NCBI RefSeq assembly: GCF_013839445.1
Contig: NZ_JACDIT010000001.1
Span: forward strand, 186,001 to 250,000
Source: Chthonobacter albigriseus
GTDB lineage: Bacteria; Pseudomonadota; Alphaproteobacteria; Rhizobiales; Pleomorphomonadaceae
Length of the DNA stretch: 64,000 bases
Direction of reading: 5' to 3'
A program made the position numbers and the translations under genes. The notes under the pieces were generated by a model, which was given only the letters and a program-made list of their open reading frames with translations, did no database searches and had not been told where the DNA came from. Of this stretch, positions 1 through 64,000 are shown piece by piece. Within the stretch, counting starts at the first letter, position 1. The number at the start of each line of letters is the position of its first letter.

Positions 1-222
1 CAGGTGCACGATCGAGCCGGGCTGCGGCAGCCCGGGCACGCCGGACTTCGGCAGCACCACGTCGAGACGTCCGCTGGAGGTCGCGAGCCGGAGGATGTCG
101 GCGGAGACCCGCTCCAATACGCGCGCTTCGATGGTCTGGCCATCGCGCAAACCACCGCCACCGAGCGTCGCCACCGAAAGTGGCGCCTCGCCGAACACGG
201 GCGGGATGGTGCCGATCGCCAT
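1..222 (-). CDS. Unrecognised protein, N-terminal part only
   Basis: Reading on the minus strand from an ATG at 222, the frame stays open to the window edge, giving 74 residues that begin MAIGTIPPVFGEAPL. A Gly-rich patch is followed by a segment that looks beta-rich (GQTIEARVLERVSADILRL). This loosely resembles N-terminal parts of flagellar hook-length control (FliK-like) proteins, but the likeness is too weak to assign a function. It lies downstream of gcvPB on the same strand with a gap of about 110 bases that contains a hairpin, so it probably has its own transcript. The C-terminus is outside the window. Confidence 0.55.
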   Translation of the reverse strand, partial: MAIGTIPPVFGEAPLSVATLGGGGLRDGQTIEARVLERVSADILRLATSSGRLDVVLPKSGVPGLPQPGSIVHL

Positions 223-292
223 GCGTCAGCCTCCGGTGAACCCGAAGCCTACGCGACAGGAGCGAGTCGGGAAAGACCGGGCGGTCCGGTGC

Positions 293-326
293 ATTCGGGG
301 CGCGTCCGGTCGGCTGCGCCCCGAAT
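293..326 (-). terminator. Hairpin after the gcv operon, possible terminator
   Basis: A perfect 10-bp inverted repeat (ATTCGGGGCG at 293-302 and CGCCCCGAAT at 317-326) encloses a 14-base loop just past the gcvPB stop codon. No T-tract follows it in the minus direction. It could be a weak or Rho-assisted terminator, or a 3'-end stabilising structure, separating the gcv operon from the next gene. Confidence 0.4.
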
Positions 327-335
327 CGGCGGCAC

Positions 336-1916
336 CTACTCGGCTGCTTCGGCCTTCGGAGTCGTGGGCTCCGACCAGGCCAGCTTCGGCTGGCGGGCGG
401 CGCGGGTCTCGTCCAGCCGCTTGCGCGGGGCGAGCCGCGGGGCCGCCTTGAAGCTCTCCACCTCGCCGGCCTTCGCCTTCTCGGCGAGATGACGGAGCGT
501 GCCGATGAACTGGTCGAGGCTCTGCTTGCTTTCCGATTCGGTCGGCTCGATCAGCATCGCGCCGTGCACCACCAGCGGGAAGTACATGGTCATCGGGTGG
601 TAGCCCTCGTCGATCATCGCCTTGGCGAAGTCGAGCGTGGTGACGCCGGTGCCGTCGAGGAAGCGATCGTCGAACAGCACCTCGTGCATCGCCGGGCGCT
701 CGGGGAACGCGACGGTCATCACGTCGGAGAGGCGCGCCTTGATGTAGTTGGCTGAAAGCACCGCATCCTCGGAAGCTTGGCGCAGGCCGTCGGCGCCGTG
801 GCTCATCATGTAGGTGAGCGCGCGCACGAACATGCCCATCTGGCCGTGGAAGGCGGTGATGCGGCCGAACGGCGTCGCGGTGTCGCCCGCCTGCTTGCGC
901 GTCTCGACGAACTCGCCCGAGCCGTCCGGGTTGAAACGAACGAAGGGCACGGGCGCGAAGGGCGCCAACTTCTCCGACAGCACCACCGGCCCCGCGCCCG
1001 GACCGCCGCCGCCGTGTGGCGTGGAGAAGGTCTTGTGCAGGTTGATGTGCATGGCGTCGACACCGAGGTCGCCCGGGCGGACCTTGCCGACGATGGCGTT
1101 GAAGTTCGCGCCGTCGGCGTAGAAGTAGGCGCCCGCCGCGTGCACCGCCTCGGCGATCTCCACGATGTCGCGCTCGAACAGGCCGCAGGTGTTCGGGTTC
1201 GTCAGCATGATCGCCGCGACGTCCGGCGAGAGCAGCTTCCTCACCTCCGCGGGATCGACCGTCCCGTCGGCGCGGGCGGGCACGGGCACCACCTTGAAGC
1301 CGAGGGCGGCGGCGGTCGCCGGGTTGGTTCCGTGCGCCGATTCCGGGACGAGCACGATCGGTCGGGTCTCGCCCTTCGCCGCGATCGCCGCCTTGATGGC
1401 CGCCATGCCGCAGTACTCGCCGTGTGCACCGGCCTTCGGGCTCATGGCGACGGACGCCATGCCGGTCAGTTCCAGCAGCCAGCGGCCGAGTTCGGCGACG
1501 AGGTCGATCGCCCCCGGCACGGTGGAGAGCGGCTGCAGCGGGTGCACGTCGGCAAAGCCCGGCAGGCGCGCCATTTTCTCATTGAGCCGCGGGTTGTGCT
1601 TCATGGTGCACGAGCCGAGCGGGTAGAGGCCTAGGTCGATGGCGTAGTTCTGGCGGGAAAGGCGCACGTAGTGCCGCATCGCCTCCGGTTCGGTCAGGCC
1701 CGGCAGGTCGATCGGCGCCTTGCGTGCATGGCCGCCGAGGCGATCCTGGAAAGAGCCGGGATCCTCCACATCGACGCCGGTGACATCCAGGCGGCCGACC
1801 TCGAAGATCAGCTTCTCCTCGATATCCAGCGCGCGGTTACCGGTGAAGGTAGGCGACACACCCGCGTCCTTCGTTGCGGCCGGCGCGGTGGGGCGGCCTT
1901 CTCGGTTCATGGTCAT
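336..1916 (-). CDS. gcvPB: Glycine dehydrogenase (decarboxylating), subunit 2
   Basis: This is the C-terminal-half subunit of the P-protein of the glycine cleavage system. With subunit 1 it decarboxylates glycine using pyridoxal phosphate and passes the aminomethyl group to lipoyl-GcvH. The protein has 526 residues. The PLP-lysine region [18 protein letters not shown] places the Schiff-base Lys at about residue 295, followed by the glycine-rich loop of the family. The start overlaps the gcvPA stop by 4 bases (ATGA), indicating translational coupling. A second ATG two codons downstream is an alternative start. It is the last gene of the gcvT-H-PA-PB operon and so falls under the upstream glycine riboswitch. 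The C-terminal 25 residues or so are basic and low-complexity. Confidence 0.97.
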
Positions 1917-3259
1917 GCCAGCACCTCCTTCAGCGCGGCGGAAAAGGCGGCGCGGTCCTCGTCGGTGTTCACTTCGGTGGAGGCGACGACGATGAGGTCG
2001 TCGAGCCAGGGATGCTTCGGCTCCAGGCGGCGCGCCGGCACGCCGCCGAGGACGCCGCGGTCGGCAAGCGCCTGGACGACGTCGGTCGCGTTGCGGCGGA
2101 CGCGGATCGTGAACTCGTTGAAGAAGGTGCGGTTGAGCACCTCCACCCCGGGCACTGTCTCCAGCAGGCCGGCGAGCTTTACGGCATTGGCGTGGTTGAG
2201 GCGGGCGAGCCGCGTCAGCCCGGTCTCGCCGAGCAGCGTCATGTGGATGGAGAAGGCCAGGCAGCAGAGCCCGGAGTTGGTGCAGATGTTGGACGTCGCC
2301 TTGTCGCGGCGGATGTGCTGCTCGCGGGTGGAGAGCGTCAGCACGAAGCCACGCTTGCCGTCCGCGTCCACCGTCTCGCCGCAGAGCCGGCCCGGCATCT
2401 GCCGGACGAACTTCTCGCGCGTGGCGAAGAGACCGACGTAGGGGCCGCCGAAGGTCAGAGGGTTGCCGAGCGACTGCCCCTCCCCGACCACGATATCGGC
2501 GCCCTGAGCGCCGGGCGGCTCGATCAGGCCGAGCGCCATCACCTCGGTGAAGACCGCGATCAGAAGCGCGCCGACGGCGTGCGCCTTCTCCGCGATCGGC
2601 CTGAGGTCGACCAGGTGGCCGTAGAAGGACGGAGACTGGACCACGACGCAGGAGGTCTCGCCGTCGATCCGGGCGAGGATGTCCTCGGTGCCTGTCGGAT
2701 CGGGATCGAGCGTATCGACGCGGTCGCCGGCCATCTCGGAGACGGTCCGCGTCACGCCGCGGTAGTGCGGGTGCAGGCCGCCGGAGACCACCGCCTTGTT
2801 GCGGCGGGTGATGCGGTGGGCCATCAGCACGGCCTCCGCGGTGCCGGTCGAGCCGTCGTACATGGACGCATTGGCGACTTCCATGCCGGTGAGGCGCGCC
2901 ACCTGCGACTGGAACTCGAACAGAACCTGCAGCGTGCCCTGCGACACCTCGGGCTGGTACGGCGTGTAGGAGGTCAGGAACTCGGAGCGCTGGATCAGGT
3001 GATCCACCGTCGCCGGCACGTGATGACGGTAGGCACCGGCGCCGACGAAGAAGGGAACCGAGCCGGCGGAGACGTTGCGGGCGGCGAGTGCGGCGAGCTT
3101 CCGTTCGACGGCCATCTCGGACTGGGCCAGCGGCAGGCTCGGGAGATCGGTCAGGCGCTTGTCGAGGGGGATGTCCGCAAAGAGCGCGTCTATGTCGGCG
3201 ACGCCGATGGCGCCGAGCATCTCCGCCCGATCCGCGTCCGTGAGGGGAAGGTAACGCAT
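1913..3259 (-). CDS. gcvPA: Glycine dehydrogenase (decarboxylating), subunit 1
   Basis: This is the N-terminal-half subunit of the split P-protein (448 residues), which pairs with GcvPB to form the active decarboxylase. Family hallmarks include the N-terminal [15 protein letters not shown] and the segment around [19 protein letters not shown]. The PLP lysine is on the partner subunit, as expected for the split form. The gene starts 13 bases after the gcvH stop and overlaps gcvPB by 4 bases. The split PA/PB arrangement, rather than a fused gcvP, is usual in some alphaproteobacteria and in Gram-positives. Confidence 0.97.
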
Positions 3260-3272
3260 GGATGCCTCCCGG

Positions 3273-3644
3273 TCAGAGCGTGTCGACGTAGGCGCGGTAG
3301 GCCGCCTCGTCCATGAGCTCGGCGAGTTCGCCTTCGTCGGAGAGTTCGATGCGGACGAACCAGCCTTCCGTTTCCGGCGCTTCGTTCACCGTCGCCGGGT
3401 TCTCGGCGAGGGCCGCGTTCACGTCCGTCACCGTGCCGGATACCGGCGCGTAGACTTCGCTCGCTGCCTTGACGCTCTCCACGACCGCGGCTTCGCCGCC
3501 TTTTGTGACGGCCTTGCCGACTTCCGGAAGCTCGACGAAGACGACATCGCCAAGCTGTTGCTGGGCATAGTCGGTGATGCCCACTGTGGCGACGTTGCCG
3601 TCGACGGAAAGCCACTCGTGGTCCTTGGTGAAGAACTTAGCCAT
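3273..3644 (-). CDS. gcvH: Glycine cleavage system H protein
   Basis: This is the lipoyl carrier that shuttles the aminomethyl group between the P-, T- and L-proteins. The start was set at the ATG at 3644 ([11 protein letters not shown]), giving 123 residues, the usual family size; the open frame runs further upstream, but that extension is arginine-rich and not H-protein-like. The lipoylation motif [15 protein letters not shown] places the modified lysine at residue 59. It lies between gcvT and gcvPA in the same operon, with about 130 bases separating it from gcvT. Confidence 0.97.
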
Positions 3645-3774
3645 GGGGGACTGGATCCTCTGTGCGCCGGTTCGGACCGGCTTGTTGCGACGATGATTCA
3701 GGGACTTCAGACGGTGATTCAGGGTCAGGAGAGCCGGCCATGCCATTGTCCGGCCGAAGAAATACCCGCGCCCG

Positions 3775-4929
3775 TCAGCGGCCCCGGTAGAACCGGGCCG
3801 GCACGAACGGCAGCGCGACCACCTCGGCGGCGAGCGGCTTGCCACGAACCATCAGGGTCACCGGCGTGCCGGCGGCGGCGTGGGCGGCGGCGACGTAGCC
3901 CATGGCGACGGGCCCGTTCACCGTCGGGCCGAAGCCGCCCGAGGTGACCGTGCCGATCGGCTGCCCGTCGCGGGAGAGGATCTCCGTGCCCTCGCGCGCG
4001 GGCGCCCTGCCCTCGGGCCGGATGCCGACGCGGAGGCGCGGCGCGCCGTTGGCGATCTGCTCGCGGATGACATGATCGCCGGGAAAGCCACCCTCCTCGC
4101 GGCGACGCTTCTGGATCGACCAGAGCAGGTTCGCTTCCACCGGCGTGGTCGCCTGGTCGATGTCGTGGCCGTAAAGGCAGAGCCCGCCCTCAAGGCGCAG
4201 GCTGTCGCGGGCGCCGAGGCCGATCGGCTTCACGTCGTCGTCGGCGACGAGGGCGTCCCAAAGCGCGACGGCATTGGTGTTCCGGACCGAAATTTCGAAG
4301 CCGTCCTCGCCGGTGTAGCCGGAGCGAGTCACCGAGCAGTCGATGCCGGCGATGGTCGCCTGTGAAGCGGTCATGAACGGCCAGTCGGCGACGTCCGCAC
4401 CGAGGCGGACCAGCACGTCGACGGCCTTCGGACCTTGGAGGGCGAGGAGAGCGCGGTCGTCCGCCCGCTGCAGCCGGACGCCGGCGGGGAGGCTTGCCTC
4501 CAGATGGGCGAAATCGTCGTCCTTGCAGGCTGCGTTGACGATCAGCATCAGGGTGCCGTCATCGGCCGCATCCGGCGAGCGGCTGACCATGAGGTCGTCG
4601 AGGATGCCGCCCTGCGGGTTCAGGAACTGGGTGTAGCGCTGACGGCCGCGGCCGAGCGCACGGATATCCGCCGGCACGAGCCGCTCCAGGGCGGCAGCGG
4701 TCGTGTCGTGGTCGGGGCCGATCAGGAAGGCCTGGCCCATGTGGCTGACGTCGAACAGGCCGGCGGCGGCGCGGGTGTGGGCGTGTTCTGCGATGATGCC
4801 CTCGTATTGCACCGGCATGGAATAGCCGGCGAAGGGCACCATGCGCGCGCCGAGGGCGACGTGGCGATCGTAGAGCGGGGTGTAACGAAGGGGCGTCTCG
4901 GTCGCGGCTTGCGCGTGGTCGACCATCAT
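3775..4929 (-). CDS. gcvT: Glycine cleavage system T protein (aminomethyltransferase)
   Basis: GcvT transfers the methylene group from aminomethyl-GcvH to tetrahydrofolate and releases ammonia. The chosen start is the ATGATG at 4929 (or 4926); GGAG lies 3 to 6 bases upstream, giving 383-384 residues. The open frame continues upstream through the riboswitch, but that part is RNA, not protein. Family features are the folate-binding N-terminal region ([21 protein letters not shown]), the internal [10 protein letters not shown] motif and a C-terminal barrel. It is the first gene of the operon and directly follows the tandem glycine riboswitch. Confidence 0.97.
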
Positions 4930-4979
4930 GGGCTCCGTGCGTTCGGGTGGCGTCCGAAGAATTGCCTTCGAAGACGCGC

Positions 4980-5197
4980 CCCCTCTGTCACGAAACCTGA
5001 GAGATTTCCCGGGCGTTCCGGCCGGCGGCCGAAAACGGGATCCGGTTACTCCTTCGGTGAGGCGACGGACGCATCGGTCCGACACCTGCTTTCCAGAGCG
5101 TCGCTCGCCGCGAGCGGTCCTTGAGCCTGAGAGTTTCCGGGGCGGTTGCTCCTTCGGCGCCGACCCCGAACGAAGGGCCGATCTCTCCCGCGCGGCG
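4980..5197 (-). promoter_or_regulatory. Tandem glycine riboswitch (gcvT RNA motif)
   Basis: Read on the minus strand, this leader of gcvT contains two copies of the conserved glycine aptamer core. Each has the CACCGAAGGAG-type or GCCGAAGGAG-type element (plus-strand positions 5149-5159 and 5049-5059) followed by CTCTCAGG (5126-5133 and 4996-5003). The first aptamer starts with GGGAGAGAT near 5190 and the second with GCTCTGGAAAGC near 5095, both typical of the 5' arms. The spacing fits two aptamers joined by a short linker. In characterised cases glycine binding turns on the gcv operon. About 50 bases separate the last motif from the gcvT start, so control may act on translation or on early termination; which one cannot be told here. 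Confidence 0.93.
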
Positions 5198-5369
5198 TCC
5201 TTCCTTCATCAGATCCGTCAATTTGACCATCGGCCAAACCGATCGAACCGGGTGAAGAAAAACTCCGGGGCGCGACCGTCCCGAAGCTCCGTGATAATCG
5301 CTGCTTCGATCGCCACCGTCAACGGGATGGACGAGAAAATCCCCGCCCGGCCGTCGATCCTGCTGGCGT

Positions 5370-5945
5370 TCAGCTTTTCGGGGCGCCTTCGTCGAAGCCG
5401 ACGAAGATGACGTAGCGGGCGTTGGCCTCGGCGCTGGCGATGGTGATCCCATCGACGATGCGGGTCCAGAGCACCGAAGCCTCGCCCGGATTGATGGTCG
5501 CCGGAACGCGGATCAGCTGGGAGGAGACGACCTCGTTGCCGTTCTTGACCAGGGCAATGCGGATCGGCAGCTCCACGGTGCCCGTCGCGGCGGTCCGGCC
5601 GGAAAGCAGGCGCCCAGCCAAGCCGACGCGGATCGAGGTGGATCCCATCGCTGTGCGGCAGTCGCGGGCGAACTTGGTGATCGTCGCCTGGAACCGCGTT
5701 GCCGAGGGATCACCCTGCCGGCCGCGCTCGTAGACGTGCATGACCTGGGTGTCGTCGCGCACCTGGACCTCGGGGCAGACCTCGATCGGGGCGAACTCCT
5801 GGAGCGACCGCTGCTCAGCCTCCAGGTCGCGGCCGCCCGTCACCAGCGCCGCCGGGTTCAGGTTCGGCACCGACGAACAGGCCGACAGGACCATCGCGAG
5901 AAGCACGGCGCCGGAGCGCACCACACCCAGACCAGACGAAATCAT
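5370..5945 (-). CDS. Conserved lipoprotein of unknown function
   Basis: The 191-residue protein starts at the ATG at 5945, preceded by a good GGTGAGGG ribosome site; an in-frame start at 5981 is less likely. The N-terminus has a short basic/hydrophobic signal ending in a lipobox LSAC, so the mature protein should be a lipid-anchored envelope protein beginning at Cys. The remainder has a beta-rich look (VQVRDDTQVMHVYERGRQG) without a named catalytic motif. It is divergent from ispH, with about 210 bases between the two starts. The function is unknown. Confidence 0.8.
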   Translation of the reverse strand: MISSGLGVVRSGAVLLAMVLSACSSVPNLNPAALVTGGRDLEAEQRSLQEFAPIEVCPEVQVRDDTQVMHVYERGRQGDPSATRFQATITKFARDCRTAMGSTSIRVGLAGRLLSGRTAATGTVELPIRIALVKNGNEVVSSQLIRVPATINPGEASVLWTRIVDGITIASAEANARYVIFVGFDEGAPKS

Positions 5946-6153
5946 GGCGACCCTCACCTCGTGTCGCGGCCTCCATAGCATGCGGCTTTGAGGTTGGCGA
6001 GGCGGGGAACGCCAGAGGCAGTGGCAATGCCGGGACGTCGCATTTCAGCCACCCGGCGCTGGCAATCCAGGCCGCAAGAGCCTCGCCCCTCGCTTGACAC
6101 CGGTCGGCTCACCACTTCTATTCCGACCAGCTTCGCCCGAAGGACGCCCCGCC

Positions 6154-7110
6154 TTGACGAAACCGCCGCTCTCCATCCTGCTCTGCGCGCCGCGCGGCTT
6201 CTGCGCCGGAGTCGACCGGGCGATCCAGATCGTCGATCTGGCGCTGGAGCGCTATGGCGCACCGGTCTACGTGCGGCACGAGATCGTCCACAACAAGTAC
6301 GTCGTGGAGGAGCTCCGCCGGAAAGGCGCGGTGTTTGTCGAGGAGCTCGACGAGATTCCGGATACCGGGCAGCCGGTGATCTTCTCCGCCCACGGCGTCG
6401 CGAAGTCGGTGCCGGCGGCGGCCCGGGCGCGCAATCTCTTCCACCTCGACGCCACCTGTCCGCTGGTCACCAAGGTGCACCGGGAGGCCGAGGTGCACCA
6501 CCGGCGGGGGCGGCACGTGATCCTGATCGGCCACGCCGGGCATCCGGAGGTGATCGGCACTATGGGCCAGTTGCCGGAAGGCGCGGTCACGTTGGTGGAG
6601 ACGCTGGACGACGTCGCCACCCTCGACCTGCCGGCCGACGCACCGCTCGCCTTCACCACGCAGACGACCCTTTCCGTGGACGACACCGCGGCCATCGTGG
6701 CGGCGCTGACGGCGCGGTTTCCCGGGATCACGGCGCCGCACAAGGAGGACATCTGCTACGCGACGACCAACCGGCAGGAGTCGGTCAAGGCCGTTGCGCC
6801 GCAGGTCGACGCGCTCCTCGTGGTGGGCGCGCCGAACTCGTCCAACTCGCAGCGGCTGCGCGAGGTCGCGGCGCGGGAGGGCTGCGAGCGGGCCTTCCTG
6901 ATCCAGCGCGCCTCGGAGATCGACTGGGAGGCGGTCGGCACGATCGAGACGCTCGGCCTGACGGCCGGCGCGTCGGCGCCGGAAGTGCTGGTGGAGGAGG
7001 TGATCGACGCCTTCGCGGAGCGCTACGATGTAACCGTGACGTCGGTCCGCACGGCCGACGAGACCATCGCGTTCAACCTTCCCCGCGAACTCCGCCAGCC
7101 GGCGGCCTGA
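6154..7110 (+). CDS. ispH: 4-hydroxy-3-methylbut-2-enyl diphosphate reductase
   Basis: This is the last enzyme of the MEP isoprenoid pathway, a [4Fe-4S] protein that reduces HMBPP to IPP and DMAPP. The TTG at 6154 (reading [10 protein letters not shown]) was chosen because AAGGA lies 9 bases upstream and it gives 318 residues, the family norm; an earlier in-frame TTG at 6094 adds 20 non-conserved residues. The cluster cysteines are Cys17 ([10 protein letters not shown]), Cys102 ([13 protein letters not shown]) and a third near residue 203 ([10 protein letters not shown]). The SSNSQRL substrate loop is present. It is the first gene of a run with thrB and rnhA on the same strand. Confidence 0.95.
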
Positions 7111-7136
7111 TCGCCCTCCCCTCACGAGCAGAGCCT

Positions 7137-8117
7137 ATGGCCGTCTACACCGAGGTCTCCGACGACGAACTCGCGACCTTCCTGGAGGGCTACGACCTTG
7201 GCTCCCTCGTCTCGGCCAAAGGCATCGCGGAGGGCGTTGAGAACTCCAATTACCTGCTGCGGACCGAGGCCGGCACCTTCATCCTGACGCTCTACGAGAA
7301 GCGGGTGGATCCGAACGACCTGCCCTTCTTCATCGGCCTGATGGACCATCTCGCCAAGAGCGGCCTCACGTGCCCGCGTCCGGTGCGCAACCGCGCTGGC
7401 GAGACGCTCGGCACGCTGGCCGGGCGCAAGGCGGCCATCGTCACCTTCCTCGACGGCATGTGGGTGAAGCGGCCCGAGGTCTCGCACTGCCTGCAGCTGG
7501 GTCAGGCGCTCGCCAGGCTGCACGAGGCAGGCCGCGATTTTCCGATGCAGCGTCGGAACGGCCTCACGGTGTCGGACTGGCGGCCGCTGTTCGAGATGTC
7601 CGGCGCGCGGGCGGACGAGGTGCTTCCCGGCCTAGCGGCCGAGATTGCTGTGGAGCTCGACGTCCTGGAAAGGTCCTGGCCCACGGCCCTGCCGAAAGGC
7701 GTCATCCACGCCGATCTCTTTCCCGACAACGTGTTCTTCCTGAAGGGCGAGCTTTCCGGGCTGATCGACTTCTACTTCGCCTGCACGGACTTCTTCGCCT
7801 ACGACCTCGCGGTCTGCATGAACTCCTGGTGCTTCGAACCCAACCTCCAGTTCAACGTGACCAAGGCGCGGGCGCTTCTCACCGGATACCAACAGGTCCG
7901 GCCGCTCACCGACGAAGAGATCGCCGCGCTGCCGATGCTCAACCGCGGGGCTGCCCTTCGCTTCCTCCTGACGCGCCTCTACGACTGGCTGTCGACGCCG
8001 CCGGGGGCGCTGGTGAAGAAAAAAGATCCCATCGAGTACGTCAGGAAGTTGCGGTTTCATCGGCAGGTCACGTTGGCTGCCGAGTATGGGCTGGTGCCGG
8101 AGGATTTCGCGATATGA
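7137..8117 (+). CDS. thrB: Homoserine kinase (aminoglycoside-phosphotransferase-like type)
   Basis: This enzyme phosphorylates homoserine at the penultimate step of threonine synthesis. The 326-residue protein is of the APH/choline-kinase fold type used by many proteobacteria rather than the GHMP type. Motifs are the N-terminal [12 protein letters not shown] nucleotide loop, the catalytic segment [14 protein letters not shown] (Asp as base, Asn for metal) and the following [17 protein letters not shown]. The ATG at 7137 follows ispH by 26 bases. The stop overlaps the rnhA start (ATGA). Its pathway partner thrC lies 3.7 kb downstream on the same strand. Confidence 0.94.
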
Positions 8118-8593
8118 CCGATTCGGCACCGCGCCGCGTCACGATCTACACGGACGGGGCGTGTTCGGGGAATCCGGGCCCCGGCGGGTGGGGCGCAGTG
8201 CTCGTCTGGGGGGATGTGGAGAAGGATCTCTGCGGCGGCGAAGCGGACACGACGAACAACCGCATGGAGCTGACCGCCGCCTGCGTGGCGCTGGAGACTT
8301 TGAAGCGGGGCTGCGTCGTCGACCTTTGGACCGACAGCCAGTACGTGAAGGGCGGGATCACCGGCTGGATCCACGGCTGGATGCGCAACGGTTGGAAGAC
8401 CGCCGACAAGAAGCCGGTCAAGAACGCCGATCTCTGGCAGCGGCTGGAAGCGGCCCGGCAACGGCATGAGGTCAGCTGGCACTGGGTGAAGGGCCACGCC
8501 GGCCATGACATGAACGAACGTGCCGATGCCCTCGCCCGGGAGGGCATGGCGCCGTTCCTGAAGAAGCGCCCGGAGCGCGCCGCCAACGGGTGA
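8114..8593 (+). CDS. rnhA: Ribonuclease HI
   Basis: This endonuclease degrades the RNA strand of RNA-DNA hybrids (R-loops, Okazaki primers). It has 159 residues. The DEDD active site is visible: Asp14 ([15 protein letters not shown]), Glu52 (NNRMEL), Asp74 (LWTDSQYV) and the Asp of NERADALA. The basic handle region around [14 protein letters not shown] is present, as in the E. coli-type enzyme. Its ATG overlaps the thrB stop by 4 bases, so the two are probably translationally coupled. The ispH-thrB-rnhA order recurs in Hyphomicrobiales. Confidence 0.96.
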
Positions 8594-8610
8594 GCCCGAC
8601 AAGGAGAGAC

Positions 8611-9540
8611 ATGGATTCCGTAGACGCCTCCCCGGTCCTGCCGTCCCTCCTTGAAGACTTTCCCGTCACCCGAAACGTGCTGGTCGTCGCCAATCCGATC
8701 GCCGGCGGTTTCCGCTACAGGGCGCTCGACCGGTTTTCCGAGCGGCTCGACACGCTCGGTGTCTCCGTCCGGGTCTGGCTGACGCGGTACGCTGGAAACC
8801 TCACGGAGATTGCGGAGACGCTGGATCCGTCGGTCGACACGCTGGTCGTGGGTGGCGGCGACGGGACGATCAACGAGGCCGTGACGGGGCTGCTGCGCCG
8901 GCCGGGAGCGCCGCCGGCGCTGGGCGTGCTGCCGTTCGGCACCGCCAACGTCCTTGCCCACGAACTCGGCCTGCCCTTCCGCGCGCGGGCCATGGCCGAC
9001 GCGGTCGTGGCGCGCCAGCTGAAGCCGCTGCATCTCGGCCGGATCGGCGGTCGCCCGTTCCTCCTTATGGTTTCGGCCGGCTTCGACGCGGATGTGGTTC
9101 ACGCCGTCGATTCGCTCACCAAACGGCGTTGGGGCAAGCTCGCCTATGCGGCCGCGGCGCTTCGGCTCGCGGTGGCGCGGCAAGGGCGGGACGTAACGGT
9201 CGAGGCGGACGGGGAGCGGTTCGTTTGCCGCCTCGCCGTGGTAACGACGGCCGGGTTCTACGGCGGACCGCTGACGATCACCCGGGAGACCCATTCAACC
9301 CGGCCGGGGCTGCGGCTCGTAGCACTCAAGGACGACGCGCCCCGCACGCTCGCGGCGGCTGCCCTGGCGCTCGGTGTCGGCCGGCTGCATCGGCACCCTG
9401 GCGTCACCGACAGGGCGGTGACGGAGGTTCGCTTCTCCGGTACGGGGATCAAGCTCCAGATCGACGGCGACCGGATGGAAACGTCGGACGCGCTGATCCG
9501 GGCGGAGCCGCGCGTCCTCACCGTGATCACCGGCGGCTAA
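8611..9540 (+). CDS. Diacylglycerol kinase family (YegS/DagK-type) lipid kinase
   Basis: The 309-residue protein has the diacylglycerol/sphingosine kinase catalytic fold. The phosphate-binding stretch VVANPIAGG is followed by GGGDGTINEAVTGLL and LPFGTANVLAHELGLP, and C-terminal strands end in KLQIDGDRMETSD. It probably phosphorylates a membrane lipid, but the substrate cannot be assigned from sequence. The start at the ATG at 8611 has a clear AAGGAGAG site; an in-frame GTG 21 bases earlier overlaps rnhA. It is the last gene of the ispH run and converges on the peroxiredoxin gene with only 6 bases between the stops. Confidence 0.88.
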   Translation: MDSVDASPVLPSLLEDFPVTRNVLVVANPIAGGFRYRALDRFSERLDTLGVSVRVWLTRYAGNLTEIAETLDPSVDTLVVGGGDGTINEAVTGLLRRPGAPPALGVLPFGTANVLAHELGLPFRARAMADAVVARQLKPLHLGRIGGRPFLLMVSAGFDADVVHAVDSLTKRRWGKLAYAAAALRLAVARQGRDVTVEADGERFVCRLAVVTTAGFYGGPLTITRETHSTRPGLRLVALKDDAPRTLAAAALALGVGRLHRHPGVTDRAVTEVRFSGTGIKLQIDGDRMETSDALIRAEPRVLTVITGG

Positions 9541-9546
9541 GCCCGA

Positions 9547-10032
9547 TCAGAGCTTCTCGATGACCGCCGCGGCGCTGGAGACGACGGCCTGGCCGGGGCT
9601 GTCCTCGACGTCGAGCGACTTCACGACGCCATCCTCGACGATCATCGCGTAGCGCTTGGAGCGAACGCCCAGCCCGCCGCCGGAGAGGTCGATGTCGAGG
9701 CCAACGGCCTTGGTGAAGGCGGCCACGCCGTCCGACACAAAGGTGATCTTGCCGAGCGCGTCGGCGTGGCGGGCCCAGGCCTTCATGACGTGGTGATCGT
9801 TGACCGACAGGCAAAGGATGTCCTCGACGCCCTTGGCACGGATGGCGTCGGCGTTCTCAAGGAAGCCCGGCAGGTGGTTCATGCTGCAGGTCGGCGTGAA
9901 AGCGCCCGGCACGGCGAACAGCACGACCTTGCGGCCGCCGAAGAGATCGGCCGTCGACTTGTCCTCCGGTCCATCCGCGGTCACGACCTTCAGCTTGAGG
10001 TCCGGCAGGCTGTTGCCAACGGCGATCGTCAT
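9547..10032 (-). CDS. Peroxiredoxin of the Prx5 type
   Basis: This thiol peroxidase reduces hydrogen peroxide and organic hydroperoxides. The protein has 161 residues. The peroxidatic Cys49 sits in the Prx5 signature VPGAFTPTCS, followed by HLPGFLENAD. The C-terminal part ends soon after LDVEDSPGQAVV, and no fused glutaredoxin domain is seen. A possible resolving cysteine is Cys74 (DILCLSV), as in atypical 2-Cys or glutaredoxin-dependent members. It is a single gene on the minus strand. Confidence 0.93.
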   Translation of the reverse strand: MTIAVGNSLPDLKLKVVTADGPEDKSTADLFGGRKVVLFAVPGAFTPTCSMNHLPGFLENADAIRAKGVEDILCLSVNDHHVMKAWARHADALGKITFVSDGVAAFTKAVGLDIDLSGGGLGVRSKRYAMIVEDGVVKSLDVEDSPGQAVVSSAAAVIEKL

Positions 10033-10150
10033 GGGCGCATCCTTCTAAGGTCAAATACGTATCCGGTATGGGTCGCAAACTCATAAGGGTTCACGGCAAC
10101 GGCGTCCAGCGTATGGAAACCGCATCCGGTGCCGACCGGCCTTCTACGGG

Positions 10151-10963
10151 TCAGGGTGCAGTTCGGACCGCCTCGAAGGGTTGGGGAACGCCAACGACCG
10201 TGACGCGGAATTCGGCCCCGGCCAGCGGAGCCTTCTTCGGCTTGCCTTTCAGGGGCAGACGGAACACCGCCTTTCCATCATCCCGCGAGATTTCTGTGGG
10301 CTGGGCGAGATACCAGCCATCCGGCGGTTCGACGAAAAGGTCGACATCCGCGACGTCTTCAGCAGCGCGAACCGTCAGACGCAGGGCGTCGCCATCGACG
10401 GCCAGCGGCTCCAATTTGACCTCGCCGGAGCCGAGTCGGCTCTCGTCAACGGGCACCCGAGCCTCGTAGGTTGCGATCGCTTCAGCGGCGGCGCCATCCG
10501 TCTGCGAACCAGGCGCGAGTTCCGCTTCGAGCGCGGCGGTCGCCGGCACGCAGATCTCCTTGCAGTAGCCGAAGGTCATGGAAAGCCGAAGGTCGACCGG
10601 CGCGGCCGGATCCTCGGCCGTCACGGTCACGGGGAGGACGACCTTGTCGTGGTAGACGATCGAGGTGGAAAACCCGTCGAAGTAGCGCTCAGGAGCGGGA
10701 TAGCGGACGGCAAGGCTCTTCAGGTTTCGGCTGCCGTCGGTTGAGATCAGAGGCGCGACGCCCGCGTCGCCGGGATTGCGCCAATAGGTGTGCCAGCCCT
10801 CCGGGAGTTCGAAGGATACGCCCAGGGCATAGGTTCCCGTCGTTTCGGCGGGCCCTGCCACCAGGAGCGCCGTCCGAGCCGGCGGCACCGTCTCGCCGGC
10901 GCGCACTGGCGCTACCTGGAGGAGTAGGCAGGCTGTCCAGACAAGGCTTGCGATAAGTCGCAT
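10151..10963 (-). CDS. Exported DsbD N-terminal-domain-like protein
   Basis: The 270-residue protein has a signal peptide (MRLIASLVWTACLLLQVAPVRA) and then the periplasmic alpha-domain fold found at the N-terminus of thiol:disulfide interchange protein DsbD (FELPEGWHTYWRNPGDAG, then FGYCKEICVPATA). The CKEIC cysteine pair would be the redox-active or partner-binding site. The membrane and thioredoxin domains of full DsbD are absent, so it is a free-standing domain. It is likely a periplasmic redox partner. It is divergent from the YqgE gene across 166 bases. Confidence 0.82.
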   Translation of the reverse strand: MRLIASLVWTACLLLQVAPVRAGETVPPARTALLVAGPAETTGTYALGVSFELPEGWHTYWRNPGDAGVAPLISTDGSRNLKSLAVRYPAPERYFDGFSTSIVYHDKVVLPVTVTAEDPAAPVDLRLSMTFGYCKEICVPATAALEAELAPGSQTDGAAAEAIATYEARVPVDESRLGSGEVKLEPLAVDGDALRLTVRAAEDVADVDLFVEPPDGWYLAQPTEISRDDGKAVFRLPLKGKPKKAPLAGAEFRVTVVGVPQPFEAVRTAP

Positions 10964-11021
10964 TGGTACTAATTCCTACCCTGCAATCAGTTCGGGACCG
11001 GCTGCGTTCCTTGATGTAGTC

Positions 11022-11049
11022 TTGAACGGTTGAAAACTGCTGCCATATT
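11022..11049 (+). promoter_or_regulatory. Possible promoter for the YqgE gene
   Basis: TTGAAC (11022-11027), a 16-base spacer and CATATT (11044-11049) form a moderate sigma-70-type match within the divergent spacer before the YqgE/AlgH gene. It would leave a leader of about 75 bases. This region is less GC-rich than its surroundings. Prediction by inspection only. Confidence 0.35.
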
Positions 11050-11129
11050 GCCAAGAAGATGCGAAGAAATCTTGTGTCAGCGCTATGCTTGGCACCGCGG
11101 GCCGCCAGTTGCGGAGTACACGGGATCAC

Positions 11130-11720
11130 ATGACCATCGGAGAAAGCTATCTGGACGGTCAGTTCCTGATCTCGATGCCCGGCATCGAGGAAAGCAACTT
11201 CGCCCGCACCGTCGTCTACCTCTGCGCGCATTCGGCCGACGGGGCGATGGGGCTGATCATCAACAAGCCGATGTCGCACCTGTCGTTCCGCGACCTCCTG
11301 GTGCAACTCGACATCATCTCCGATGACAAGCAAATCAAGCTTCCGTTCGCCGCCCGTGGCATGAAGGTGCACCGCGGCGGACCGGTGGAGACCGGGCGTG
11401 GCTTCGTGCTGCACACCTCGGACTACTACCTGGAAAACTCCACGCTGCCGATCAACGACGACATCTCGCTGACCGCGACGCTGGAGATCCTGAAGGCCAT
11501 CGCCGACGGCCGCGGGCCGGAGCACGCGATGCTGGCGCTCGGCTATGCCGGTTGGGCTCCGGGGCAACTTGAGACCGAGATCCAGGCCAACGGGTGGCTC
11601 ACCTGCGCGGCGGATCCGGCCATCATCTTCGAAGCGGACCTGGACCAGCGCTACACCCGCGCGCTGGCGTCGCTCGGCATCGATCCCGCCCTGCTTTCCA
11701 GTGAAAGCGGCCACGCCTGA
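11130..11720 (+). CDS. YqgE/AlgH family protein
   Basis: The 196-residue protein matches the UPF0301 (YqgE/AlgH) family: [21 protein letters not shown], then [15 protein letters not shown] and [13 protein letters not shown]. The family has a known fold but no settled biochemical role; an effect on alginate regulation was reported for one member. The start at the ATG at 11130 matches the conserved N-terminus; an in-frame start at 11085 would add 15 non-conserved residues. It is transcribed alone and divergent from the DsbD-N-like gene. Confidence 0.93.
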
Positions 11721-11850
11721 TCGCGCGTGCGACGGGGGCCGAGAACGCTTGCGCCGCAGCCTTGCGAGGGACTGCCGGCATCTGTAGGGTCGCACGAACC
11801 ATGACAGACGGGCCTGCCCGTGGTCAGTCCGAGGCCTGAAGAGACCCCCT

Positions 11851-13263
11851 TTGAAGTACGTGAGCACCCGGGGCACGGCGCCCCACCTCTCCTTCTCCGA
11901 CGTCGTCCTCGCAGGCCTTGCGCGCGACGGCGGGCTGTATCTTCCGGAGAGCTGGCCGTCCTTCAGCGCCAAGGAGATCGCCGACCTCGCCGGCCTGCCC
12001 TACGCCGAAGTCGCCTACCGCGTCATCCATCCCTTCGTCGACGGCGACATTCCGGACGCGACCCTCAGGGCGATGATCGAGGCCTCCTATTCGCCCGCGG
12101 TGTTCCGGCACCCGGCAGTGACGCCGCTGGTCCAGCTCGGCGCCAACCACTTCGTACTGGAGCTCTTCCACGGTCCGACGCTCGCCTTCAAGGACGTCGC
12201 CATGCAGTTGCTGGCGCGCCTGATGGACCATGTCCTCGGCACGCGCGGCCAGAAGGCGACGATCGTCGGCGCGACCTCGGGCGACACGGGCGGCGCGGCC
12301 ATCGAGGCGTTCCGGGGGCGGGCCAACACCGACATCTTCATCCTGTTCCCGCACGGGCGCGTGTCCGCGGTCCAGCGCCGCCAGATGACCACGGTGGCCG
12401 ACGCGAATGTCCATGCGATCGCCCTGGAAGGGACCTTCGACGACGCGCAGGCGATCGTGAAAGGCATGTTCAACCACTTCGCCTTCCGCGACCGGGTCCG
12501 CCTTTCCGGGGTCAACTCGATCAACTGGGGCCGGATCGTCGCGCAGGTGGTCTACTATTTCGTGGCAGCGACCGCGCTCGGCGCGCCGCACCGGCCTGTG
12601 TCCTTCACCGTGCCGACCGGCAACTTCGGCGACATCTTCGCCGGCTACGTCGCCAAGCGGATGGGCCTGCCGATCGAGAAGCTGGTGATCGCCACCAACG
12701 TCAACGACATCCTGGTCCGCACCCTGGAGACCGGGCGCTACGAGGTGACTGGCGTGCAGCCGACCATCTCGCCGTCGATGGACATCCAGGTCTCGTCCAA
12801 CTTCGAGCGGCTGCTGTTCGAAGCGCATGGGCGCGACGGGGAGGCGGTCCGGCGGATGATGGACCAGCTCTCCCAGTCGAAGGCATTCGGCCTGGAGCCG
12901 GACGCGCTCAAGGCGATCAGGGCCGAGTTCGCGGCTGACCGAACCAACGAGCAGGCGACCGCGGCGACGATCCGCCACGTCCGCAAGGCGGCCGGGTATC
13001 TGCTCGACCCGCACACCGCCACCGGCTTTGCGGTGGCCGAGCGGACGATGGCGCCCCATGTCCCAATGGTGACGCTGGCAACCGCCCACCCCGCCAAGTT
13101 CCCGGACGCGGTGGTGGCGGCGAGCGGCGATTATCCGGCGCTGCCGGACTGGCTCGGGGACTTGATGTCGAGGCCGGAACGTCAGACCGTGGTGGAGAAT
13201 ACCCTGGAGGCGGTGGAGGCCTTCATCGGCGAGCGGACCCGAGCGGTTCAAGTGGAGGCGTAG
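11851..13263 (+). CDS. thrC: Threonine synthase
   Basis: This PLP enzyme converts O-phosphohomoserine to threonine, completing the step that follows ThrB. It has 470 residues and belongs to the longer class of threonine synthases. The PLP lysine is about residue 114 (GPTLAFKDVAMQ), the phosphate loop is ATSGDTGGAAIEAF, and VPTGNFGDIFAGYVAK is diagnostic. The start is a TTG at 11851 (read MKYVSTRGTAPHLSF), the family's typical N-terminus. It is followed 5 bases later by an M16 peptidase gene, a conserved pairing in alphaproteobacteria. Confidence 0.96.
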   Translation: MKYVSTRGTAPHLSFSDVVLAGLARDGGLYLPESWPSFSAKEIADLAGLPYAEVAYRVIHPFVDGDIPDATLRAMIEASYSPAVFRHPAVTPLVQLGANHFVLELFHGPTLAFKDVAMQLLARLMDHVLGTRGQKATIVGATSGDTGGAAIEAFRGRANTDIFILFPHGRVSAVQRRQMTTVADANVHAIALEGTFDDAQAIVKGMFNHFAFRDRVRLSGVNSINWGRIVAQVVYYFVAATALGAPHRPVSFTVPTGNFGDIFAGYVAKRMGLPIEKLVIATNVNDILVRTLETGRYEVTGVQPTISPSMDIQVSSNFERLLFEAHGRDGEAVRRMMDQLSQSKAFGLEPDALKAIRAEFAADRTNEQATAATIRHVRKAAGYLLDPHTATGFAVAERTMAPHVPMVTLATAHPAKFPDAVVAASGDYPALPDWLGDLMSRPERQTVVENTLEAVEAFIGERTRAVQVEA

Positions 13264-13268
13264 CGCGT

Positions 13269-14549
13269 ATGGCGGTCGAGATCACGGAGCTTCCCAGCGG
13301 CATCACGGTCGTCACGCACGGCATGAGCCACCTGGCGTCGACGGCCCTCGGGGTCTGGGTCGGCGCCGGCTCCCGCAGCGAGGAAGCCTCCGAGAACGGG
13401 ATTTCGCATCTCCTGGAACACATGGCCTTCAAGGGGACGAGCAAACGATCCGCCGTCGAGATCGCCGAGGAGATCGAGAATGTCGGCGGCGAGCTCAACG
13501 CCGCGACGTCGATCGAGAACACCAGCTACTACGCCCGGGTGCTGGCGGGAGACGTGGCGCTCGCGCTCGACATCCTCGCCGACATCCTGCAGGACAGCGT
13601 CTTCGACCCGGAGGAGCTGGCGCGCGAGAAGCACGTGATCGGCCAGGAGATCGGCGCCGCGCTCGACACCCCGGAAGACCTGGTGTTCGACTTCTTCCAG
13701 GAAGCCGCCTTCCCCGGCCAGCCGATCGGTCGCCCGATCCTCGGCTCGGTGGAGACCGTGACGGGCTTTTCCGACGCGGCGCTCAAATCTTATCTCAACC
13801 GCCACTACACCGGCTCGCGCACGGTGATCGCGGCAGCGGGCAAGGTGGAGCACGACGAACTCGTCAACCTCGCGCTGGAGAAGTTCGAGGGCTACCCGGC
13901 CTCCCCGCCACCAGGAGAAGCCAACGCGGCCTATCGCGGCGGCGAGAAGCGCGAAGAGCGCGACCTGATGGAAGCGCAGATCGTGCTGGGCTTCCCGGGC
14001 ACCTCCTACTACGCCGACGACTACACGACCGCACAGATCGCCGCCTCCGTGCTCGGCGGCGGCATGTCCTCGCGGCTGTTCCAGGAGATCCGCGAGAAGC
14101 GTGGCCTCTGCTACTCCGTCTATTCCTTCCACTGGGGCTTCCGCGACACCGGCATCTTCGGCGTCTCGGCCGCCACCGGCGAGAGCGACGCGCAGGTGCT
14201 GGTGGAGACCACGCTCGACGAGATCGAGCGGGCGATCGGCACGATCAGCGAGGCGGAGGTCGCCCGGGCGAAGGCGCAGCTGCGCGCCGGCCTGCTGATG
14301 ACACTGGAAAGCCCCGCGGCCCGCGCCGGCCAGATTGCCAGGCAGATCCTCGTGCACGGCCGCGAGATCCCGCTCGACGAACTCGTGGAGAAGATCGACG
14401 CGGTCACACCGCGGCTGGTCAGCGACTACCTGGCCAAGATGGTCGTGTCCGCGTCTCCCACCCTTGCCGCCATCGGGCCCATCGCCGACGTTCCGCGTCT
14501 CGATGCCATCGCCTCGCGGTTCGGCGTCGCTCCGGCGAGCGCGGCATGA
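13269..14549 (+). CDS. M16 zinc peptidase (mitochondrial processing peptidase-like)
   Basis: The 426-residue protein has the inverted zinc motif HLLEHMAFKGT (HxxEH), with the third ligand in the downstream Glu-rich helix, and the C-terminal R/Y pair region (SRLFQEIREKRGLCYSVYSF). It lacks a signal peptide, so it probably acts in the cytoplasm on small peptides. It resembles the beta subunit of mitochondrial processing peptidase, as alphaproteobacterial members do. It starts 5 bases after thrC and overlaps the GNAT gene by 4 bases, so the three are likely co-transcribed. Confidence 0.93.
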   Translation: MAVEITELPSGITVVTHGMSHLASTALGVWVGAGSRSEEASENGISHLLEHMAFKGTSKRSAVEIAEEIENVGGELNAATSIENTSYYARVLAGDVALALDILADILQDSVFDPEELAREKHVIGQEIGAALDTPEDLVFDFFQEAAFPGQPIGRPILGSVETVTGFSDAALKSYLNRHYTGSRTVIAAAGKVEHDELVNLALEKFEGYPASPPPGEANAAYRGGEKREERDLMEAQIVLGFPGTSYYADDYTTAQIAASVLGGGMSSRLFQEIREKRGLCYSVYSFHWGFRDTGIFGVSAATGESDAQVLVETTLDEIERAIGTISEAEVARAKAQLRAGLLMTLESPAARAGQIARQILVHGREIPLDELVEKIDAVTPRLVSDYLAKMVVSASPTLAAIGPIADVPRLDAIASRFGVAPASAA

Positions 14550-15184
14550 CGCTGCTTCGTGTCGTCGTCGGCGACACGGGCCCCACGCTTCGGGGCGAGC
14601 AGGTGTTCCTGCGCGCGCCCCAGATCACCGACTATGTCGCCTGGGCGGAGCTGCGCGAGACCAGCCGCGGCTTCCTGAAGCCCTGGGAGCCGAGCTGGCC
14701 GGCCGACGATCTCACCCGAACCGCCTTCAAGCACCGGGTGAAGCGCTATCACCGCGAGATCCGCGAGGACCTCGGCTACACCTTCTTCGTGTTCCGCTCG
14801 GATACCGACCAGCTGATGGGCGGCGTCACGCTGTCCAATGTCCGGCGCGGCGTCACCCAGACCGCCTCGCTCGGCTACTGGATGGGCGAGCGCCACGCAG
14901 GCAAGGGTCACATGACCGACGCGGTCCGAACCCTGTTGCCGCATGCCTTCGATACGTTGCGCCTGCACCGGATCGAGGCCGCGTCGATGCCGCACAACGA
15001 TCGCTCCATCCATCTCCTCGAAAAGGTCGGATTTCGGCGCGAAGGCTTCGCGCGCCGCTATCTCCTGATCGACGGGCGCTGGCAGGACCATGTGCTGTTC
15101 GCCGTTCTTGCCGACGATCCCCGCCCCGCCAGACGCGCCGATGCCGATCGGGATAACGGCGAGCATCTCGCGCGGGTCTTGTGA
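14546..15184 (+). CDS. GNAT N-acetyltransferase, RimJ/RimL-like
   Basis: The 212-residue protein has a GNAT fold. The N-terminal VFLRAPQITDYVAWAELRETS resembles RimJ-type ribosomal-protein acetyltransferases. The acetyl-CoA motif A region is LGYWMGERHAGKGHMTDAVR, followed by LRLHRIEAASMPHNDRSI and LLEKVGFRREGFARRYL. It may acetylate the N-terminus of a ribosomal protein, but the substrate is inferred by family only. Its ATG overlaps the M16 stop (ATGA). Confidence 0.88.
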   Translation: MTLLRVVVGDTGPTLRGEQVFLRAPQITDYVAWAELRETSRGFLKPWEPSWPADDLTRTAFKHRVKRYHREIREDLGYTFFVFRSDTDQLMGGVTLSNVRRGVTQTASLGYWMGERHAGKGHMTDAVRTLLPHAFDTLRLHRIEAASMPHNDRSIHLLEKVGFRREGFARRYLLIDGRWQDHVLFAVLADDPRPARRADADRDNGEHLARVL

Positions 15185-15263
15185 TCGGCGTCAAACTGCC
15201 CCTATCGTATGCCGCGGTGCCCGAAGCGGCCCACCGAGGATCCGTGCCGGAGTACCTGTCGTC

Positions 15264-18140
15264 TTGGCCACTGCCCGCCGCCTGCTCGCGTTCCTTCTGG
15301 CTGCCCTGACGCTGGTGGCGGCGACGACCGCCTTTGCGGTCGAGCCGATCAGCATTCCGACCGACGCGGCCGCTATCGACCTGTCCAACGCCATCGAATA
15401 CCGACGCGAGACCAAGGACACGATCCAGGTGTCCACGGCGCCGGGGCCGGACGGGATCGTGCGGCGAATCGAGGTTCGGGCGCGCGGGCCCGAGGCCGCG
15501 CCGACGTGGGTGGTCTTCCACCTCTCCAACAACACCGACCAGCAGCTCGACCGACTGATCGTCGCACCGCATTTCCGGCTCGCCGGTTCCGGTCTGATGT
15601 GGCCCGACCTCGGCGCCAGCCGGATTGCGGCCATCACGCCGAGCCAGGGCTTCACGCCCGAACGGCAGCCGAGCCAGGACGCGGACGTCTTCCTCGTCAC
15701 GCTGGACCCCGGCACCGTCGTCACCTTCGTCGCAGAGCTTCGCACCGGCGACCTGCCGCAGCTGACGCTCTGGCAGCCCAATGCCTACAAGGACAGCGTC
15801 AACGCCTACACGCTCTACCGGGGCATCGTGCTCGGCATCTCGGGCCTGCTCGCCCTCTTCCTCACCATCCTCTTCGTGGTGAAGGGCTCAATGATGTTTC
15901 CGGCCACGGCGGCGCTGGCGTGGGCGGTCTTGGCCTACCTCTGCATCGACTTCGGATTTTGGAACAAGCTGTTCGACCTGCAGGCGGGCGCCGACCAGCT
16001 CTATCGCGCCGGATCGGAGGTGATGATCGCCGTCACGCTGGTGATCTTCCTCTACGCCTACCTCAACCTCAATCGCTGGCACGTGCGCTACAGCCACGTG
16101 GTGCTGATGACGCTGCTGGTTCTGACCGCGCTGTTCGGGGTGGCGGTCTACGATCCGGCGATCGCGGCGGGCATCGCGCGCATGGTGCTGGCCGGTCTCG
16201 GCGTGCTCGGACTGCTCCTGATCCTCGGCCTCGCCTTCCGGGGCTACGACCGGGCGATCATGCTGATCCCGACGTGGCTGATCTTCATCGCCTGGCTGGC
16301 GGGCACCGGTCTCACCGTCTCGGGCGAGCTCGTCAACGACCTCGTCCAACCGGCCCTTGCCGGCGGCCTCGTGCTGCTCGTGCTGCTGCTCGGCTTCACC
16401 GTCATGCAGCACGCCTTTGCGGGCGGCGCGATCGCCGACGGGCTGATGAACGACGCGGAGCGGCGGGCGCTTGCGCTCACCGGCGCCGGCGACGTGATCT
16501 GGGACTGGGACGTCACGCGCGACCGCATCTACACCAGCCACGAGGCCGAAGAGAGCCTCGGCTTCAAGCGCGGCGCCCTGGAGGGCCCTGCCCGCGACTG
16601 GCTGGAGGTGCTCCACCCGCAGGACCGTGACCGCTTCAAGGCGACGCTCGACGCCGTGGTGGAGACCCGTCGGGGGCGGCTGGCGCAGACCTTCCGCCTG
16701 CGCGCCAAGGACGGGCACTACCAATGGTTCCGTCTGCGCGCGCGGCCGATCCTCGGCAACGACGGCGAGGTGATTCGCTGCGTCGGCACGCTGCTCGACG
16801 TGACCGACGCCAAGACCGCGCAGGAGCGGCTGCTGCACGACGCGGTGCACGACAACCTTACCGGCCTGCCGAACCGCGAGCTGTTCTTCGACCGGCTCGC
16901 CTCGGCGATCACCCGCGCCCAGACGGAGAGCGCGATCAAGCCGGCGGTGTTCCTGATCGACATCGACCGCTTCCGGCAGGTCAACGAAAGCCTCGGCCTT
17001 TCGGTGGGCGACTCCATCCTCCTGACCATCGCCCGCCGGCTGGGTCGGCTTCTGAAGCCGGTCGACAGCCTGACCAGGCTGGACGGCGACCATTTCGCGA
17101 TCATCCTCCTCTCCGAGCAGTCGCCCGACCGGGTGGCCGCCTTCGCCGACGCCGTGCGCCGCGCCATCCGGGCGGCCATCGCCTTCGGCGAGCGGGAGAT
17201 CTTCCTCACCGCCTCGGTCGGCATCGCCGTCTACGACCGCGAAGCCCGCGAGGCGGTCGATCTCCTGAAGGACGCGGAGGTCGCCGTCGCCTATGCCAAG
17301 CGGCTCGGAGGCGACCGGATCGAGAGCTACCGCACCTCGCTGCGCGCGGCCGCCGCAGACGCCCTCTCGCTGGAGGCCGATCTCAAGCTGGCGCTCGAGC
17401 GGGAGGAGATGAAGGTGCTCTACCAGCCGATCGTTCGGCTGGAGGACCGCACCATCGCCGGGTTCGAAGCGCTGCTGCGCTGGGATCATCCCAAGCGGGG
17501 CCGCATTCCACCGGCCGATTTCATCCCGGCGGCCGAGCGGTCCGGCCTGATCGTGCAGCTCGGGCTGTTCGTACTGGAGCGGGCGGCTCGGCAGCTCGGC
17601 AGCTGGCAGGAGATCCTGCCCGGCGGCGAGGAGCTGTTCATGAGTGTCAACGTGTCCAGCCGCCAGTTGCTGCGCCACGACCTCATCAACGACGTGAAAG
17701 CGGTGCTCGCCCGCACCAGCCTGCCGAAGGGTACGTTGCGCCTGGAACTCACCGAGAGCCTGGTGATGGAGAACCCGGAGTTCGCCACCCAGGTACTCGC
17801 CCGGCTGAAGGAGCTCGGCGCCGGCCTTGCCCTCGACGATTTCGGCACCGGCTTCTCGTCGCTGTCCTACCTGCAGCGGTTGCCTGCCGACACGCTGAAG
17901 ATCGACCAGAGCTTCCTCAAGGGGCCCGGCAAGACCCGCCACGTGATCCTGCGCTCGATCATCAGCCTCGCCCACGACCTTGGCATGGACGTGGTTGCCG
18001 AAGGCGCGGAGACGGAAGCGGAACTGGAGGAGCTGCTGGAGTTCGGCGCCGACTTCGTCCAGGGTTTCGTGTTCGGCCAGCCGATGTCGCCGGAAGAGGT
18101 GAAGAAGCTCACGGAGAAGTCGCCGAAGGCCAAGGCCTGA
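15264..18140 (+). CDS. Membrane PAS-GGDEF-EAL cyclic-di-GMP protein
   Basis: The 958-residue protein, with a TTG start at 15264, has a signal peptide (ATARRLLAFLLAALTLVAATTAFA), a periplasmic sensor of about 150 residues, and a seven-helix membrane region (about 180-390, 7TMR-DISM-like). It then has a PAS domain (about 400-520), GGDEF (about 525-690) and EAL (about 705-950). The GGDEF site reads LDGDHF near residue 605, so cyclase activity is doubtful. The EAL domain keeps its key residues: FEALLRW (Glu735) and DDFGTGFSSLSYL (Asp858-859). The likely role is cyclic-di-GMP hydrolysis controlled by an envelope or PAS signal. An ATG upstream overlapping the GNAT gene is less likely because it would bury the signal peptide. 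It converges on surf1. Confidence 0.9.
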   Translation: MATARRLLAFLLAALTLVAATTAFAVEPISIPTDAAAIDLSNAIEYRRETKDTIQVSTAPGPDGIVRRIEVRARGPEAAPTWVVFHLSNNTDQQLDRLIVAPHFRLAGSGLMWPDLGASRIAAITPSQGFTPERQPSQDADVFLVTLDPGTVVTFVAELRTGDLPQLTLWQPNAYKDSVNAYTLYRGIVLGISGLLALFLTILFVVKGSMMFPATAALAWAVLAYLCIDFGFWNKLFDLQAGADQLYRAGSEVMIAVTLVIFLYAYLNLNRWHVRYSHVVLMTLLVLTALFGVAVYDPAIAAGIARMVLAGLGVLGLLLILGLAFRGYDRAIMLIPTWLIFIAWLAGTGLTVSGELVNDLVQPALAGGLVLLVLLLGFTVMQHAFAGGAIADGLMNDAERRALALTGAGDVIWDWDVTRDRIYTSHEAEESLGFKRGALEGPARDWLEVLHPQDRDRFKATLDAVVETRRGRLAQTFRLRAKDGHYQWFRLRARPILGNDGEVIRCVGTLLDVTDAKTAQERLLHDAVHDNLTGLPNRELFFDRLASAITRAQTESAIKPAVFLIDIDRFRQVNESLGLSVGDSILLTIARRLGRLLKPVDSLTRLDGDHFAIILLSEQSPDRVAAFADAVRRAIRAAIAFGEREIFLTASVGIAVYDREAREAVDLLKDAEVAVAYAKRLGGDRIESYRTSLRAAAADALSLEADLKLALEREEMKVLYQPIVRLEDRTIAGFEALLRWDHPKRGRIPPADFIPAAERSGLIVQLGLFVLERAARQLGSWQEILPGGEELFMSVNVSSRQLLRHDLINDVKAVLARTSLPKGTLRLELTESLVMENPEFATQVLARLKELGAGLALDDFGTGFSSLSYLQRLPADTLKIDQSFLKGPGKTRHVILRSIISLAHDLGMDVVAEGAETEAELEELLEFGADFVQGFVFGQPMSPEEVKKLTEKSPKAKA

Positions 18141-18148
18141 CGGCGCTC

Positions 18149-18904
18149 CTAGCGCCGCCTTTTCCAGGCCAGCATGGCCCAGATGGTTGCCAGTGACGCC
18201 GCGAGGCCGAACCAGGTGATGGCATAGCCGAGGTGGTTGTTGGTGAAGGCCACGACCGTCTCGCCGCCCTGGGGTAAGCCGCCCGGCGTTTCTCCGGCCG
18301 CTGCATCGACCGTGAAAGGCGCCACGCGCGTCGGGTCCAGCCCCACTGCCACGGCCATCTTGCGGGGATCGCGGACGAACCAGACGTTCTTGGCGATGTC
18401 GTCGGCCGGGCTGATCCACGACGCTGCTTCGGCCGGCCGCATCAGGCCGTTGATCGTCCGCGGACCGTCGAGCCGGCCCTCCGGGCGCGTCGAGGCGTCC
18501 TTCCTGTCGAGGGGAACGAAGCCGCGGTTGACGAACACGATGCGGCCGTCCTCCAGCGTCGCCGGCACCATCACGAAATAGCCCTGGCCGCCGAGCTTTC
18601 CCTTGGGCTGGGCGAGCGCGATGAAGACGTGGACCTCGCGGGCGTTGTCGTAGGTGGCGGTAAAGGAGACCGGACGATATTCGACCGCTTCGTCGGTCAG
18701 CGTCGACCAGGTATCCGGGGCGGGAAGCGGCCCGGGAGCGGCGTTGATGCGTTCCTCTACGCGGGCGATCAGGTCTTCCTTCCAGGCGAGGCGGGACATC
18801 TGCCAACTGCCGAGGGCGAGAAGCACGGCGAGGGCAACCGCGGTCAGCACCGTCAGGACGACGAATCCCGCCTTGCCGCCGCTGCCTGTGCCTGGATCCG
18901 TCAC
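18149..18904 (-). CDS. SURF1 family cytochrome oxidase assembly protein
   Basis: SURF1 helps insert or stabilise heme a in cytochrome oxidase subunit I. The 251-residue protein has an N-terminal membrane helix (FVVLTVLTAVALAVLLALG), a periplasmic loop with FVNRGFVP, and a C-terminal helix (LGYAITWFGLAASLATIWAM) before the basic tail KRRR. It is the last gene of the minus-strand oxidase cluster; its start overlaps the DUF983 stop by 4 bases. Confidence 0.93.
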   Translation of the reverse strand: MTDPGTGSGGKAGFVVLTVLTAVALAVLLALGSWQMSRLAWKEDLIARVEERINAAPGPLPAPDTWSTLTDEAVEYRPVSFTATYDNAREVHVFIALAQPKGKLGGQGYFVMVPATLEDGRIVFVNRGFVPLDRKDASTRPEGRLDGPRTINGLMRPAEAASWISPADDIAKNVWFVRDPRKMAVAVGLDPTRVAPFTVDAAAGETPGGLPQGGETVVAFTNNHLGYAITWFGLAASLATIWAMLAWKRRR

Positions 18905-19290
18905 TTGGGTGCGCCCCCGGTCAACCGACCCTCCTCAGCCTTGTGCTTGTACTGCAGGCCTATCATCAGCCCCTTCAGTGGGCGGAGGGAGCCGATACAG
19001 AGAACGAGCGTCAGCGGCAGCCAGAGGATGGCGTGCAGCCACAACGGTGGCTGATAGGCGACCTCCACATAAAGGGCGAGGCCGACGATGATGAAGCCGA
19101 CGATCAGGATGATGAAAACCGCCGGGCCGTCGCCGCTGTCGATGAACTTGTAGTCCAGGCCGCAGGCCTTGCAGCCGGGCGCGGTCTCCAGAAAGCCGTC
19201 GAACAGGCGGCCGTTGCCGCAGCGCGGGCAGCGTCCACGCATCGCGGCTGAGACCGGCGGCACCGGCGCATAAAGGGCCTTGTCCTGCAT
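18901..19290 (-). CDS. DUF983 zinc-ribbon membrane protein
   Basis: The 129-residue protein has an N-terminal four-cysteine ribbon (CPRCGNGRLF and CKACGLDY) followed by two membrane helices (VFIILIVGFIIVGLALYVEV and LHAILWLPLTLVLCIGSL). The family is regularly found inside alphaproteobacterial aa3 oxidase operons and is thought to aid their biogenesis, but a precise role is not established. It is separated from ctaE by 78 bases that contain a strong hairpin, and it overlaps surf1. Confidence 0.92.
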   Translation of the reverse strand: MQDKALYAPVPPVSAAMRGRCPRCGNGRLFDGFLETAPGCKACGLDYKFIDSGDGPAVFIILIVGFIIVGLALYVEVAYQPPLWLHAILWLPLTLVLCIGSLRPLKGLMIGLQYKHKAEEGRLTGGAPK

Positions 19291-19318
19291 GGTCGGTTTT
19301 CCCCCGATTGAAACGCGA

Positions 19319-19346
19319 ACGGCGCGCGGAGGGATCCGCGCGCCGT
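19319..19346 (-). terminator. Strong hairpin between ctaE and DUF983
   Basis: A perfect 11-bp inverted repeat (ACGGCGCGCGG at 19319-19329, CCGCGCGCCGT at 19336-19346) with a six-base loop lies between ctaE and the DUF983 gene. In the minus direction the next bases (TCGCGTTTC) have only a weak T-run. It may cause partial termination or shield the 3' end of the ctaE message, lowering expression of the two assembly genes behind it. Confidence 0.5.
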
Positions 19347-19368
19347 GATCACTTGCTCGATCCGCGGT

Positions 19369-20244
19369 TCACTCGCCGTGGATCGTGGCGCCCCAGGAGC
19401 CCCAGACGTAGATGGCGGCGAAGAGGAACAGCCAGACCACGTCGACGAAGTGCCAGTACCAGGCGGCCGCTTCGAAGCCGAAGTGCTTCTGCGGGGTGAA
19501 GTCGCCGCGAAGCGCCCGGATCAGGCAGACGAGCAGGAAGATGGTGCCGACCAGCACGTGGAAGCCGTGGAAGCCGGTGGCCATGAAGAAGGTCGCGCCG
19601 TAGATGCTGCCCGCGAAGGGGAAAGCGGCGTGAGAGTACTCGATGTACTGCACGTAGGAGAACAGCGCGCCAAGGGCGATGGTGGCGACGAGACCCCAGA
19701 TCAGGCCGCGGCGGTCGTTGTGCAGCAGGGCGTGGTGGGCCCAGGTCACGGTCGTGCCGGAGAACAGCAGGATGAAGGTGTTGAACAGCGGCAGGTGCCA
19801 CGGGTCGAAGACCTCGACGCCCTGAGGCGGCCAGGTGCCGCCGGTGTGCTCCACGCGGAGCACCTGCTGGGCTTCGCCGGCGTAGAAGCTGGCGTCGAAG
19901 TAGGCCCAGAACCAGGCGACGAAGAACATCACCTCGGAGGCGATGAACAGGATCATGCCGTAGCGCAGGTGCAGGCTGACGACACGGGTGTGGAAGCCGG
20001 CGTGGCTCTCCTTCACGGTGTCGCGCCACCAGCCGAACATGGTGTAGAGCACCACCAGCAGGCCGACGAAGAACATCCAGGGCTGGGCGAGGTCCACGCC
20101 GCCGATCAGCAGCTGACCGCCGGCGCTCCAGCGCATCAGCGCGATCCCGCCAAGGGCCATGAAGAAGGCGCCGACCGATCCCAGGAACGGCCAGGGGCTC
20201 GGGTCTACGAGGTGGTAGTCGTGGTTCGGTTTTGCTCCGGCCAT
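19369..20244 (-). CDS. ctaE: Cytochrome c oxidase subunit III (aa3 type)
   Basis: This is the core subunit of the proton-pumping aa3 oxidase; it has no metal centres but supports subunit I turnover. The protein has 291 residues and about seven membrane helices. Typical stretches are YHLVDPSPWPFLGS at the N-terminus, FIASEVMFFVAWFWAYFD in the middle, and HFVDVVWLFLFAAIYVWGSWG at the end. It lies between ctaG and DUF983. Confidence 0.97.
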   Translation of the reverse strand: MAGAKPNHDYHLVDPSPWPFLGSVGAFFMALGGIALMRWSAGGQLLIGGVDLAQPWMFFVGLLVVLYTMFGWWRDTVKESHAGFHTRVVSLHLRYGMILFIASEVMFFVAWFWAYFDASFYAGEAQQVLRVEHTGGTWPPQGVEVFDPWHLPLFNTFILLFSGTTVTWAHHALLHNDRRGLIWGLVATIALGALFSYVQYIEYSHAAFPFAGSIYGATFFMATGFHGFHVLVGTIFLLVCLIRALRGDFTPQKHFGFEAAAWYWHFVDVVWLFLFAAIYVWGSWGATIHGE

Positions 20245-20310
20245 TTCACTCTCCCGGTGTCCCCCGCGACGTGCCCCCTGGCCGCCGGCGACGGGTCGGT
20301 TTCCCTTGGT

Positions 20311-20919
20311 TTACAGACGGTTCGGCAAGACGGCCGGATCGGCCGCGCTGGCGACGGGTTTCTCCGGCTTGCTGGCCGGAAAGAAGGTGTAGGACAGCGT
20401 GATCGTCTTCGCCTGGTTGATGTCCGGGTCGTTGACGATCGCCGGATCGACGTAGAAGGTCACGCCCATCTCGATCTCCTCGCCCGGCTTCAGCGGCTGC
20501 TGGGTGAAGCAGAAGCAGGCGATCTTGGAGAAGTAGGCGCCGGCGGCGGCCGGGGTGACGTTGAACGTGGCCGTGCCGACGGTCGGCTGGTCGGAGGTGT
20601 TGATCGCGCGGTAGCTGATCGTGCGCATCTCGCCGATCTTCAGCGTCACCGAACGCTGGTCGGCGTCGAACCGCCAGGGTAGGCCCGGCGCGGTGTTCGC
20701 GTCGAAACGGACCGTGATGTCCTTGTCGAGCACGGTGACACCGTCGGCGGTTTCGACCCGGTTCGGGGTGCCGCCGTAGCCTGTCACCTTGCAGAAGAGA
20801 TCGTAGAGCGGCACGGAGGCGTAGGCGAGGCCGATCATGCCGGAAAACACGGCGAGACAGGTCACCGCGACCTTGCGGTTCTGCCGGTTTGCCTGGTCTC
20901 CATTCGCGTCCGTCGTCAT
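20311..20919 (-). CDS. ctaG: Cytochrome c oxidase assembly protein CtaG/Cox11
   Basis: CtaG delivers copper to the CuB site of subunit I. The 202-residue protein has one N-terminal membrane helix (VAVTCLAVFSGMIGLAYAS) and a periplasmic immunoglobulin-like domain carrying the copper motif CFCF (SKIACFCFTQQPLKPGE), as well as the conserved VPLYDLFCKVTGYGGT just after the helix. It sits between the CoxF-like small gene (10-base gap) and ctaE. Confidence 0.97.
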   Translation of the reverse strand: MTTDANGDQANRQNRKVAVTCLAVFSGMIGLAYASVPLYDLFCKVTGYGGTPNRVETADGVTVLDKDITVRFDANTAPGLPWRFDADQRSVTLKIGEMRTISYRAINTSDQPTVGTATFNVTPAAAGAYFSKIACFCFTQQPLKPGEEIEMGVTFYVDPAIVNDPDINQAKTITLSYTFFPASKPEKPVASAADPAVLPNRL

Positions 20920-20929
20920 ATCCGCCTTC

Positions 20930-21094
20930 CTACATGGTCCGGCTGGCGATATTGCCGCCGAGCCGAACGAGGGTCACCAGATAGAAGATCCCCACCAGGG
21001 CGACCAGCATGGCCGCGATGGCGATGTTGCGAGCCCGACGCCGACGCTTCTGCTCCGGCGTCAGTTCGATGCCGTCCTCGTCCGCCACCGTCAC
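20930..21094 (-). CDS. Small CoxF-like oxidase-cluster membrane protein
   Basis: A 54-residue protein starts at a GTG at 21094 that overlaps the ctaB stop (GTGA). It has a charged N-terminus ([19 protein letters not shown]) and one hydrophobic helix ([20 protein letters not shown]). Size, topology and place between ctaB and ctaG match the small CoxF/CtaF-type proteins of alphaproteobacterial oxidase operons. A second GTG two codons later is an alternative start. It probably assists heme or copper insertion, inferred from position only. Confidence 0.82.
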
Positions 21095-22053
21095 GCTCCC
21101 AGACCGGCCGCGACGACGAGATGCTCGACGAGCAGCACGGCGAACAGCGTGAAGAGGTAGCCGATCGAGAACACGAAGAGGCGCATCGCCGCGCGGCGCG
21201 CCTCCGGCCCCTCCGTCACGCGCCACACCTTGACGGCGAGCGCCAGGAAGACGGCGCCGAGCGCGATCGAGATCACCCCGTAGGCGAGGCCGGCGAAGCC
21301 CATCAGCCACGGGGCAGTAGCGAGCGGCGCCAGCAGCAGCGAGTAGAGCACGATCTGGCGACGGGTGGTCTCGGGGCCGGCGACGACGGGCAGCATCGGC
21401 ACGCCGGCGCGGGCATAGTCGTCGCTCTTGACGAGCGCCAGCGCCCAGAAGTGCGGCGGCGTCCAGAAGAAGATGATGGCGAAGAGGACGATGCTCTCGA
21501 TCGATACCGTGCCGGTGACGGCGGCCCAGCCGATCATCGGCGGGAAGGCGCCGGCGGCGCCGCCGATCACGATGTTCTGCGGCGTGCGCCGCTTCAGGCC
21601 CATCGTGTAGACGACGACGTAGAAGAAGATGGTGAAGGCGAGCAGCGCTGCGGCTACCCAGTTGACGGCGACGCCCAGCACGAACACCGAAAGCACGGAG
21701 AGCACGCTGCCGAACTGCAGGGCCTCGCCGGCGGCGATGCGGCCGGCCGGAACCGGGCGCTTGGCGGTGCGCGACATGATCCGGTCGATGTCCGCGTCGT
21801 ACCACATGTTGAGCGCGCCCGAGGCGCCCGCGCCGACGGCGATGGCGAGCAGCGCGACGAAGCCGAGCACCGGGTGGATGCCCCCCGGCGCCATCACCAT
21901 GCCGGTGAGCGCGGTGAAGATCACCAGCGACATCACGCGCGGCTTCAGCAGCTCGAAGTAGTCGCCGACGGACGCCGACCCGCCGGTCCATTCGGCGGCC
22001 CGCGACACGCTCATGCGATCATCCACCAACGCCATGTCGACCGTCTCATCCAT
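21091..22053 (-). CDS. ctaB: Protoheme IX farnesyltransferase (heme O synthase)
   Basis: This enzyme attaches a farnesyl group to heme b to make heme O, the precursor of heme a for aa3 oxidase. It is a UbiA-superfamily membrane protein of 320 residues. The first Asp-rich motif is [19 protein letters not shown], and the second lies near [17 protein letters not shown]. About nine helices are expected. The start at 22053 ([14 protein letters not shown]) is uncertain, with in-frame ATGs six and thirteen codons on. It overlaps the CoxF-like gene and follows ctaD by 96 bases. Confidence 0.95.
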
Positions 22054-22149
22054 TCCGTTTCAGGGGTCGCCGCGAATGTCCGCGGCAACCGGTTCTCTTC
22101 GGGGCCGCCGCCGAGACGATCGCCTCGGCGCCGGGCCTGCCGCTCCGGT

Positions 22150-23772
<1,623 letters not shown>

Positions 23773-23837
23773 TCAACGCTGGCGGCGCGGCACCATAGCC
23801 GCCTCCGCGCATCACTGAATGTTTGGTACGGCGCCCG

Positions 23838-24701
23838 TCAGTTGGACGCCACGTCCGTGGTCTTCTTGGCGCCATCCTCGAAGGTGGCGAGCAGCTGGTT
23901 GGCCGCGTCGATGTCGGTCTTGGCAGCCTCGACCCACTGGGTAAACTGCTCGTCGCTGACGGCGCGGATCTCGATCGGCATGTAGGCGTGCTGCAGGCCG
24001 CAGAGTTCCGAGCACTGGCCGTAGTAGACGCCGGCGGCGTTGGCCTTGAACCAGGACTCGTTGAGACGGCCCGGGATGGCGTCGATCTTCACGCCGAAGG
24101 ACGGCATCGCGAAGGAGTGCATCACGTCGGCGCCGGTGACCTGGATGCGCACGACCTTGCCGACCGGAACCACCAGCGGGTAGTCGGTGGCGAGCAGGCG
24201 CGGCTGCTTGACCGGATCGGTGATGGCGTCCTCGGGGATCATGTTGCTGTCGAAGCTGATCGCCTCGAGATCCGGGTACTCGTAGCTCCAGTACCACTTG
24301 TTGCCTGTGACCTTCACGGTCACGTCGGCCTCGGGGATCGTCTGCTCCTCATAGAGCAAGCGGAAGGACGGGACGGCGATCACCAGCAGGATCAGCACCG
24401 GCGCGACCGTCCAGATGACCTCGATCATCGTGTTGTGCGCGGTGCGGGAGGGCACCGGGTTGGCCTTGGCGTTGAAGCGCACCATCACCACGATCAGGAG
24501 CGCCAGCACGAACAGCGTGACGGGCGTGATGATCCAGAAGGTGAAGCCGCCGAAGGTGTGGATGTCGGCCATCACCTGGCTGCCCGCCGGCTGCATGTAG
24601 GTGCCCCAGGGTTCGGGCTTGGCCGCACTCGCAGCCCCCGCGAAAAGGGCTGCTGCCGCCCCCGCTGCGAAGGCCATCAGGCGCTTGGAGAATTCAATCA
24701 C
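23838..24701 (-). CDS. ctaC: Cytochrome c oxidase subunit II (CuA)
   Basis: Subunit II accepts electrons from cytochrome c through its binuclear CuA centre. The 287-residue protein has a signal peptide (LMAFAAGAAAALFAGAASA), two membrane helices, and a periplasmic cupredoxin domain. CuA ligands are in GQCSELCGLQHAYMPI, with the upstream His in DVMHSFAMPSFGVK. The aromatic electron-entry stretch is GNKWYWSYEYPD. It is the first gene of the oxidase operon; a FixK/FNR-type palindrome lies about 210 bases upstream of its start. Confidence 0.97.
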   Translation of the reverse strand: MIEFSKRLMAFAAGAAAALFAGAASAAKPEPWGTYMQPAGSQVMADIHTFGGFTFWIITPVTLFVLALLIVVMVRFNAKANPVPSRTAHNTMIEVIWTVAPVLILLVIAVPSFRLLYEEQTIPEADVTVKVTGNKWYWSYEYPDLEAISFDSNMIPEDAITDPVKQPRLLATDYPLVVPVGKVVRIQVTGADVMHSFAMPSFGVKIDAIPGRLNESWFKANAAGVYYGQCSELCGLQHAYMPIEIRAVSDEQFTQWVEAAKTDIDAANQLLATFEDGAKKTTDVASN

Positions 24702-25183
24702 GTTTCGGCTCCTTCACGACACCGACGGCAACGCGGGTTCCATCCGCGACAGGCCACACGGCGAACGACCATCCGATCCCGGTATCCGATCCAGCGCGCC
24801 GGCCCCCGGCACCGCCGCCCGGCCCGGCCACGCCCTTGCCAAACTCCCCGGCTCCTCATCGTCGCCCTCGCACCGTCGAGGAGGGCGGCACGGCTCACAG
24901 CCGGGTGGCCTTTGACATGGATCAAACCGACTGAGATGAACCACATGGACAGCGAGAGGGCAATGGGCCTATGGGGCACCCGATGCGGCAAATTTGCGCT
25001 GACGGAGGGACCACCCGGGCGGCCGGATTTTCCATTCGCCATGCGATCGGTATAGGGTCGTCGGGTCGGACGCCGCAGTTTTCGGCGATTCGCCGCGTGA
25101 TCCTGATTGCCCAAAGAGTTTCCGCCCGAGGGTCTCGCAAACCCGGGCGCAGCAGCCTCCACCCGAGCGGGACGTCCAAACTG
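24702..25183. other. Divergent ctaC-ialB control region
   Basis: This 482-base spacer separates the oxidase operon (minus) from ialB (plus). Frames crossing it have no protein-like composition. It holds one clear palindrome of FixK/FNR type at 24912-24925 (listed separately). A TATAGG at 25051 could be a weak -10 element for ialB but lacks a convincing -35. Otherwise nothing was recognised. Confidence 0.6.
24912..24925. promoter_or_regulatory. FixK/FNR-type binding site
   Basis: TTGAC (24912-24916), four bases ATGG, then ATCAA (24921-24925) match the TTGAY-N4-RTCAA consensus of the FNR/FixK/Anr regulators; flanking T and A extend the symmetry. It lies in the ctaC-ialB spacer, about 210 bases before ctaC and 260 before ialB. 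In related bacteria such regulators alter aa3 oxidase expression when oxygen falls. Which gene it controls, and in which sense, is inference. Confidence 0.6.
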
Positions 25184-25699
25184 ATGAAGCTGACGAAGAC
25201 ATTCCTTTCCACAGGGTTGGCCGCCCTTCTTGCCGTGGCGGCTTCGATTCCAGCGAATCAGGCCCACGCTCAAGGGGCGGTCCGATCGGCCTATGGGGAC
25301 TGGCAGTTGCGATGCGACAAGCCGCCGGGGGCTCGCGAGGAGCAGTGCGCGCTGGTCCAGAACGTCACCGCCGAAGACCGCGACAACGTCGGGCTGTCGG
25401 TGATCGTGCTGAAGACCGCCGACAAGCAGGCCCGCATCCTGCGGGTGCTCGCTCCGCTCGGCGTGCTGATCCCGTCCGGCCTGGGGCTCCGGATCGACGA
25501 CAAGGACATCGGCCGGGCCGGTTTCGTGCGGTGTCTCGCCAACGGCTGCTTCGCCGAGGTGGTGCTGGAGGACGACCTGATCAACCAGCTCTCGACCGGC
25601 ACCCAGGCGACCTTCATCATCTTCCAGACCCCCGAGGAAGGCATCGGCATCCCGATCTCGCTGGCCGGCTTCAAGCAGGGATTCGACGCACTCCCTTAA
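25184..25699 (+). CDS. Invasion-associated locus B (IalB) family protein
   Basis: The 171-residue secreted protein has a signal peptide (TFLSTGLAALLAVAASIPANQAHA) and the IalB fold, with AYGDWQLRCDKP near the mature N-terminus and conserved cysteines (EQCALVQ, FVRCLANGCFAEV). Named from Bartonella, the family is widespread in non-pathogenic Hyphomicrobiales, where its role is unclear. The start at 25184 is set by the signal peptide. It is divergent from the oxidase operon, and IalB genes are often found beside ctaC. Confidence 0.92.
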   Translation: MKLTKTFLSTGLAALLAVAASIPANQAHAQGAVRSAYGDWQLRCDKPPGAREEQCALVQNVTAEDRDNVGLSVIVLKTADKQARILRVLAPLGVLIPSGLGLRIDDKDIGRAGFVRCLANGCFAEVVLEDDLINQLSTGTQATFIIFQTPEEGIGIPISLAGFKQGFDALP

Positions 25700-25750
25700 G
25701 CCCCTGGCGTCACAGGTTTTTTCGCCGCACGGTAACGGAGTACCTGAAGG

Positions 25751-26359
25751 ATGGCGCAGATCACCAGCGTGGACGACCTGCGTGCGCTCTACGGCGCGCC
25801 CGGCGAGCGCTCGGCACGCAAGCAGCTCGCCCGGTTGGACCGCCATGCACGGACGATCATTGGCTTGTCTCCTTTCTGCCTGCTCGCCACGTCGGGCGCG
25901 GACGGTCTTGGCGACGTGACGCCGAGGGGAGACGGCCCTGGCTTCGTCGCGGTGATGGACGACGTCACGATCGCCCTGCCCGACCGACCGGGCAACAACC
26001 GGCTGGATTCGCTCCTCAACATCCTGGAACGGCCGGGTGTCGGGCTCCTGTTCCTCGTCCCCGGTATCGACGAGACGCTGCGGGTCAACGGTTCTGCCGA
26101 GATCCGGACCGACAACGAGTTGCTCGCCCGCTTTCCGGTGGGCGGCAAGCTGCCGAAGTCCGTGCTGCTCATCCGTGTGCGCGAGGTCTACCTGCACTGC
26201 GCCAAGGCGCTGATGCGGTCCCGCCTGTGGGATCCGGCCGTCCAGGTGGATCGCGACGTGCTGCCGAGCATGGGCCAGATGCTGAAGGACCAGCTCGACC
26301 TCCCCCACGGCGAGAGCCAGGACGAGATGCTCGAGCGATACCGCGCCACGATGTACTGA
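25751..26359 (+). CDS. PPOX-type FMN-binding flavoprotein
   Basis: The 202-residue protein has the pyridoxamine 5'-phosphate oxidase-like split-barrel fold. The segment SPFCLLATSGADGLGDVTPRGD is followed by PDRPGNNRLDSLLNIL, and by GLLFLVPGIDETLRVNGSAEI, typical of the long PPOX subfamily that reduces or oxidises small molecules with FMN or F420. The actual substrate is unknown; it is not PdxH, as the pyridoxal-site residues are not evident. It lies between ialB and tldD on the same strand. Confidence 0.85.
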   Translation: MAQITSVDDLRALYGAPGERSARKQLARLDRHARTIIGLSPFCLLATSGADGLGDVTPRGDGPGFVAVMDDVTIALPDRPGNNRLDSLLNILERPGVGLLFLVPGIDETLRVNGSAEIRTDNELLARFPVGGKLPKSVLLIRVREVYLHCAKALMRSRLWDPAVQVDRDVLPSMGQMLKDQLDLPHGESQDEMLERYRATMY

Positions 26360-26429
26360 ACGAGGGTGCAAAGCGCGGCGGGCGTGCCTATGTTCGCTCC
26401 AAAGCACCCCAACGAACAGCTACGGATCC

Positions 26430-27854
26430 ATGGCAACCGACACCACAGACCTCTTCGCCCTCACCGGGCTCGATCCCGACCGTGCCCGCGAGATCGTCGC
26501 CGATGCCGTCAGCGGCGCCGACGACGGCGAGCTCTACGTGGAACGGACGCAGAGCGAGGTGCTGGCCTTCGACAACGGCCGCCTGAAGACGGCGACCTAC
26601 GAAGTCAGCCAGGGCTTCGGGCTGCGGGCAGTGGCCGGCGAAGCGGTCGGCTATGCGCATGCGGACGACGTTTCGGAGAAGGCGCTGCGGCGCGCCGCCT
26701 CCGCGGTCCGGGCGGTGTCATCCGGCCATTCGGGCGTGGTGGCCGAGGCGCCCCAGGCGACCAACCGCAAGCTCTATGGCGACGAGAACCCGCTGCTGGC
26801 GCCCGTGTTCGGGGACAAGGTCTCACTCTTGTCGGAGATTGACGCCTGGGCGCGGGCGCGCGATCCGCGGGTCCGGCAGGTGACGGCGTCGGTCGCCGGC
26901 AGCTACAAGATCGTGGAGATCCTGCGCGCCGACGGCACCCGGGTGCGCGACATCCGCCCGCTGGTGCGCATCAACGTGTCGCTCGTGGTCGGCGACGGCG
27001 ACCGCCAGGAGACCGGCAGCCACGGCGAGGGCGCGCGCACCAGCTACGAGGCATTCATCTCGCCGGATCGCTGGCAGGCGTCGGTGGACGAGGCGCTGCG
27101 GCAGGCGCTCGTGAACCTGGAGGCCCGCCCGGCCCCGGCGGGCACCTTCGACGTGGTGCTCGGCCCGGGCTGGCCCGGCGTGCTCCTGCACGAGGCAGTC
27201 GGCCACGGCCTGGAAGGCGACTTCAACCGCAAGAAGACGTCCGCCTTCTCCGGGCTGATGGGCGAAATGGTCGCCTCCAAGGGCGTCACCATCGTCGACG
27301 ACGGCACGGTACCGAACGCGCGCGGATCCATCACCGTGGACGACGAGGGCACGCCGTCCCAGTGCACCACGCTGATCGAGGACGGACGCCTCGTCGGCTA
27401 TATGCAGGACCGGCAGAACGGCCGCCTGATGGGCGTCGGCACCACCGGCAACGGACGTCGGCAATCCTATGCGCACGTGCCGATGCCGCGGATGACCAAC
27501 ACCTACATGCTCGGCGGCTCCTCCACGCCGGAGGAGATCCTGGCCAGCGTCAAGGACGGCATCTTCGCCAAGTCCTTCTCCGGCGGGCAGGTCGACATCG
27601 TCTCCGGCAAGTTCGTGTTCGACTGCACGGAGGCCTACCGGATCCGCAACGGCCGCATCGAGGAGCCGATCAAGGGCGCCATGCTGATCGGCAACGGCCC
27701 GGACGCGATGACGCGCGTGCGCATGGTCGGCAACGACATGGCGCTCGATCCAGGCATCGGCACTTGCGGCAAGAACGGCCAGGGCGTTCCCGTCGGCGTC
27801 GGCCAGCCCTCGCTCCGGATCGACGCGGTGACGGTGGGCGGCACCCAGGCGTGA
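26430..27854 (+). CDS. tldD: Metalloprotease TldD
   Basis: TldD pairs with PmbA (TldE) to cleave peptides, for example in microcin maturation and CcdA turnover. The 474-residue protein has the zinc motif HEAVGHGLEGDF (HExxxH), with the third ligand in the C-terminal domain. The N-terminal domain begins with a segment including DDGELYVERTQSE. A pmbA homologue is present at 37.2-38.5 kb in this window. Its stop overlaps the downstream HAD gene's GTG start. Confidence 0.96.
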   Translation: MATDTTDLFALTGLDPDRAREIVADAVSGADDGELYVERTQSEVLAFDNGRLKTATYEVSQGFGLRAVAGEAVGYAHADDVSEKALRRAASAVRAVSSGHSGVVAEAPQATNRKLYGDENPLLAPVFGDKVSLLSEIDAWARARDPRVRQVTASVAGSYKIVEILRADGTRVRDIRPLVRINVSLVVGDGDRQETGSHGEGARTSYEAFISPDRWQASVDEALRQALVNLEARPAPAGTFDVVLGPGWPGVLLHEAVGHGLEGDFNRKKTSAFSGLMGEMVASKGVTIVDDGTVPNARGSITVDDEGTPSQCTTLIEDGRLVGYMQDRQNGRLMGVGTTGNGRRQSYAHVPMPRMTNTYMLGGSSTPEEILASVKDGIFAKSFSGGQVDIVSGKFVFDCTEAYRIRNGRIEEPIKGAMLIGNGPDAMTRVRMVGNDMALDPGIGTCGKNGQGVPVGVGQPSLRIDAVTVGGTQA

Positions 27855-28480
27855 CGCCCGGGCGCCGGCTCTTCCTCTTCGACATGGACGACGTGGTCTA
27901 CACCTACGACCGCGCGGCGCGGATCCGCGTGATCGCGGCAGCGACGGGGCTCGCGCCCGGCCTGATCGAGGAGCGGATCTGGCTGAGCGGGTTCCAGGAC
28001 GAGGCGGACGCGGGCCTCTACCCGACCGCGGAGGCCTATCTGGACGGCTGGCGGGAGCGGCTCGGCACGGCGATCTCGGCGGAACTCTGGACCGCCGCCC
28101 GCGCAGCCGGCATGACCCCGATCCCCGGCACGCTGGCGCTGCTCGACGCACTTTCGCGGCGCACGGAAGCCAGCATCGCGGTGCTCACCAACAACGGTCC
28201 GATGGTGGCGATCACCCGGCACCGGCTGGTGCCCGAGCTCGCGGCCCTGACCGGCGAGCGTTTCCTCGTTTCGTCCGCCTTCGGCACGCGCAAGCCCGAT
28301 CCGGAGGTTTACCGCCGCGCACTTGCCCGGCTCGGCTACACCGCGAGCGCCGCCTTTTTCGTCGACGACCGGCCCGAAAACGTGGCCGGCGCGGCGACGG
28401 CCGGGCTCACCGCGCACCGCTTCACGACCCCGGACATGCTCTCTGCCGCCATCGCGAGTTTCGACGAGGCGCGCCGCTGA
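27851..28480 (+). CDS. HAD-superfamily hydrolase
   Basis: The 209-residue protein has HAD motif I (LFDMDDVVYTYD), motif II region (IAVLTNNGP), the conserved Lys (GTRKPDPEVYRRAL) and motif III (FFVDDRPENVAGA). It resembles small-molecule phosphatases of the GS-type or epoxide-hydrolase-N subfamily; the substrate is not predictable. The start is the GTG at 27851 overlapping tldD by 4 bases, which makes translational coupling likely. Confidence 0.9.
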   Translation: MTPGRRLFLFDMDDVVYTYDRAARIRVIAAATGLAPGLIEERIWLSGFQDEADAGLYPTAEAYLDGWRERLGTAISAELWTAARAAGMTPIPGTLALLDALSRRTEASIAVLTNNGPMVAITRHRLVPELAALTGERFLVSSAFGTRKPDPEVYRRALARLGYTASAAFFVDDRPENVAGAATAGLTAHRFTTPDMLSAAIASFDEARR

Positions 28481-28604
28481 GCGGGATCGCGATCGTCGCT
28501 CCCTGTTCTGCCGATTGAACTCGGCTGCGGCTTCGTCTACCTCCGTCTCCATCTCCTGCGATCCGGCCGTTCCGTGCCGGCGCTCCCCACCGACGGACAC
28601 TCCC

Positions 28605-29312
28605 TTGGCCCTCTCCGAATTCATGTCCGGCGAACTCGCCGCGCTCGCCCAGGTGATCTTCATCGACGTGGTGCTGGCCGGCGACAACGCCATCGTGGTC
28701 GGCATGGCCGCGGCCGGCGTCGACCGGAGCATCCGACGCAAGGTGATCTTCTGGGGCATCGGCGGCGCCGTCCTGCTGCGGATCATCTTCGCGCTGATCA
28801 CCACTCAGCTTCTCGCTATCGTCGGGCTGACGCTGGCGGGCGGGGTATTGCTGCTCTGGGTGTGCTGGAAGATGTACCGCGAGATCCGCCACGGCGGGCA
28901 GGAGGAGCGCGACGCGGAGCGGGCGATCGACGACGATCCGATGAACGACGCGGCCGCGGGGGTGCAGAAGAAGACCTTTGGCCAGGCGATGGTGCAGATC
29001 ATTCTCGCCGACGTCTCAATGTCGCTCGACAACGTGCTGGCGGTCGCCGGGGCGGCGCAGGAGCATCTCTGGGTGCTTGTCATCGGCCTTCTCCTCTCGG
29101 TGGGGCTGATGGGGGCGGCTGCGACGCTGATCGCAAACCTCCTGGCCAAGCACCGCTGGATCGCCTGGCTTGGCCTGCTTGTGATTTTGTATGTGGCGCT
29201 GAACATGATCTATCGTGGCTCGGCCGAGGTCGCGTGCATCGACGACCCCAACCAGATCGCCTGCGCCGAGCAACCCCTGAACGCGATCCGCTCGCAGCTG
29301 TTCGGGAACTGA
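28605..29312 (+). CDS. TerC-family integral membrane protein (YjbE-like)
   Basis: The 235-residue protein has about seven membrane helices. Signature segments are VIFIDVVLAGDNAIVVGMAA near the N-terminus and LADVSMSLDNVLAVAG in the middle, with conserved Asp residues within helices that are typical of TerC/Alx/YjbE proteins, now linked with manganese export. The start is probably the TTG at 28605 (read MALSEFMSGELAAL); the ATG at 28623 is an alternative. Confidence 0.9.
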   Translation: MALSEFMSGELAALAQVIFIDVVLAGDNAIVVGMAAAGVDRSIRRKVIFWGIGGAVLLRIIFALITTQLLAIVGLTLAGGVLLLWVCWKMYREIRHGGQEERDAERAIDDDPMNDAAAGVQKKTFGQAMVQIILADVSMSLDNVLAVAGAAQEHLWVLVIGLLLSVGLMGAAATLIANLLAKHRWIAWLGLLVILYVALNMIYRGSAEVACIDDPNQIACAEQPLNAIRSQLFGN

Positions 29313-29343
29313 CCGGCCGGGCAAGCAAGGGACCCTCCGGACG

Positions 29344-30777
29344 ATGAGTGAAACGCCCCATCGCCCGGCTCGTGCGGCCTTCACCGAGGGTTCGGTGATG
29401 CGCCACGTGGTGGTGATGACCGCCACCGGCTCGGTCGGGCTGATGGCGATCTTCGTCGTCGACGTGGTCAACCTCTTCTACATCTCGCTGCTCGGACACG
29501 AGGAACTGGCGGCGGCGATCGGCTATGCCGGCACCCTGCTGTTCTTCCTGATGTCGGTATCGATCGGCCTCTCAATCGGGGTCACGGCGAAGGTCTCCCG
29601 CTCGCTCGGCTCCGGCGACCGGGTGTCCGCGAGGCGGCAGGCGACGGCCGGGTCGGTGATCAGTTTTCTCGCCCTCGGCGCTGCAACCGCCGTGGTGATG
29701 CCGTTCCAGACGACCCTGCTCGCGGTGATGGGGGCAGAGGGTCGCACCCTTCAGATCGCCCACGAGTACCTGCTCATCGTGATGCCGGCGAACGGTCTGC
29801 TGGCGGTCGGCATGGCGCTGTCGGGTGTGCTGAGGGCCACGGGGGATGCCCGGCGCAGCATGTACGTGACGCTGACCGGGGCGATCGCGACCGCCGTGCT
29901 CGATCCGGTCTTCATCTTCGCCTTCGACCTCGGGGTCACCGGTGCCGCCATCGTCACCGTGATCTCGCGGGTGGTGATCGCGGCTGTGGGTCTGCACGGC
30001 GCGGGTGTCGTGCACGGCCTCCTGGAGCGACCGTCGGCGCGTGGCGTTCGGGTCGAGGCGCGGCCGCTGTTCGCGATCGCCTTCCCCGCCATCCTCACCA
30101 ACCTCGCGACGCCCGTTGGAAACGCCTATGTCACGGCGGCCATTGCCGGCTACGGGGTGGAGGCGGTGGCGGCCTGGGCGGTGATCGGGCGGCTGTTCCC
30201 GCTCGCCTTCGGCGGGATTTTCGCGCTTTCCGGCGCGGTGGGCGGCATCTTCGGGCAGAACCTCGGCGCTGCGCGCTACGACCGGGTCGAGCAGACGCTG
30301 AAGGACAGCCTCACCTTCACGATGCTCTACGTTCTCGGAGTCTGGCTCGTGCTGGCCGTCGCCAGCGGGCCAATCGCCGATGTCTTCCAGGCGTCGGGCG
30401 AGGCGCGCGACCTCATTCGGTTCTTCTGCTTCTTCGTGGCGCCGACCTTCATCTTCACCGGCGCCCTCTTCGTGGCGAATGCCGCGTTTAACAACCTCGG
30501 CTTTCCCACCTACTCCACCCTCTTCAACTGGGGACGGTCGACGCTTGGGGTGATCCCCTTCTGCTACTTCGGGGCGAAGCTGGCCGGCGCAGAGGGCGTG
30601 CTGATCGGCTGGGGCGTCGGCTCGATCCCGTTCGGCGTCGGCGCGGTGCTGATCGCCTTCCGGTCGGTCCGCCGGATCGCCGCGTCCAAGGAGAACCCGG
30701 GGCCGCCGCCGGATCCGGCCATCAACCGGCCGGAGGTCCCGGCCTTCACCAGCGGTAAAGGTGGAACGGTGGTTTGA
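29344..30777 (+). CDS. MATE-family multidrug/metabolite efflux transporter
   Basis: The 477-residue protein has twelve hydrophobic helices arranged in two bundles. Examples are FVVDVVNLFYISLLGHEELAA in helix 1 and the second MatE domain starting near ARPLFAIAFPAILTNLATPV. Substrates are typically cationic drugs or secondary metabolites, driven by Na+ or H+; nothing in the context tells which. The C-terminal 35 residues are a Pro-rich cytoplasmic tail. It starts 31 bases after the TerC stop. Confidence 0.93.
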   Translation: MSETPHRPARAAFTEGSVMRHVVVMTATGSVGLMAIFVVDVVNLFYISLLGHEELAAAIGYAGTLLFFLMSVSIGLSIGVTAKVSRSLGSGDRVSARRQATAGSVISFLALGAATAVVMPFQTTLLAVMGAEGRTLQIAHEYLLIVMPANGLLAVGMALSGVLRATGDARRSMYVTLTGAIATAVLDPVFIFAFDLGVTGAAIVTVISRVVIAAVGLHGAGVVHGLLERPSARGVRVEARPLFAIAFPAILTNLATPVGNAYVTAAIAGYGVEAVAAWAVIGRLFPLAFGGIFALSGAVGGIFGQNLGAARYDRVEQTLKDSLTFTMLYVLGVWLVLAVASGPIADVFQASGEARDLIRFFCFFVAPTFIFTGALFVANAAFNNLGFPTYSTLFNWGRSTLGVIPFCYFGAKLAGAEGVLIGWGVGSIPFGVGAVLIAFRSVRRIAASKENPGPPPDPAINRPEVPAFTSGKGGTVV

Positions 30778-30860
30778 ACGCGCGCGGAAGCATCAATGCT
30801 TGCATCGCGGGCGCGAACTCCTATTGTCCGGAAAGAATTCAAACAACCGGCGCTGGACGC

Positions 30861-31079
30861 ATGAACCGTATCGAATTCCCCGGTGGCGGGGGCGAAGCGC
30901 AGATCCGATACCTGGACGGAGACTTCAAGATCATCCGCCCGGGCTCCTACGTGCGCTGTGCGATCTCCAACCGGCCGATTCTGATCCAGGACCTGAAGTA
31001 CTGGAGCGTCGACCGGCAGGAAGCCTATGTGGACGCCGACGCCGCGCTGGAAGCCTACCGGCGGCACAACCGGATCTGA
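30861..31079 (+). CDS. DUF2093 family small protein
   Basis: The 72-residue protein starts at the ATG at 30861 (MNRIEFPGGGGEAQIRYLDG). It has a conserved core (DFKIIRPGSYVRCAISNRPI) and ends in a helix rich in Ala and Arg. This alphaproteobacterial family has unknown function and is almost always next to the lipid A/Kdo genes, as here, where it converges on lpxK with 16 bases between the stops. Confidence 0.9.
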   Translation: MNRIEFPGGGGEAQIRYLDGDFKIIRPGSYVRCAISNRPILIQDLKYWSVDRQEAYVDADAALEAYRRHNRI

Positions 31080-31095
31080 CCCGGAACGCCGCCGC

Positions 31096-32112
31096 TCAGC
31101 GGCGGCCGCGGGCGAAGTCGGACCTCGCCTCCTCGATCAGCGCCCGGACGAAGCCCGGATCCTCGAAGACGCAATCGACCGCGAAGACATGGGCTCGAAC
31201 GGCGAGTTCGGATCGGGCGGCGATCGCGCCGTGGCGCAGCCGCACCTCGTCCTTCTCCGTCGTCACCGGTTCCAGGTCGTCGGCGTCGGCGCGCTTCAGC
31301 ACCCTGCGGGCGTCCTCGGTCGAAAAAGGATGGTGGTCGGGGAAGGAGACCGTGTCGACGACGTCGGCGCCGGCTTCACGCAGTGCGGTGTAGAACTTCT
31401 CGGGCCGACCGATGCCGGCGAAGGCCAGCACGCGCATGCCGCGGAACGCTTCGGGGTTGCGCGGTGCCAGACGGGCGCGGAGCACGGGCTTGGCCGCCCG
31501 CGATGCGGCCCGGACGACCTCGCCAGCCGCACTCCCCTCGCCCATCACCACGACGGCGCCGGCAGCGCGCATCTGCACCACCATCGGCGCGCGGAGCGGG
31601 CCGGAGGGGAGGCACCAACCGTTGCCGGCACCGGTCGCGGCGTCGATCACGACCATCGACAGCGTCTTGGCAAGGCCGGGGTTCTGGAAACCGTCGTCCA
31701 TGATGCAGAGGTCGGCGTCGAGCGAGGCGAGAAGCGGGATCGCGGCCGCCCGATCACGGCTCACCACCGTCGGCGCTAGCCGGGCGAGCAGCATCGCCTC
31801 GTCGCCGACGTGGGCGGCGGTGTGGACCGCCTGGTCGATCAGCACCGGTCCGCTGAGAAAGCCGCGATAGCCGCGGGTCAGGAACACGGGCTTCAGACCC
31901 ATTTCGATCGCGATCCGGGCGACGGCGAGCGCGGTCGGGGTCTTGCCGGCGCCGCCGGCCACGAAATTGCCGATGCAGATCACGGGGATCGGCGGGTGCT
32001 CGCCTTCCCGGGTCATGCGCTGGCGCGCCATGCTGGCGTAGAGCGCCGAAAGGGGCGACAGGACAAGCGCGGCGAGGCCGGTGCGCCGCCACCAGAAGTC
32101 CGGCGCCCTCAT
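31096..32112 (-). CDS. lpxK: Tetraacyldisaccharide 4'-kinase
   Basis: LpxK phosphorylates the 4' position of the lipid A disaccharide at the inner membrane. The 338-residue protein has an N-terminal membrane-anchoring helix and the P-loop GNFVAGGAGKTPTALA, followed by FLTRGYRG and the downstream DDGFQNPGLAK motif. It overlaps waaA by 4 bases at its start and is the last gene of the LPS run on this strand. Confidence 0.96.
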   Translation of the reverse strand: MRAPDFWWRRTGLAALVLSPLSALYASMARQRMTREGEHPPIPVICIGNFVAGGAGKTPTALAVARIAIEMGLKPVFLTRGYRGFLSGPVLIDQAVHTAAHVGDEAMLLARLAPTVVSRDRAAAIPLLASLDADLCIMDDGFQNPGLAKTLSMVVIDAATGAGNGWCLPSGPLRAPMVVQMRAAGAVVVMGEGSAAGEVVRAASRAAKPVLRARLAPRNPEAFRGMRVLAFAGIGRPEKFYTALREAGADVVDTVSFPDHHPFSTEDARRVLKRADADDLEPVTTEKDEVRLRHGAIAARSELAVRAHVFAVDCVFEDPGFVRALIEEARSDFARGRR

Positions 32113-33404
32113 GGCCGTCCGCCGGCCGCCACCGCGGCGATCAGGGGCTGCAAGGCCTCGAAGGAGCGGTCGAGCGCGCCGGACAGGCGCTCGACGAGGG
32201 CGCTGGCGGCCGCGACCTGCGCCTCGCGGGCATGGCGATGATGGATCAGCCGTTCCGCTGCTTCCGCCAAGCCCGCGGCGTCCGGCACCATGGTCACGGC
32301 GCCATCGGCCAGCATGGTCGCGTAGATATCCCGAAAGTTGTCGACCTGCGGGCCGGTCACCACCGCGACGCCGAGCCGGGCCGGCTCGATCGGGTTGTGC
32401 CCGCCCTGCCCGACCAGCGAGCCGCCGACGAAAGCAACGGAGGCTAGACGATAGAAAGTGCCGAGTTCGCCCACCGTGTCGGCGACGTAGACAGCGGTGG
32501 TGCGTCCGGGAAGCGCGCCGGCGCTCCGCTGGCAGGCCTCCAGCCCTCGGCCGGTGGCCATCGCCATGACCGCGGCGCCGCGGGCCGGGTGGCGGGGCGC
32601 GATCACGAGCAACAGCCCGGGCACTCCCGGCGCCAGGCGTGCGTAGGCGTCGAGGACCTGCTCTTCCTCACCCTCGTGGGTGCTCGCCGCGAGCAGCACG
32701 GGGCGGTCGCCGATCGCCGCCTTGAGCGCGGCGTGAACCGGCCTTGCGGCCTCGGGCACGGGGGCGTCAAACTTGATGTTGCCGACGGCGCGCACATCGC
32801 GCACCCCGAGGCGGCGAAAGCGGTCGGCGTCCGCGTCGGACTGGGCCAGACAGAGCGCGACGCGGCCGAAGATCGCCGCGGCCACGCCGGAGAACCGGCT
32901 CCAGCCGCGATAGGAGCGGTCGGACATGCGGCCGTTGAGGATCGCCAGGGGCACTCCCCGGTCGGCCAGCCGCGCGACCGCTGCCGGCCAGATCTCGCTT
33001 TCCACGAACAGCGCCAGGCCGGGGTGCCAGGTGTCGAGGAAGCGGTCGATATAGGGCGCGAAGTCGAGCGGCACGAACTGGTGGACCACGCCCCGCAGCG
33101 CCTTGCGTTCGACGACGCCGGCGGAGGTCACCGTCACGGTGGTGAGCACCACGCCAAGCCCGCTGGCGGCCAGTCGCTCGACCAGCGGCAGGATCGCCAC
33201 CGTCTCGCCGACGCTTGCGGCATGGACCCAGACGGTCGGTCCGCCGGTCCCCGCGCGATCGGCGACGCCGAGGCGCTCGCGCCAGCGGTCGGCGTGTTCC
33301 TTGCCGAACCGCCGGCGCAGCCCGACGATCAGCCGACCGATCGGCGATGCGACGCGCGTGACGCTCACATAGGCGGCAAGTAGACGGTCGCCCGAATCAG
33401 CCAT
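32109..33404 (-). CDS. waaA: 3-deoxy-D-manno-octulosonic acid transferase
   Basis: WaaA adds Kdo to lipid IVA on the cytoplasmic face of the inner membrane. The protein has 431 residues from the ATG at 33404. The catalytic-base Glu lies in HAASVGETVAILPL; sugar-nucleotide site stretches are VIAPRHPAR and GSLVGQGGHNPIEPA, the latter a GT30 hallmark. The start overlaps the end of the acyltransferase gene by 8 bases. An in-frame codon 39 bases earlier is less likely. Confidence 0.96.
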   Translation of the reverse strand: MADSGDRLLAAYVSVTRVASPIGRLIVGLRRRFGKEHADRWRERLGVADRAGTGGPTVWVHAASVGETVAILPLVERLAASGLGVVLTTVTVTSAGVVERKALRGVVHQFVPLDFAPYIDRFLDTWHPGLALFVESEIWPAAVARLADRGVPLAILNGRMSDRSYRGWSRFSGVAAAIFGRVALCLAQSDADADRFRRLGVRDVRAVGNIKFDAPVPEAARPVHAALKAAIGDRPVLLAASTHEGEEEQVLDAYARLAPGVPGLLLVIAPRHPARGAAVMAMATGRGLEACQRSAGALPGRTTAVYVADTVGELGTFYRLASVAFVGGSLVGQGGHNPIEPARLGVAVVTGPQVDNFRDIYATMLADGAVTMVPDAAGLAEAAERLIHHRHAREAQVAAASALVERLSGALDRSFEALQPLIAAVAAGGRP

Positions 33405-34116
33405 TGTCGAACTTGGACCTCGCTCCCACCCGAGCGTAGGCACGCGCGGTGGCCCGGTCCAGTCCGTCCTTCACCCTCCCGCGGTAGGCGTCGATCTCCC
33501 CGTCCGGCAGGTCGGCGGGCACGAAGATCGGCTCCTCCATCACCAGCGCCGCCCGGCTGAACGGCAGGTTGATCGAGGCGCTGTCCCAGGAGTTCACGTC
33601 GATGTTGCGGCTGGTCGCGAAGGCGACGGGTATGATCGGGCGGCCCGAGTATTTGGCCATCAGCACGATGCCCGCGCCTGCCACCTTCGCCGGGCCCTTC
33701 GGCACGTCGGCGGTGAGGGCGACGCTCGCTCCCTCCTTCAGCGCACGCACCGTTTCACGAAAGCCGATCATCCCGCCCTTGCGGCGGACCTCGCGTACCG
33801 AACCGTGCGCGCCGGAGGCCCGGATCAGGCCGAGCCCCAGGCGTCGCACGGCGATGGCGTTCACCTCGGCCTCGGCGTGACGGGAGATCATCACCCGCAC
33901 GTCCATGCCCTCCGGCCGGGCGAAGGGCATCATGAAATGCTGGCCGTGCCACATGGCGATGATGACGGGCGTCATGCCGGCCACCCGCTCGTAGAGGTCG
34001 GGCGGATCGAAGACGAAGCGGCTGGTGTGGCGCACCGTCTTCAGGTAGCCGGCCAGAAGGGTGCCGAGCGTCTGCTGCACCAGCGGAGAGCGGGTGATCC
34101 TGCGTCCGAGTTGCAC
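33397..34116 (-). CDS. DUF374 lysophospholipid acyltransferase-like protein
   Basis: The 239-residue protein is a PlsC-superfamily acyltransferase of the DUF374 type. The segment IIAMWHGQHFMMPFA carries the catalytic His in a degenerate HxxxxD context, and LTADVPKGPAKVAGAGIV is the family's conserved second block. In this setting it probably acts on lipid A or a Kdo-lipid precursor. It lies between an MsbA-like transporter and waaA. Confidence 0.9.
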   Translation of the reverse strand: MQLGRRITRSPLVQQTLGTLLAGYLKTVRHTSRFVFDPPDLYERVAGMTPVIIAMWHGQHFMMPFARPEGMDVRVMISRHAEAEVNAIAVRRLGLGLIRASGAHGSVREVRRKGGMIGFRETVRALKEGASVALTADVPKGPAKVAGAGIVLMAKYSGRPIIPVAFATSRNIDVNSWDSASINLPFSRAALVMEEPIFVPADLPDGEIDAYRGRVKDGLDRATARAYARVGARSKFDNG

Positions 34117-34119
34117 CGG

Positions 34120-35982
34120 TCAGGCCCCTTCCGTTACGGCCGGTTCGCCCGCCCCGGAGAGCTGCGTGCGGTGGAGGTGGGCGTAGAGCCCGCCGGCAGC
34201 CAGCAGTTCGGCGTGTGTCCCCGTCTCCACCACCCGGCCCTCGTCCATCACGACGATCATGTCGGCCTTCTGCACGGTGGACAGGCGGTGGGCGATCATC
34301 AGCACGGTGCGGTTCCGGAACAGGCTGTCGAGGGCCGCCTGCACGCGCGCCTCGCTGTTGGCGTCGAGGGCGCTGGTCGGCTCGTCGAGGAGAAGGATGG
34401 GTGCGTTCTTCAGCATCGCCCGGGCGAAGGCGATGCGCTGCTTCTGGCCGCCGGAGAGCATGCCGCCGGCCTCGCCGACGCGCGTGTCGTAGCCCTGCGG
34501 CAGCGCCTCGATGAACTCGTGGGCGTCGGCGGCCCTGGCGGCAGCCATGACCTCGGCGTCGGAGGCGTCCGGGGTGCCGTAGGCGATGTTGGCGCGGACG
34601 GTGTCGTCGAACAGCACCGGATCCTGCGTTAACAACGCTGCGGCCGCGCGCACGCTGGTCAGCGTGGCGCGGGAAAGGTCCTGCCCGTCGATCAGGACGC
34701 GGCCCTCGCTCGGATCGTAGAAGCGGAGCACCAGGTTGAGCAGCGTTGACTTGCCCGCCCCGGAGGGTCCCACCAGGGCCACCTTGGCGCCGGGCTTCAG
34801 GTCGAGCGTGACGCCGTTCAGCACCGGCTTGCCCGTATCGTAGGAGAAGGTCACGTTCTCGAAGCGGATCGCGCCGCCGGAAACCTTCAGCGCCGTCGCG
34901 CCGTCGCGGTCCACCACCCGCGGCGCGACGTCGAGAATGGCGAAGACGCGGCGGGCGGCGATGATGCCCTCGGTCAGGACGTTCTGCAGGCCGGCGAGCG
35001 CCTTCAGCGGCTGGTAGATCAGCATGGCGGCGGCCATGAAGCCCATGAAGTCGCCGAGTGTCAGCCGACCCTCGATGCCCTGCCAGCCGCCGTAGAAGAT
35101 CGCCGCCGCGAAGCCGACGCCGGAGAGCCCCTCGGTGAACGGACCGGTCATCGCGCGGGTGCGCTGGGTCGTCAGGTTGGCGTCGCGCGTCCGATCGATC
35201 ACCGTGGCGGCGCGCGCGGTCTCGGCGGATTCCTGGTCGTAGGCCTTCACCACGCGGACGCCCTGCAGCATCTGGCTGACCATGGAGGCGATGTCGCCGG
35301 AGCCCGACAGCGCCTTCTTGACCGAGCCGTGCAGCTTCTTGCGCTGGCGGCCCATCAGGTAGACGGCGAGCGGCAGCGAGATCATCACCAGGCAGCCGAG
35401 CACCCAGTCCAGCCACAACATCGCAAAGACGAGCGCGATGGCAGTCAGCGCGTTCTTGATCAGCGCGGTCAGCGTCTGCGAGGCGGCGGCGTTCATCACC
35501 TGCGCGTCGGCGGAGAAGACGCTGACGAAGCGGGCGGAATGGCTGGCCTGCAGGAAGCCCAGGTCGGCGCGGGCGAGACGGCCGAACAGACGTTTGCGCA
35601 GTTCGGCGACAATCTCGCCAGAGATGCGCGCCTCGGTGATGCGGGTGTCGTATTCGGCCAGCGAGCGCAGCGCCATCGTGACGATCACGATGGCGGGGAG
35701 CATGTAGAGCACCGTGCGGTCCTTGGCCACGAAGATCTCGTCGGCCGCGGTCTGCATCAGGAACGGCAGCGCGCCGGTGGTGACCGCGCCGAACATCATC
35801 ATCGCGAGCGACCGCAGCACGAGGAGTCGGCGCGGGAAGACGAATTCCCGGAGGATGCGCAGGACAACCTGGAAGCCGGTCTTGGTCTCGTCGCCGTCGA
35901 ACCAGCCCGGCTCGGATGCCGGCGTCTGATCCGTCTTCGCGTCCGGCCCGCCGTCGGCGTTCGCCATGGTGATATTGGACAT
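34120..35982 (-). CDS. MsbA-type ABC transporter, fused permease-ATPase
   Basis: The 620-residue half-transporter has six membrane helices in the first 350 residues and then a nucleotide-binding domain: Walker A GPSGAGKST, signature LSGGQKQRIAFARAML, Walker B ILLLDEPTSALD, and the H-loop in IAHRLSTVQKAD. Location amid lipid A genes suggests it flips lipid A or a phospholipid, so MsbA is a fair guess, but other exporters share the layout. The start is MSNITMANADGG at 35982; an in-frame ATG five codons later is possible. The stop is 3 bases from the DUF374 start. Confidence 0.92.
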   Translation of the reverse strand: MSNITMANADGGPDAKTDQTPASEPGWFDGDETKTGFQVVLRILREFVFPRRLLVLRSLAMMMFGAVTTGALPFLMQTAADEIFVAKDRTVLYMLPAIVIVTMALRSLAEYDTRITEARISGEIVAELRKRLFGRLARADLGFLQASHSARFVSVFSADAQVMNAAASQTLTALIKNALTAIALVFAMLWLDWVLGCLVMISLPLAVYLMGRQRKKLHGSVKKALSGSGDIASMVSQMLQGVRVVKAYDQESAETARAATVIDRTRDANLTTQRTRAMTGPFTEGLSGVGFAAAIFYGGWQGIEGRLTLGDFMGFMAAAMLIYQPLKALAGLQNVLTEGIIAARRVFAILDVAPRVVDRDGATALKVSGGAIRFENVTFSYDTGKPVLNGVTLDLKPGAKVALVGPSGAGKSTLLNLVLRFYDPSEGRVLIDGQDLSRATLTSVRAAAALLTQDPVLFDDTVRANIAYGTPDASDAEVMAAARAADAHEFIEALPQGYDTRVGEAGGMLSGGQKQRIAFARAMLKNAPILLLDEPTSALDANSEARVQAALDSLFRNRTVLMIAHRLSTVQKADMIVVMDEGRVVETGTHAELLAAGGLYAHLHRTQLSGAGEPAVTEGA

Positions 35983-36073
35983 GGGGCGAGGGTTTACGAC
36001 AAAAACGGCCGTTCCGCCACGTCCCACGATGGTCGAAGGACGCCTCGAAAGTACCGGGCCGGAGAGGATCGGT

Positions 36074-36310
36074 TCAGTCGGCCGACTGCGGGTTCAGCAG
36101 CCGGTGCAGGTGAACGATGAAATAGCGGACCTGCGCATGGTCGACGGTCGCCTGCGCGCGCTCCTTCCAGGCAGCGTGGGCGCTCGCGTAGTCCGGGAAG
36201 ATGCCGACGATATCCAGCTTCGAAAGGTCGTTGAACTCCACGCCCTCGAGGGACGTGAGCTCGCCGCCGAAGACGAGGTGGAGAAGTTGCTTCTTCGGTG
36301 CTGTGGACAT
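36074..36310 (-). CDS. DUF4170 family small protein
   Basis: The 78-residue protein starts at the ATG at 36310 (MSTAPKKQLLHLVFGGEL). The conserved block FNDLSKLDIVGIFPDYASA is followed by a C-terminal helix (RYFIVHLHRLLNPQ). The function is unknown; it is conserved in Hyphomicrobiales between the CysQ-like phosphatase and the ABC transporter, as here. The longer upstream open frame overlaps the phosphatase gene and is not protein-like. Confidence 0.9.
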   Translation of the reverse strand: MSTAPKKQLLHLVFGGELTSLEGVEFNDLSKLDIVGIFPDYASAHAAWKERAQATVDHAQVRYFIVHLHRLLNPQSAD

Positions 36311-36347
36311 GCGGGCAAGGCTCCTGGACGGTCGCGGTGGTTCGTTG

Positions 36348-37166
36348 TCAGCTTGCAGTATGGTCGGCTTTCTCGGCGTCGGCGATGAGACCGACCGCCT
36401 CGGCTGCGAGTACGGGATGCGCGGCGACCAGTGCGCCGTGGCGCGGATGCGGCCTGTTGTAGAGGATCGGCGTGCCCGTGACGTCGAGCAGCCGGCCGCC
36501 CGCCTCGGCGAGCACGAGGTCGGCCGCGGCGATGTCCCAGTCGTGGGCGTTCGGCTTGGCAAGCGCGAGATCGAGCCGGCCGTCCGCCACCATGGCGATG
36601 CGGAGCGCCAGCGAGGCCACATAGCCGCCGTCAGGCATCGGGCCGAGCTTGTGCCGCAGGCGCGTCAGCAGCGCCGCCGGGCCGGCGACCTTGGCGCGGT
36701 GGATGCCGACGTGGCGCTCCATGGCGAGCGGCCGCCGGTTCAGCCAGGCGCCGCCGCCGGCCGTGGCGAAGAACACGTGGGCGCGGGTAGGCTGGATCAG
36801 CACGGCGGTGTCCGGCCTGCCCTTCTCCACCACGGCGAGCGAGATGGTCCACTCGTCGGAGCCGGCGAGGAAGCCGCGCGTGCCGTCGATCGGGTCCACC
36901 ACGAACACGCGGCGGCGCTCCAGCCGGCCGGAATCGTCCTCGGTCTCCTCCGACAGCCAGCCGTAGTCCGGCCGGGCGGCGAGCAGGCGGTCCTTCAGGA
37001 AGCTGTCGACGGCGTAGTCGGCCTCGCTCACCGGCGAGGCGTTGTCCTTGTGCCAGACCTTCGGGTCCTGCCGGAAGAAGCCGAGCGCGATGTCGGCGGC
37101 GGCCTCGGCCGCGGAGGTCAGGAGGGCGAGGTCCTCGGCCATCGTGTCGTGATCAGCGGCCTGCAA
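36348..37166 (-). CDS. CysQ-like 3'(2'),5'-bisphosphate nucleotidase / inositol monophosphatase family
   Basis: The 272-residue protein belongs to the Mg2+-dependent, Li+-sensitive phosphatase family. Metal motifs are LSEETEDD, VVDPIDGTRGFLAGSDEW and, near the end, AHDWDIAAADLVLAEAGG. It may clear adenosine 3',5'-bisphosphate from sulfate assimilation or act on an inositol phosphate. The first 14 bases overlap the pmbA gene, which suggests they are expressed together. Confidence 0.92.
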   Translation of the reverse strand: MQAADHDTMAEDLALLTSAAEAAADIALGFFRQDPKVWHKDNASPVSEADYAVDSFLKDRLLAARPDYGWLSEETEDDSGRLERRRVFVVDPIDGTRGFLAGSDEWTISLAVVEKGRPDTAVLIQPTRAHVFFATAGGGAWLNRRPLAMERHVGIHRAKVAGPAALLTRLRHKLGPMPDGGYVASLALRIAMVADGRLDLALAKPNAHDWDIAAADLVLAEAGGRLLDVTGTPILYNRPHPRHGALVAAHPVLAAEAVGLIADAEKADHTAS

Positions 37167-38496
37167 TGGTCAGCCCCTCGATGGCGATCGTGGGCGCCAC
37201 GAAGGCGCTGCGGAACTCGATGTCGTTGGCCGGCACCAGGCGCGCGAACATGTCCTGGAGCTTGCCGGCGACGGTGATCTCGGCGACGGGATAGGCGATC
37301 TCGCCGTTCTCGATCCAGAAGCCGGACGCGCCGCGCGAGTAGTCGCCGGTCACCAGGTTGGCGCCGTGGCCGATGAAGTCGGTGACGTAGAGCCCCTCTC
37401 CGAGGTCCTTCATCAGCTCCGCCGGGGATTTCTCGCCGGGGTGGAACAGCACGTTGGTGGCGCTCGGCGAGGGGTTGCCGAGGCCGCGGGAGGCGCGGGC
37501 GTTGGAGGTGAGGCCGAGTTCGCGGGCGGTGGCGCTGTCGAGCAGCCAGGTCTGCAGCACGCCGTCGACGACGAGGTCCATCGTCTCCGGCGCCAAGCCC
37601 TCGCCGTCGAACGGGTGGGAGCCTGAAGAGCGCTTGCGCTTGGGGTCGTCGGTGATGCGGATGCCGGGCGCGAAGATACGCTCGCCCAGCTTGTCCTTGA
37701 GGAACGACGTCTTGCGGGCGATCGCCGAGCCGCTGATCGCGCCGACCAGCGCGCCGAGAATGCCCGTGGAAACCCGGGGATCGTAGACGATGGCGGCGGT
37801 CTGCGTGTCGATCTTGCGCGGGTTGAGGCGCTTCACGGCGCGTTCTCCGGCGCGCTGGCCCACCCACTCCGGCGTCTCCAGGTCGGCCAGATGCGAGCGG
37901 CTGGCGTATTCCCAATCACGCTCCATGCCGGTGCCCTCGCCCGCGATCACGGAGACGCTGTGGCCGTGGCGCGAGGTCTCGTAGGAGCCGAGGAAGCCGT
38001 GCGAGGTGACGAGCGCGACACCGGCGCGGCTCCAGTAGGCGCTCGCCCCGCCGGAGTTGGTGACGCCTGGAACAGCACGCGCGGCGTCCTCGGTCGCCAC
38101 GGCACGGGCGACCACGGCTTCGGTGTCGGTCACCGCCTCGTCCAACAATTCCAGGTCCGGAAAGGAGCGGGTCAGGCGATCGGCGTCCGCGAGTCCGGCG
38201 TAGCGGTCCGGCGGGGCCACCCTGGCCATGGCGACGGCGCGCTCGGCCAGTTCGGTGACGTCGGCGCCCAGCGTCGCGGAAACGGTCGCGTGGCGATCGC
38301 CGACGAAGACGCGCAGGCCGAAGTCCTCGGATTCGGAGTGCTCGACCTTCTCGGTCTTGCCGAGCCGGACGGAGACGACTTGGTTGACGGCCCGGATGGC
38401 GACGGCGTCCGCGGCGTCGGCGCCGGCTTTCCGCGCCGCGTCCACGAGACGGGTCGCCTGCGCCTCAAGCGCGGAACGGTCGACGAGTTCGGTCAT
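37153..38496 (-). CDS. pmbA: TldD/PmbA family protein (PmbA)
   Basis: This is the partner of TldD in the TldD/TldE heterodimer; PmbA lacks the zinc site but completes the peptide channel. The 447-residue protein has the family stretch YASRSHLADLETPEWVGQRA and a C-terminal domain with GASGFWIENGEIAYPVAEITV. The TldD HExxxH motif is absent, as expected. It overlaps the phosphatase gene by 14 bases and is probably the first gene of the LPS-containing run. Confidence 0.93.
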   Translation of the reverse strand: MTELVDRSALEAQATRLVDAARKAGADAADAVAIRAVNQVVSVRLGKTEKVEHSESEDFGLRVFVGDRHATVSATLGADVTELAERAVAMARVAPPDRYAGLADADRLTRSFPDLELLDEAVTDTEAVVARAVATEDAARAVPGVTNSGGASAYWSRAGVALVTSHGFLGSYETSRHGHSVSVIAGEGTGMERDWEYASRSHLADLETPEWVGQRAGERAVKRLNPRKIDTQTAAIVYDPRVSTGILGALVGAISGSAIARKTSFLKDKLGERIFAPGIRITDDPKRKRSSGSHPFDGEGLAPETMDLVVDGVLQTWLLDSATARELGLTSNARASRGLGNPSPSATNVLFHPGEKSPAELMKDLGEGLYVTDFIGHGANLVTGDYSRGASGFWIENGEIAYPVAEITVAGKLQDMFARLVPANDIEFRSAFVAPTIAIEGLTIAGR

Positions 38497-38839
38497 GGCT
38501 CGGGAATCCTCGGGGAATGCAAGGGTTTCTTACGGCGTTGCAGCAAGACGGACAAGGCCGCATGCCGCTTGGCGGCGGGGTTTCCTCGGGCATGTGGGAA
38601 ACCTCACTGCGGGGGTAAAGGGGCATGTCGCCGCAAGGGTTGATCCCGAGCATTCGAACGACCCTGTTCAGCTCCCGCTAACCCTTTCATCCAGCTTGGT
38701 TTTCGTTAACCGCGTCCATTAAGCCTATCAGCCCACCGGCCGCGCTACCGTCCAGTTCGAAGGGTCCAACCCAAAGCGCACGCAAGCCGCCCGAGACCCT
38801 TCCTGACAAGAGATGCGTGACAAAGAGTGAGGGACGGCC
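38497..38839. other. Divergent spacer between pmbA and DUF6101 gene
   Basis: This 343-base region carries promoters for both directions, though none is a strong match. It contains an inverted repeat GGTTTCC (38580-38586) / GGAAACC (38598-38604) with 11 bases between, which could be an operator or hairpin. Two TTAA blocks at 38706 and 38719 are 9 bases apart. No gene or known RNA was seen. Confidence 0.5.
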
Positions 38840-39391
38840 ATGACCGCCGCCAAGCCCGCCTGGAACGGCAAACCCCTTCGGATCGATCCGCACGCCCTGC
38901 CGGCGCGCTACACCGTTCCGACACCGGGCAGCACGGACGCGGCGGTCTACCTCGACACCCGCGGCGTGGTGGTCAAGCGCCGCCTGTCCGGTCTGCCGCT
39001 GACGCTGAGCCTGCCGATCGCGGCCTACGAGGGCGTGGCGGTCCGGCTCACGGTGGAGGGCGCGCTCGGGCTCGTCGCTTCCGTGGAACTGATGCACCGC
39101 GACCCACAGCTCTGCCTGCCGCTCGCCGTGACGCGGGACATCGACGACGCGGCTTGCGACTGGCGGGCGTGGTCTGACGCGCTGTCGCTTCCGATGTATC
39201 TGATCGAGGCCGACGGCCGGGTCGTGAGGGTCCAGAAGCCTACCGAGATCGCGCTCGACAAGTCGACCCCGCGCCGCCGGATCGGCATGCTGGCCCACCG
39301 GCGGCCGCGCTTCCTGGTCCGCCGCCGCGTCGGCAAGGCCGGGCCGATGCCGGTGCTCACCGGCTGGCGCGAGATCATCGCGCCCGAGTGA
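38840..39391 (+). CDS. DUF6101 family protein
   Basis: The 183-residue protein matches the DUF6101 family of Hyphomicrobiales by its N-terminal region (LRIDPHALPARYTVPTPGS) and basic C-terminal stretch (TPRRRIGMLAHRRPRFLVRRR). It has no signal peptide or membrane helix. The C-terminal basicity could suit RNA or membrane binding, but no function is known. A GAGGGAC ribosome site precedes the ATG. It converges on ubiA. Confidence 0.82.
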   Translation: MTAAKPAWNGKPLRIDPHALPARYTVPTPGSTDAAVYLDTRGVVVKRRLSGLPLTLSLPIAAYEGVAVRLTVEGALGLVASVELMHRDPQLCLPLAVTRDIDDAACDWRAWSDALSLPMYLIEADGRVVRVQKPTEIALDKSTPRRRIGMLAHRRPRFLVRRRVGKAGPMPVLTGWREIIAPE

Positions 39392-39397
39392 CGCCGG

Positions 39398-40336
39398 TCA
39401 GATCGAGCCGATCGCCGCGTCGACCAGCAATCCCACGAACAGCAGCCAGCCGGCCTCACGGTTGGACTTGAAGAGCGCCAGGCAGAGGCCGCCGTCGTTC
39501 ATGTTGAAACGCGCCACCTGCCAGGCGAGGTGGGCGCCGAAGCCGAACGCGCCGATATAGGCGAAAATGCCCGCCTGGGCGGTGATGATCGCGCCGAGCG
39601 CCATCAGCACCGAGAGCGCATAGCAGAACGCCAGGAAGCCCAACGACTTGTCGCCGAAGGTTCGCGCCGTGGATCCAAGCCCGATGAGGGCGTCGTCCTC
39701 GCGATCCTGGTGGGCGTAGATGGTGTCGTAGCCGACCGTCCAGGACACCGCCGCGAGATAGAGCAGCACCGGCGGCAGCGCGAGACCGCCGAAGGTCGCC
39801 GCCCAGCCCATCAGTGCGCCCCAGGAAAACGCCAGTCCCAGAATCACTTGGGGAAAACCGGTGATGCGCTTCATGAACGGGTAGATCGCCACGACGGACA
39901 GCGAGGCGATGCCGAGCAGGATCGCATAGAGGTTGAACTGGATCAGCACCACGAAGCCGATCAGTGCCTGCAGCACCATGAAGCCGAGCGCACCCTCCAC
40001 CGTCACGCGGCCGGACGGGATCGGCCGCAGCAGCGTCCGGCCGACCTTGGCGTCGATATCACGGTCGACGATGTCGTTGTAGGTGCAGCCCGCCCCGCGC
40101 ATCACCACCGAGCCGACCAGGAAGAGCAGCAGGTGCCAGAGGTTAGGCAGCGGCTCCCCGGCCGCGCCGGTCGCCAGCGCCAGCGACCACCAGCATGGCC
40201 ACAAGAGCAGCCACCACCCGATCGGACGATCCAGACGGGCGAGTTGGGCGTAGGGCTTTGCCCAGGAGGGGGCATAGGCGTCCACCCAGTTGCCGCGGGG
40301 TGCGTCGGGGATGGTGGGGCTCGGTCGATCGGTCAT
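39398..40336 (-). CDS. ubiA: 4-hydroxybenzoate octaprenyltransferase
   Basis: UbiA prenylates 4-hydroxybenzoate, the first membrane step of ubiquinone synthesis. The 312-residue protein has about nine helices and both Asp-rich motifs: [19 protein letters not shown] and [16 protein letters not shown]. The N-terminus ([20 protein letters not shown]) is also family-typical. It is divergent from purD with about 140 bases between starts. Confidence 0.96.
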
Positions 40337-40476
40337 GCCACGGGTTTAGCGGGGATTCTTCCGACATGCGAGAGGTCGCGGAGCCGGGGAAGACCGGCCG
40401 CGGAGCCTTCCCCTCCCCCCGAGCCCATGCTAGAGGCCCGCCACGCTCGAAAAACCCTCGCGGAGGCCCGAACCCC

Positions 40477-41748
40477 ATGCATGTGCTCCTGATCGGCTCG
40501 GGCGGGCGCGAGCATGCGCTGGCGGTGAAGCTGAAGCAGTCGCCGCTGCTCACCCGGCTGTCCTGCGCACCCGGCAACGCCGGCATCGCCGCGGTCGCCG
40601 AGATCGCGCCGCTGGACCCCGCGGACCATGCGGCCGTGATCGCCTTCTGCCGGCGCGAGGATGTCGGCCTTGTGGTGGTCGGGCCGGAGGCGCCTCTCGT
40701 CGCCGGGCTGGTCGACGATCTCGCCGCCGCCGGCATCGCCGCGTTCGGCCCGAGCAAGGCGGCCGCGCAGCTTGAAGGCTCGAAGGGCTACACCAAGGAT
40801 CTCTGCGCGGAAGCCGACATCCCGACCGCCGCCTATGGACGCTTCACCACCCAAGCCGACGCGGAGGCCTACGTGCGGGCGAAGGGTGCGCCGATCGTCG
40901 TCAAGGCCGACGGGCTCGCCGCCGGCAAGGGCGTGGTCGTCGCCGAGACGCTGGACGAGGCGCTCGCCGCCGTCGCTGCCTGCTTCGAGGGGGCGTTCGG
41001 CGCCGCCGGGGCCGAGGTCGTGGTGGAGGAGATGCTCCGCGGCGAGGAAGCCTCGTTCTTCGCGCTCTCGGACGGCGAGACTGCCATCCCGCTCGCCGCG
41101 GCGCAGGACCACAAGCGCGCGTTCGATGGCGACACCGGGCCGAACACCGGCGGGATGGGCGCCTATTCGCCCGCGCCGATCGTCGACGAGGCGATGGCCG
41201 AGCAGATCATGGTGGAGATCATCCACCCCACCGTCGCCGCCATGAAGCGGCGCGGAACGCCGTTCAAGGGCGTGCTCTTCGCCGGCCTGATGATCACGGC
41301 GGAGGGGCCGAAGCTGATCGAGTACAACGCCCGCTTCGGCGACCCGGAGACCGAGGTGGTGCTGCCGCGCATGCAAAGCGACCTGCTCGCCCTCCTGTTG
41401 GCGAGCGTGGAGGGCCGGCTCGCCGGCACGACGGCGCGCTTCTCCGATGAGACCGCACTCACTGTGGTGATGGCTGCCAAGGGCTATCCCGGTCCCTATG
41501 CCAAGGGCAGCGTCATCGAGAACCTCGACGCTGCCGAAGCACTCGGCGCCACCGTCTACCACGCCGGAACAGCCCACGCCGACGGCCGCCTCGTCGCCAC
41601 CGGCGGCCGCGTCCTCGCGGTCACCGCCCTCGGGTCCAGCGTCCGCGACGCCCAGTCCCGCGCCTATGCCGCCGTCGACGCCATCCACTGGCCCGACGGC
41701 TTCTGCCGCCGCGACATCGGCTGGCGCGCGGCAGCGCGGGAGGGGTGA
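40477..41748 (+). CDS. purD: Phosphoribosylamine-glycine ligase
   Basis: GAR synthetase joins glycine to phosphoribosylamine with ATP in purine synthesis. The ATP-grasp protein has 423 residues from the ATG at 40477, which follows CGGAGG by 10 bases. Hallmarks are [39 protein letters not shown] and [20 protein letters not shown], with the ligand loop [17 protein letters not shown]. An earlier in-frame codon gives a non-conserved extension. It stands alone between ubiA and the low-GC island. Confidence 0.97.
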
Positions 41749-41830
41749 GTGAAAGCGCAAATCGGAGTTGTACTTTCTCTAATTATGGTTGAACATTATC
41801 CGTCAAACTACGATGTCGGAGCTGGGCATC

Positions 41831-42232
41831 ATGACGGTGGTCAACCATCCTGAACCTGGAACTATCGTTCGGGTCGATCTCAATGAAGGTTTTCGAGCCC
41901 CAGAAATGACGAAAAGACGACCTTCAGTCGTCCTTTCTCCCTCTCAACCTGGACGTTCCGGTCTTTGCACCATCGTGCCGCTCAGCACCACGCGTCCACG
42001 GATATTGCTGCCGCACCACCTTGAGATTGAACTCGAACCTCCATTGCCCCATCCGTACTCCGAACGGGTGATGTGGCTCAAAGGCGATATCGTCCTTACC
42101 GTGGCTTTTCATAGACTGCGTCTGCTTTTCGACCGGTGGGAAGGTGGGCAGCGGGTCTACGATGTTCGAGTTTTGGACCCGGATGTTCTTGCAAAGATCC
42201 GGACGTGCGTACGCCACGGCCTTGGGTTGTAA
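41831..42232 (+). CDS. PemK/MazF-like toxin, no visible antitoxin
   Basis: The 133-residue protein has the PemK/MazF endoribonuclease pattern: PGTIVRVDLNEGFRAPEMTKRR, then PSVVLSP and CTIVPLSTTRPR, with LKGDIVLTVAFHRLRLLFDR toward the end. Members cut mRNA at short sequences. The start was set at the ATG at 41831, because GGAG lies 9 bases upstream; ATG at 41813 and TTG at 41789 are in-frame alternatives. Only a 22-codon frame lies upstream (41785), and it is out of frame, so no antitoxin is recognisable. The gene is visibly less GC-rich than its neighbours, pointing to transfer. A candidate small RNA unit follows immediately. Confidence 0.8.
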   Translation: MTVVNHPEPGTIVRVDLNEGFRAPEMTKRRPSVVLSPSQPGRSGLCTIVPLSTTRPRILLPHHLEIELEPPLPHPYSERVMWLKGDIVLTVAFHRLRLLFDRWEGGQRVYDVRVLDPDVLAKIRTCVRHGLGL

Positions 42233-42234
42233 AC

Positions 42235-42263
42235 TTGACAAGTAACACCGGTTCACCTACATT
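42235..42263 (+). promoter_or_regulatory. Strong sigma-70-type promoter after the toxin gene
   Basis: TTGACA (42235-42240), a 17-base spacer, and TACATT (42258-42263) form one of the best consensus promoters in the window. It starts 3 bases after the stop codon of the PemK-like gene. The predicted start of transcription is near 42270, at the beginning of a structured stretch that ends in a terminator. Confidence 0.7.
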
Positions 42264-42269
42264 CGATTT

Positions 42270-42382
42270 TGTCGCCGGTCATTCCGGCATTTAAGTCCAG
42301 AGCAATCTGGCCGTTCCGGACCGATGATCGCAAATCGACTGGAATGCCTGCAAGGCCCCGCTCTGGCGGGGTTTTGCTTTTT
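42270..42382 (+). ncRNA. Candidate small RNA (about 110 nt)
   Basis: Between a consensus promoter and a rho-independent terminator lies a short stretch with no credible frame and several hairpins. These are GCCGG-TCATT-CCGGC (42274-42288), CCAGA-GCAA-TCTGG with a GNRA-type loop (42297-42310), CGAT-ATCG around 42321-42336, and the terminator stem. It ends 26 bases before the patatin gene. No known RNA family was recognised. A leader of the patatin gene or a repeat element are alternative readings. Confidence 0.55.
42356..42382 (+). terminator. Rho-independent terminator
   Basis: CCCCGC (42356-42361), loop TCTG, GCGGGG (42366-42371), followed by TTTT and, after GC, five more T. A classic intrinsic terminator, ending the candidate small RNA and lying just before the patatin gene start. 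Confidence 0.8.
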
Positions 42383-42407
42383 CGGCCGTTTGTCCTAGCT
42401 TGGCCCC

Positions 42408-43256
42408 ATGCTCAACCCCTCCCCCTCCCCCCGGATAGGCCTCGCACTCGGCGGCGGCGGTGCGCGGGGACTGGCGCATGTGCATGTGCTGGAGGCGCTC
42501 GACGAGATGGGTCTGCCGGTGGCGGCGATCACGGGCACTTCGATCGGGGCGATCATCGGGGCGGGGTACGCGGCCGGACTGTCGGGGCGTGAGGTGCGGG
42601 AGACCGTCTCGGCCTCGTTCGCAAAGTCGGCCGACGTGTGGGCCAAGATCTGGCAACTCCGGCCGAAGTCCTTCTCCGACCTGTTCGGCGGCGGTCTCGT
42701 CCAGTTCGACGCGGAGAAGACGCTGGAACTGTTCCTGCCGCCCGCCGTTCCGGACGACTTCGCCGCGCTCCGGATCCCCTACGCGGTCGTCGCGGCCGAC
42801 TTTTATGCCTGCCAGGAGGTGGAGATCTCCAGCGGCCCGCTGCGCAAGGCGATCGCTGCCTCGATCGCGCTGCCGATCGTGTTCCGGCCGGTGGAGCTCG
42901 ACGGGCGGGTGCTGATCGACGGCGGCGTGGTCAATCCGCTGCCGTTCGACAAACTTCCGGTTGACGTCGACCTCGTGATCGCGGTGGACGTGGTCGGCAT
43001 GCCCGTCCGGCCGCCGAACCGGCCGGTGCCGAACGCCACGGAGAGCATCTTCGGCGCCAGCCAGATCCTGATGCAGACGGTGATCGCGGAGAAGCTGAAG
43101 TCCCGGGCGCCGGACGTGCTGATCCGGCCGCCGGTCGACCTCTTCCGCGTGCTCGACTTCCTCAAGGCGACGGCCATCCTGAAGTCGACCGCCGTCGTGA
43201 AGGACGACGTGAAGCGTCAGGTCGAGGCGGCTCTCGAGGCGCGGACGACAGCGTAA
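42408..43256 (+). CDS. Patatin-like phospholipase
   Basis: The 282-residue protein has a patatin fold with a Ser-Asp dyad. The oxyanion loop is LGGGGARGLAHVHVLEAL, the nucleophile elbow GTSIGA contains Ser45, and Asp171 lies in DGGVVNPLP. No signal peptide or membrane helix is evident, so it should act on cytoplasmic-side lipids. It starts 26 bases after the terminator of the candidate RNA and converges on tadA with 16 bases between stops. Confidence 0.93.
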   Translation: MLNPSPSPRIGLALGGGGARGLAHVHVLEALDEMGLPVAAITGTSIGAIIGAGYAAGLSGREVRETVSASFAKSADVWAKIWQLRPKSFSDLFGGGLVQFDAEKTLELFLPPAVPDDFAALRIPYAVVAADFYACQEVEISSGPLRKAIAASIALPIVFRPVELDGRVLIDGGVVNPLPFDKLPVDVDLVIAVDVVGMPVRPPNRPVPNATESIFGASQILMQTVIAEKLKSRAPDVLIRPPVDLFRVLDFLKATAILKSTAVVKDDVKRQVEAALEARTTA

Positions 43257-43272
43257 AGCCGCCGTCGGCAGC

Positions 43273-43731
43273 CTAGCTCCGGCGCTGTGCGAAGAACCCC
43301 TTCAACAGCGCCGCCGCTTCGCTTTCGGCGAGCCCGGAGTAGACCTCCGGGGCGTGGTGGCAGGTGGGGCTGGCGTAGAGCCGCACGCCGTGATCCACCG
43401 CGCCGCCCTTCGGGTCGCCCGCTCCATAATAGAGCCGGCGGATGCGCGCGAAGGAGATCGCCGCCGCGCACATCGGGCACGGCTCCAGCGTCACGTAGAG
43501 ATCGCAACCGACCAGCCGCTCGCTGCCCCGGCGCGCCGCCGCCTCGCGGATCGCCAGCAATTCGGCATGGGCGGTGGGGTCGCGCGCCTCCAGCGTGCGA
43601 TTGCCGGCGCGGGCGATCTCCTGCCCGTCGAGCACCACGACGGCGCCGACCGGAACCTCGCCGCGGGCCGCCGCCGAGCGCGCCTCGGCGAGCGCGATCT
43701 CCATCCAGCCGGAGGCGGTGGCATCCGTCAC
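43273..43731 (-). CDS. tadA: tRNA-specific adenosine deaminase
   Basis: TadA converts A34 to inosine in the anticodon of tRNA-Arg(ACG). The 152-residue deaminase has zinc ligands His55 (HAE, with Glu57 as proton shuttle), Cys85 and Cys88 ([10 protein letters not shown]). Its C-terminal helix [19 protein letters not shown] matches the family. It is divergent from the pseudouridine synthase gene with 43 bases between starts, an arrangement common in Hyphomicrobiales. Confidence 0.95.
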
Positions 43732-43774
43732 GATCCTCGTTCCTTCCCTCGCGTTTCCCTGCTATTGGCGTGCC

Positions 43775-45715
43775 ATGAAGACACCCAAGCAAACAACCCC
43801 CGCCGAACCGGAACGGATCGCCAAGGTTATGGCGCGCGCCGGCCTCTGCTCGCGCCGCGACGCGGAGGTGTGGATCGCCGACGGCCGCGTCAACGTCAAC
43901 GGCCGCGTGCTGGACACGCCGGCCTTCACCGTCAAGCCCGACGACGTGGTGCTGGTGGACGGCAAGCCGCTGCCGACGCGCGAGCGGACCCGGCTGTGGC
44001 TCTACCACAAGCCGCGCGGCCTGGTGACCACCAACCGCGACCCCGAAGGCCGCCAGACGGTGTTCGAGACGCTGCCGGAAACGCTGCCGCGCGTGGTGTC
44101 TGTGGGCCGGCTCGACATCAATACGGAAGGTCTGCTGCTGCTCACCAACGACGGCGGGCTCGCCCGGGTGCTGGAGCTGCCCGCCACCGGCTGGCTCCGC
44201 CGCTACCGGGTGCGCGCGCATGGCGACATCGACCAGCCGGCGCTCGACAAGCTGCGCGACGGCGTCGCCATCGATGGCATCCTCTACGGCGCGATCGAGG
44301 CCACCTTCGACCGCCGTCAGGGCGACAACGTCTGGCTCACGGTCGGTCTGCGCGAAGGCAAGAACCGGGAGGTGAAGAACATCCTCGGCTACCTCGGCCT
44401 GGACGTGACCAGGCTGATCCGCGTCTCCTTCGGGCCGTTCCAGCTGGGCGACCTTGCCGAGGGCGCCATCTCCGAGGTGCCGCGCCGCATCCTGCGCGAC
44501 CAGCTGGGCGACCGTCTGGTAGAGGAGGCGGGTGCCGACTTCGAAGCGCGCGAGGACGACCGCAAGCCGCAGATGCCGGTGCGCACGGCGGGCATCGCCG
44601 AAGCGCCGCGCGGGGACCGCACCGTCGTCAAGCGCGAGCGCCGGACGCCGGACGCTCGCTCGACGCGGCGGCGGCACGAGGCGGATCTCGCCCACGAGGA
44701 GGAGGCCCGGTCGGCCGAGCCGCGGCGCGCGCCGAACGCTTCGCGGTCCAAGCTCGCCGTCAAGGCCGGCCTGCCGACACGGCCCGCCAAGGCTTCCGCC
44801 CGTCAGGCGACCCGCGCAGAGATCGCCGCCGCCAAGCGCGTCCGGCGCAGCGACGACACGGTGGTCGAGCGCCGCGAGCGCAGCCCGCGCGACGAGGCGC
44901 CGGTTGCGCGCCCCCCGCGCGCCGAGAGGCCCGTCCGCTCCGCCGAAGACCGTGCGGCGCGGCCGGCCCGCCCTCCCCGACGGGAGGACCGCGGCCCCGA
45001 TGCCCGGCAGACGCGCCCGGCCCGCGACGATCGCCCCCGGCGGGAGGAACGCCCCGCGCAGGAGGGACGGCCAGCGCGTGCGCAGGATCCTCGGTCCGCG
45101 CGGAGTGATCGGCCGGGCCGCTCCCGAACCGACGATCGCCCCGCCCGCGCCGATCGGCCGGCCCGCGACGATCGCCCCGCCCGTTCCGAGCGGCCGTCCG
45201 ATGGACGGCCCGCGCGGCCGCATGCCGGTGCCGCCCGCCCGGAAAGACCGGCTGGCGGTCGTTCGGACGTCCGAACCGATCGCAACACCCGGCCGGACCG
45301 CGACCGCCCGCCCCGGCGCGCCGACGAGCGGCCGGAGCGCGCTCCCCGCGCCGCGGATGACCGCACCGGTCGCCCGCCACGGCGAACGGAGGATCGACCC
45401 GATCGTGCACCGCGAACGCGCGAGGATCGTCCGCCGAGGCGGACGGAGGATCGCACTGATCGGCCTGCGCGCCGCACCGACGAGCGCCCGCCCCGGCGCG
45501 CCGACGACCGTCCGGAGCGGGCACCGCGCTCGCGCGACGATCGTCCGCCCGCCCGCGCCGAGCGCACGGCGGGTGCGCGCCCTCCCCGGGACGGCGATCG
45601 ACCGCGCGGCGCCGGCGGTCCGGGCGGGCCGAAGGGACCGCGCGGACCCAAGGGTCCCCGCGGTGGCAAGGGCGGACCGAAGGCGGGGGGCCGCAGTGCG
45701 GATCGTCGGCGGTAG
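43775..45715 (+). CDS. rRNA pseudouridine synthase (RluB/RsuA family) with very long R/D/P-rich tail
   Basis: The 646-residue protein converts a large-subunit rRNA uridine to pseudouridine. Residues 10-60 form an S4 domain ([20 protein letters not shown]). The catalytic domain (about 75-245) has [18 protein letters not shown] with catalytic Asp114 and the closing [15 protein letters not shown]. From about residue 250 to 646 the sequence is low-complexity, built from short units such as [19 protein letters not shown] and RTEDRTDRP, ending in glycine- and lysine-rich repeats. The tail adds nearly 400 residues to the usual size and should be disordered and RNA-binding. The start at 43775 suits the S4 domain. 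It overlaps rsmD by 20 bases. Confidence 0.93.
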
Positions 45716-46259
45716 GTTCCGGGGCAGCGCGCTCGCCGGTCCGCCAGCGGGATCGATGGCGATCCGGCCGACGTCGGACCGCCTTCGCGAAAGCCTGTTC
45801 AACATCCTGGAGCACGGCCAGACGCGCGTCCTCGACGGTGCGCGCGTGATCGATCTCTTCGCCGGAACGGGCGCCCTCGGCTTCGAGGCGATGAGCCGCG
45901 GCGCCAAGGCCTGCCTCTTCGTGGAGGAGGCGGCCGAGGCGCGCGGCCTGATCCGCCACAACCAGGAGAGCCTCGGGCTGACCGGAACCACGCGCCTGTT
46001 CCGGCGCGACGCCACCCGGATGGGCCCGGTCGGAACGGCCGAGCCCTACACTCTCGCCTTTCTTGATCCACCCTACGGCAAGGGGCTTGCCGAGCCCGCG
46101 CTCGCCAGCCTCGCCGCAGGCGGCTGGCTGGCGCCGGGCGCCGTCGTCGTGGTCGAGGAGACAGCCAAAGCGGAGATCGGCTGGCCCGAAGGCTTCAGCG
46201 TCACCGACCGGCGCGACTACGGCGAAACGGCCGTCCACTTCGCGCGCTTCGCGGTGTAG
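45696..46259 (+). CDS. rsmD: 16S rRNA (guanine966-N2)-methyltransferase
   Basis: RsmD methylates G966 of 16S rRNA. The 187-residue protein starts at a GTG at 45696 ([16 protein letters not shown]), overlapping the pseudouridine synthase stop by 20 bases, with a G-rich stretch in place of a ribosome site. The SAM-binding motif is [19 protein letters not shown] and the catalytic motif is [10 protein letters not shown]. The pair of rRNA-modification genes is conserved in the order. Confidence 0.94.
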
Positions 46260-46279
46260 ACGTCTCCCCGCCTCGCTCG

Positions 46280-48264
46280 TCAGGCGGCGCGCATCTCGCC
46301 GACGAAGGTGTTGACCTCGCGATTGAGCCTTGCCGCCTGCTCGTTCAGGGTCTGGGAGAGCTGCATCAGGCTGGCCGCCGACGACCCGGTCATCCCGGCC
46401 GCCTGCCGAACCACGGCGACAGCGGCCGACACCTCGCGTGTCGAACCGGCGGCTTGCGCCACGGAGGCCGCGATGTCGCCGGTCACGGCCGACTGGCTCT
46501 GGATGCCGGAGACGACCTCGCGGGTCATGTCCGTACCGCGGCCGATCGACTCGCCGATGCGCTGGAAGGTGGTCGACGTCTTGGCCGTCGCGGATCGGAT
46601 CTCGTTGACCTTCGCCTGGATGTCGCCGGTCGCCTTGGCCGTTTCCTGCGCGAGTTCCTTGACCTCCGCGGCGACGATGGCGAAGCCCCGTCCGGCTTCG
46701 CCGGCGCGCGCGGCCTCGATGGTGGCGTTGAGCGCAAGCAGATTGGTCTGGGCGGCGATCTCGGTGATCAGCGCCATAACGCCGTCGATGCGGTCGGCGG
46801 CCGTAACCAGCGCCAGGACGTCCTGGCGAGCGTGATCGGCGTTGTCGCGGGCTTCCTCCAGGAACTCGGAGGCCTGCCCGACCTGGCCGACCAGATTGCC
46901 GACTGCGCTGGCCAGTTCATCCGTCGCCTGGGCGATGCCGGTGATGCTGCCGGCGGCCTGATCTGCGGAATGGTTGACCATGGCGGCCTGCTGATTGGCT
47001 TCCTCGGCCATATCCGTCAGGCCGTTGGCCGCCGTCGCCACCTCTTCGGCGACGCCGGTCATGCCCTCGACCAGCGTGGCGGCACGCGCCAGGAACTGGT
47101 CCACGGCGATCGCCTTGCGCCGGTCCGCGCCGGCTTGAATCTCCTGCTGGGCCTCCCGCTCGCGTCGGAACCGCTCCATCTCCGCCAACGTATCGCGGAG
47201 AGGGCGAAGCGGCGGGCCATGGTGCCGATCTCGTTGCGCAGGTCCTGGTAGGGGATCGCCGTGTCCAGTTCGCCGCGTCCGAGCGCGACCAGCGTTTCGG
47301 CGACACTCGTGACCTGCCGGGCGATCGACCGGGCGATCACCAGCACCATCAGCGCCGCAGCGGCCAGCGTGACCAGCACGGCGATCGCCTCGATCATGGC
47401 TACGCTGAGGAGGCCGTCGACGCGGGCCGCCACCAGCCGGTCGAACTCGGCATTGGCCCCGCTCCAGAGCGTGCGCAGACCTTCCTGCGTCTCATGCTCG
47501 GCCGGTTCGATCACAGCGGCGCCGTCCGCCAGAGGCTTTCCGTCCATAACCGCCGCGACAAAGGGAGACGACGTCGCGAGGAAGGCTTCGGACGCCGACA
47601 CCGCCGCTTCCATCGGCGCGCGGATCGGCGCGGCAAGGCTGCCGTCCGGATTGCCGTCGATGGCCAGCGCCAGCGACCGGCGCAGATCGGCCAGACCGGA
47701 CCGGTAGTTCGCATCCGCCGCGATCACCGAGCGGACGACGTCGTGCGACGGCGGACCGGCGGTGGCATGGGCGGCCTCGACAGCCTGGTGAATCTGGTCG
47801 GCCATGTCGGCCATCAGCGGGATGCGGAAGACCAGAGCGTCCATCAGGTAGTAGGTGTCGAGATTGGGATCCAAGGTCATGTTGGAATGGTCGGATATGG
47901 CCTGGATCAGGACCTTGCCCGTGGACAGCTGGAGCCGGAGGTCGCCACTCTTGATGGCGGCCACGAACTGGTCGATGGGCTCGGTGTCGCCGCGGGCCTG
48001 CCGAACCCATTCGCGCAAGCCTGCCGATTCCAACCGGCCCAGCGAGCCCTGCAGTTCAGGCGTCAGCTGACCTTCCTGCGTCAGCGCCATCGAGTAGGTG
48101 TTCCAGACGTCGGCCAGCAGACGTGATCCTTCCCGTTCCCGCGACGAGAAATCCACCGTGCCAGCGACCTGGATGATCAGAAGATAGCCCAAGAGCACGA
48201 TCGGCACGGCCATGACCGCACCCACGACGCCGATTCGCGTCGCAAAACGCATGCGTGAAAGCAT
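46280..48264 (-). pseudogene. Methyl-accepting chemotaxis protein, broken by a single-base frameshift
   Basis: Two frames together make one chemoreceptor. From 48264 one frame encodes TM1 (IGVVGAVMAVPIVLLGYLLII), a periplasmic sensor of about 250 residues, TM2 ([21 protein letters not shown]) and the start of HAMP ([12 protein letters not shown]). It then runs out of phase near 47199. The other frame continues the HAMP ([12 protein letters not shown]) and carries the signalling domain, including the tip region [20 protein letters not shown], ending at 46280. Adding one T (minus strand) near 47199 restores [11 protein letters not shown] and a 661-residue protein. This could be a real inactivation or a sequencing error. 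The intact protein would work with CheY and CheZ nearby. Confidence 0.88.
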
Positions 48265-48399
48265 GGAAACCCTCCCCCCGGAAGCTTCGTCTTCGCAACA
48301 TATGCGTAAAAGACTGCGCTATTTACGAGGTAGGAGTGTTAAAGTTGCATGAGAGAGAGGGTTTATAATCGTGCCCGGCTTTCACGGAAACAAATCGGT

Positions 48400-50250
48400 T
48401 CAGCGGCGCCCGAACAGGCGCTCGATGTCCTGCAGCTTCAGTTCGATGAACGTCGGGCGTCCGTGGTTGCACTGTCCGGCGGCGGGGGTCGCCTCCATTT
48501 CCCGCAGAAGTGCGTCCATTTCCTCCGGTTTCAGGCGTCGGCCCGCCCGCACGGAGCCGTGACAGGCCATGGTCGCGGCGACATGATCGAGCCGCTCGCG
48601 CAGGCGGGTCGCCTGATCCCACTCGGCCAGGTCATCCGCAATGTCACGGACCAGTCCGCCGACGTCCGTGCGGCCGAGCAGCGCCGGGACTTCCCGGATC
48701 GCGACGGCGCCGGGGCCGAAGCTCTCCAGCACCAGGCCGAGCTCGGCGAGTTCTTCGGCGCGCTCCAGAAGCCGGTCGGCATCCTCCTCCGGCAGGTCGA
48801 CGATCTCCGGGATCAGCATCAGCTGGGTGGCGACGCGGCCCTCCAGTTCCTTCTTCAGCCGCTCGTAGACGAGCCGCTCATGGGCGGCGTGCTGGTCGAC
48901 GATGACCAGTCCCTCCGCGGTCTGGGCGACGATGTAGGTCTCGTGGATCTGCGCGCGCGGTGCGCCGAGCGGTCGGGCGGTGCGGTCGGGCGGCAGGTCG
49001 GCCGCGTTCGCGCGGCTGTCGGCCGAAACGGAATTCGTCACCGCCTCGAAGCTCGCCTGCGCATTGTCGGAGAAGCCGAAGGGCCGCGGCGGGGGGGCGT
49101 CGTCCTCCAGCGGACGGTCCGGCGCGTTGCGCCAGTCGAAGGCCGCCGGCCGCTCCGCAAAGGACGCGCTCGACGACCAGGTCTGCCGCCGGGTTGCACT
49201 GAGGACGCTGTCGGCAAGGGCGTCCAGCGTCGCACCGGCATGCGTGGTGGAGGCCTTGGCGGTCACCGCCGCATGCGCCTGCCGAAGCGCGCCGACGATC
49301 AGGCCGCGCACCAGCCCGGGGTCGCGGAAGCGTACATCGGCCTTCGACGGGTGGACGTTGACGTCGACCTCGTGCGGGTCGAGGTCGACGAAGAGCACCG
49401 CGGCGGGGAAGCGGTCGCGGGCCATCACGTCCGCATAGCCGGCCCGGATGGCGCCGAGCAGCAGCTTGTCGCGCACCGGGCGGCCGTTGACGAAAACGAA
49501 CTGGCTGAGCGCGTTGGCCTTCTGGAAGGTGCCGAGGCCGGCGAGGCCGGTCAGGCGCACGCCTTCGCGCAGGGCATCCAGGGGGATGGCGTTCTCGGTG
49601 AATTCGCGGCCCATCACCTGTGCGATCCGCTCGACGAAGGCCCCAGCACCGACCCCGGGCAGGTCGAGCGGCGAGCGGTCGGACCCCGACAGCTGGAAGC
49701 GCACGGCCGGGTGCGCGAGCGCTAGGCGCTTGACGATCTCCGTCACGGCGCCGGCCTCGGCACGGTCGGACTTCAGGAACTTGAGGCGAGCCGGCGTCGC
49801 GAAGAAGAGGTTGCGAACCTCGATCCGGGTGCCCCTGGTCAATCCCACCGGTCGGGCGTCGCCCTTCTCGCCGCCGGAGACGGAGAGCGTCCAGCCGTGC
49901 GGTTCGCTCTCGTGGCGGGTCTCGATCGCCAGTTCCGCCACCGAGCCGATCGAGGGAAGCGCCTCGCCCCGGAACCCGAGCGTGCGGATGTCGAGGAGGT
50001 CGTCCTCCTGGAGCTTGGAGGTGCAGTGCCGCTCCACCGCCAGGAGGAGGTCGGCGCGGCTCATGCCGCAGCCGTCGTCGGTGACTCGGATCAGCGTCTT
50101 GCCGCCGCCGGCCGTCACGACCTCGACGCGGCGGGCGCCGGCGTCGATGGCGTTCTCGACGAGTTCCTTCACCACGCTCGCCGGCCGTTCCACGACCTCG
50201 CCGGCGGCGATGCGGTTGATGGTGCCTTCTGAAAGTTGACGGACGGCCAT
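48400..50250 (-). CDS. mutL: DNA mismatch repair protein MutL
   Basis: MutL couples MutS mismatch detection to strand removal. The 616-residue protein has the GHKL ATPase ([36 protein letters not shown]). The C-terminal domain has the endonuclease motif [12 protein letters not shown], so this MutL should nick DNA itself, as expected where MutH is lacking. It is divergent from the HAD gene at 50360, and its stop lies 135 bases beyond the chemoreceptor start. Confidence 0.97.
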
Positions 50251-50359
50251 GGGGTCCTCGATTGGCCGGCGATCATGGCGGATTCGCGGGCCGCATGAAA
50301 CAACCCTCGGCCTTCTCCGGACTTGACGTCGGAGGCCCCCGCCCCTATCGCCTCGTCAT

Positions 50360-51226
50360 ATGCAGACCGTACCCTTCGTCACCGGGCTTTCGGCCCTCGC
50401 GCCGCGCATCGACGGCATCATCTGCGACGTCTGGGGCGTGCTCCACAACGGCGTCGTCGGCTACGGCGAGGCAGCGAACGCGTTGCAGCGCTTCCGCGAG
50501 ACGACCGGCCGGCCGGTCGTGCTGCTCACCAACGCGCCGCGTCCGGCCTTCGAAATCGAGAAGATGCTGGCCCGCTTCGGCATCGCCCGCGACGCCTATG
50601 ACACCATCGTCACATCCGGTGACGTGTGCCGGACGCTCCTCAAGCGCGAGGGCGATCGGGGCGCCTACCACATCGGGCCCGGCCGCGACCTGCCGCTGTT
50701 CGACGGGCTCAAGCTCCGGCTGGTTCCGCGCGAGGACGCCGACCTCGTCGTCTGCACCGGCCTGTTCGACGACGACACGGAAACGGCGGAGGACTATCGC
50801 GCGAGCTTCGAGGGGCTGATCCGGCGGGGCCTGACCTTCGTCTGCGCCAACCCGGACATCGTGGTGGAGCGGGGCGACCGGCTCGTCTATTGCGCCGGGG
50901 CGCTCGCCCAGCTCTATGCGGAGATGGGCGGCGACGTCGTGCTCGTCGGCAAGCCGCACAAGCCGGTCTATGACGTGGCGATCGAGACGTTGGAGGAATT
51001 GGCGGAACACCCGGTCGCCCGGGACCGCATCCTGGCGATCGGCGACGCGCTGCCGACCGACGTGCGTGGCGGTTGGGGCCAGGGGCTGCAGGTGCTGCTG
51101 GTGACCGCCGGCATCCACGCGGCGGATTTCGGGCCGGCGGACCATCCGGACCCGGCGCTGGTCGCCAAGCGGCTGGCGATCGAGGGGATCGCCGTCACCG
51201 CGGCCATCCCCCGACTTGCCTGGTAG
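50360..51226 (+). CDS. HAD hydrolase of the TIGR01459 type
   Basis: The 288-residue protein belongs to HAD subfamily IIA: motif I is IICDVWGVLHNG, motif II is VLLTNAPRP, and motif III is ILAIGDALPTDVRGG. The Trp in motif I and the cap domain between motifs II and III are typical of the alphaproteobacterial TIGR01459 group, whose substrate is unknown. It converges on cheZ, with 9 bases between the stops. Confidence 0.92.
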   Translation: MQTVPFVTGLSALAPRIDGIICDVWGVLHNGVVGYGEAANALQRFRETTGRPVVLLTNAPRPAFEIEKMLARFGIARDAYDTIVTSGDVCRTLLKREGDRGAYHIGPGRDLPLFDGLKLRLVPREDADLVVCTGLFDDDTETAEDYRASFEGLIRRGLTFVCANPDIVVERGDRLVYCAGALAQLYAEMGGDVVLVGKPHKPVYDVAIETLEELAEHPVARDRILAIGDALPTDVRGGWGQGLQVLLVTAGIHAADFGPADHPDPALVAKRLAIEGIAVTAAIPRLAW

Positions 51227-51235
51227 AGACGTTTC

Positions 51236-51871
51236 TCAGAAGTACGCGTCGATGTCGTTCTGGCTGACGCCTTCGCCCTTGTGCTGCGGACCGTGCAGGA
51301 TCAGCTCGCGGCGACGGCGCTCCTCGGCCGTCTCCTCCTTGGGTGCGTCCTCGATCTTCATGATCTTCAGCTTGTCGACCAGACGCGAGATGCGCTCGTC
51401 GAGGTGACTGAGCGTCTGCACGACCTTGGAGATGCGCTGGCCGGTGATGTCCTGGAAGGAGCAGGCCTCGAAGATGGCGACGATCTTCTCGTTGACCGTG
51501 TTCTGATAGCCTTCCACATCGGCGGGATCGGCGCCCATGATCTCCTCGGCCGCCGACATGATGGTGTTGGTGGCGTCCTCGGTGGCCTCCACGATGGCGT
51601 CAAGTTCACGCCCCGCGGCCGGGATCCTGTCCTGGCGGACGTCCGCCAGTTGAAGTTCGGAGAGTTCCGTCTTCATCGACGAGATCTCCCGCGCCATCTC
51701 GCCGAGTTCCGTGTAGATGGAGTTGTCCAACGTCTTGAAGAAAGACTGGAAGGACTCAGCCATGATCTCGGCCAGGCGCATAACATCATCCAGCGAGACG
51801 TCATCGCTCTTGCGCTCGTTGCGCAAGTAGTCGATGACGCGGGCCGCGTGCTCCGCCGTCATGGTGCTCAT
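51236..51871 (-). CDS. cheZ: CheZ-type protein phosphatase
   Basis: CheZ speeds dephosphorylation of phospho-CheY and resets motor bias. The 211-residue protein is mostly long helices. The active-site stretch CSFQDITGQRISKVVQTL carries the Asp and Gln that act in catalysis, and the extreme C-terminus (SQNDIDAYF) is the CheY-binding peptide. The start at the ATG at 51871 was chosen over a second ATG 9 bases on. It follows cheY by about 110 bases on the same strand. The longer upstream frame overlaps cheY and is not coding. Confidence 0.92.
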   Translation of the reverse strand: MSTMTAEHAARVIDYLRNERKSDDVSLDDVMRLAEIMAESFQSFFKTLDNSIYTELGEMAREISSMKTELSELQLADVRQDRIPAAGRELDAIVEATEDATNTIMSAAEEIMGADPADVEGYQNTVNEKIVAIFEACSFQDITGQRISKVVQTLSHLDERISRLVDKLKIMKIEDAPKEETAEERRRRELILHGPQHKGEGVSQNDIDAYF

Positions 51872-51981
51872 AGACGCAATTCCCCGTTCGGACCCGACGC
51901 GTTGCGGCGACGGCTCCCTCTCCTCACCTGCATTGAACGAGACGGTCGGGGCCGCGTACGTCCCCGGCTTGTCCCTTGTCG

Positions 51982-52365
51982 TCAGACGCCGAACACCGCC
52001 TCGATCTTGCCCTTCAACGTCTGTGCGTTGAACGGCTTCACGATGTAGTTGTTCACGCCTGCCTTCTTGGCGGCGATGACGTTCTCGGTCTTGGATTCGG
52101 CCGTCACCATGATGAATGGCGTCTTGGCCAGACCGGTGTCGGCGCGCACCTGCTTGAGGAGCTCGTAGCCGGTCATCGGCTCCATGTTCCAGTCCGAGAT
52201 GACCAGGCCGTATCTGCGCTCGCGCATCTTGCCCAGGGCTTCCGTGCCGTCGGCAGCCTCGTCTACGTCCTCGAAGCCGAGCTGCTTCAGGAGGTTCCGA
52301 ATGATTCGGATCATGGTCTTGTAGTCGTCGACCACGAGAACCGGGATCGAGGTGTCCAGGGCCAT
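51982..52365 (-). CDS. cheY: Chemotaxis response regulator CheY
   Basis: The 127-residue single receiver domain binds the flagellar switch when phosphorylated. It has the acidic pair Asp13-Asp14 (LVVDDYKTM), phosphorylated Asp58 (ISDWNMEPMTG), Thr88 (IMVTAESKTE) and Lys110 (NYIVKPFNA). It stands upstream of cheZ, and the chemoreceptor gene lies about 4 kb away. No cheA or cheW is in the window. Confidence 0.95.
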   Translation of the reverse strand: MALDTSIPVLVVDDYKTMIRIIRNLLKQLGFEDVDEAADGTEALGKMRERRYGLVISDWNMEPMTGYELLKQVRADTGLAKTPFIMVTAESKTENVIAAKKAGVNNYIVKPFNAQTLKGKIEAVFGV

Positions 52366-52383
52366 CGTCTACTCCAAACAGGC

Positions 52384-52399
52384 CTCGTCGCGCGACGAG
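52384..52399. repeat. Perfect 16-bp palindrome upstream of cheY
   Basis: CTCGTCGCGCGACGAG is its own reverse complement and lies about 20 bases before the cheY start, in its presumed leader. It could be an operator or a chance CG-rich palindrome; no T-tract accompanies it. Confidence 0.35.
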
Positions 52400-52652
52400 A
52401 GCGACGCGGCGACAATCATTTCGTGAGGTCTGCGGCAAATCCCCGAAACCGGTGACTTCCCGCTCTCAGGATTGAAGCTACCTCACGGACCTGAAAAGTC
52501 AGTTAATCCGTGATCTTCCCGACCGCCCGGACCCTCATGACGTGCTTCAACGAATTGTTCACCTTGTCGCAGCGACCATCGGTTACCTTGCGTAGGCGGG
52601 GAAACCCGGGCACTTCCTTGATCCAGATTTCTACTGCTGAAGGAAGAGGACA

Positions 52653-53117
52653 ATGGCATTTCACGAGATCACGGCCTATTGCTTCGAAGATCTCAGTGTC
52701 GGTATGCGCGAGACCTATCTGAAGACCGTTCTGGACAGTGACGTGATCGGCTTTGCCCAGATCTCCGGCGATCGCAACCCGATCCACCTGTCCGAGCACT
52801 TCGCCGCCCGCACCCGTTTCGGCGGGCGGATCGCCCACGGCCTCTACACCGCCAGCCTGATCTCGGCCATTCTCGGCATGCGGCTGCCCGGACCTGGCGC
52901 CGTCTACCTCTCGCAGACGCTGAAATTCAAGGCGCCGGTGCGGATCGGCGACGTGATCGAGGTGTCGGTGGAGGTCGTCGAACTCATCGAGAAGGGCGCG
53001 CGGGTGCGGCTGGCCTGCGAGGCGCGGGTCGACACCAACGTGGTGCTGGAGGGCGAGGCGGTGGTGATGGTGCCGCGCAAGGCGGACCTGCCGGCCGGCG
53101 CGCTGCTCCCGGGATGA
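52653..53117 (+). CDS. MaoC-type (R)-specific enoyl-CoA hydratase
   Basis: The 154-residue hot-dog-fold protein has the hydratase 2 motif GDRNPIHLSEHFAARTRFGG, with catalytic Asp and His, followed by RIAHGLYTASLISAILG. Such enzymes hydrate trans-2-enoyl-CoA to (R)-3-hydroxyacyl-CoA for polyhydroxyalkanoate or fatty acid routes. A GGAAGAGG ribosome site precedes the ATG. It is followed on the same strand by ribF 78 bases later. Confidence 0.92.
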   Translation: MAFHEITAYCFEDLSVGMRETYLKTVLDSDVIGFAQISGDRNPIHLSEHFAARTRFGGRIAHGLYTASLISAILGMRLPGPGAVYLSQTLKFKAPVRIGDVIEVSVEVVELIEKGARVRLACEARVDTNVVLEGEAVVMVPRKADLPAGALLPG

Positions 53118-53195
53118 CCTTGCTGCTGCCGACTTGACCTTGCGACGACTTCCCGGCACGGTCCCGCCCGATCGTTTCCCTTCCCCCAGGCGTTC

Positions 53196-54179
53196 ATGTC
53201 CGGCAGTCCTTCCTTTGTTTCGGCCCGGTTTCCGGACATTCCCTCCGGCCTTCTCGGCGGTGTCGTCGCGATCGGAAACTTCGACGGGATGCATCGCGGG
53301 CACCAGGCGGTGCTAGCGGCCGCCATGGATCGCGCCGCGGAGGCCGACGGTCCAGCGGTCGCGCTGACGTTCGAGCCCCACCCGCGCGAGGTCTTCCGAC
53401 CGGACGAGCCGGTGTTCCGTCTGACGCCGCCTGCCGCGAAGGCCCGCGTCGCGGCTGCGCTCGGTCTCTCCGGGCTCGTCACCGTGGACTTCACGCGCGA
53501 CTTCGCCGCCCGTTCGGCCGACGCCTTCGTGTCGGAGGTGCTCGTCGGAGCGCTCAAGACCAAGGGCGTGACGGTCGGCTGGAACTTCCATTTCGGCAAG
53601 GGCCGGGCCGGTACGCCCGCCATGCTGTTCGGCGAAGGCGAACGGCTGGGCTTTGCGGTCGACGTGGTGGAGGCCTTCACCGACGAGGGCGGCGAGGCGG
53701 TTTCCTCCAGCCGCATCCGCTCCCTGCTCGCCGACGGCCTGATCGGCGAAGCGGCGGGGCTGCTCGGCTATCGCTGGTTCTTCGAGGCCGAGGTGGTCCA
53801 CGGCGACAAGCGCGGGCGGACGATCGGCTATCCTACCGCCAACATGCGCCTGCCCGCGTCGGTCCGGTTGGCGCACGGGATCTATGCCGTCGCCATCGAA
53901 CTCGACGGCGAGCGTCACCACGGCGTCGCCAGCTTCGGCCGCCGTCCCACCTTCGACAACGGCGCGCCGGTGTTCGAAACCTTCGTTTTCGACTTCACAG
54001 GCGACCTCTACGGCAAGACGGCAGTCGTCACGCCGGTCAGCTACCTCCGTCCGGAGATGCGCTTCGACAGCGTCGAGGCGCTGATCGCGCAGATGGACCA
54101 GGACAGCGCCGAAGCCCGCGCCATCCTGCAGACCGCCCAACCGCTGACACCGCTCGACCGCGCGCTGCTGTTCGGGTGA
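53196..54179 (+). CDS. ribF: Bifunctional riboflavin kinase / FAD synthetase
   Basis: RibF makes FMN and then FAD. The 327-residue protein has an N-terminal nucleotidyltransferase domain with GNFDGMHRGHQAVL (HxGH-like) and GWNFHFGKGRAGTPAML, then a kinase domain with GRTIGYPTANMRLP and a SFGRRPTFDNG stretch. It starts 78 bases after the maoC-like gene and converges on the RES toxin gene with 3 bases between the stops. Confidence 0.96.
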   Translation: MSGSPSFVSARFPDIPSGLLGGVVAIGNFDGMHRGHQAVLAAAMDRAAEADGPAVALTFEPHPREVFRPDEPVFRLTPPAAKARVAAALGLSGLVTVDFTRDFAARSADAFVSEVLVGALKTKGVTVGWNFHFGKGRAGTPAMLFGEGERLGFAVDVVEAFTDEGGEAVSSSRIRSLLADGLIGEAAGLLGYRWFFEAEVVHGDKRGRTIGYPTANMRLPASVRLAHGIYAVAIELDGERHHGVASFGRRPTFDNGAPVFETFVFDFTGDLYGKTAVVTPVSYLRPEMRFDSVEALIAQMDQDSAEARAILQTAQPLTPLDRALLFG

Positions 54180-54182
54180 GGG

Positions 54183-54668
54183 TCAGGTGAAGAGCGAACC
54201 GTCTGCCGGGTCGTGGATCCGCAACACGGTGATCGCGTCGGAATGCCGGTGAACCGGATTGATCAGGAAGTTGAACGCACCGATCCGTGCCGCGGACGGA
54301 ACCTTCAGCATCGCGCTGCGCCCGCTCGTCAGCCACGCGTCTCCGATCGGCTGGGAGTACTGCCACGTGCGCGGACCCGGCCCGGCCCAGTCCGAGGGAA
54401 GGACGGACACTTCGACCTCCTCCCGCGACACCGTTCGGGGCACACGGATCTCAAGCAGCTTGTAGCCGTCCGGGACGACGAACTCGGCGTTCGACAGACG
54501 CCTCTTCACCTCGTCGAATGCCGTTTGCGGTTCGTCGGCCGTATATACGATCGGCGTGCCGCGCGTGTGCCATCGACCGGCGGAGACAAGTCCGCCGCGA
54601 CCGCTCAGGTCCGTGTAGTTGGAATAACGCCAGACAAGGAGAATGAGGTCCTCAGGCTGCAATCCCAT
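54183..54668 (-). CDS. RES-domain toxin
   Basis: The 161-residue protein has the RES fold of the ADP-ribosyl/NAD-consuming toxins. Its conserved Arg-Glu-Ser positions are visible as WRYSNYTDLSGRGGLVSAGRW (Arg), TAFDEVKRRL (Glu) and the Ser near LTSGRSAMLKVPS. Family members deplete NAD+ in the host cell. It is the second gene of a pair, overlapping the antitoxin by 17 bases. GC content and codon use are lower than in surrounding genes, which suggests transfer. Confidence 0.88.
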   Translation of the reverse strand: MGLQPEDLILLVWRYSNYTDLSGRGGLVSAGRWHTRGTPIVYTADEPQTAFDEVKRRLSNAEFVVPDGYKLLEIRVPRTVSREEVEVSVLPSDWAGPGPRTWQYSQPIGDAWLTSGRSAMLKVPSAARIGAFNFLINPVHRHSDAITVLRIHDPADGSLFT

Positions 54669-55053
54669 GATCGATCCGCATCAGCATCTCTTCGACGAAT
54701 CGGGCACCCGTCTCCGTCGTAAGATATGCGAAGGGAGTACGACCATCCAGTTGTTCACTGGGAAGACGCAACCATAAAAAAGCCTTTTCGCGGTTTGCGA
54801 AGACCCGCTCGGCCAAGGCTACGATCCGGGCCAGCCTTACCGCACGGTCCGATTGCTCCGGGGACAGCCGGCCGTCGTCGTCCTGCCCGAGCCCAGATAC
54901 CGACAGCCCCACGATCCTGCTGATCTCGTCGGGTTTGACGCCGGCCGTCACCATGGACGCGACGATATTCGCCGGCAGTCGGAACGCGGCGGGATCGTCC
55001 GTCACCGTGAGCTCCGCAAGGGCTTCAATTCTCTTGAATTCGCTGGCGGCCAT
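54652..55053 (-). CDS. Xre/MbcA/ParS-type antitoxin
   Basis: The 133-residue protein has an N-terminal helix-turn-helix-like part (VASMVTAGVKPDEISRIVGLS) and a C-terminal toxin-binding domain of the DUF2384/MbcA type (ARIVALAERVFANREKAFLWLRLP). It neutralises the RES toxin by direct binding and probably represses the pair. It is the first gene of the operon, and its end overlaps the toxin start by 17 bases. Confidence 0.88.
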   Translation of the reverse strand: MAASEFKRIEALAELTVTDDPAAFRLPANIVASMVTAGVKPDEISRIVGLSVSGLGQDDDGRLSPEQSDRAVRLARIVALAERVFANREKAFLWLRLPSEQLDGRTPFAYLTTETGARFVEEMLMRIDHGIAA

Positions 55054-55424
55054 GTCTCATCCCGCAGTCCTGCCAAGGCGGCTTGCAACTGCCGCGGGCG
55101 CAAGCAGACTAGAACGACCGTGGTTACGGCTTCCTAAAGATAGGCCGGTCGGGCCTTTATGGCGAGTCCCCTGATCCGGACCTCCCCACTCCCGCCTTTA
55201 TTTCCCCGCTCGTTCCCGCTAGAACACCGCGCCATGTGCACACAGCCGGTGAACGCCTTGCCTTTGCTGCCTCTGGCGCGAATTAGCCGCCCGGCCTCGA
55301 CGCGTCGCGCCTGACCGGCGCGCCGTCGGGGTCCGGGAGTTGACGCCCGCTTGCGAAGGCTTTGCCGCGCGCTGCCGCCGCAAGGCCGAACCCGACACGA
55401 ATTTCCGAGCACCCGAGACCCGCC
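55054..55424. other. Divergent spacer between antitoxin and ileS
   Basis: This 371-base region serves as leader for ileS (plus) and promoter for the toxin-antitoxin pair (minus). Only a short 5-bp hairpin AGGCC/GGCCT (55142-55156) was seen. There is no T-box-like structure, and no credible gene. Confidence 0.5.
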
Positions 55425-58400
55425 ATGACCGACCGTCCCGAGACCCAGGGCCGCGACTATTCCGAAACGCTCTACCTGCCCAAGACCGAGTTTCCGATGC
55501 GCGCCGGCCTGCCGCAGAAGGAGCCGGCGCTGATCGAGCGGTGGGACCGGATGGACCTCTACCGCCGCCTGCGCGAAAGCGCGGCGGGCCGGGAAAAATA
55601 CGTCCTCCACGACGGCCCTCCCTACGCCAACGGCCACCTGCACATCGGCCACGCCCTCAACAAGATCCTGAAGGACGTGATCACCCGCTCCATGCAGATG
55701 CTTGGCAAGGACTCGAACTATGTTCCCGGCTGGGACTGCCACGGCCTTCCCATCGAGTGGAAGGTGGAGGAGAGCTACCGCGCCGCCGGCAAGAACAAGG
55801 ACGAGGTTCCGATCAACGACTTCCGCGCGGAATGCCGGGCCTATGCCGAGCACTGGATCGGCGTGCAGGCGGCCGAGTTCCGCCGGCTTGGCGTGGAGGG
55901 CGACTTCAAGCGCCCCTACACCACCATGGCCTTCGACGCGGAGGCGGTGATCGCCGAGGAGCTCCTGAAGTTCGCCACCTCCGGCCAGCTCTACCGCGGC
56001 TCCAAGCCGGTGATGTGGTCGGTGGTGGAGAAGACCGCGCTCGCCGAGGCGGAAGTCGAGTACCAGGACTACCAGTCCGACACGATCTGGGTGAAGTTCC
56101 CGGTGACGTCCGTGCGCGGCGTGCCGCGGGTGGTCTATGACGACGCCACTCCGGCGGAGAAGGCGCGCGCGGGCTGGCCGGCGCTTCTGGTCGGCGCGAA
56201 CGTGGTGATCTGGACGACCACGCCGTGGACGATTCCCGGCAACCGGGCGATCAGCTACAGCCACAAGATCTCCTACGGCCTCTACGAGGTCACCGACGCG
56301 TCGGAGAACAACTGGGCCAAGGTCGGCGACCGGCTGATCCTCGCGGACGCGCTCGCCGAGAGCGTCATGAAGCAGGCCAAGGTGACCAGCTTCGAGCGGC
56401 GCTCCGACATCTCGGCCGAGATGCTCCGCTCCATCGTCACCGCCCATCCGCTGCGGGGGCTCGACGGCGGCTACGGCTTCGACGTGCCGATGCTCGACGG
56501 CGAGCACGTCACCGACGACGCCGGCACCGGCTTCGTCCACACCGCGCCCGGCCACGGCCGCGAGGACTTCGAGATCTGGATGGACCAGGCGCGCAACCTC
56601 GCCGCCCGTGGCATCGACGTCACCATCCCCTTCACCGTGGACGACGACGGCTTCTTCACCAAGGACGCGCCGGGTTTCACCGGCAAGCGCGTGATCACCG
56701 ACAAGGGCGAGAAGGGCGACGCCAACCAGGCGGTCATCGACGCGCTGGCCGCTGCCGGCGCGATGGTGGCGCGCGGCCGCCTCAAGCACCAGTATCCGCA
56801 CTCCTGGCGCTCCAAGAAGCCGGTGATCTTCCGCAACACGCCGCAGTGGTTCATCCACATGGACCGCGACATCGCCGGCGAGGGCGACACATTGCGCGCC
56901 CGCTCGCTGAACGCGATTGACGCGACGCGCTTCGTGCCGGCGGCCGGGCAGAACCGCCTGAAGTCGATGATCGAGAACCGGCCGGACTGGGTGATGAGCC
57001 GCCAGCGGGCCTGGGGCGTGCCGATCGCGGTGTTCCGCAACACCGAGACCGGCGCCCTGATCCCCGGGCCGGAGTTCGACCGCAACGACGAGTACGTGGC
57101 GCGGCTTAAGCAGGCCTTCGCCGCGGAAGGCGCCGATGCGTGGTTCGCGGAGGGTGCGAAGGAGCGCTTCCTCGCCGGCTTCGTCAACGATCTCGCCGCC
57201 TGGGAACAGGTGCGCGACATCCTCGACGTCTGGTTCGATTCGGGCTCCACGCACGCCTTCTGCCTGGAGCACCGGCCGGACCTGAAGTGGCCCGCCGACC
57301 TCTACCTGGAAGGCTCCGACCAGCATCGCGGCTGGTTCCACTCCTCGCTCCTGGAAAGCTGCGGCACCCGTGGCCGCGCGCCCTACGACGCCGTGCTCAC
57401 CCACGGCTTCGTGCTCGACGAGGAAGGGCGCAAGATGTCGAAGTCGCTCGGCAACACGACGACCCCGCAGGAGGTCATCGAGAAGTCGGGCGCAGACATC
57501 CTGCGGCTCTGGGTGGTGTCGACCGACTATTCGGACGACCTCAGGATCGGCAAGAAGATCCTCGACACCAACACCGACGCCTACCGCAAGATCCGCAACA
57601 CGCTCCGCTGGATGCTCGGCACGCTCGCCCACTTCGACGGCACCGCCGTCGACGTGAAGGACATGCCGGAGTTGGAGCGGCTGATGCTGCACCGCTTGTC
57701 GGAGCTCGACGGCCTGGTCCGCCAGGCCTACCTCGACTTCGACTTCAAGCGGATCACCGCCCAGCTCATGCACTTCATGACGGTGGAGCTCTCCGCCTTC
57801 TACTTCGACGTCCGCAAGGACGCGCTCTACTGCGACGCGCCGTCGAGCGTGAAGCGGAAGGCCGCGCTCTACGTGGTCGACCGGCTGTTCGACTGTCTCG
57901 TGAAGTGGCTGGCGCCGATGCTTCCCTTCACCATGGAGGAGGCTTGGCTCGACCGGCATCCGGGTGACGACGTGTCGGTGCACCTGACGCTGTTCCCCAC
58001 GGTTCCGGCCGCGTGGCAGGACGCCGCCCTCGCCGAGAAGTGGGCGAAGATCCGCAAGGTCCGCCGCGTCGTCACCGGCGCGCTGGAGGTGGAGCGCGCC
58101 GCCAAGCGCATCGGCTCGTCGCTGGAGGCGGCTCCGGTCGTCCACGTCGCCGACCCGGATCTGTTTTCGGCATTGGACGGGCTCGACTTCGCGGAAATCT
58201 GCATCACGTCGCAAATCTCGGTGACCAGCGATCCCGCCCCGGCGGACGCATTCCGGCTCGACGATGTCGCCGAGGTCGCGGTGGTTCCGGGCCGTGCGAC
58301 CGGCACCAAGTGCGCGCGCTCCTGGAAGGTGCTGCCGGAGGTCGGGACCGACCCGGACTATCCGGATCTCACGCTCCGCGATGCGGCGGCGATGCGCGAG

Positions 58401-58433
58401 ATCGAGGCGCTGAGGAGCGCGGCGGCGGAATGA
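55425..58433 (+). CDS. ileS: Isoleucine-tRNA ligase
   Basis: This class I synthetase charges tRNA-Ile. The protein has 1002 residues from the ATG at 55425. The HIGH motif is HLHIGH (about 71-76), the editing domain occupies the middle, and the KMSKS motif starts at about residue 670 ([10 protein letters not shown]). The anticodon-binding domain and a C-terminal part with a modest cysteine count follow. An upstream in-frame start would add 21 residues with no conservation. It is coupled to lspA by an ATGA overlap, an order seen widely in proteobacteria. Confidence 0.97.
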
Positions 58434-58948
58434 CCGACGCCGCCGATGCCGCCGCGGGCGGGCGATTCGCCCGCCTCGGGCTCACCGTCGCCGCGGCCGG
58501 CGCTGTGCTCGACCAGGCGACCAAGCTCTGGATCATGCACGGCACGGACCTGCCCGACGGCGGGCAGATCTCCGTCCTGCCGGTGCTCGACCTGGTGCTC
58601 GCCTGGAACCACGGCATCTCCTACGGGCTGTTCCAGCAGGACGGCGCGCTCGGCAAGTGGCTCCTGATCGCCTTCACCTTCGTCGCCACGATCGTGCTCG
58701 GCGTCTGGATGCTGCGCACCGACCGGCGGCTGGTGGCAGTCAGCCTCGGGTTGATCGTCGGCGGGGCGGTCGGCAACCTGATCGACCGCGTGGTCTACGG
58801 GGCGGTGGTCGACTTCGTCTATTTCCACGTGCTCGACTTCAGCTGGTACGTGTTCAATCTGGCGGACACCTGGATCGTTGCGGGGGTTGTCGGGCTCCTG
58901 TATGACTCGTTCCGCCCCGGCCATACCGACGCCGCAAAGGGCCGCTAG
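58430..58948 (+). CDS. lspA: Lipoprotein signal peptidase (signal peptidase II)
   Basis: LspA cleaves signal peptides of prolipoproteins after lipid modification. The 172-residue protein has four membrane helices. The catalytic aspartates sit in [14 protein letters not shown] and [11 protein letters not shown]. Its start overlaps the ileS stop by 4 bases. The next gene encodes a lipoprotein, so its product is a likely substrate. Confidence 0.95.
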
Positions 58949-59040
58949 CGGCTGACGTCATGCATGGGCGGGAAGCGTCCCGTCGGAGCGGGCATCACGA
59001 GCCGCCGGTCACGGGGCGAGACGAGGGCGAACGGGACCCG

Positions 59041-59703
59041 ATGATGAACAGCACTTCTTGGACGCGTCTGGCCGCAGTGGCCGTCCTCGGTTCCAGCCTC
59101 GCCGGCTGCGCCGCCATGGGTACCACGGTCGATGAAGACGACCCGGAGACCGAGGTCCCCAACGTCTCGATGGGCCGCTCCATCATGGAGAGCCTCGGGG
59201 CCGTCCCGTCCCGGCGCACGCCGATCAACTACTCGCCGCGCGCTCCGCTGGTCGTGCCGCCGAGCACGGAGGCGTTGGCGCCGCCGGAGGATCCGAACCG
59301 GGTGGCGAGTCTTGCCGACTGGCCGGTCGATCCGGAGATCGCCACCGCCCGCCGGCTGCGCGCCGCGGAGAAGCGCGATGCGGAACGCGGCGACGATGCG
59401 CTGCTGTCGCCGTCCGAACTCCTCGCCACGCGCGTCCCGCCGACCGACACCAGCCTACGCCGCGCCGGCGACAGCGGCTACGATCCGGCCCGGCCGCTGA
59501 TGCCGAGCCAGCTCAAGGGCATGCCGATGACCGCGCAAGCCCAGGGCCCCTACGAGCCGACCACCGGTACCCCGCGCCGTCGCGCGCTGGTGGAACCGCC
59601 CGTGGAGTACCTGACCCCGGCCCCCGGCCAGCCCGTCGCCCTGCCCGATCCGGATGCGGACCCGAAGAAGAAGAAGGGCCTGTTCAGCTGGTTCGGCTGG
59701 TAA
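59041..59703 (+). CDS. Lipoprotein of unknown function, Pro-rich
   Basis: The 220-residue protein starts at the ATG at 59041 (MMNSTSWTRLAAVAVLG) and has a lipobox ending LAGC, so it is lipid-anchored. The mature part is poor in order-forming residues and rich in Pro, Ala and acidic residues (SRRTPINYSPRAPLVVPPSTE), with a C-terminal KKKKGLFSWFGW. It resembles DUF3035-like lipoproteins by context and composition, but that match is uncertain. It lies downstream of lspA. Confidence 0.75.
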   Translation: MMNSTSWTRLAAVAVLGSSLAGCAAMGTTVDEDDPETEVPNVSMGRSIMESLGAVPSRRTPINYSPRAPLVVPPSTEALAPPEDPNRVASLADWPVDPEIATARRLRAAEKRDAERGDDALLSPSELLATRVPPTDTSLRRAGDSGYDPARPLMPSQLKGMPMTAQAQGPYEPTTGTPRRRALVEPPVEYLTPAPGQPVALPDPDADPKKKKGLFSWFGW

Positions 59704-59726
59704 CAGCTCGCACCCGAAACGCATCA

Positions 59727-59752
59727 AGCCGCGGCATCGTCCGCGGCTTTTT
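59727..59752 (+). terminator. Rho-independent terminator after the lipoprotein gene
   Basis: AGCCGCGG (59727-59734), loop CATCGT, CCGCGGCT (59741-59748), then a T-tract of five. A clear intrinsic terminator ending the ileS-lspA-lipoprotein run. Confidence 0.85.
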
Positions 59753-59917
59753 CATGCGCTCCAGCCGTGACCCATCCGCATTCCTGACGCTCCGCTGACG
59801 GAAAGTTCATTTCCTTCCGGCCAGGTCACTCTATCTTTCGCCACCATCGGGCCGTGTCCTTTAGGGCCGCAGCAGTTTTTCGGGCGTCGACAAGCGGCGC
59901 CCAACCGGAGACGCTTC

Positions 59918-61291
59918 ATGACGGCTTCCGCCGCCTTCACCCGTTGCGCGTTTGTTTCGGTCGCGCTTCTCCTTTCTCCGCCCGCTCTGGCCGATGTCGG
60001 CGCGCCGCCGGTGATCGGGCCGGACGTGACGTCCTTTGAGCTGGCGAACGGTCTCGACGTGGTGGTGATCCCCGATCATAGGGCACCGGTCGTCACCCAC
60101 ATGATCTGGTATCAGGTCGGATCGGCCGACGAGCCGGAGGGCAAGACGGGGATCGCGCACTTCCTGGAACACCTGATGTTCAAGGGCACGTCCACCTATC
60201 CTGAGGGCGAGTTCTCGCGCGTCGTCGGCGAGATCGGCGGCGAGGAGAACGCCTTCACCACGGCCGACTACACCGCCTACTACCAGCGCGTCGCCAAGGA
60301 GAAGCTGGAGCTGGTGATGGGCTACGAGGCCGACCGGATGGCGAACCTCGTGCTCACCGACGAGAACGTCATCCCCGAACGCAAGGTGATCCTGGAGGAG
60401 CGCGCAATGCGCGTGGAGGCCGAACCCGGCGCCCAGCTCGGCAACGCGGTCGATTCCGTCCTCTACCTCCGCCACCCCTACGGCGTGCCGGTGATCGGTT
60501 GGCGGGAGGACATGGAGAAGCTCTCCAAAGAGGACGCCATCGCCTTCTACGACCGCTTCTACACGCCGAACAACGCGGTGCTGGTGGTGGCCGGCGACGT
60601 CACGGCCGACGAGGTGCGCGGGCTTGCCGAGAAGACCTACGGCGCGGTGCCGCGGCGGGCCGAGCCGCCCGCGCGCGACCGGCTGGATGCCCGGATCCTC
60701 GACATCCCGCGCGAAGTCAGCCACGCCGATCCGAAGGTGATGCAGGAGAGCGTGCGGATCTCCTGGCTCGCGCCGTCCTACCGGCTTGCCGAGGGCGATC
60801 AGGGCCATGCGCTTGATCTCCTCGCCGAGACGCTGGGCGGCGGCATGACCAGTATCCTCTTCCGCGACCTCGTCATCGACCAGAAGCTGGCGACCTCGGT
60901 GGGCGCCTACTACAACTCCTCCGCCTGGGACATGGGCAGCTTTACCGTCTACGCCGCCCCGCGCGACGGGGTGACGCTGGAGGCGATGCGCGCCGCGCTG
61001 ATGACGTCCCTCGACAACGCCATCCGCAACCGGCTCACCGAGGAAGAGATCGGCCGCGCCAAGGCCCGGCTGGAGGCCGACACGATTTATGCGCAGGACA
61101 GCCAGGTCGCGCTCGCCCGGATCTTCGGCACCGAGCTGATCACCGGCGGCACGGTGGAGGACGTCCAGTCCTGGCCTGCCCACATTCGGGCCGTGCCGAT
61201 CGCGGCCGTGCGGGAGGCCGCCGCCTTCCTGGCGCCGGAGCGGTCGGTGACCGGCTACCTGCGCAAGGCCTCGCCTGGCGAGCGTTCCTGA
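59918..61291 (+). CDS. Secreted M16 zinc peptidase
   Basis: The 457-residue protein has a signal peptide (TASAAFTRCAFVSVALLLSPPALA) and an intact zinc motif HFLEHLMFKGTSTYPEGEF (HxxEH), with the third ligand in the downstream helix (YAYEADRMANL-like region). It should act in the periplasm on peptides. It is followed by a second M16 protein that lacks the zinc site, so the two probably form a heterodimer, as in other bacterial M16 pairs. Confidence 0.93.
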   Translation: MTASAAFTRCAFVSVALLLSPPALADVGAPPVIGPDVTSFELANGLDVVVIPDHRAPVVTHMIWYQVGSADEPEGKTGIAHFLEHLMFKGTSTYPEGEFSRVVGEIGGEENAFTTADYTAYYQRVAKEKLELVMGYEADRMANLVLTDENVIPERKVILEERAMRVEAEPGAQLGNAVDSVLYLRHPYGVPVIGWREDMEKLSKEDAIAFYDRFYTPNNAVLVVAGDVTADEVRGLAEKTYGAVPRRAEPPARDRLDARILDIPREVSHADPKVMQESVRISWLAPSYRLAEGDQGHALDLLAETLGGGMTSILFRDLVIDQKLATSVGAYYNSSAWDMGSFTVYAAPRDGVTLEAMRAALMTSLDNAIRNRLTEEEIGRAKARLEADTIYAQDSQVALARIFGTELITGGTVEDVQSWPAHIRAVPIAAVREAAAFLAPERSVTGYLRKASPGERS

Positions 61292-61323
61292 TCTCCCCGT
61301 TTCCCAAATTCCGAGTGACGCCC

Positions 61324-62649
61324 ATGTCCTTCTTCCTCCGCTTGCCCGCCGTCCGGCGGACCCTCGCCGCCGCTGTCGGGCTTTTCGTAGCCGTGCTGCC
61401 GCTCCAGGCACTCGCGACCGAGGTCCAGGAGGTGGTCAGCCCGGGCGGCATCCGCGCCTGGCTCGTCTCAGACGACACCGTGCCACTGATCGCGATGGAC
61501 TTCGCCTTCCGGGGCGGCACCGCGCAGGATCCGGATGGCAAGCCGGGGGTGGCCAACCTCCTGTCCGGCCTGATCGACGAAGGCGCCGGTGATCTCGATT
61601 CGGCCGAGTTCCAGCGCCGGATGGAGGCGATCGCCCTCCGGATGGGCTTCGACGCGGATCGCGACGCGTTCCAGGGCTCCGTCGCCACGCTCGCCGCGCG
61701 GCGCGACGAGGCGTTCGAGCTGGTGGCACTGGCCATCACCCGGCCGCGGCTCGACCCGGAGCCGATCGACCGCATGCGGTCGCAGATCGCCGCGGGCCTT
61801 CGTTCGCAGCAGACCGATCCGGACTGGATCGCGAGCCGGCTGTTCATGGAGAAGACCTTCCCCGACCATCCCTACGGCCGGCCGTCCGACGGCACGCCCG
61901 AGAGCCTTGCCGCCATCACCCGCGACGACCTTTCGGCCTTCCATGCCGCGACTTTCGCGCAGGACAACCTCGTTGTCGGCGTCGTCGGGGCGATCAGCGC
62001 CGAGGAATTGGCGCCGCTGCTCGACAAGACCTTCGGCGGGCTGCCGAAGACGTCCCGGCTGAAGCCGGTTGCCGACGTGGCTCCGGTCGTCGGCGAACGG
62101 ATCACCGGCACCCTCCCCAACCCGCAGACGGTCATCCGATTCGGCGCGCCGGGGGTGAAGCGCATGGATCCGGACTTCATGGCCGCCTACGTCATGAACC
62201 ACATCCTCGGCGGCGGCACCTTCTCGTCGCGGCTCTACAACGAGATCCGCGAAAAGCGCGGCCTCGCCTACTCCGTGTGGAGCGGCGTGGTCAGCTATCG
62301 CCACGCCGGCCTGTTCATGGCGGGGACCTCCACCGGCGCCGCGCAGGCGGACCAGACGGTGGAGTTGATGAGGGCCGAGCTTCAGAAGATGGCGGCCGAA
62401 GGTCCGACCGAAAAGGAACTCGCCGACGCCAAGACCTACCTCACCGGCAACTACGCGCTCCGCTTCGACGCGTCCGGCAAGATCGCCGAGCAGCTGGTGG
62501 GGCTGCAGCTGGAAGGCCTGCCGATCGACTACTTCGCCACGCGCAACCAGCTGGTGGAGGCGGTTACGCTCGAACAGGTGAAGGCGGTGGCGGCGAAAAT
62601 GCTGGCCGGTCCGCTGACCGTGGTTACCGTCGGGCCGCCACAGGGCTGA
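61324..62649 (+). CDS. Secreted M16 family protein, zinc site lost
   Basis: The 441-residue protein has a signal peptide (LAAAVGLFVAVLPLQALATE) and the M16 fold. At the HxxEH position it reads ANLLSGLIDEGAGDL, so it cannot bind zinc. The C-terminal R/Y region is kept (SSRLYNEIREKRGLAYSVWSG). It is most likely the non-catalytic partner of the preceding peptidase, 32 bases upstream. An in-frame GTG at 61315 is an alternative start. Confidence 0.92.
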   Translation: MSFFLRLPAVRRTLAAAVGLFVAVLPLQALATEVQEVVSPGGIRAWLVSDDTVPLIAMDFAFRGGTAQDPDGKPGVANLLSGLIDEGAGDLDSAEFQRRMEAIALRMGFDADRDAFQGSVATLAARRDEAFELVALAITRPRLDPEPIDRMRSQIAAGLRSQQTDPDWIASRLFMEKTFPDHPYGRPSDGTPESLAAITRDDLSAFHAATFAQDNLVVGVVGAISAEELAPLLDKTFGGLPKTSRLKPVADVAPVVGERITGTLPNPQTVIRFGAPGVKRMDPDFMAAYVMNHILGGGTFSSRLYNEIREKRGLAYSVWSGVVSYRHAGLFMAGTSTGAAQADQTVELMRAELQKMAAEGPTEKELADAKTYLTGNYALRFDASGKIAEQLVGLQLEGLPIDYFATRNQLVEAVTLEQVKAVAAKMLAGPLTVVTVGPPQG

Positions 62650-62678
62650 CGTCGGTTCGCCGGCCCGGAGGGTGCCGG

Positions 62679-64000
62679 TCAGCGGCGGGCGCGAACCTGC
62701 GTCCAAGGCGGCGCGCCTGCTGCGGGGGCAGCGGCCGGCCGGGGTGCAGCAGCGCTACCCTGCCCCGCTGCCGGCTGCGGCTGCGGGGTAGGCGCGGACT
62801 GTTGCTGTGGCTGGCTTGCGACCGCGGCACCGCCCGGCTGGGCTGCGAGAATCTCCGGGCGCACCTGGCGCGGGGCGGAGAACAGGTTGCCCTGGGCGAG
62901 CTTGACCTCGAATTCCAGGAGGTCCACCACCTGCGCCTCGGCCTCGACGCGGTCGACGACCAGCGTGAAGCCCTTGCGGCCGAGGTGGCCGTTGAGGTCG
63001 GCCGGGTGGATGTCGCCGCCGCCGAGCGGAGCGCGGCCGAGCAGGCGGTCGGCGGAGATCTTCAGGGTGCGGAAGCCGACATCGAAGAGCTGCTGGAACT
63101 CGAGCCGCAGGTCCGAGACGTGGTCGATTGAGAAGCGGTAGCCAAGGTCGGAGAGCGTCGCCAGGCTCTCCATCTCCAGCGGGCCCATGTCGGTCACCGC
63201 CTCGTGGGTGAACTCGAACTGGACGAGGTCGGCCAGAGGCTTGTTCTGGCTGAGGAAGGTGTGGAACTCGCGGAAGAAGGTGGGGTCGACGAGGCTGGAG
63301 ACCGCCAGGTTGACGAACAGCCCCATCTCGCGGTTGCGCGTGGTCAGGCGCTTCAGGATCTGGAACGAGCGGATCACCTGGAAGGTGTCGAGCTTCGGCA
63401 TCATCCGGCGGTATTCGGCGGCCGGGATGAACTCGCCGGCGGGGATCAGGCGGCCGTCGGCGCCGCGCAGGCGCGTCAGCACCTCGTAGTAGCGGACCTT
63501 GCGCTGCGGCAGCGTCACGATCGGCTGCAGGTGCACCTCGATGCGCTCGGCGCGGATGGCGGTCTCCACCTCGCGCTCGAAGGGCGTGGGAATGCGCGGC
63601 GGTTCGGGCGCGGGCGGCGGGGCGACGACGACCGGCGGCGGCACCCCGGGGCCGGCCAGCGGCCCGAGGCCATGGCTGCGGCCGGCCGGCTCGACCTGGA
63701 CCGGCGGCGCTTCGAAGCGCGGCTCGACGCGGGTCTCGCGCTCCATGCGCGGCGGCGCGGGGGGAGCCGGCGGCGGCGGGGGGGCCATTGCGGCAGGCGC
63801 GGGGACATGCGTCGGCGTGTGGATCACCTCGACACGCTGGTAGGCCGGCTGGGGCGGCGGCGGGGCCGGCTGCGCCTGGATGTAGGGGGCCGGTGCGGTC
63901 TCGAAGCGCGGCTGCGGCGGCGCGGGAGGGTCGTAGCGCGGCGGCGCCTGCGGCTGCGGCGGCGGATCGAAGCGGGACGCGGAAATGCGCGGCTGCGGCT
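62679..64000 (-). CDS. Proline-rich protein with a degenerate EAL domain, C-terminal part
   Basis: The 3' end is at 62679 and the frame is open to the window edge, so the N-terminus is missing. About 439 residues are visible. The first 150 or so are Pro/Ala/Gln-rich with no globular look. An EAL domain follows, starting near VEVHLQPIVTLPQRKVRYYEV. Signature residues are changed: EVL replaces EAL, IDHVSDL replaces the DDFG block and LKIS replaces LKID, so phosphodiesterase activity is doubtful. The gene ends with a Gln/Ala/Pro-rich tail. It could be a cyclic-di-GMP receptor or a scaffold. Confidence 0.88.
   Translation of the reverse strand, partial: PQPRISASRFDPPPQPQAPPRYDPPAPPQPRFETAPAPYIQAQPAPPPPQPAYQRVEVIHTPTHVPAPAAMAPPPPPAPPAPPRMERETRVEPRFEAPPVQVEPAGRSHGLGPLAGPGVPPPVVVAPPPAPEPPRIPTPFEREVETAIRAERIEVHLQPIVTLPQRKVRYYEVLTRLRGADGRLIPAGEFIPAAEYRRMMPKLDTFQVIRSFQILKRLTTRNREMGLFVNLAVSSLVDPTFFREFHTFLSQNKPLADLVQFEFTHEAVTDMGPLEMESLATLSDLGYRFSIDHVSDLRLEFQQLFDVGFRTLKISADRLLGRAPLGGGDIHPADLNGHLGRKGFTLVVDRVEAEAQVVDLLEFEVKLAQGNLFSAPRQVRPEILAAQPGGAAVASQPQQQSAPTPQPQPAAGQGSAAAPRPAAAPAAGAPPWTQVRARR

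Follow-up and report, generated by a model that had tools for sequence, protein, structure and literature searches.

The window, a 64,000-nucleotide stretch of a contig from Chthonobacter albigriseus, carries on its minus strand (48264-46280) one chemoreceptor that, according to the listing of open reading frames (ORFs), is spread over two reading frames. The first frame begins with an ATG at 48264, preceded by a GGGGGGAGGG stretch, read from the sequence, that is suited to ribosome binding. It is open for 401 codons and stops at a TGA at 47061-47059. The second frame overlaps the first near the break and terminates at 46280; one of its ATG codons (47062-47060) overlaps the TGA that closes the first frame.

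The 5′ piece of the receptor, in the first frame (47203-48264, minus strand, 354 residues), comprises an N-terminal membrane helix, a periplasmic helical sensor, a second membrane helix and a partial HAMP domain, the membrane helices having been identified by eye from the sequence. The HAMP domain (PF00672, 47206-47340, minus strand) has its C-terminal end cut by the break: the Pfam match spans residues 309-353 and model positions 1-44 of 53 (E = 3.7e-6, 27.6 bits versus a cut-off of 25). Beyond this point the first frame runs out of register for 47 residues (47059-47202, minus strand) until the TGA. The 3′ piece, in the second frame (46280-47200, minus strand), contains the post-HAMP linker, the methylation helices and the signalling tip, with the MCP signalling domain (PF00015) at 46400-46858, minus strand, residues 116-268 of the translated piece (E = 2.8e-31, 109.1 bits versus a cut-off of 34.6). 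HAMP was seen in the first frame only and MCPsignal in the second only. A search of the receptor against NCBIfam returned nothing above any family cut-off, and scanning for promoters and terminators turned up a single promoter-like site, which lies on the opposite strand, and two terminator-like sites where 1.3 would be expected. In domain order, HAMP, signalling tip and a membrane helix on either side of a periplasmic sensor, the locus resembles membrane chemoreceptors of the HAMP/MCP type; it differs from them in that its halves lie in different frames and in that the sensor has no Pfam match.

A continuous frame from sensor to signalling domain is absent here, and the change of frame lies between 47203 and 47200. 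It was located with a profile of 684 positions built from 20 relatives, chosen from 25 loci (L032-L048 and L091-L098), in all 20 of which a single ORF matches both halves. Of the 18 stop-to-stop pieces into which the three minus-strand frames of 46000-48500 divide, only two matched this profile: the first-frame 5′ piece, corresponding to profile positions 23-376 (229.9 bits), and the second-frame 3′ piece, corresponding to positions 378-684 (268.9 bits). By residue numbering, 47203 is the last base of position 376 and 47200 the first of position 378, which leaves two bases (47202-47201) for one profile position, that is, one base short of the relatives' register. Frame 0 has the highest third-position GC content as far as the 150-base stretch centred at about 47215; from the following stretch, centred at about 47140, frame 2 leads. 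The first lead of frame 2 over frame 0 is small (0.86 versus 0.82), and the switch is localised to about 75 bases. A previous sequence-only reading had the two frames joining at about 47199, which agrees with the profile break to within a few bases, and its claim that the chemoreceptor lacks one base in the HAMP region is borne out by the profile register and the GC switch. The short T run that it placed at the site is not there: the surroundings of the junction hold no homopolymer longer than CCC, and no tandem repeats were found at 47000-47400.

Comparison with relatives, which the same reading had suggested as a check, was carried beyond the 20 profiled genes to a survey of 105 related loci (L032-L048, L091-L098 and L139-L218), a set that includes duplicates (L202 and L032 are one place) and excludes L049-L060, which are mostly short matches around HAMP. 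A change of frame at the junction was found in none of the 105. A single ORF runs from the sensor through the signalling domain in 84 loci. Nineteen match the profile only up to positions 375-460, with an ORF that continues in frame for at least 177 residues and without a signalling match beyond the sensor-side match; our reading is that their output domains are of other kinds. The remaining two, both from metagenome-assembled genomes, have an in-frame stop, with the pieces on either side sharing one frame: in L171 the stop (3802-3805) falls between profile positions 375 and 496, and in L185 (3343-3346) at about position 291-295.

The sensor half itself is divergent. Its best matches elsewhere reach at most 32% identity over most of its length, and shorter matches, mostly around HAMP, reach up to 41%. 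The first scan of named genomes returned no close orthologue, and searches of 60 relatives, of 397 genomes from the order and of 385 from the class gave no match exceeding 32% identity across most of this half. A second, alignment-based scan yielded 80 named loci at 20-35% identity. In the same-genus genome G001 the match lies at 148888-149868.

The sensor domain (47412-48169, minus strand) bears a conserved S-N-L-x-L-D-P-D-L-D-S-Y-Y-x-M-D stretch, also seen in L139-L218, and is widespread in bacteria, with at least 549 confirmed stretches. HAMP is the only Pfam family matched by more than two of 28 members of the sensor family, among the 25 families listed for them. Structure prediction for residues 1-353 gave an all-helical model with a mean pLDDT of 90.8. 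Its best structural neighbour by VIA-align was NasR (4akk_A; Z 17.1, rmsd 3.7, 238 residues aligned), the next entry having a Z of 12.4, whereas Foldseek returned nothing at an E value of 0.001 or below. NasR is a nitrate-sensing antiterminator. In the VIA-align comparison the predicted fold of the sensor resembles that of the NasR NIT domain (4akk, PF08376), to which the sensor has no sequence match. Pfam applied to the 5′ protein at E values up to 1 reported HAMP only and no NIT domain; PF08376 is absent among the 25 families just mentioned and has no match in the whole genome of the strain; and a profile-profile comparison (hhalign) of sensor and NIT gave a probability of 0.8%. On these sequence grounds (Pfam, genome search and hhalign), membership of the NIT family was dropped. 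The residues invariant in the sensor, which include S127, N128, L131, D132, P133, D136, Y139 and D142, bear little likeness to the set conserved throughout 12 NIT domains (E8, R9, G10, R75, E130, G133, R136, W218 and I226). E175 and R176 are given as predicted pocket residues of NasR (PMC7496416). A sequence search of solved structures matched mostly HAMP domains.

The receptor sits between two genes taken to be an rsmD-like gene and mutL, the latter being its upstream neighbour on the same strand (48400-50250, minus strand) and 81% identical to the copy in G001. Beside the rsmD-like gene, a presumed rluB-like gene (43574-45715, plus strand) is extended at its C-terminal end by a long tail with abundant arginine, aspartate and proline. 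Chthonobacter is a member of the Pleomorphomonadaceae, and mutL was located in 19 other genomes of this family; the sensor half was found in none of them at distances up to about 1.5 kb from this gene, the flank examined being shorter in G015 and G003. It was also absent beside mutL in larger stretches of four genomes (G001, G002, G004 and G006). In G004 the interval between the rsmD-like gene and mutL carries a different ORF, which by eye reads as a response-regulator-type protein. The spacing of the two flanking genes varies in the family, from close in G004 to several kb in G006, and in stretches of G001 (L085, G001:C3:272000-283000) and G002 they are not adjacent. The receptor looks like an accessory gene, because it was not found beside mutL in the family genomes searched and its best matches elsewhere are at most 32% identical over most of the sensor half. 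The genome of the strain has 30 signalling-domain matches, two of them in one ORF, and hence 29 receptor genes. Viewing of the other 28 revealed none recognised as cut like the present one; one of them, L029, is a short frame (359 residues) with a partial match.

The reading that we favour, with a probability of about 0.7, is that a recent one-base deletion at the end of HAMP has inactivated this accessory receptor. The gene encodes a chemoreceptor (methyl-accepting chemotaxis protein), a surface sensor by which bacteria direct their swimming, and its host is an alphaproteobacterium congeneric with Chthonobacter rhizosphaerae. Translation from 48264 would then yield a membrane protein with the sensor and most of HAMP, followed by 47 foreign residues and a stop. 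Such a product would lack the CheA- and CheW-binding portion and could not couple to the kinase, so that the receptor would presumably be silent. No further stop or frameshift is seen in either half of the receptor, which makes it probable that the deletion is recent. Losing this receptor would be cheap, since it is one of 29 whose genes were found in the genome and other family members did not show it at this position. Accessory chemoreceptor genes commonly decay and, barring a sequencing error, the loss of one base appears to be an ordinary kind of gene decay. Among the three causes put forward in the sequence-only reading, recent inactivation is the best supported.

A sequencing or assembly error, under which the living strain would have a whole gene and a base would be missing only from the public assembly, is an unlikely alternative of appreciable weight. 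In its favour, the indel is single, with no other lesion in the receptor gene; the codon signal persists in both halves; and the signalling half is strongly conserved, as judged by the profile. On the other hand, the junction is neither a homopolymer nor a repeat. The assembly consists of 20 contigs, that of the window being 1.8 Mb, and such long contigs speak for good assembly quality. Other genes along the contig also argue against an error. We set 800 kb of the window's contig against an equal length of G001 and queried it with the G001 ORFs; 171 of 1,856 matched well, covering 158,444 bases, a sample weighted to conserved genes, whereas accessory genes decay more often. This strict comparison, run in one direction, gave two candidate frameshifts among the 171 ORFs, and neither survived inspection. 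For one, an ORF on the opposite strand matches at 86% in a single piece; for the other, the real gene is one piece at 86% and the preceding part is covered by an opposite-strand ORF. A looser comparison of 400 kb with 400 kb produced multi-frame matches, four in one direction and eight in the other, none of which we read as a frameshift: either another ORF, mostly on the opposite strand, matches better per residue, or the gene is whole. Two of them reflect a tandem duplication in the relative. As a control, 30 single-base deletions were planted in a copy, and the same detector recovered 28. Because it found these and no frameshift in the 171 ORFs survived inspection, the conserved part of the assembly must contain few frameshifts.

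Phase variation or programmed frameshifting, yielding some full-length receptor, has a very slight chance. Frameshifting of the −1 kind occurs in bacteria, and it is the kind of shift that would be required here. The junction, however, has no homopolymer of more than three bases and, by eye, no slippery heptamer; there are no tandem repeats at the site; no known RNA family in Rfam matched at 46000-48600; and the relatives keep a single frame, in the 20 profiled as in the 105 surveyed. Since the site has no repeat tract, both mechanisms are judged unlikely from the sequence, and the suggestion of phase variation at a T run, made in the sequence-only reading, is not upheld. Slightly less remote, and still quite improbable, is a functional split receptor, in which sensor-HAMP and signalling proteins would be made separately, the second by reinitiation at the ATG at 47062. 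A GAGGG lies just before the ATGA in which the stop and the in-frame ATG overlap, and the lack of a second lesion would fit a gene still selected as two pieces. However, that GAGGG lies, we infer, nearer to the ATG than is usual, and the same split was not found in the related loci surveyed. The overlap was also checked in intact relatives: 68 loci spanned the junction and 66 could be mapped, and in 16 of these 66 the first stop in the same register overlaps an ATG, which is the chance level; in 31 of 66 it overlaps any of ATG, GTG or TTG. The overlap at 47062 was therefore dropped as a meaningful signal.

A precedent for a receptor in two separately readable parts is Tlp7 of Campylobacter jejuni (Cj0952c/Cj0951c). 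Of 31 strains carrying tlp7, 8 are reported to have it as two ORFs, an arrangement stated to be functional (PMC3461409). Another paper reports that mutating tlp7 in a two-gene strain abolished taxis to formic acid (formate taxis), but also calls unknown what this strain difference in tlp7 means for function (PMC4444964). The interruption of Tlp7 is a stop codon, occurs in those 8 of 31 strains and leaves parts reported to be functional, whereas that described here is a frameshift in one assembly. Since Tlp7 has been reported to be functional as two ORFs, a working split receptor is not absurd, slim as its chances are. By analogy, the locus might conceivably be a two-protein chemoreceptor in the making, coupled by stop and start at 47062, and so a second case beside Tlp7; we regard this as a long shot. 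The locus would gain in importance if both pieces proved functional, as a receptor could then be cut inside HAMP and still signal.

Our literature search found, by title, no paper on a frameshifted bacterial receptor and none joining Chthonobacter with chemotaxis. The inactivation of one receptor gene that we favour would be of little significance by itself. Automatic annotation may show the locus as two partial genes.
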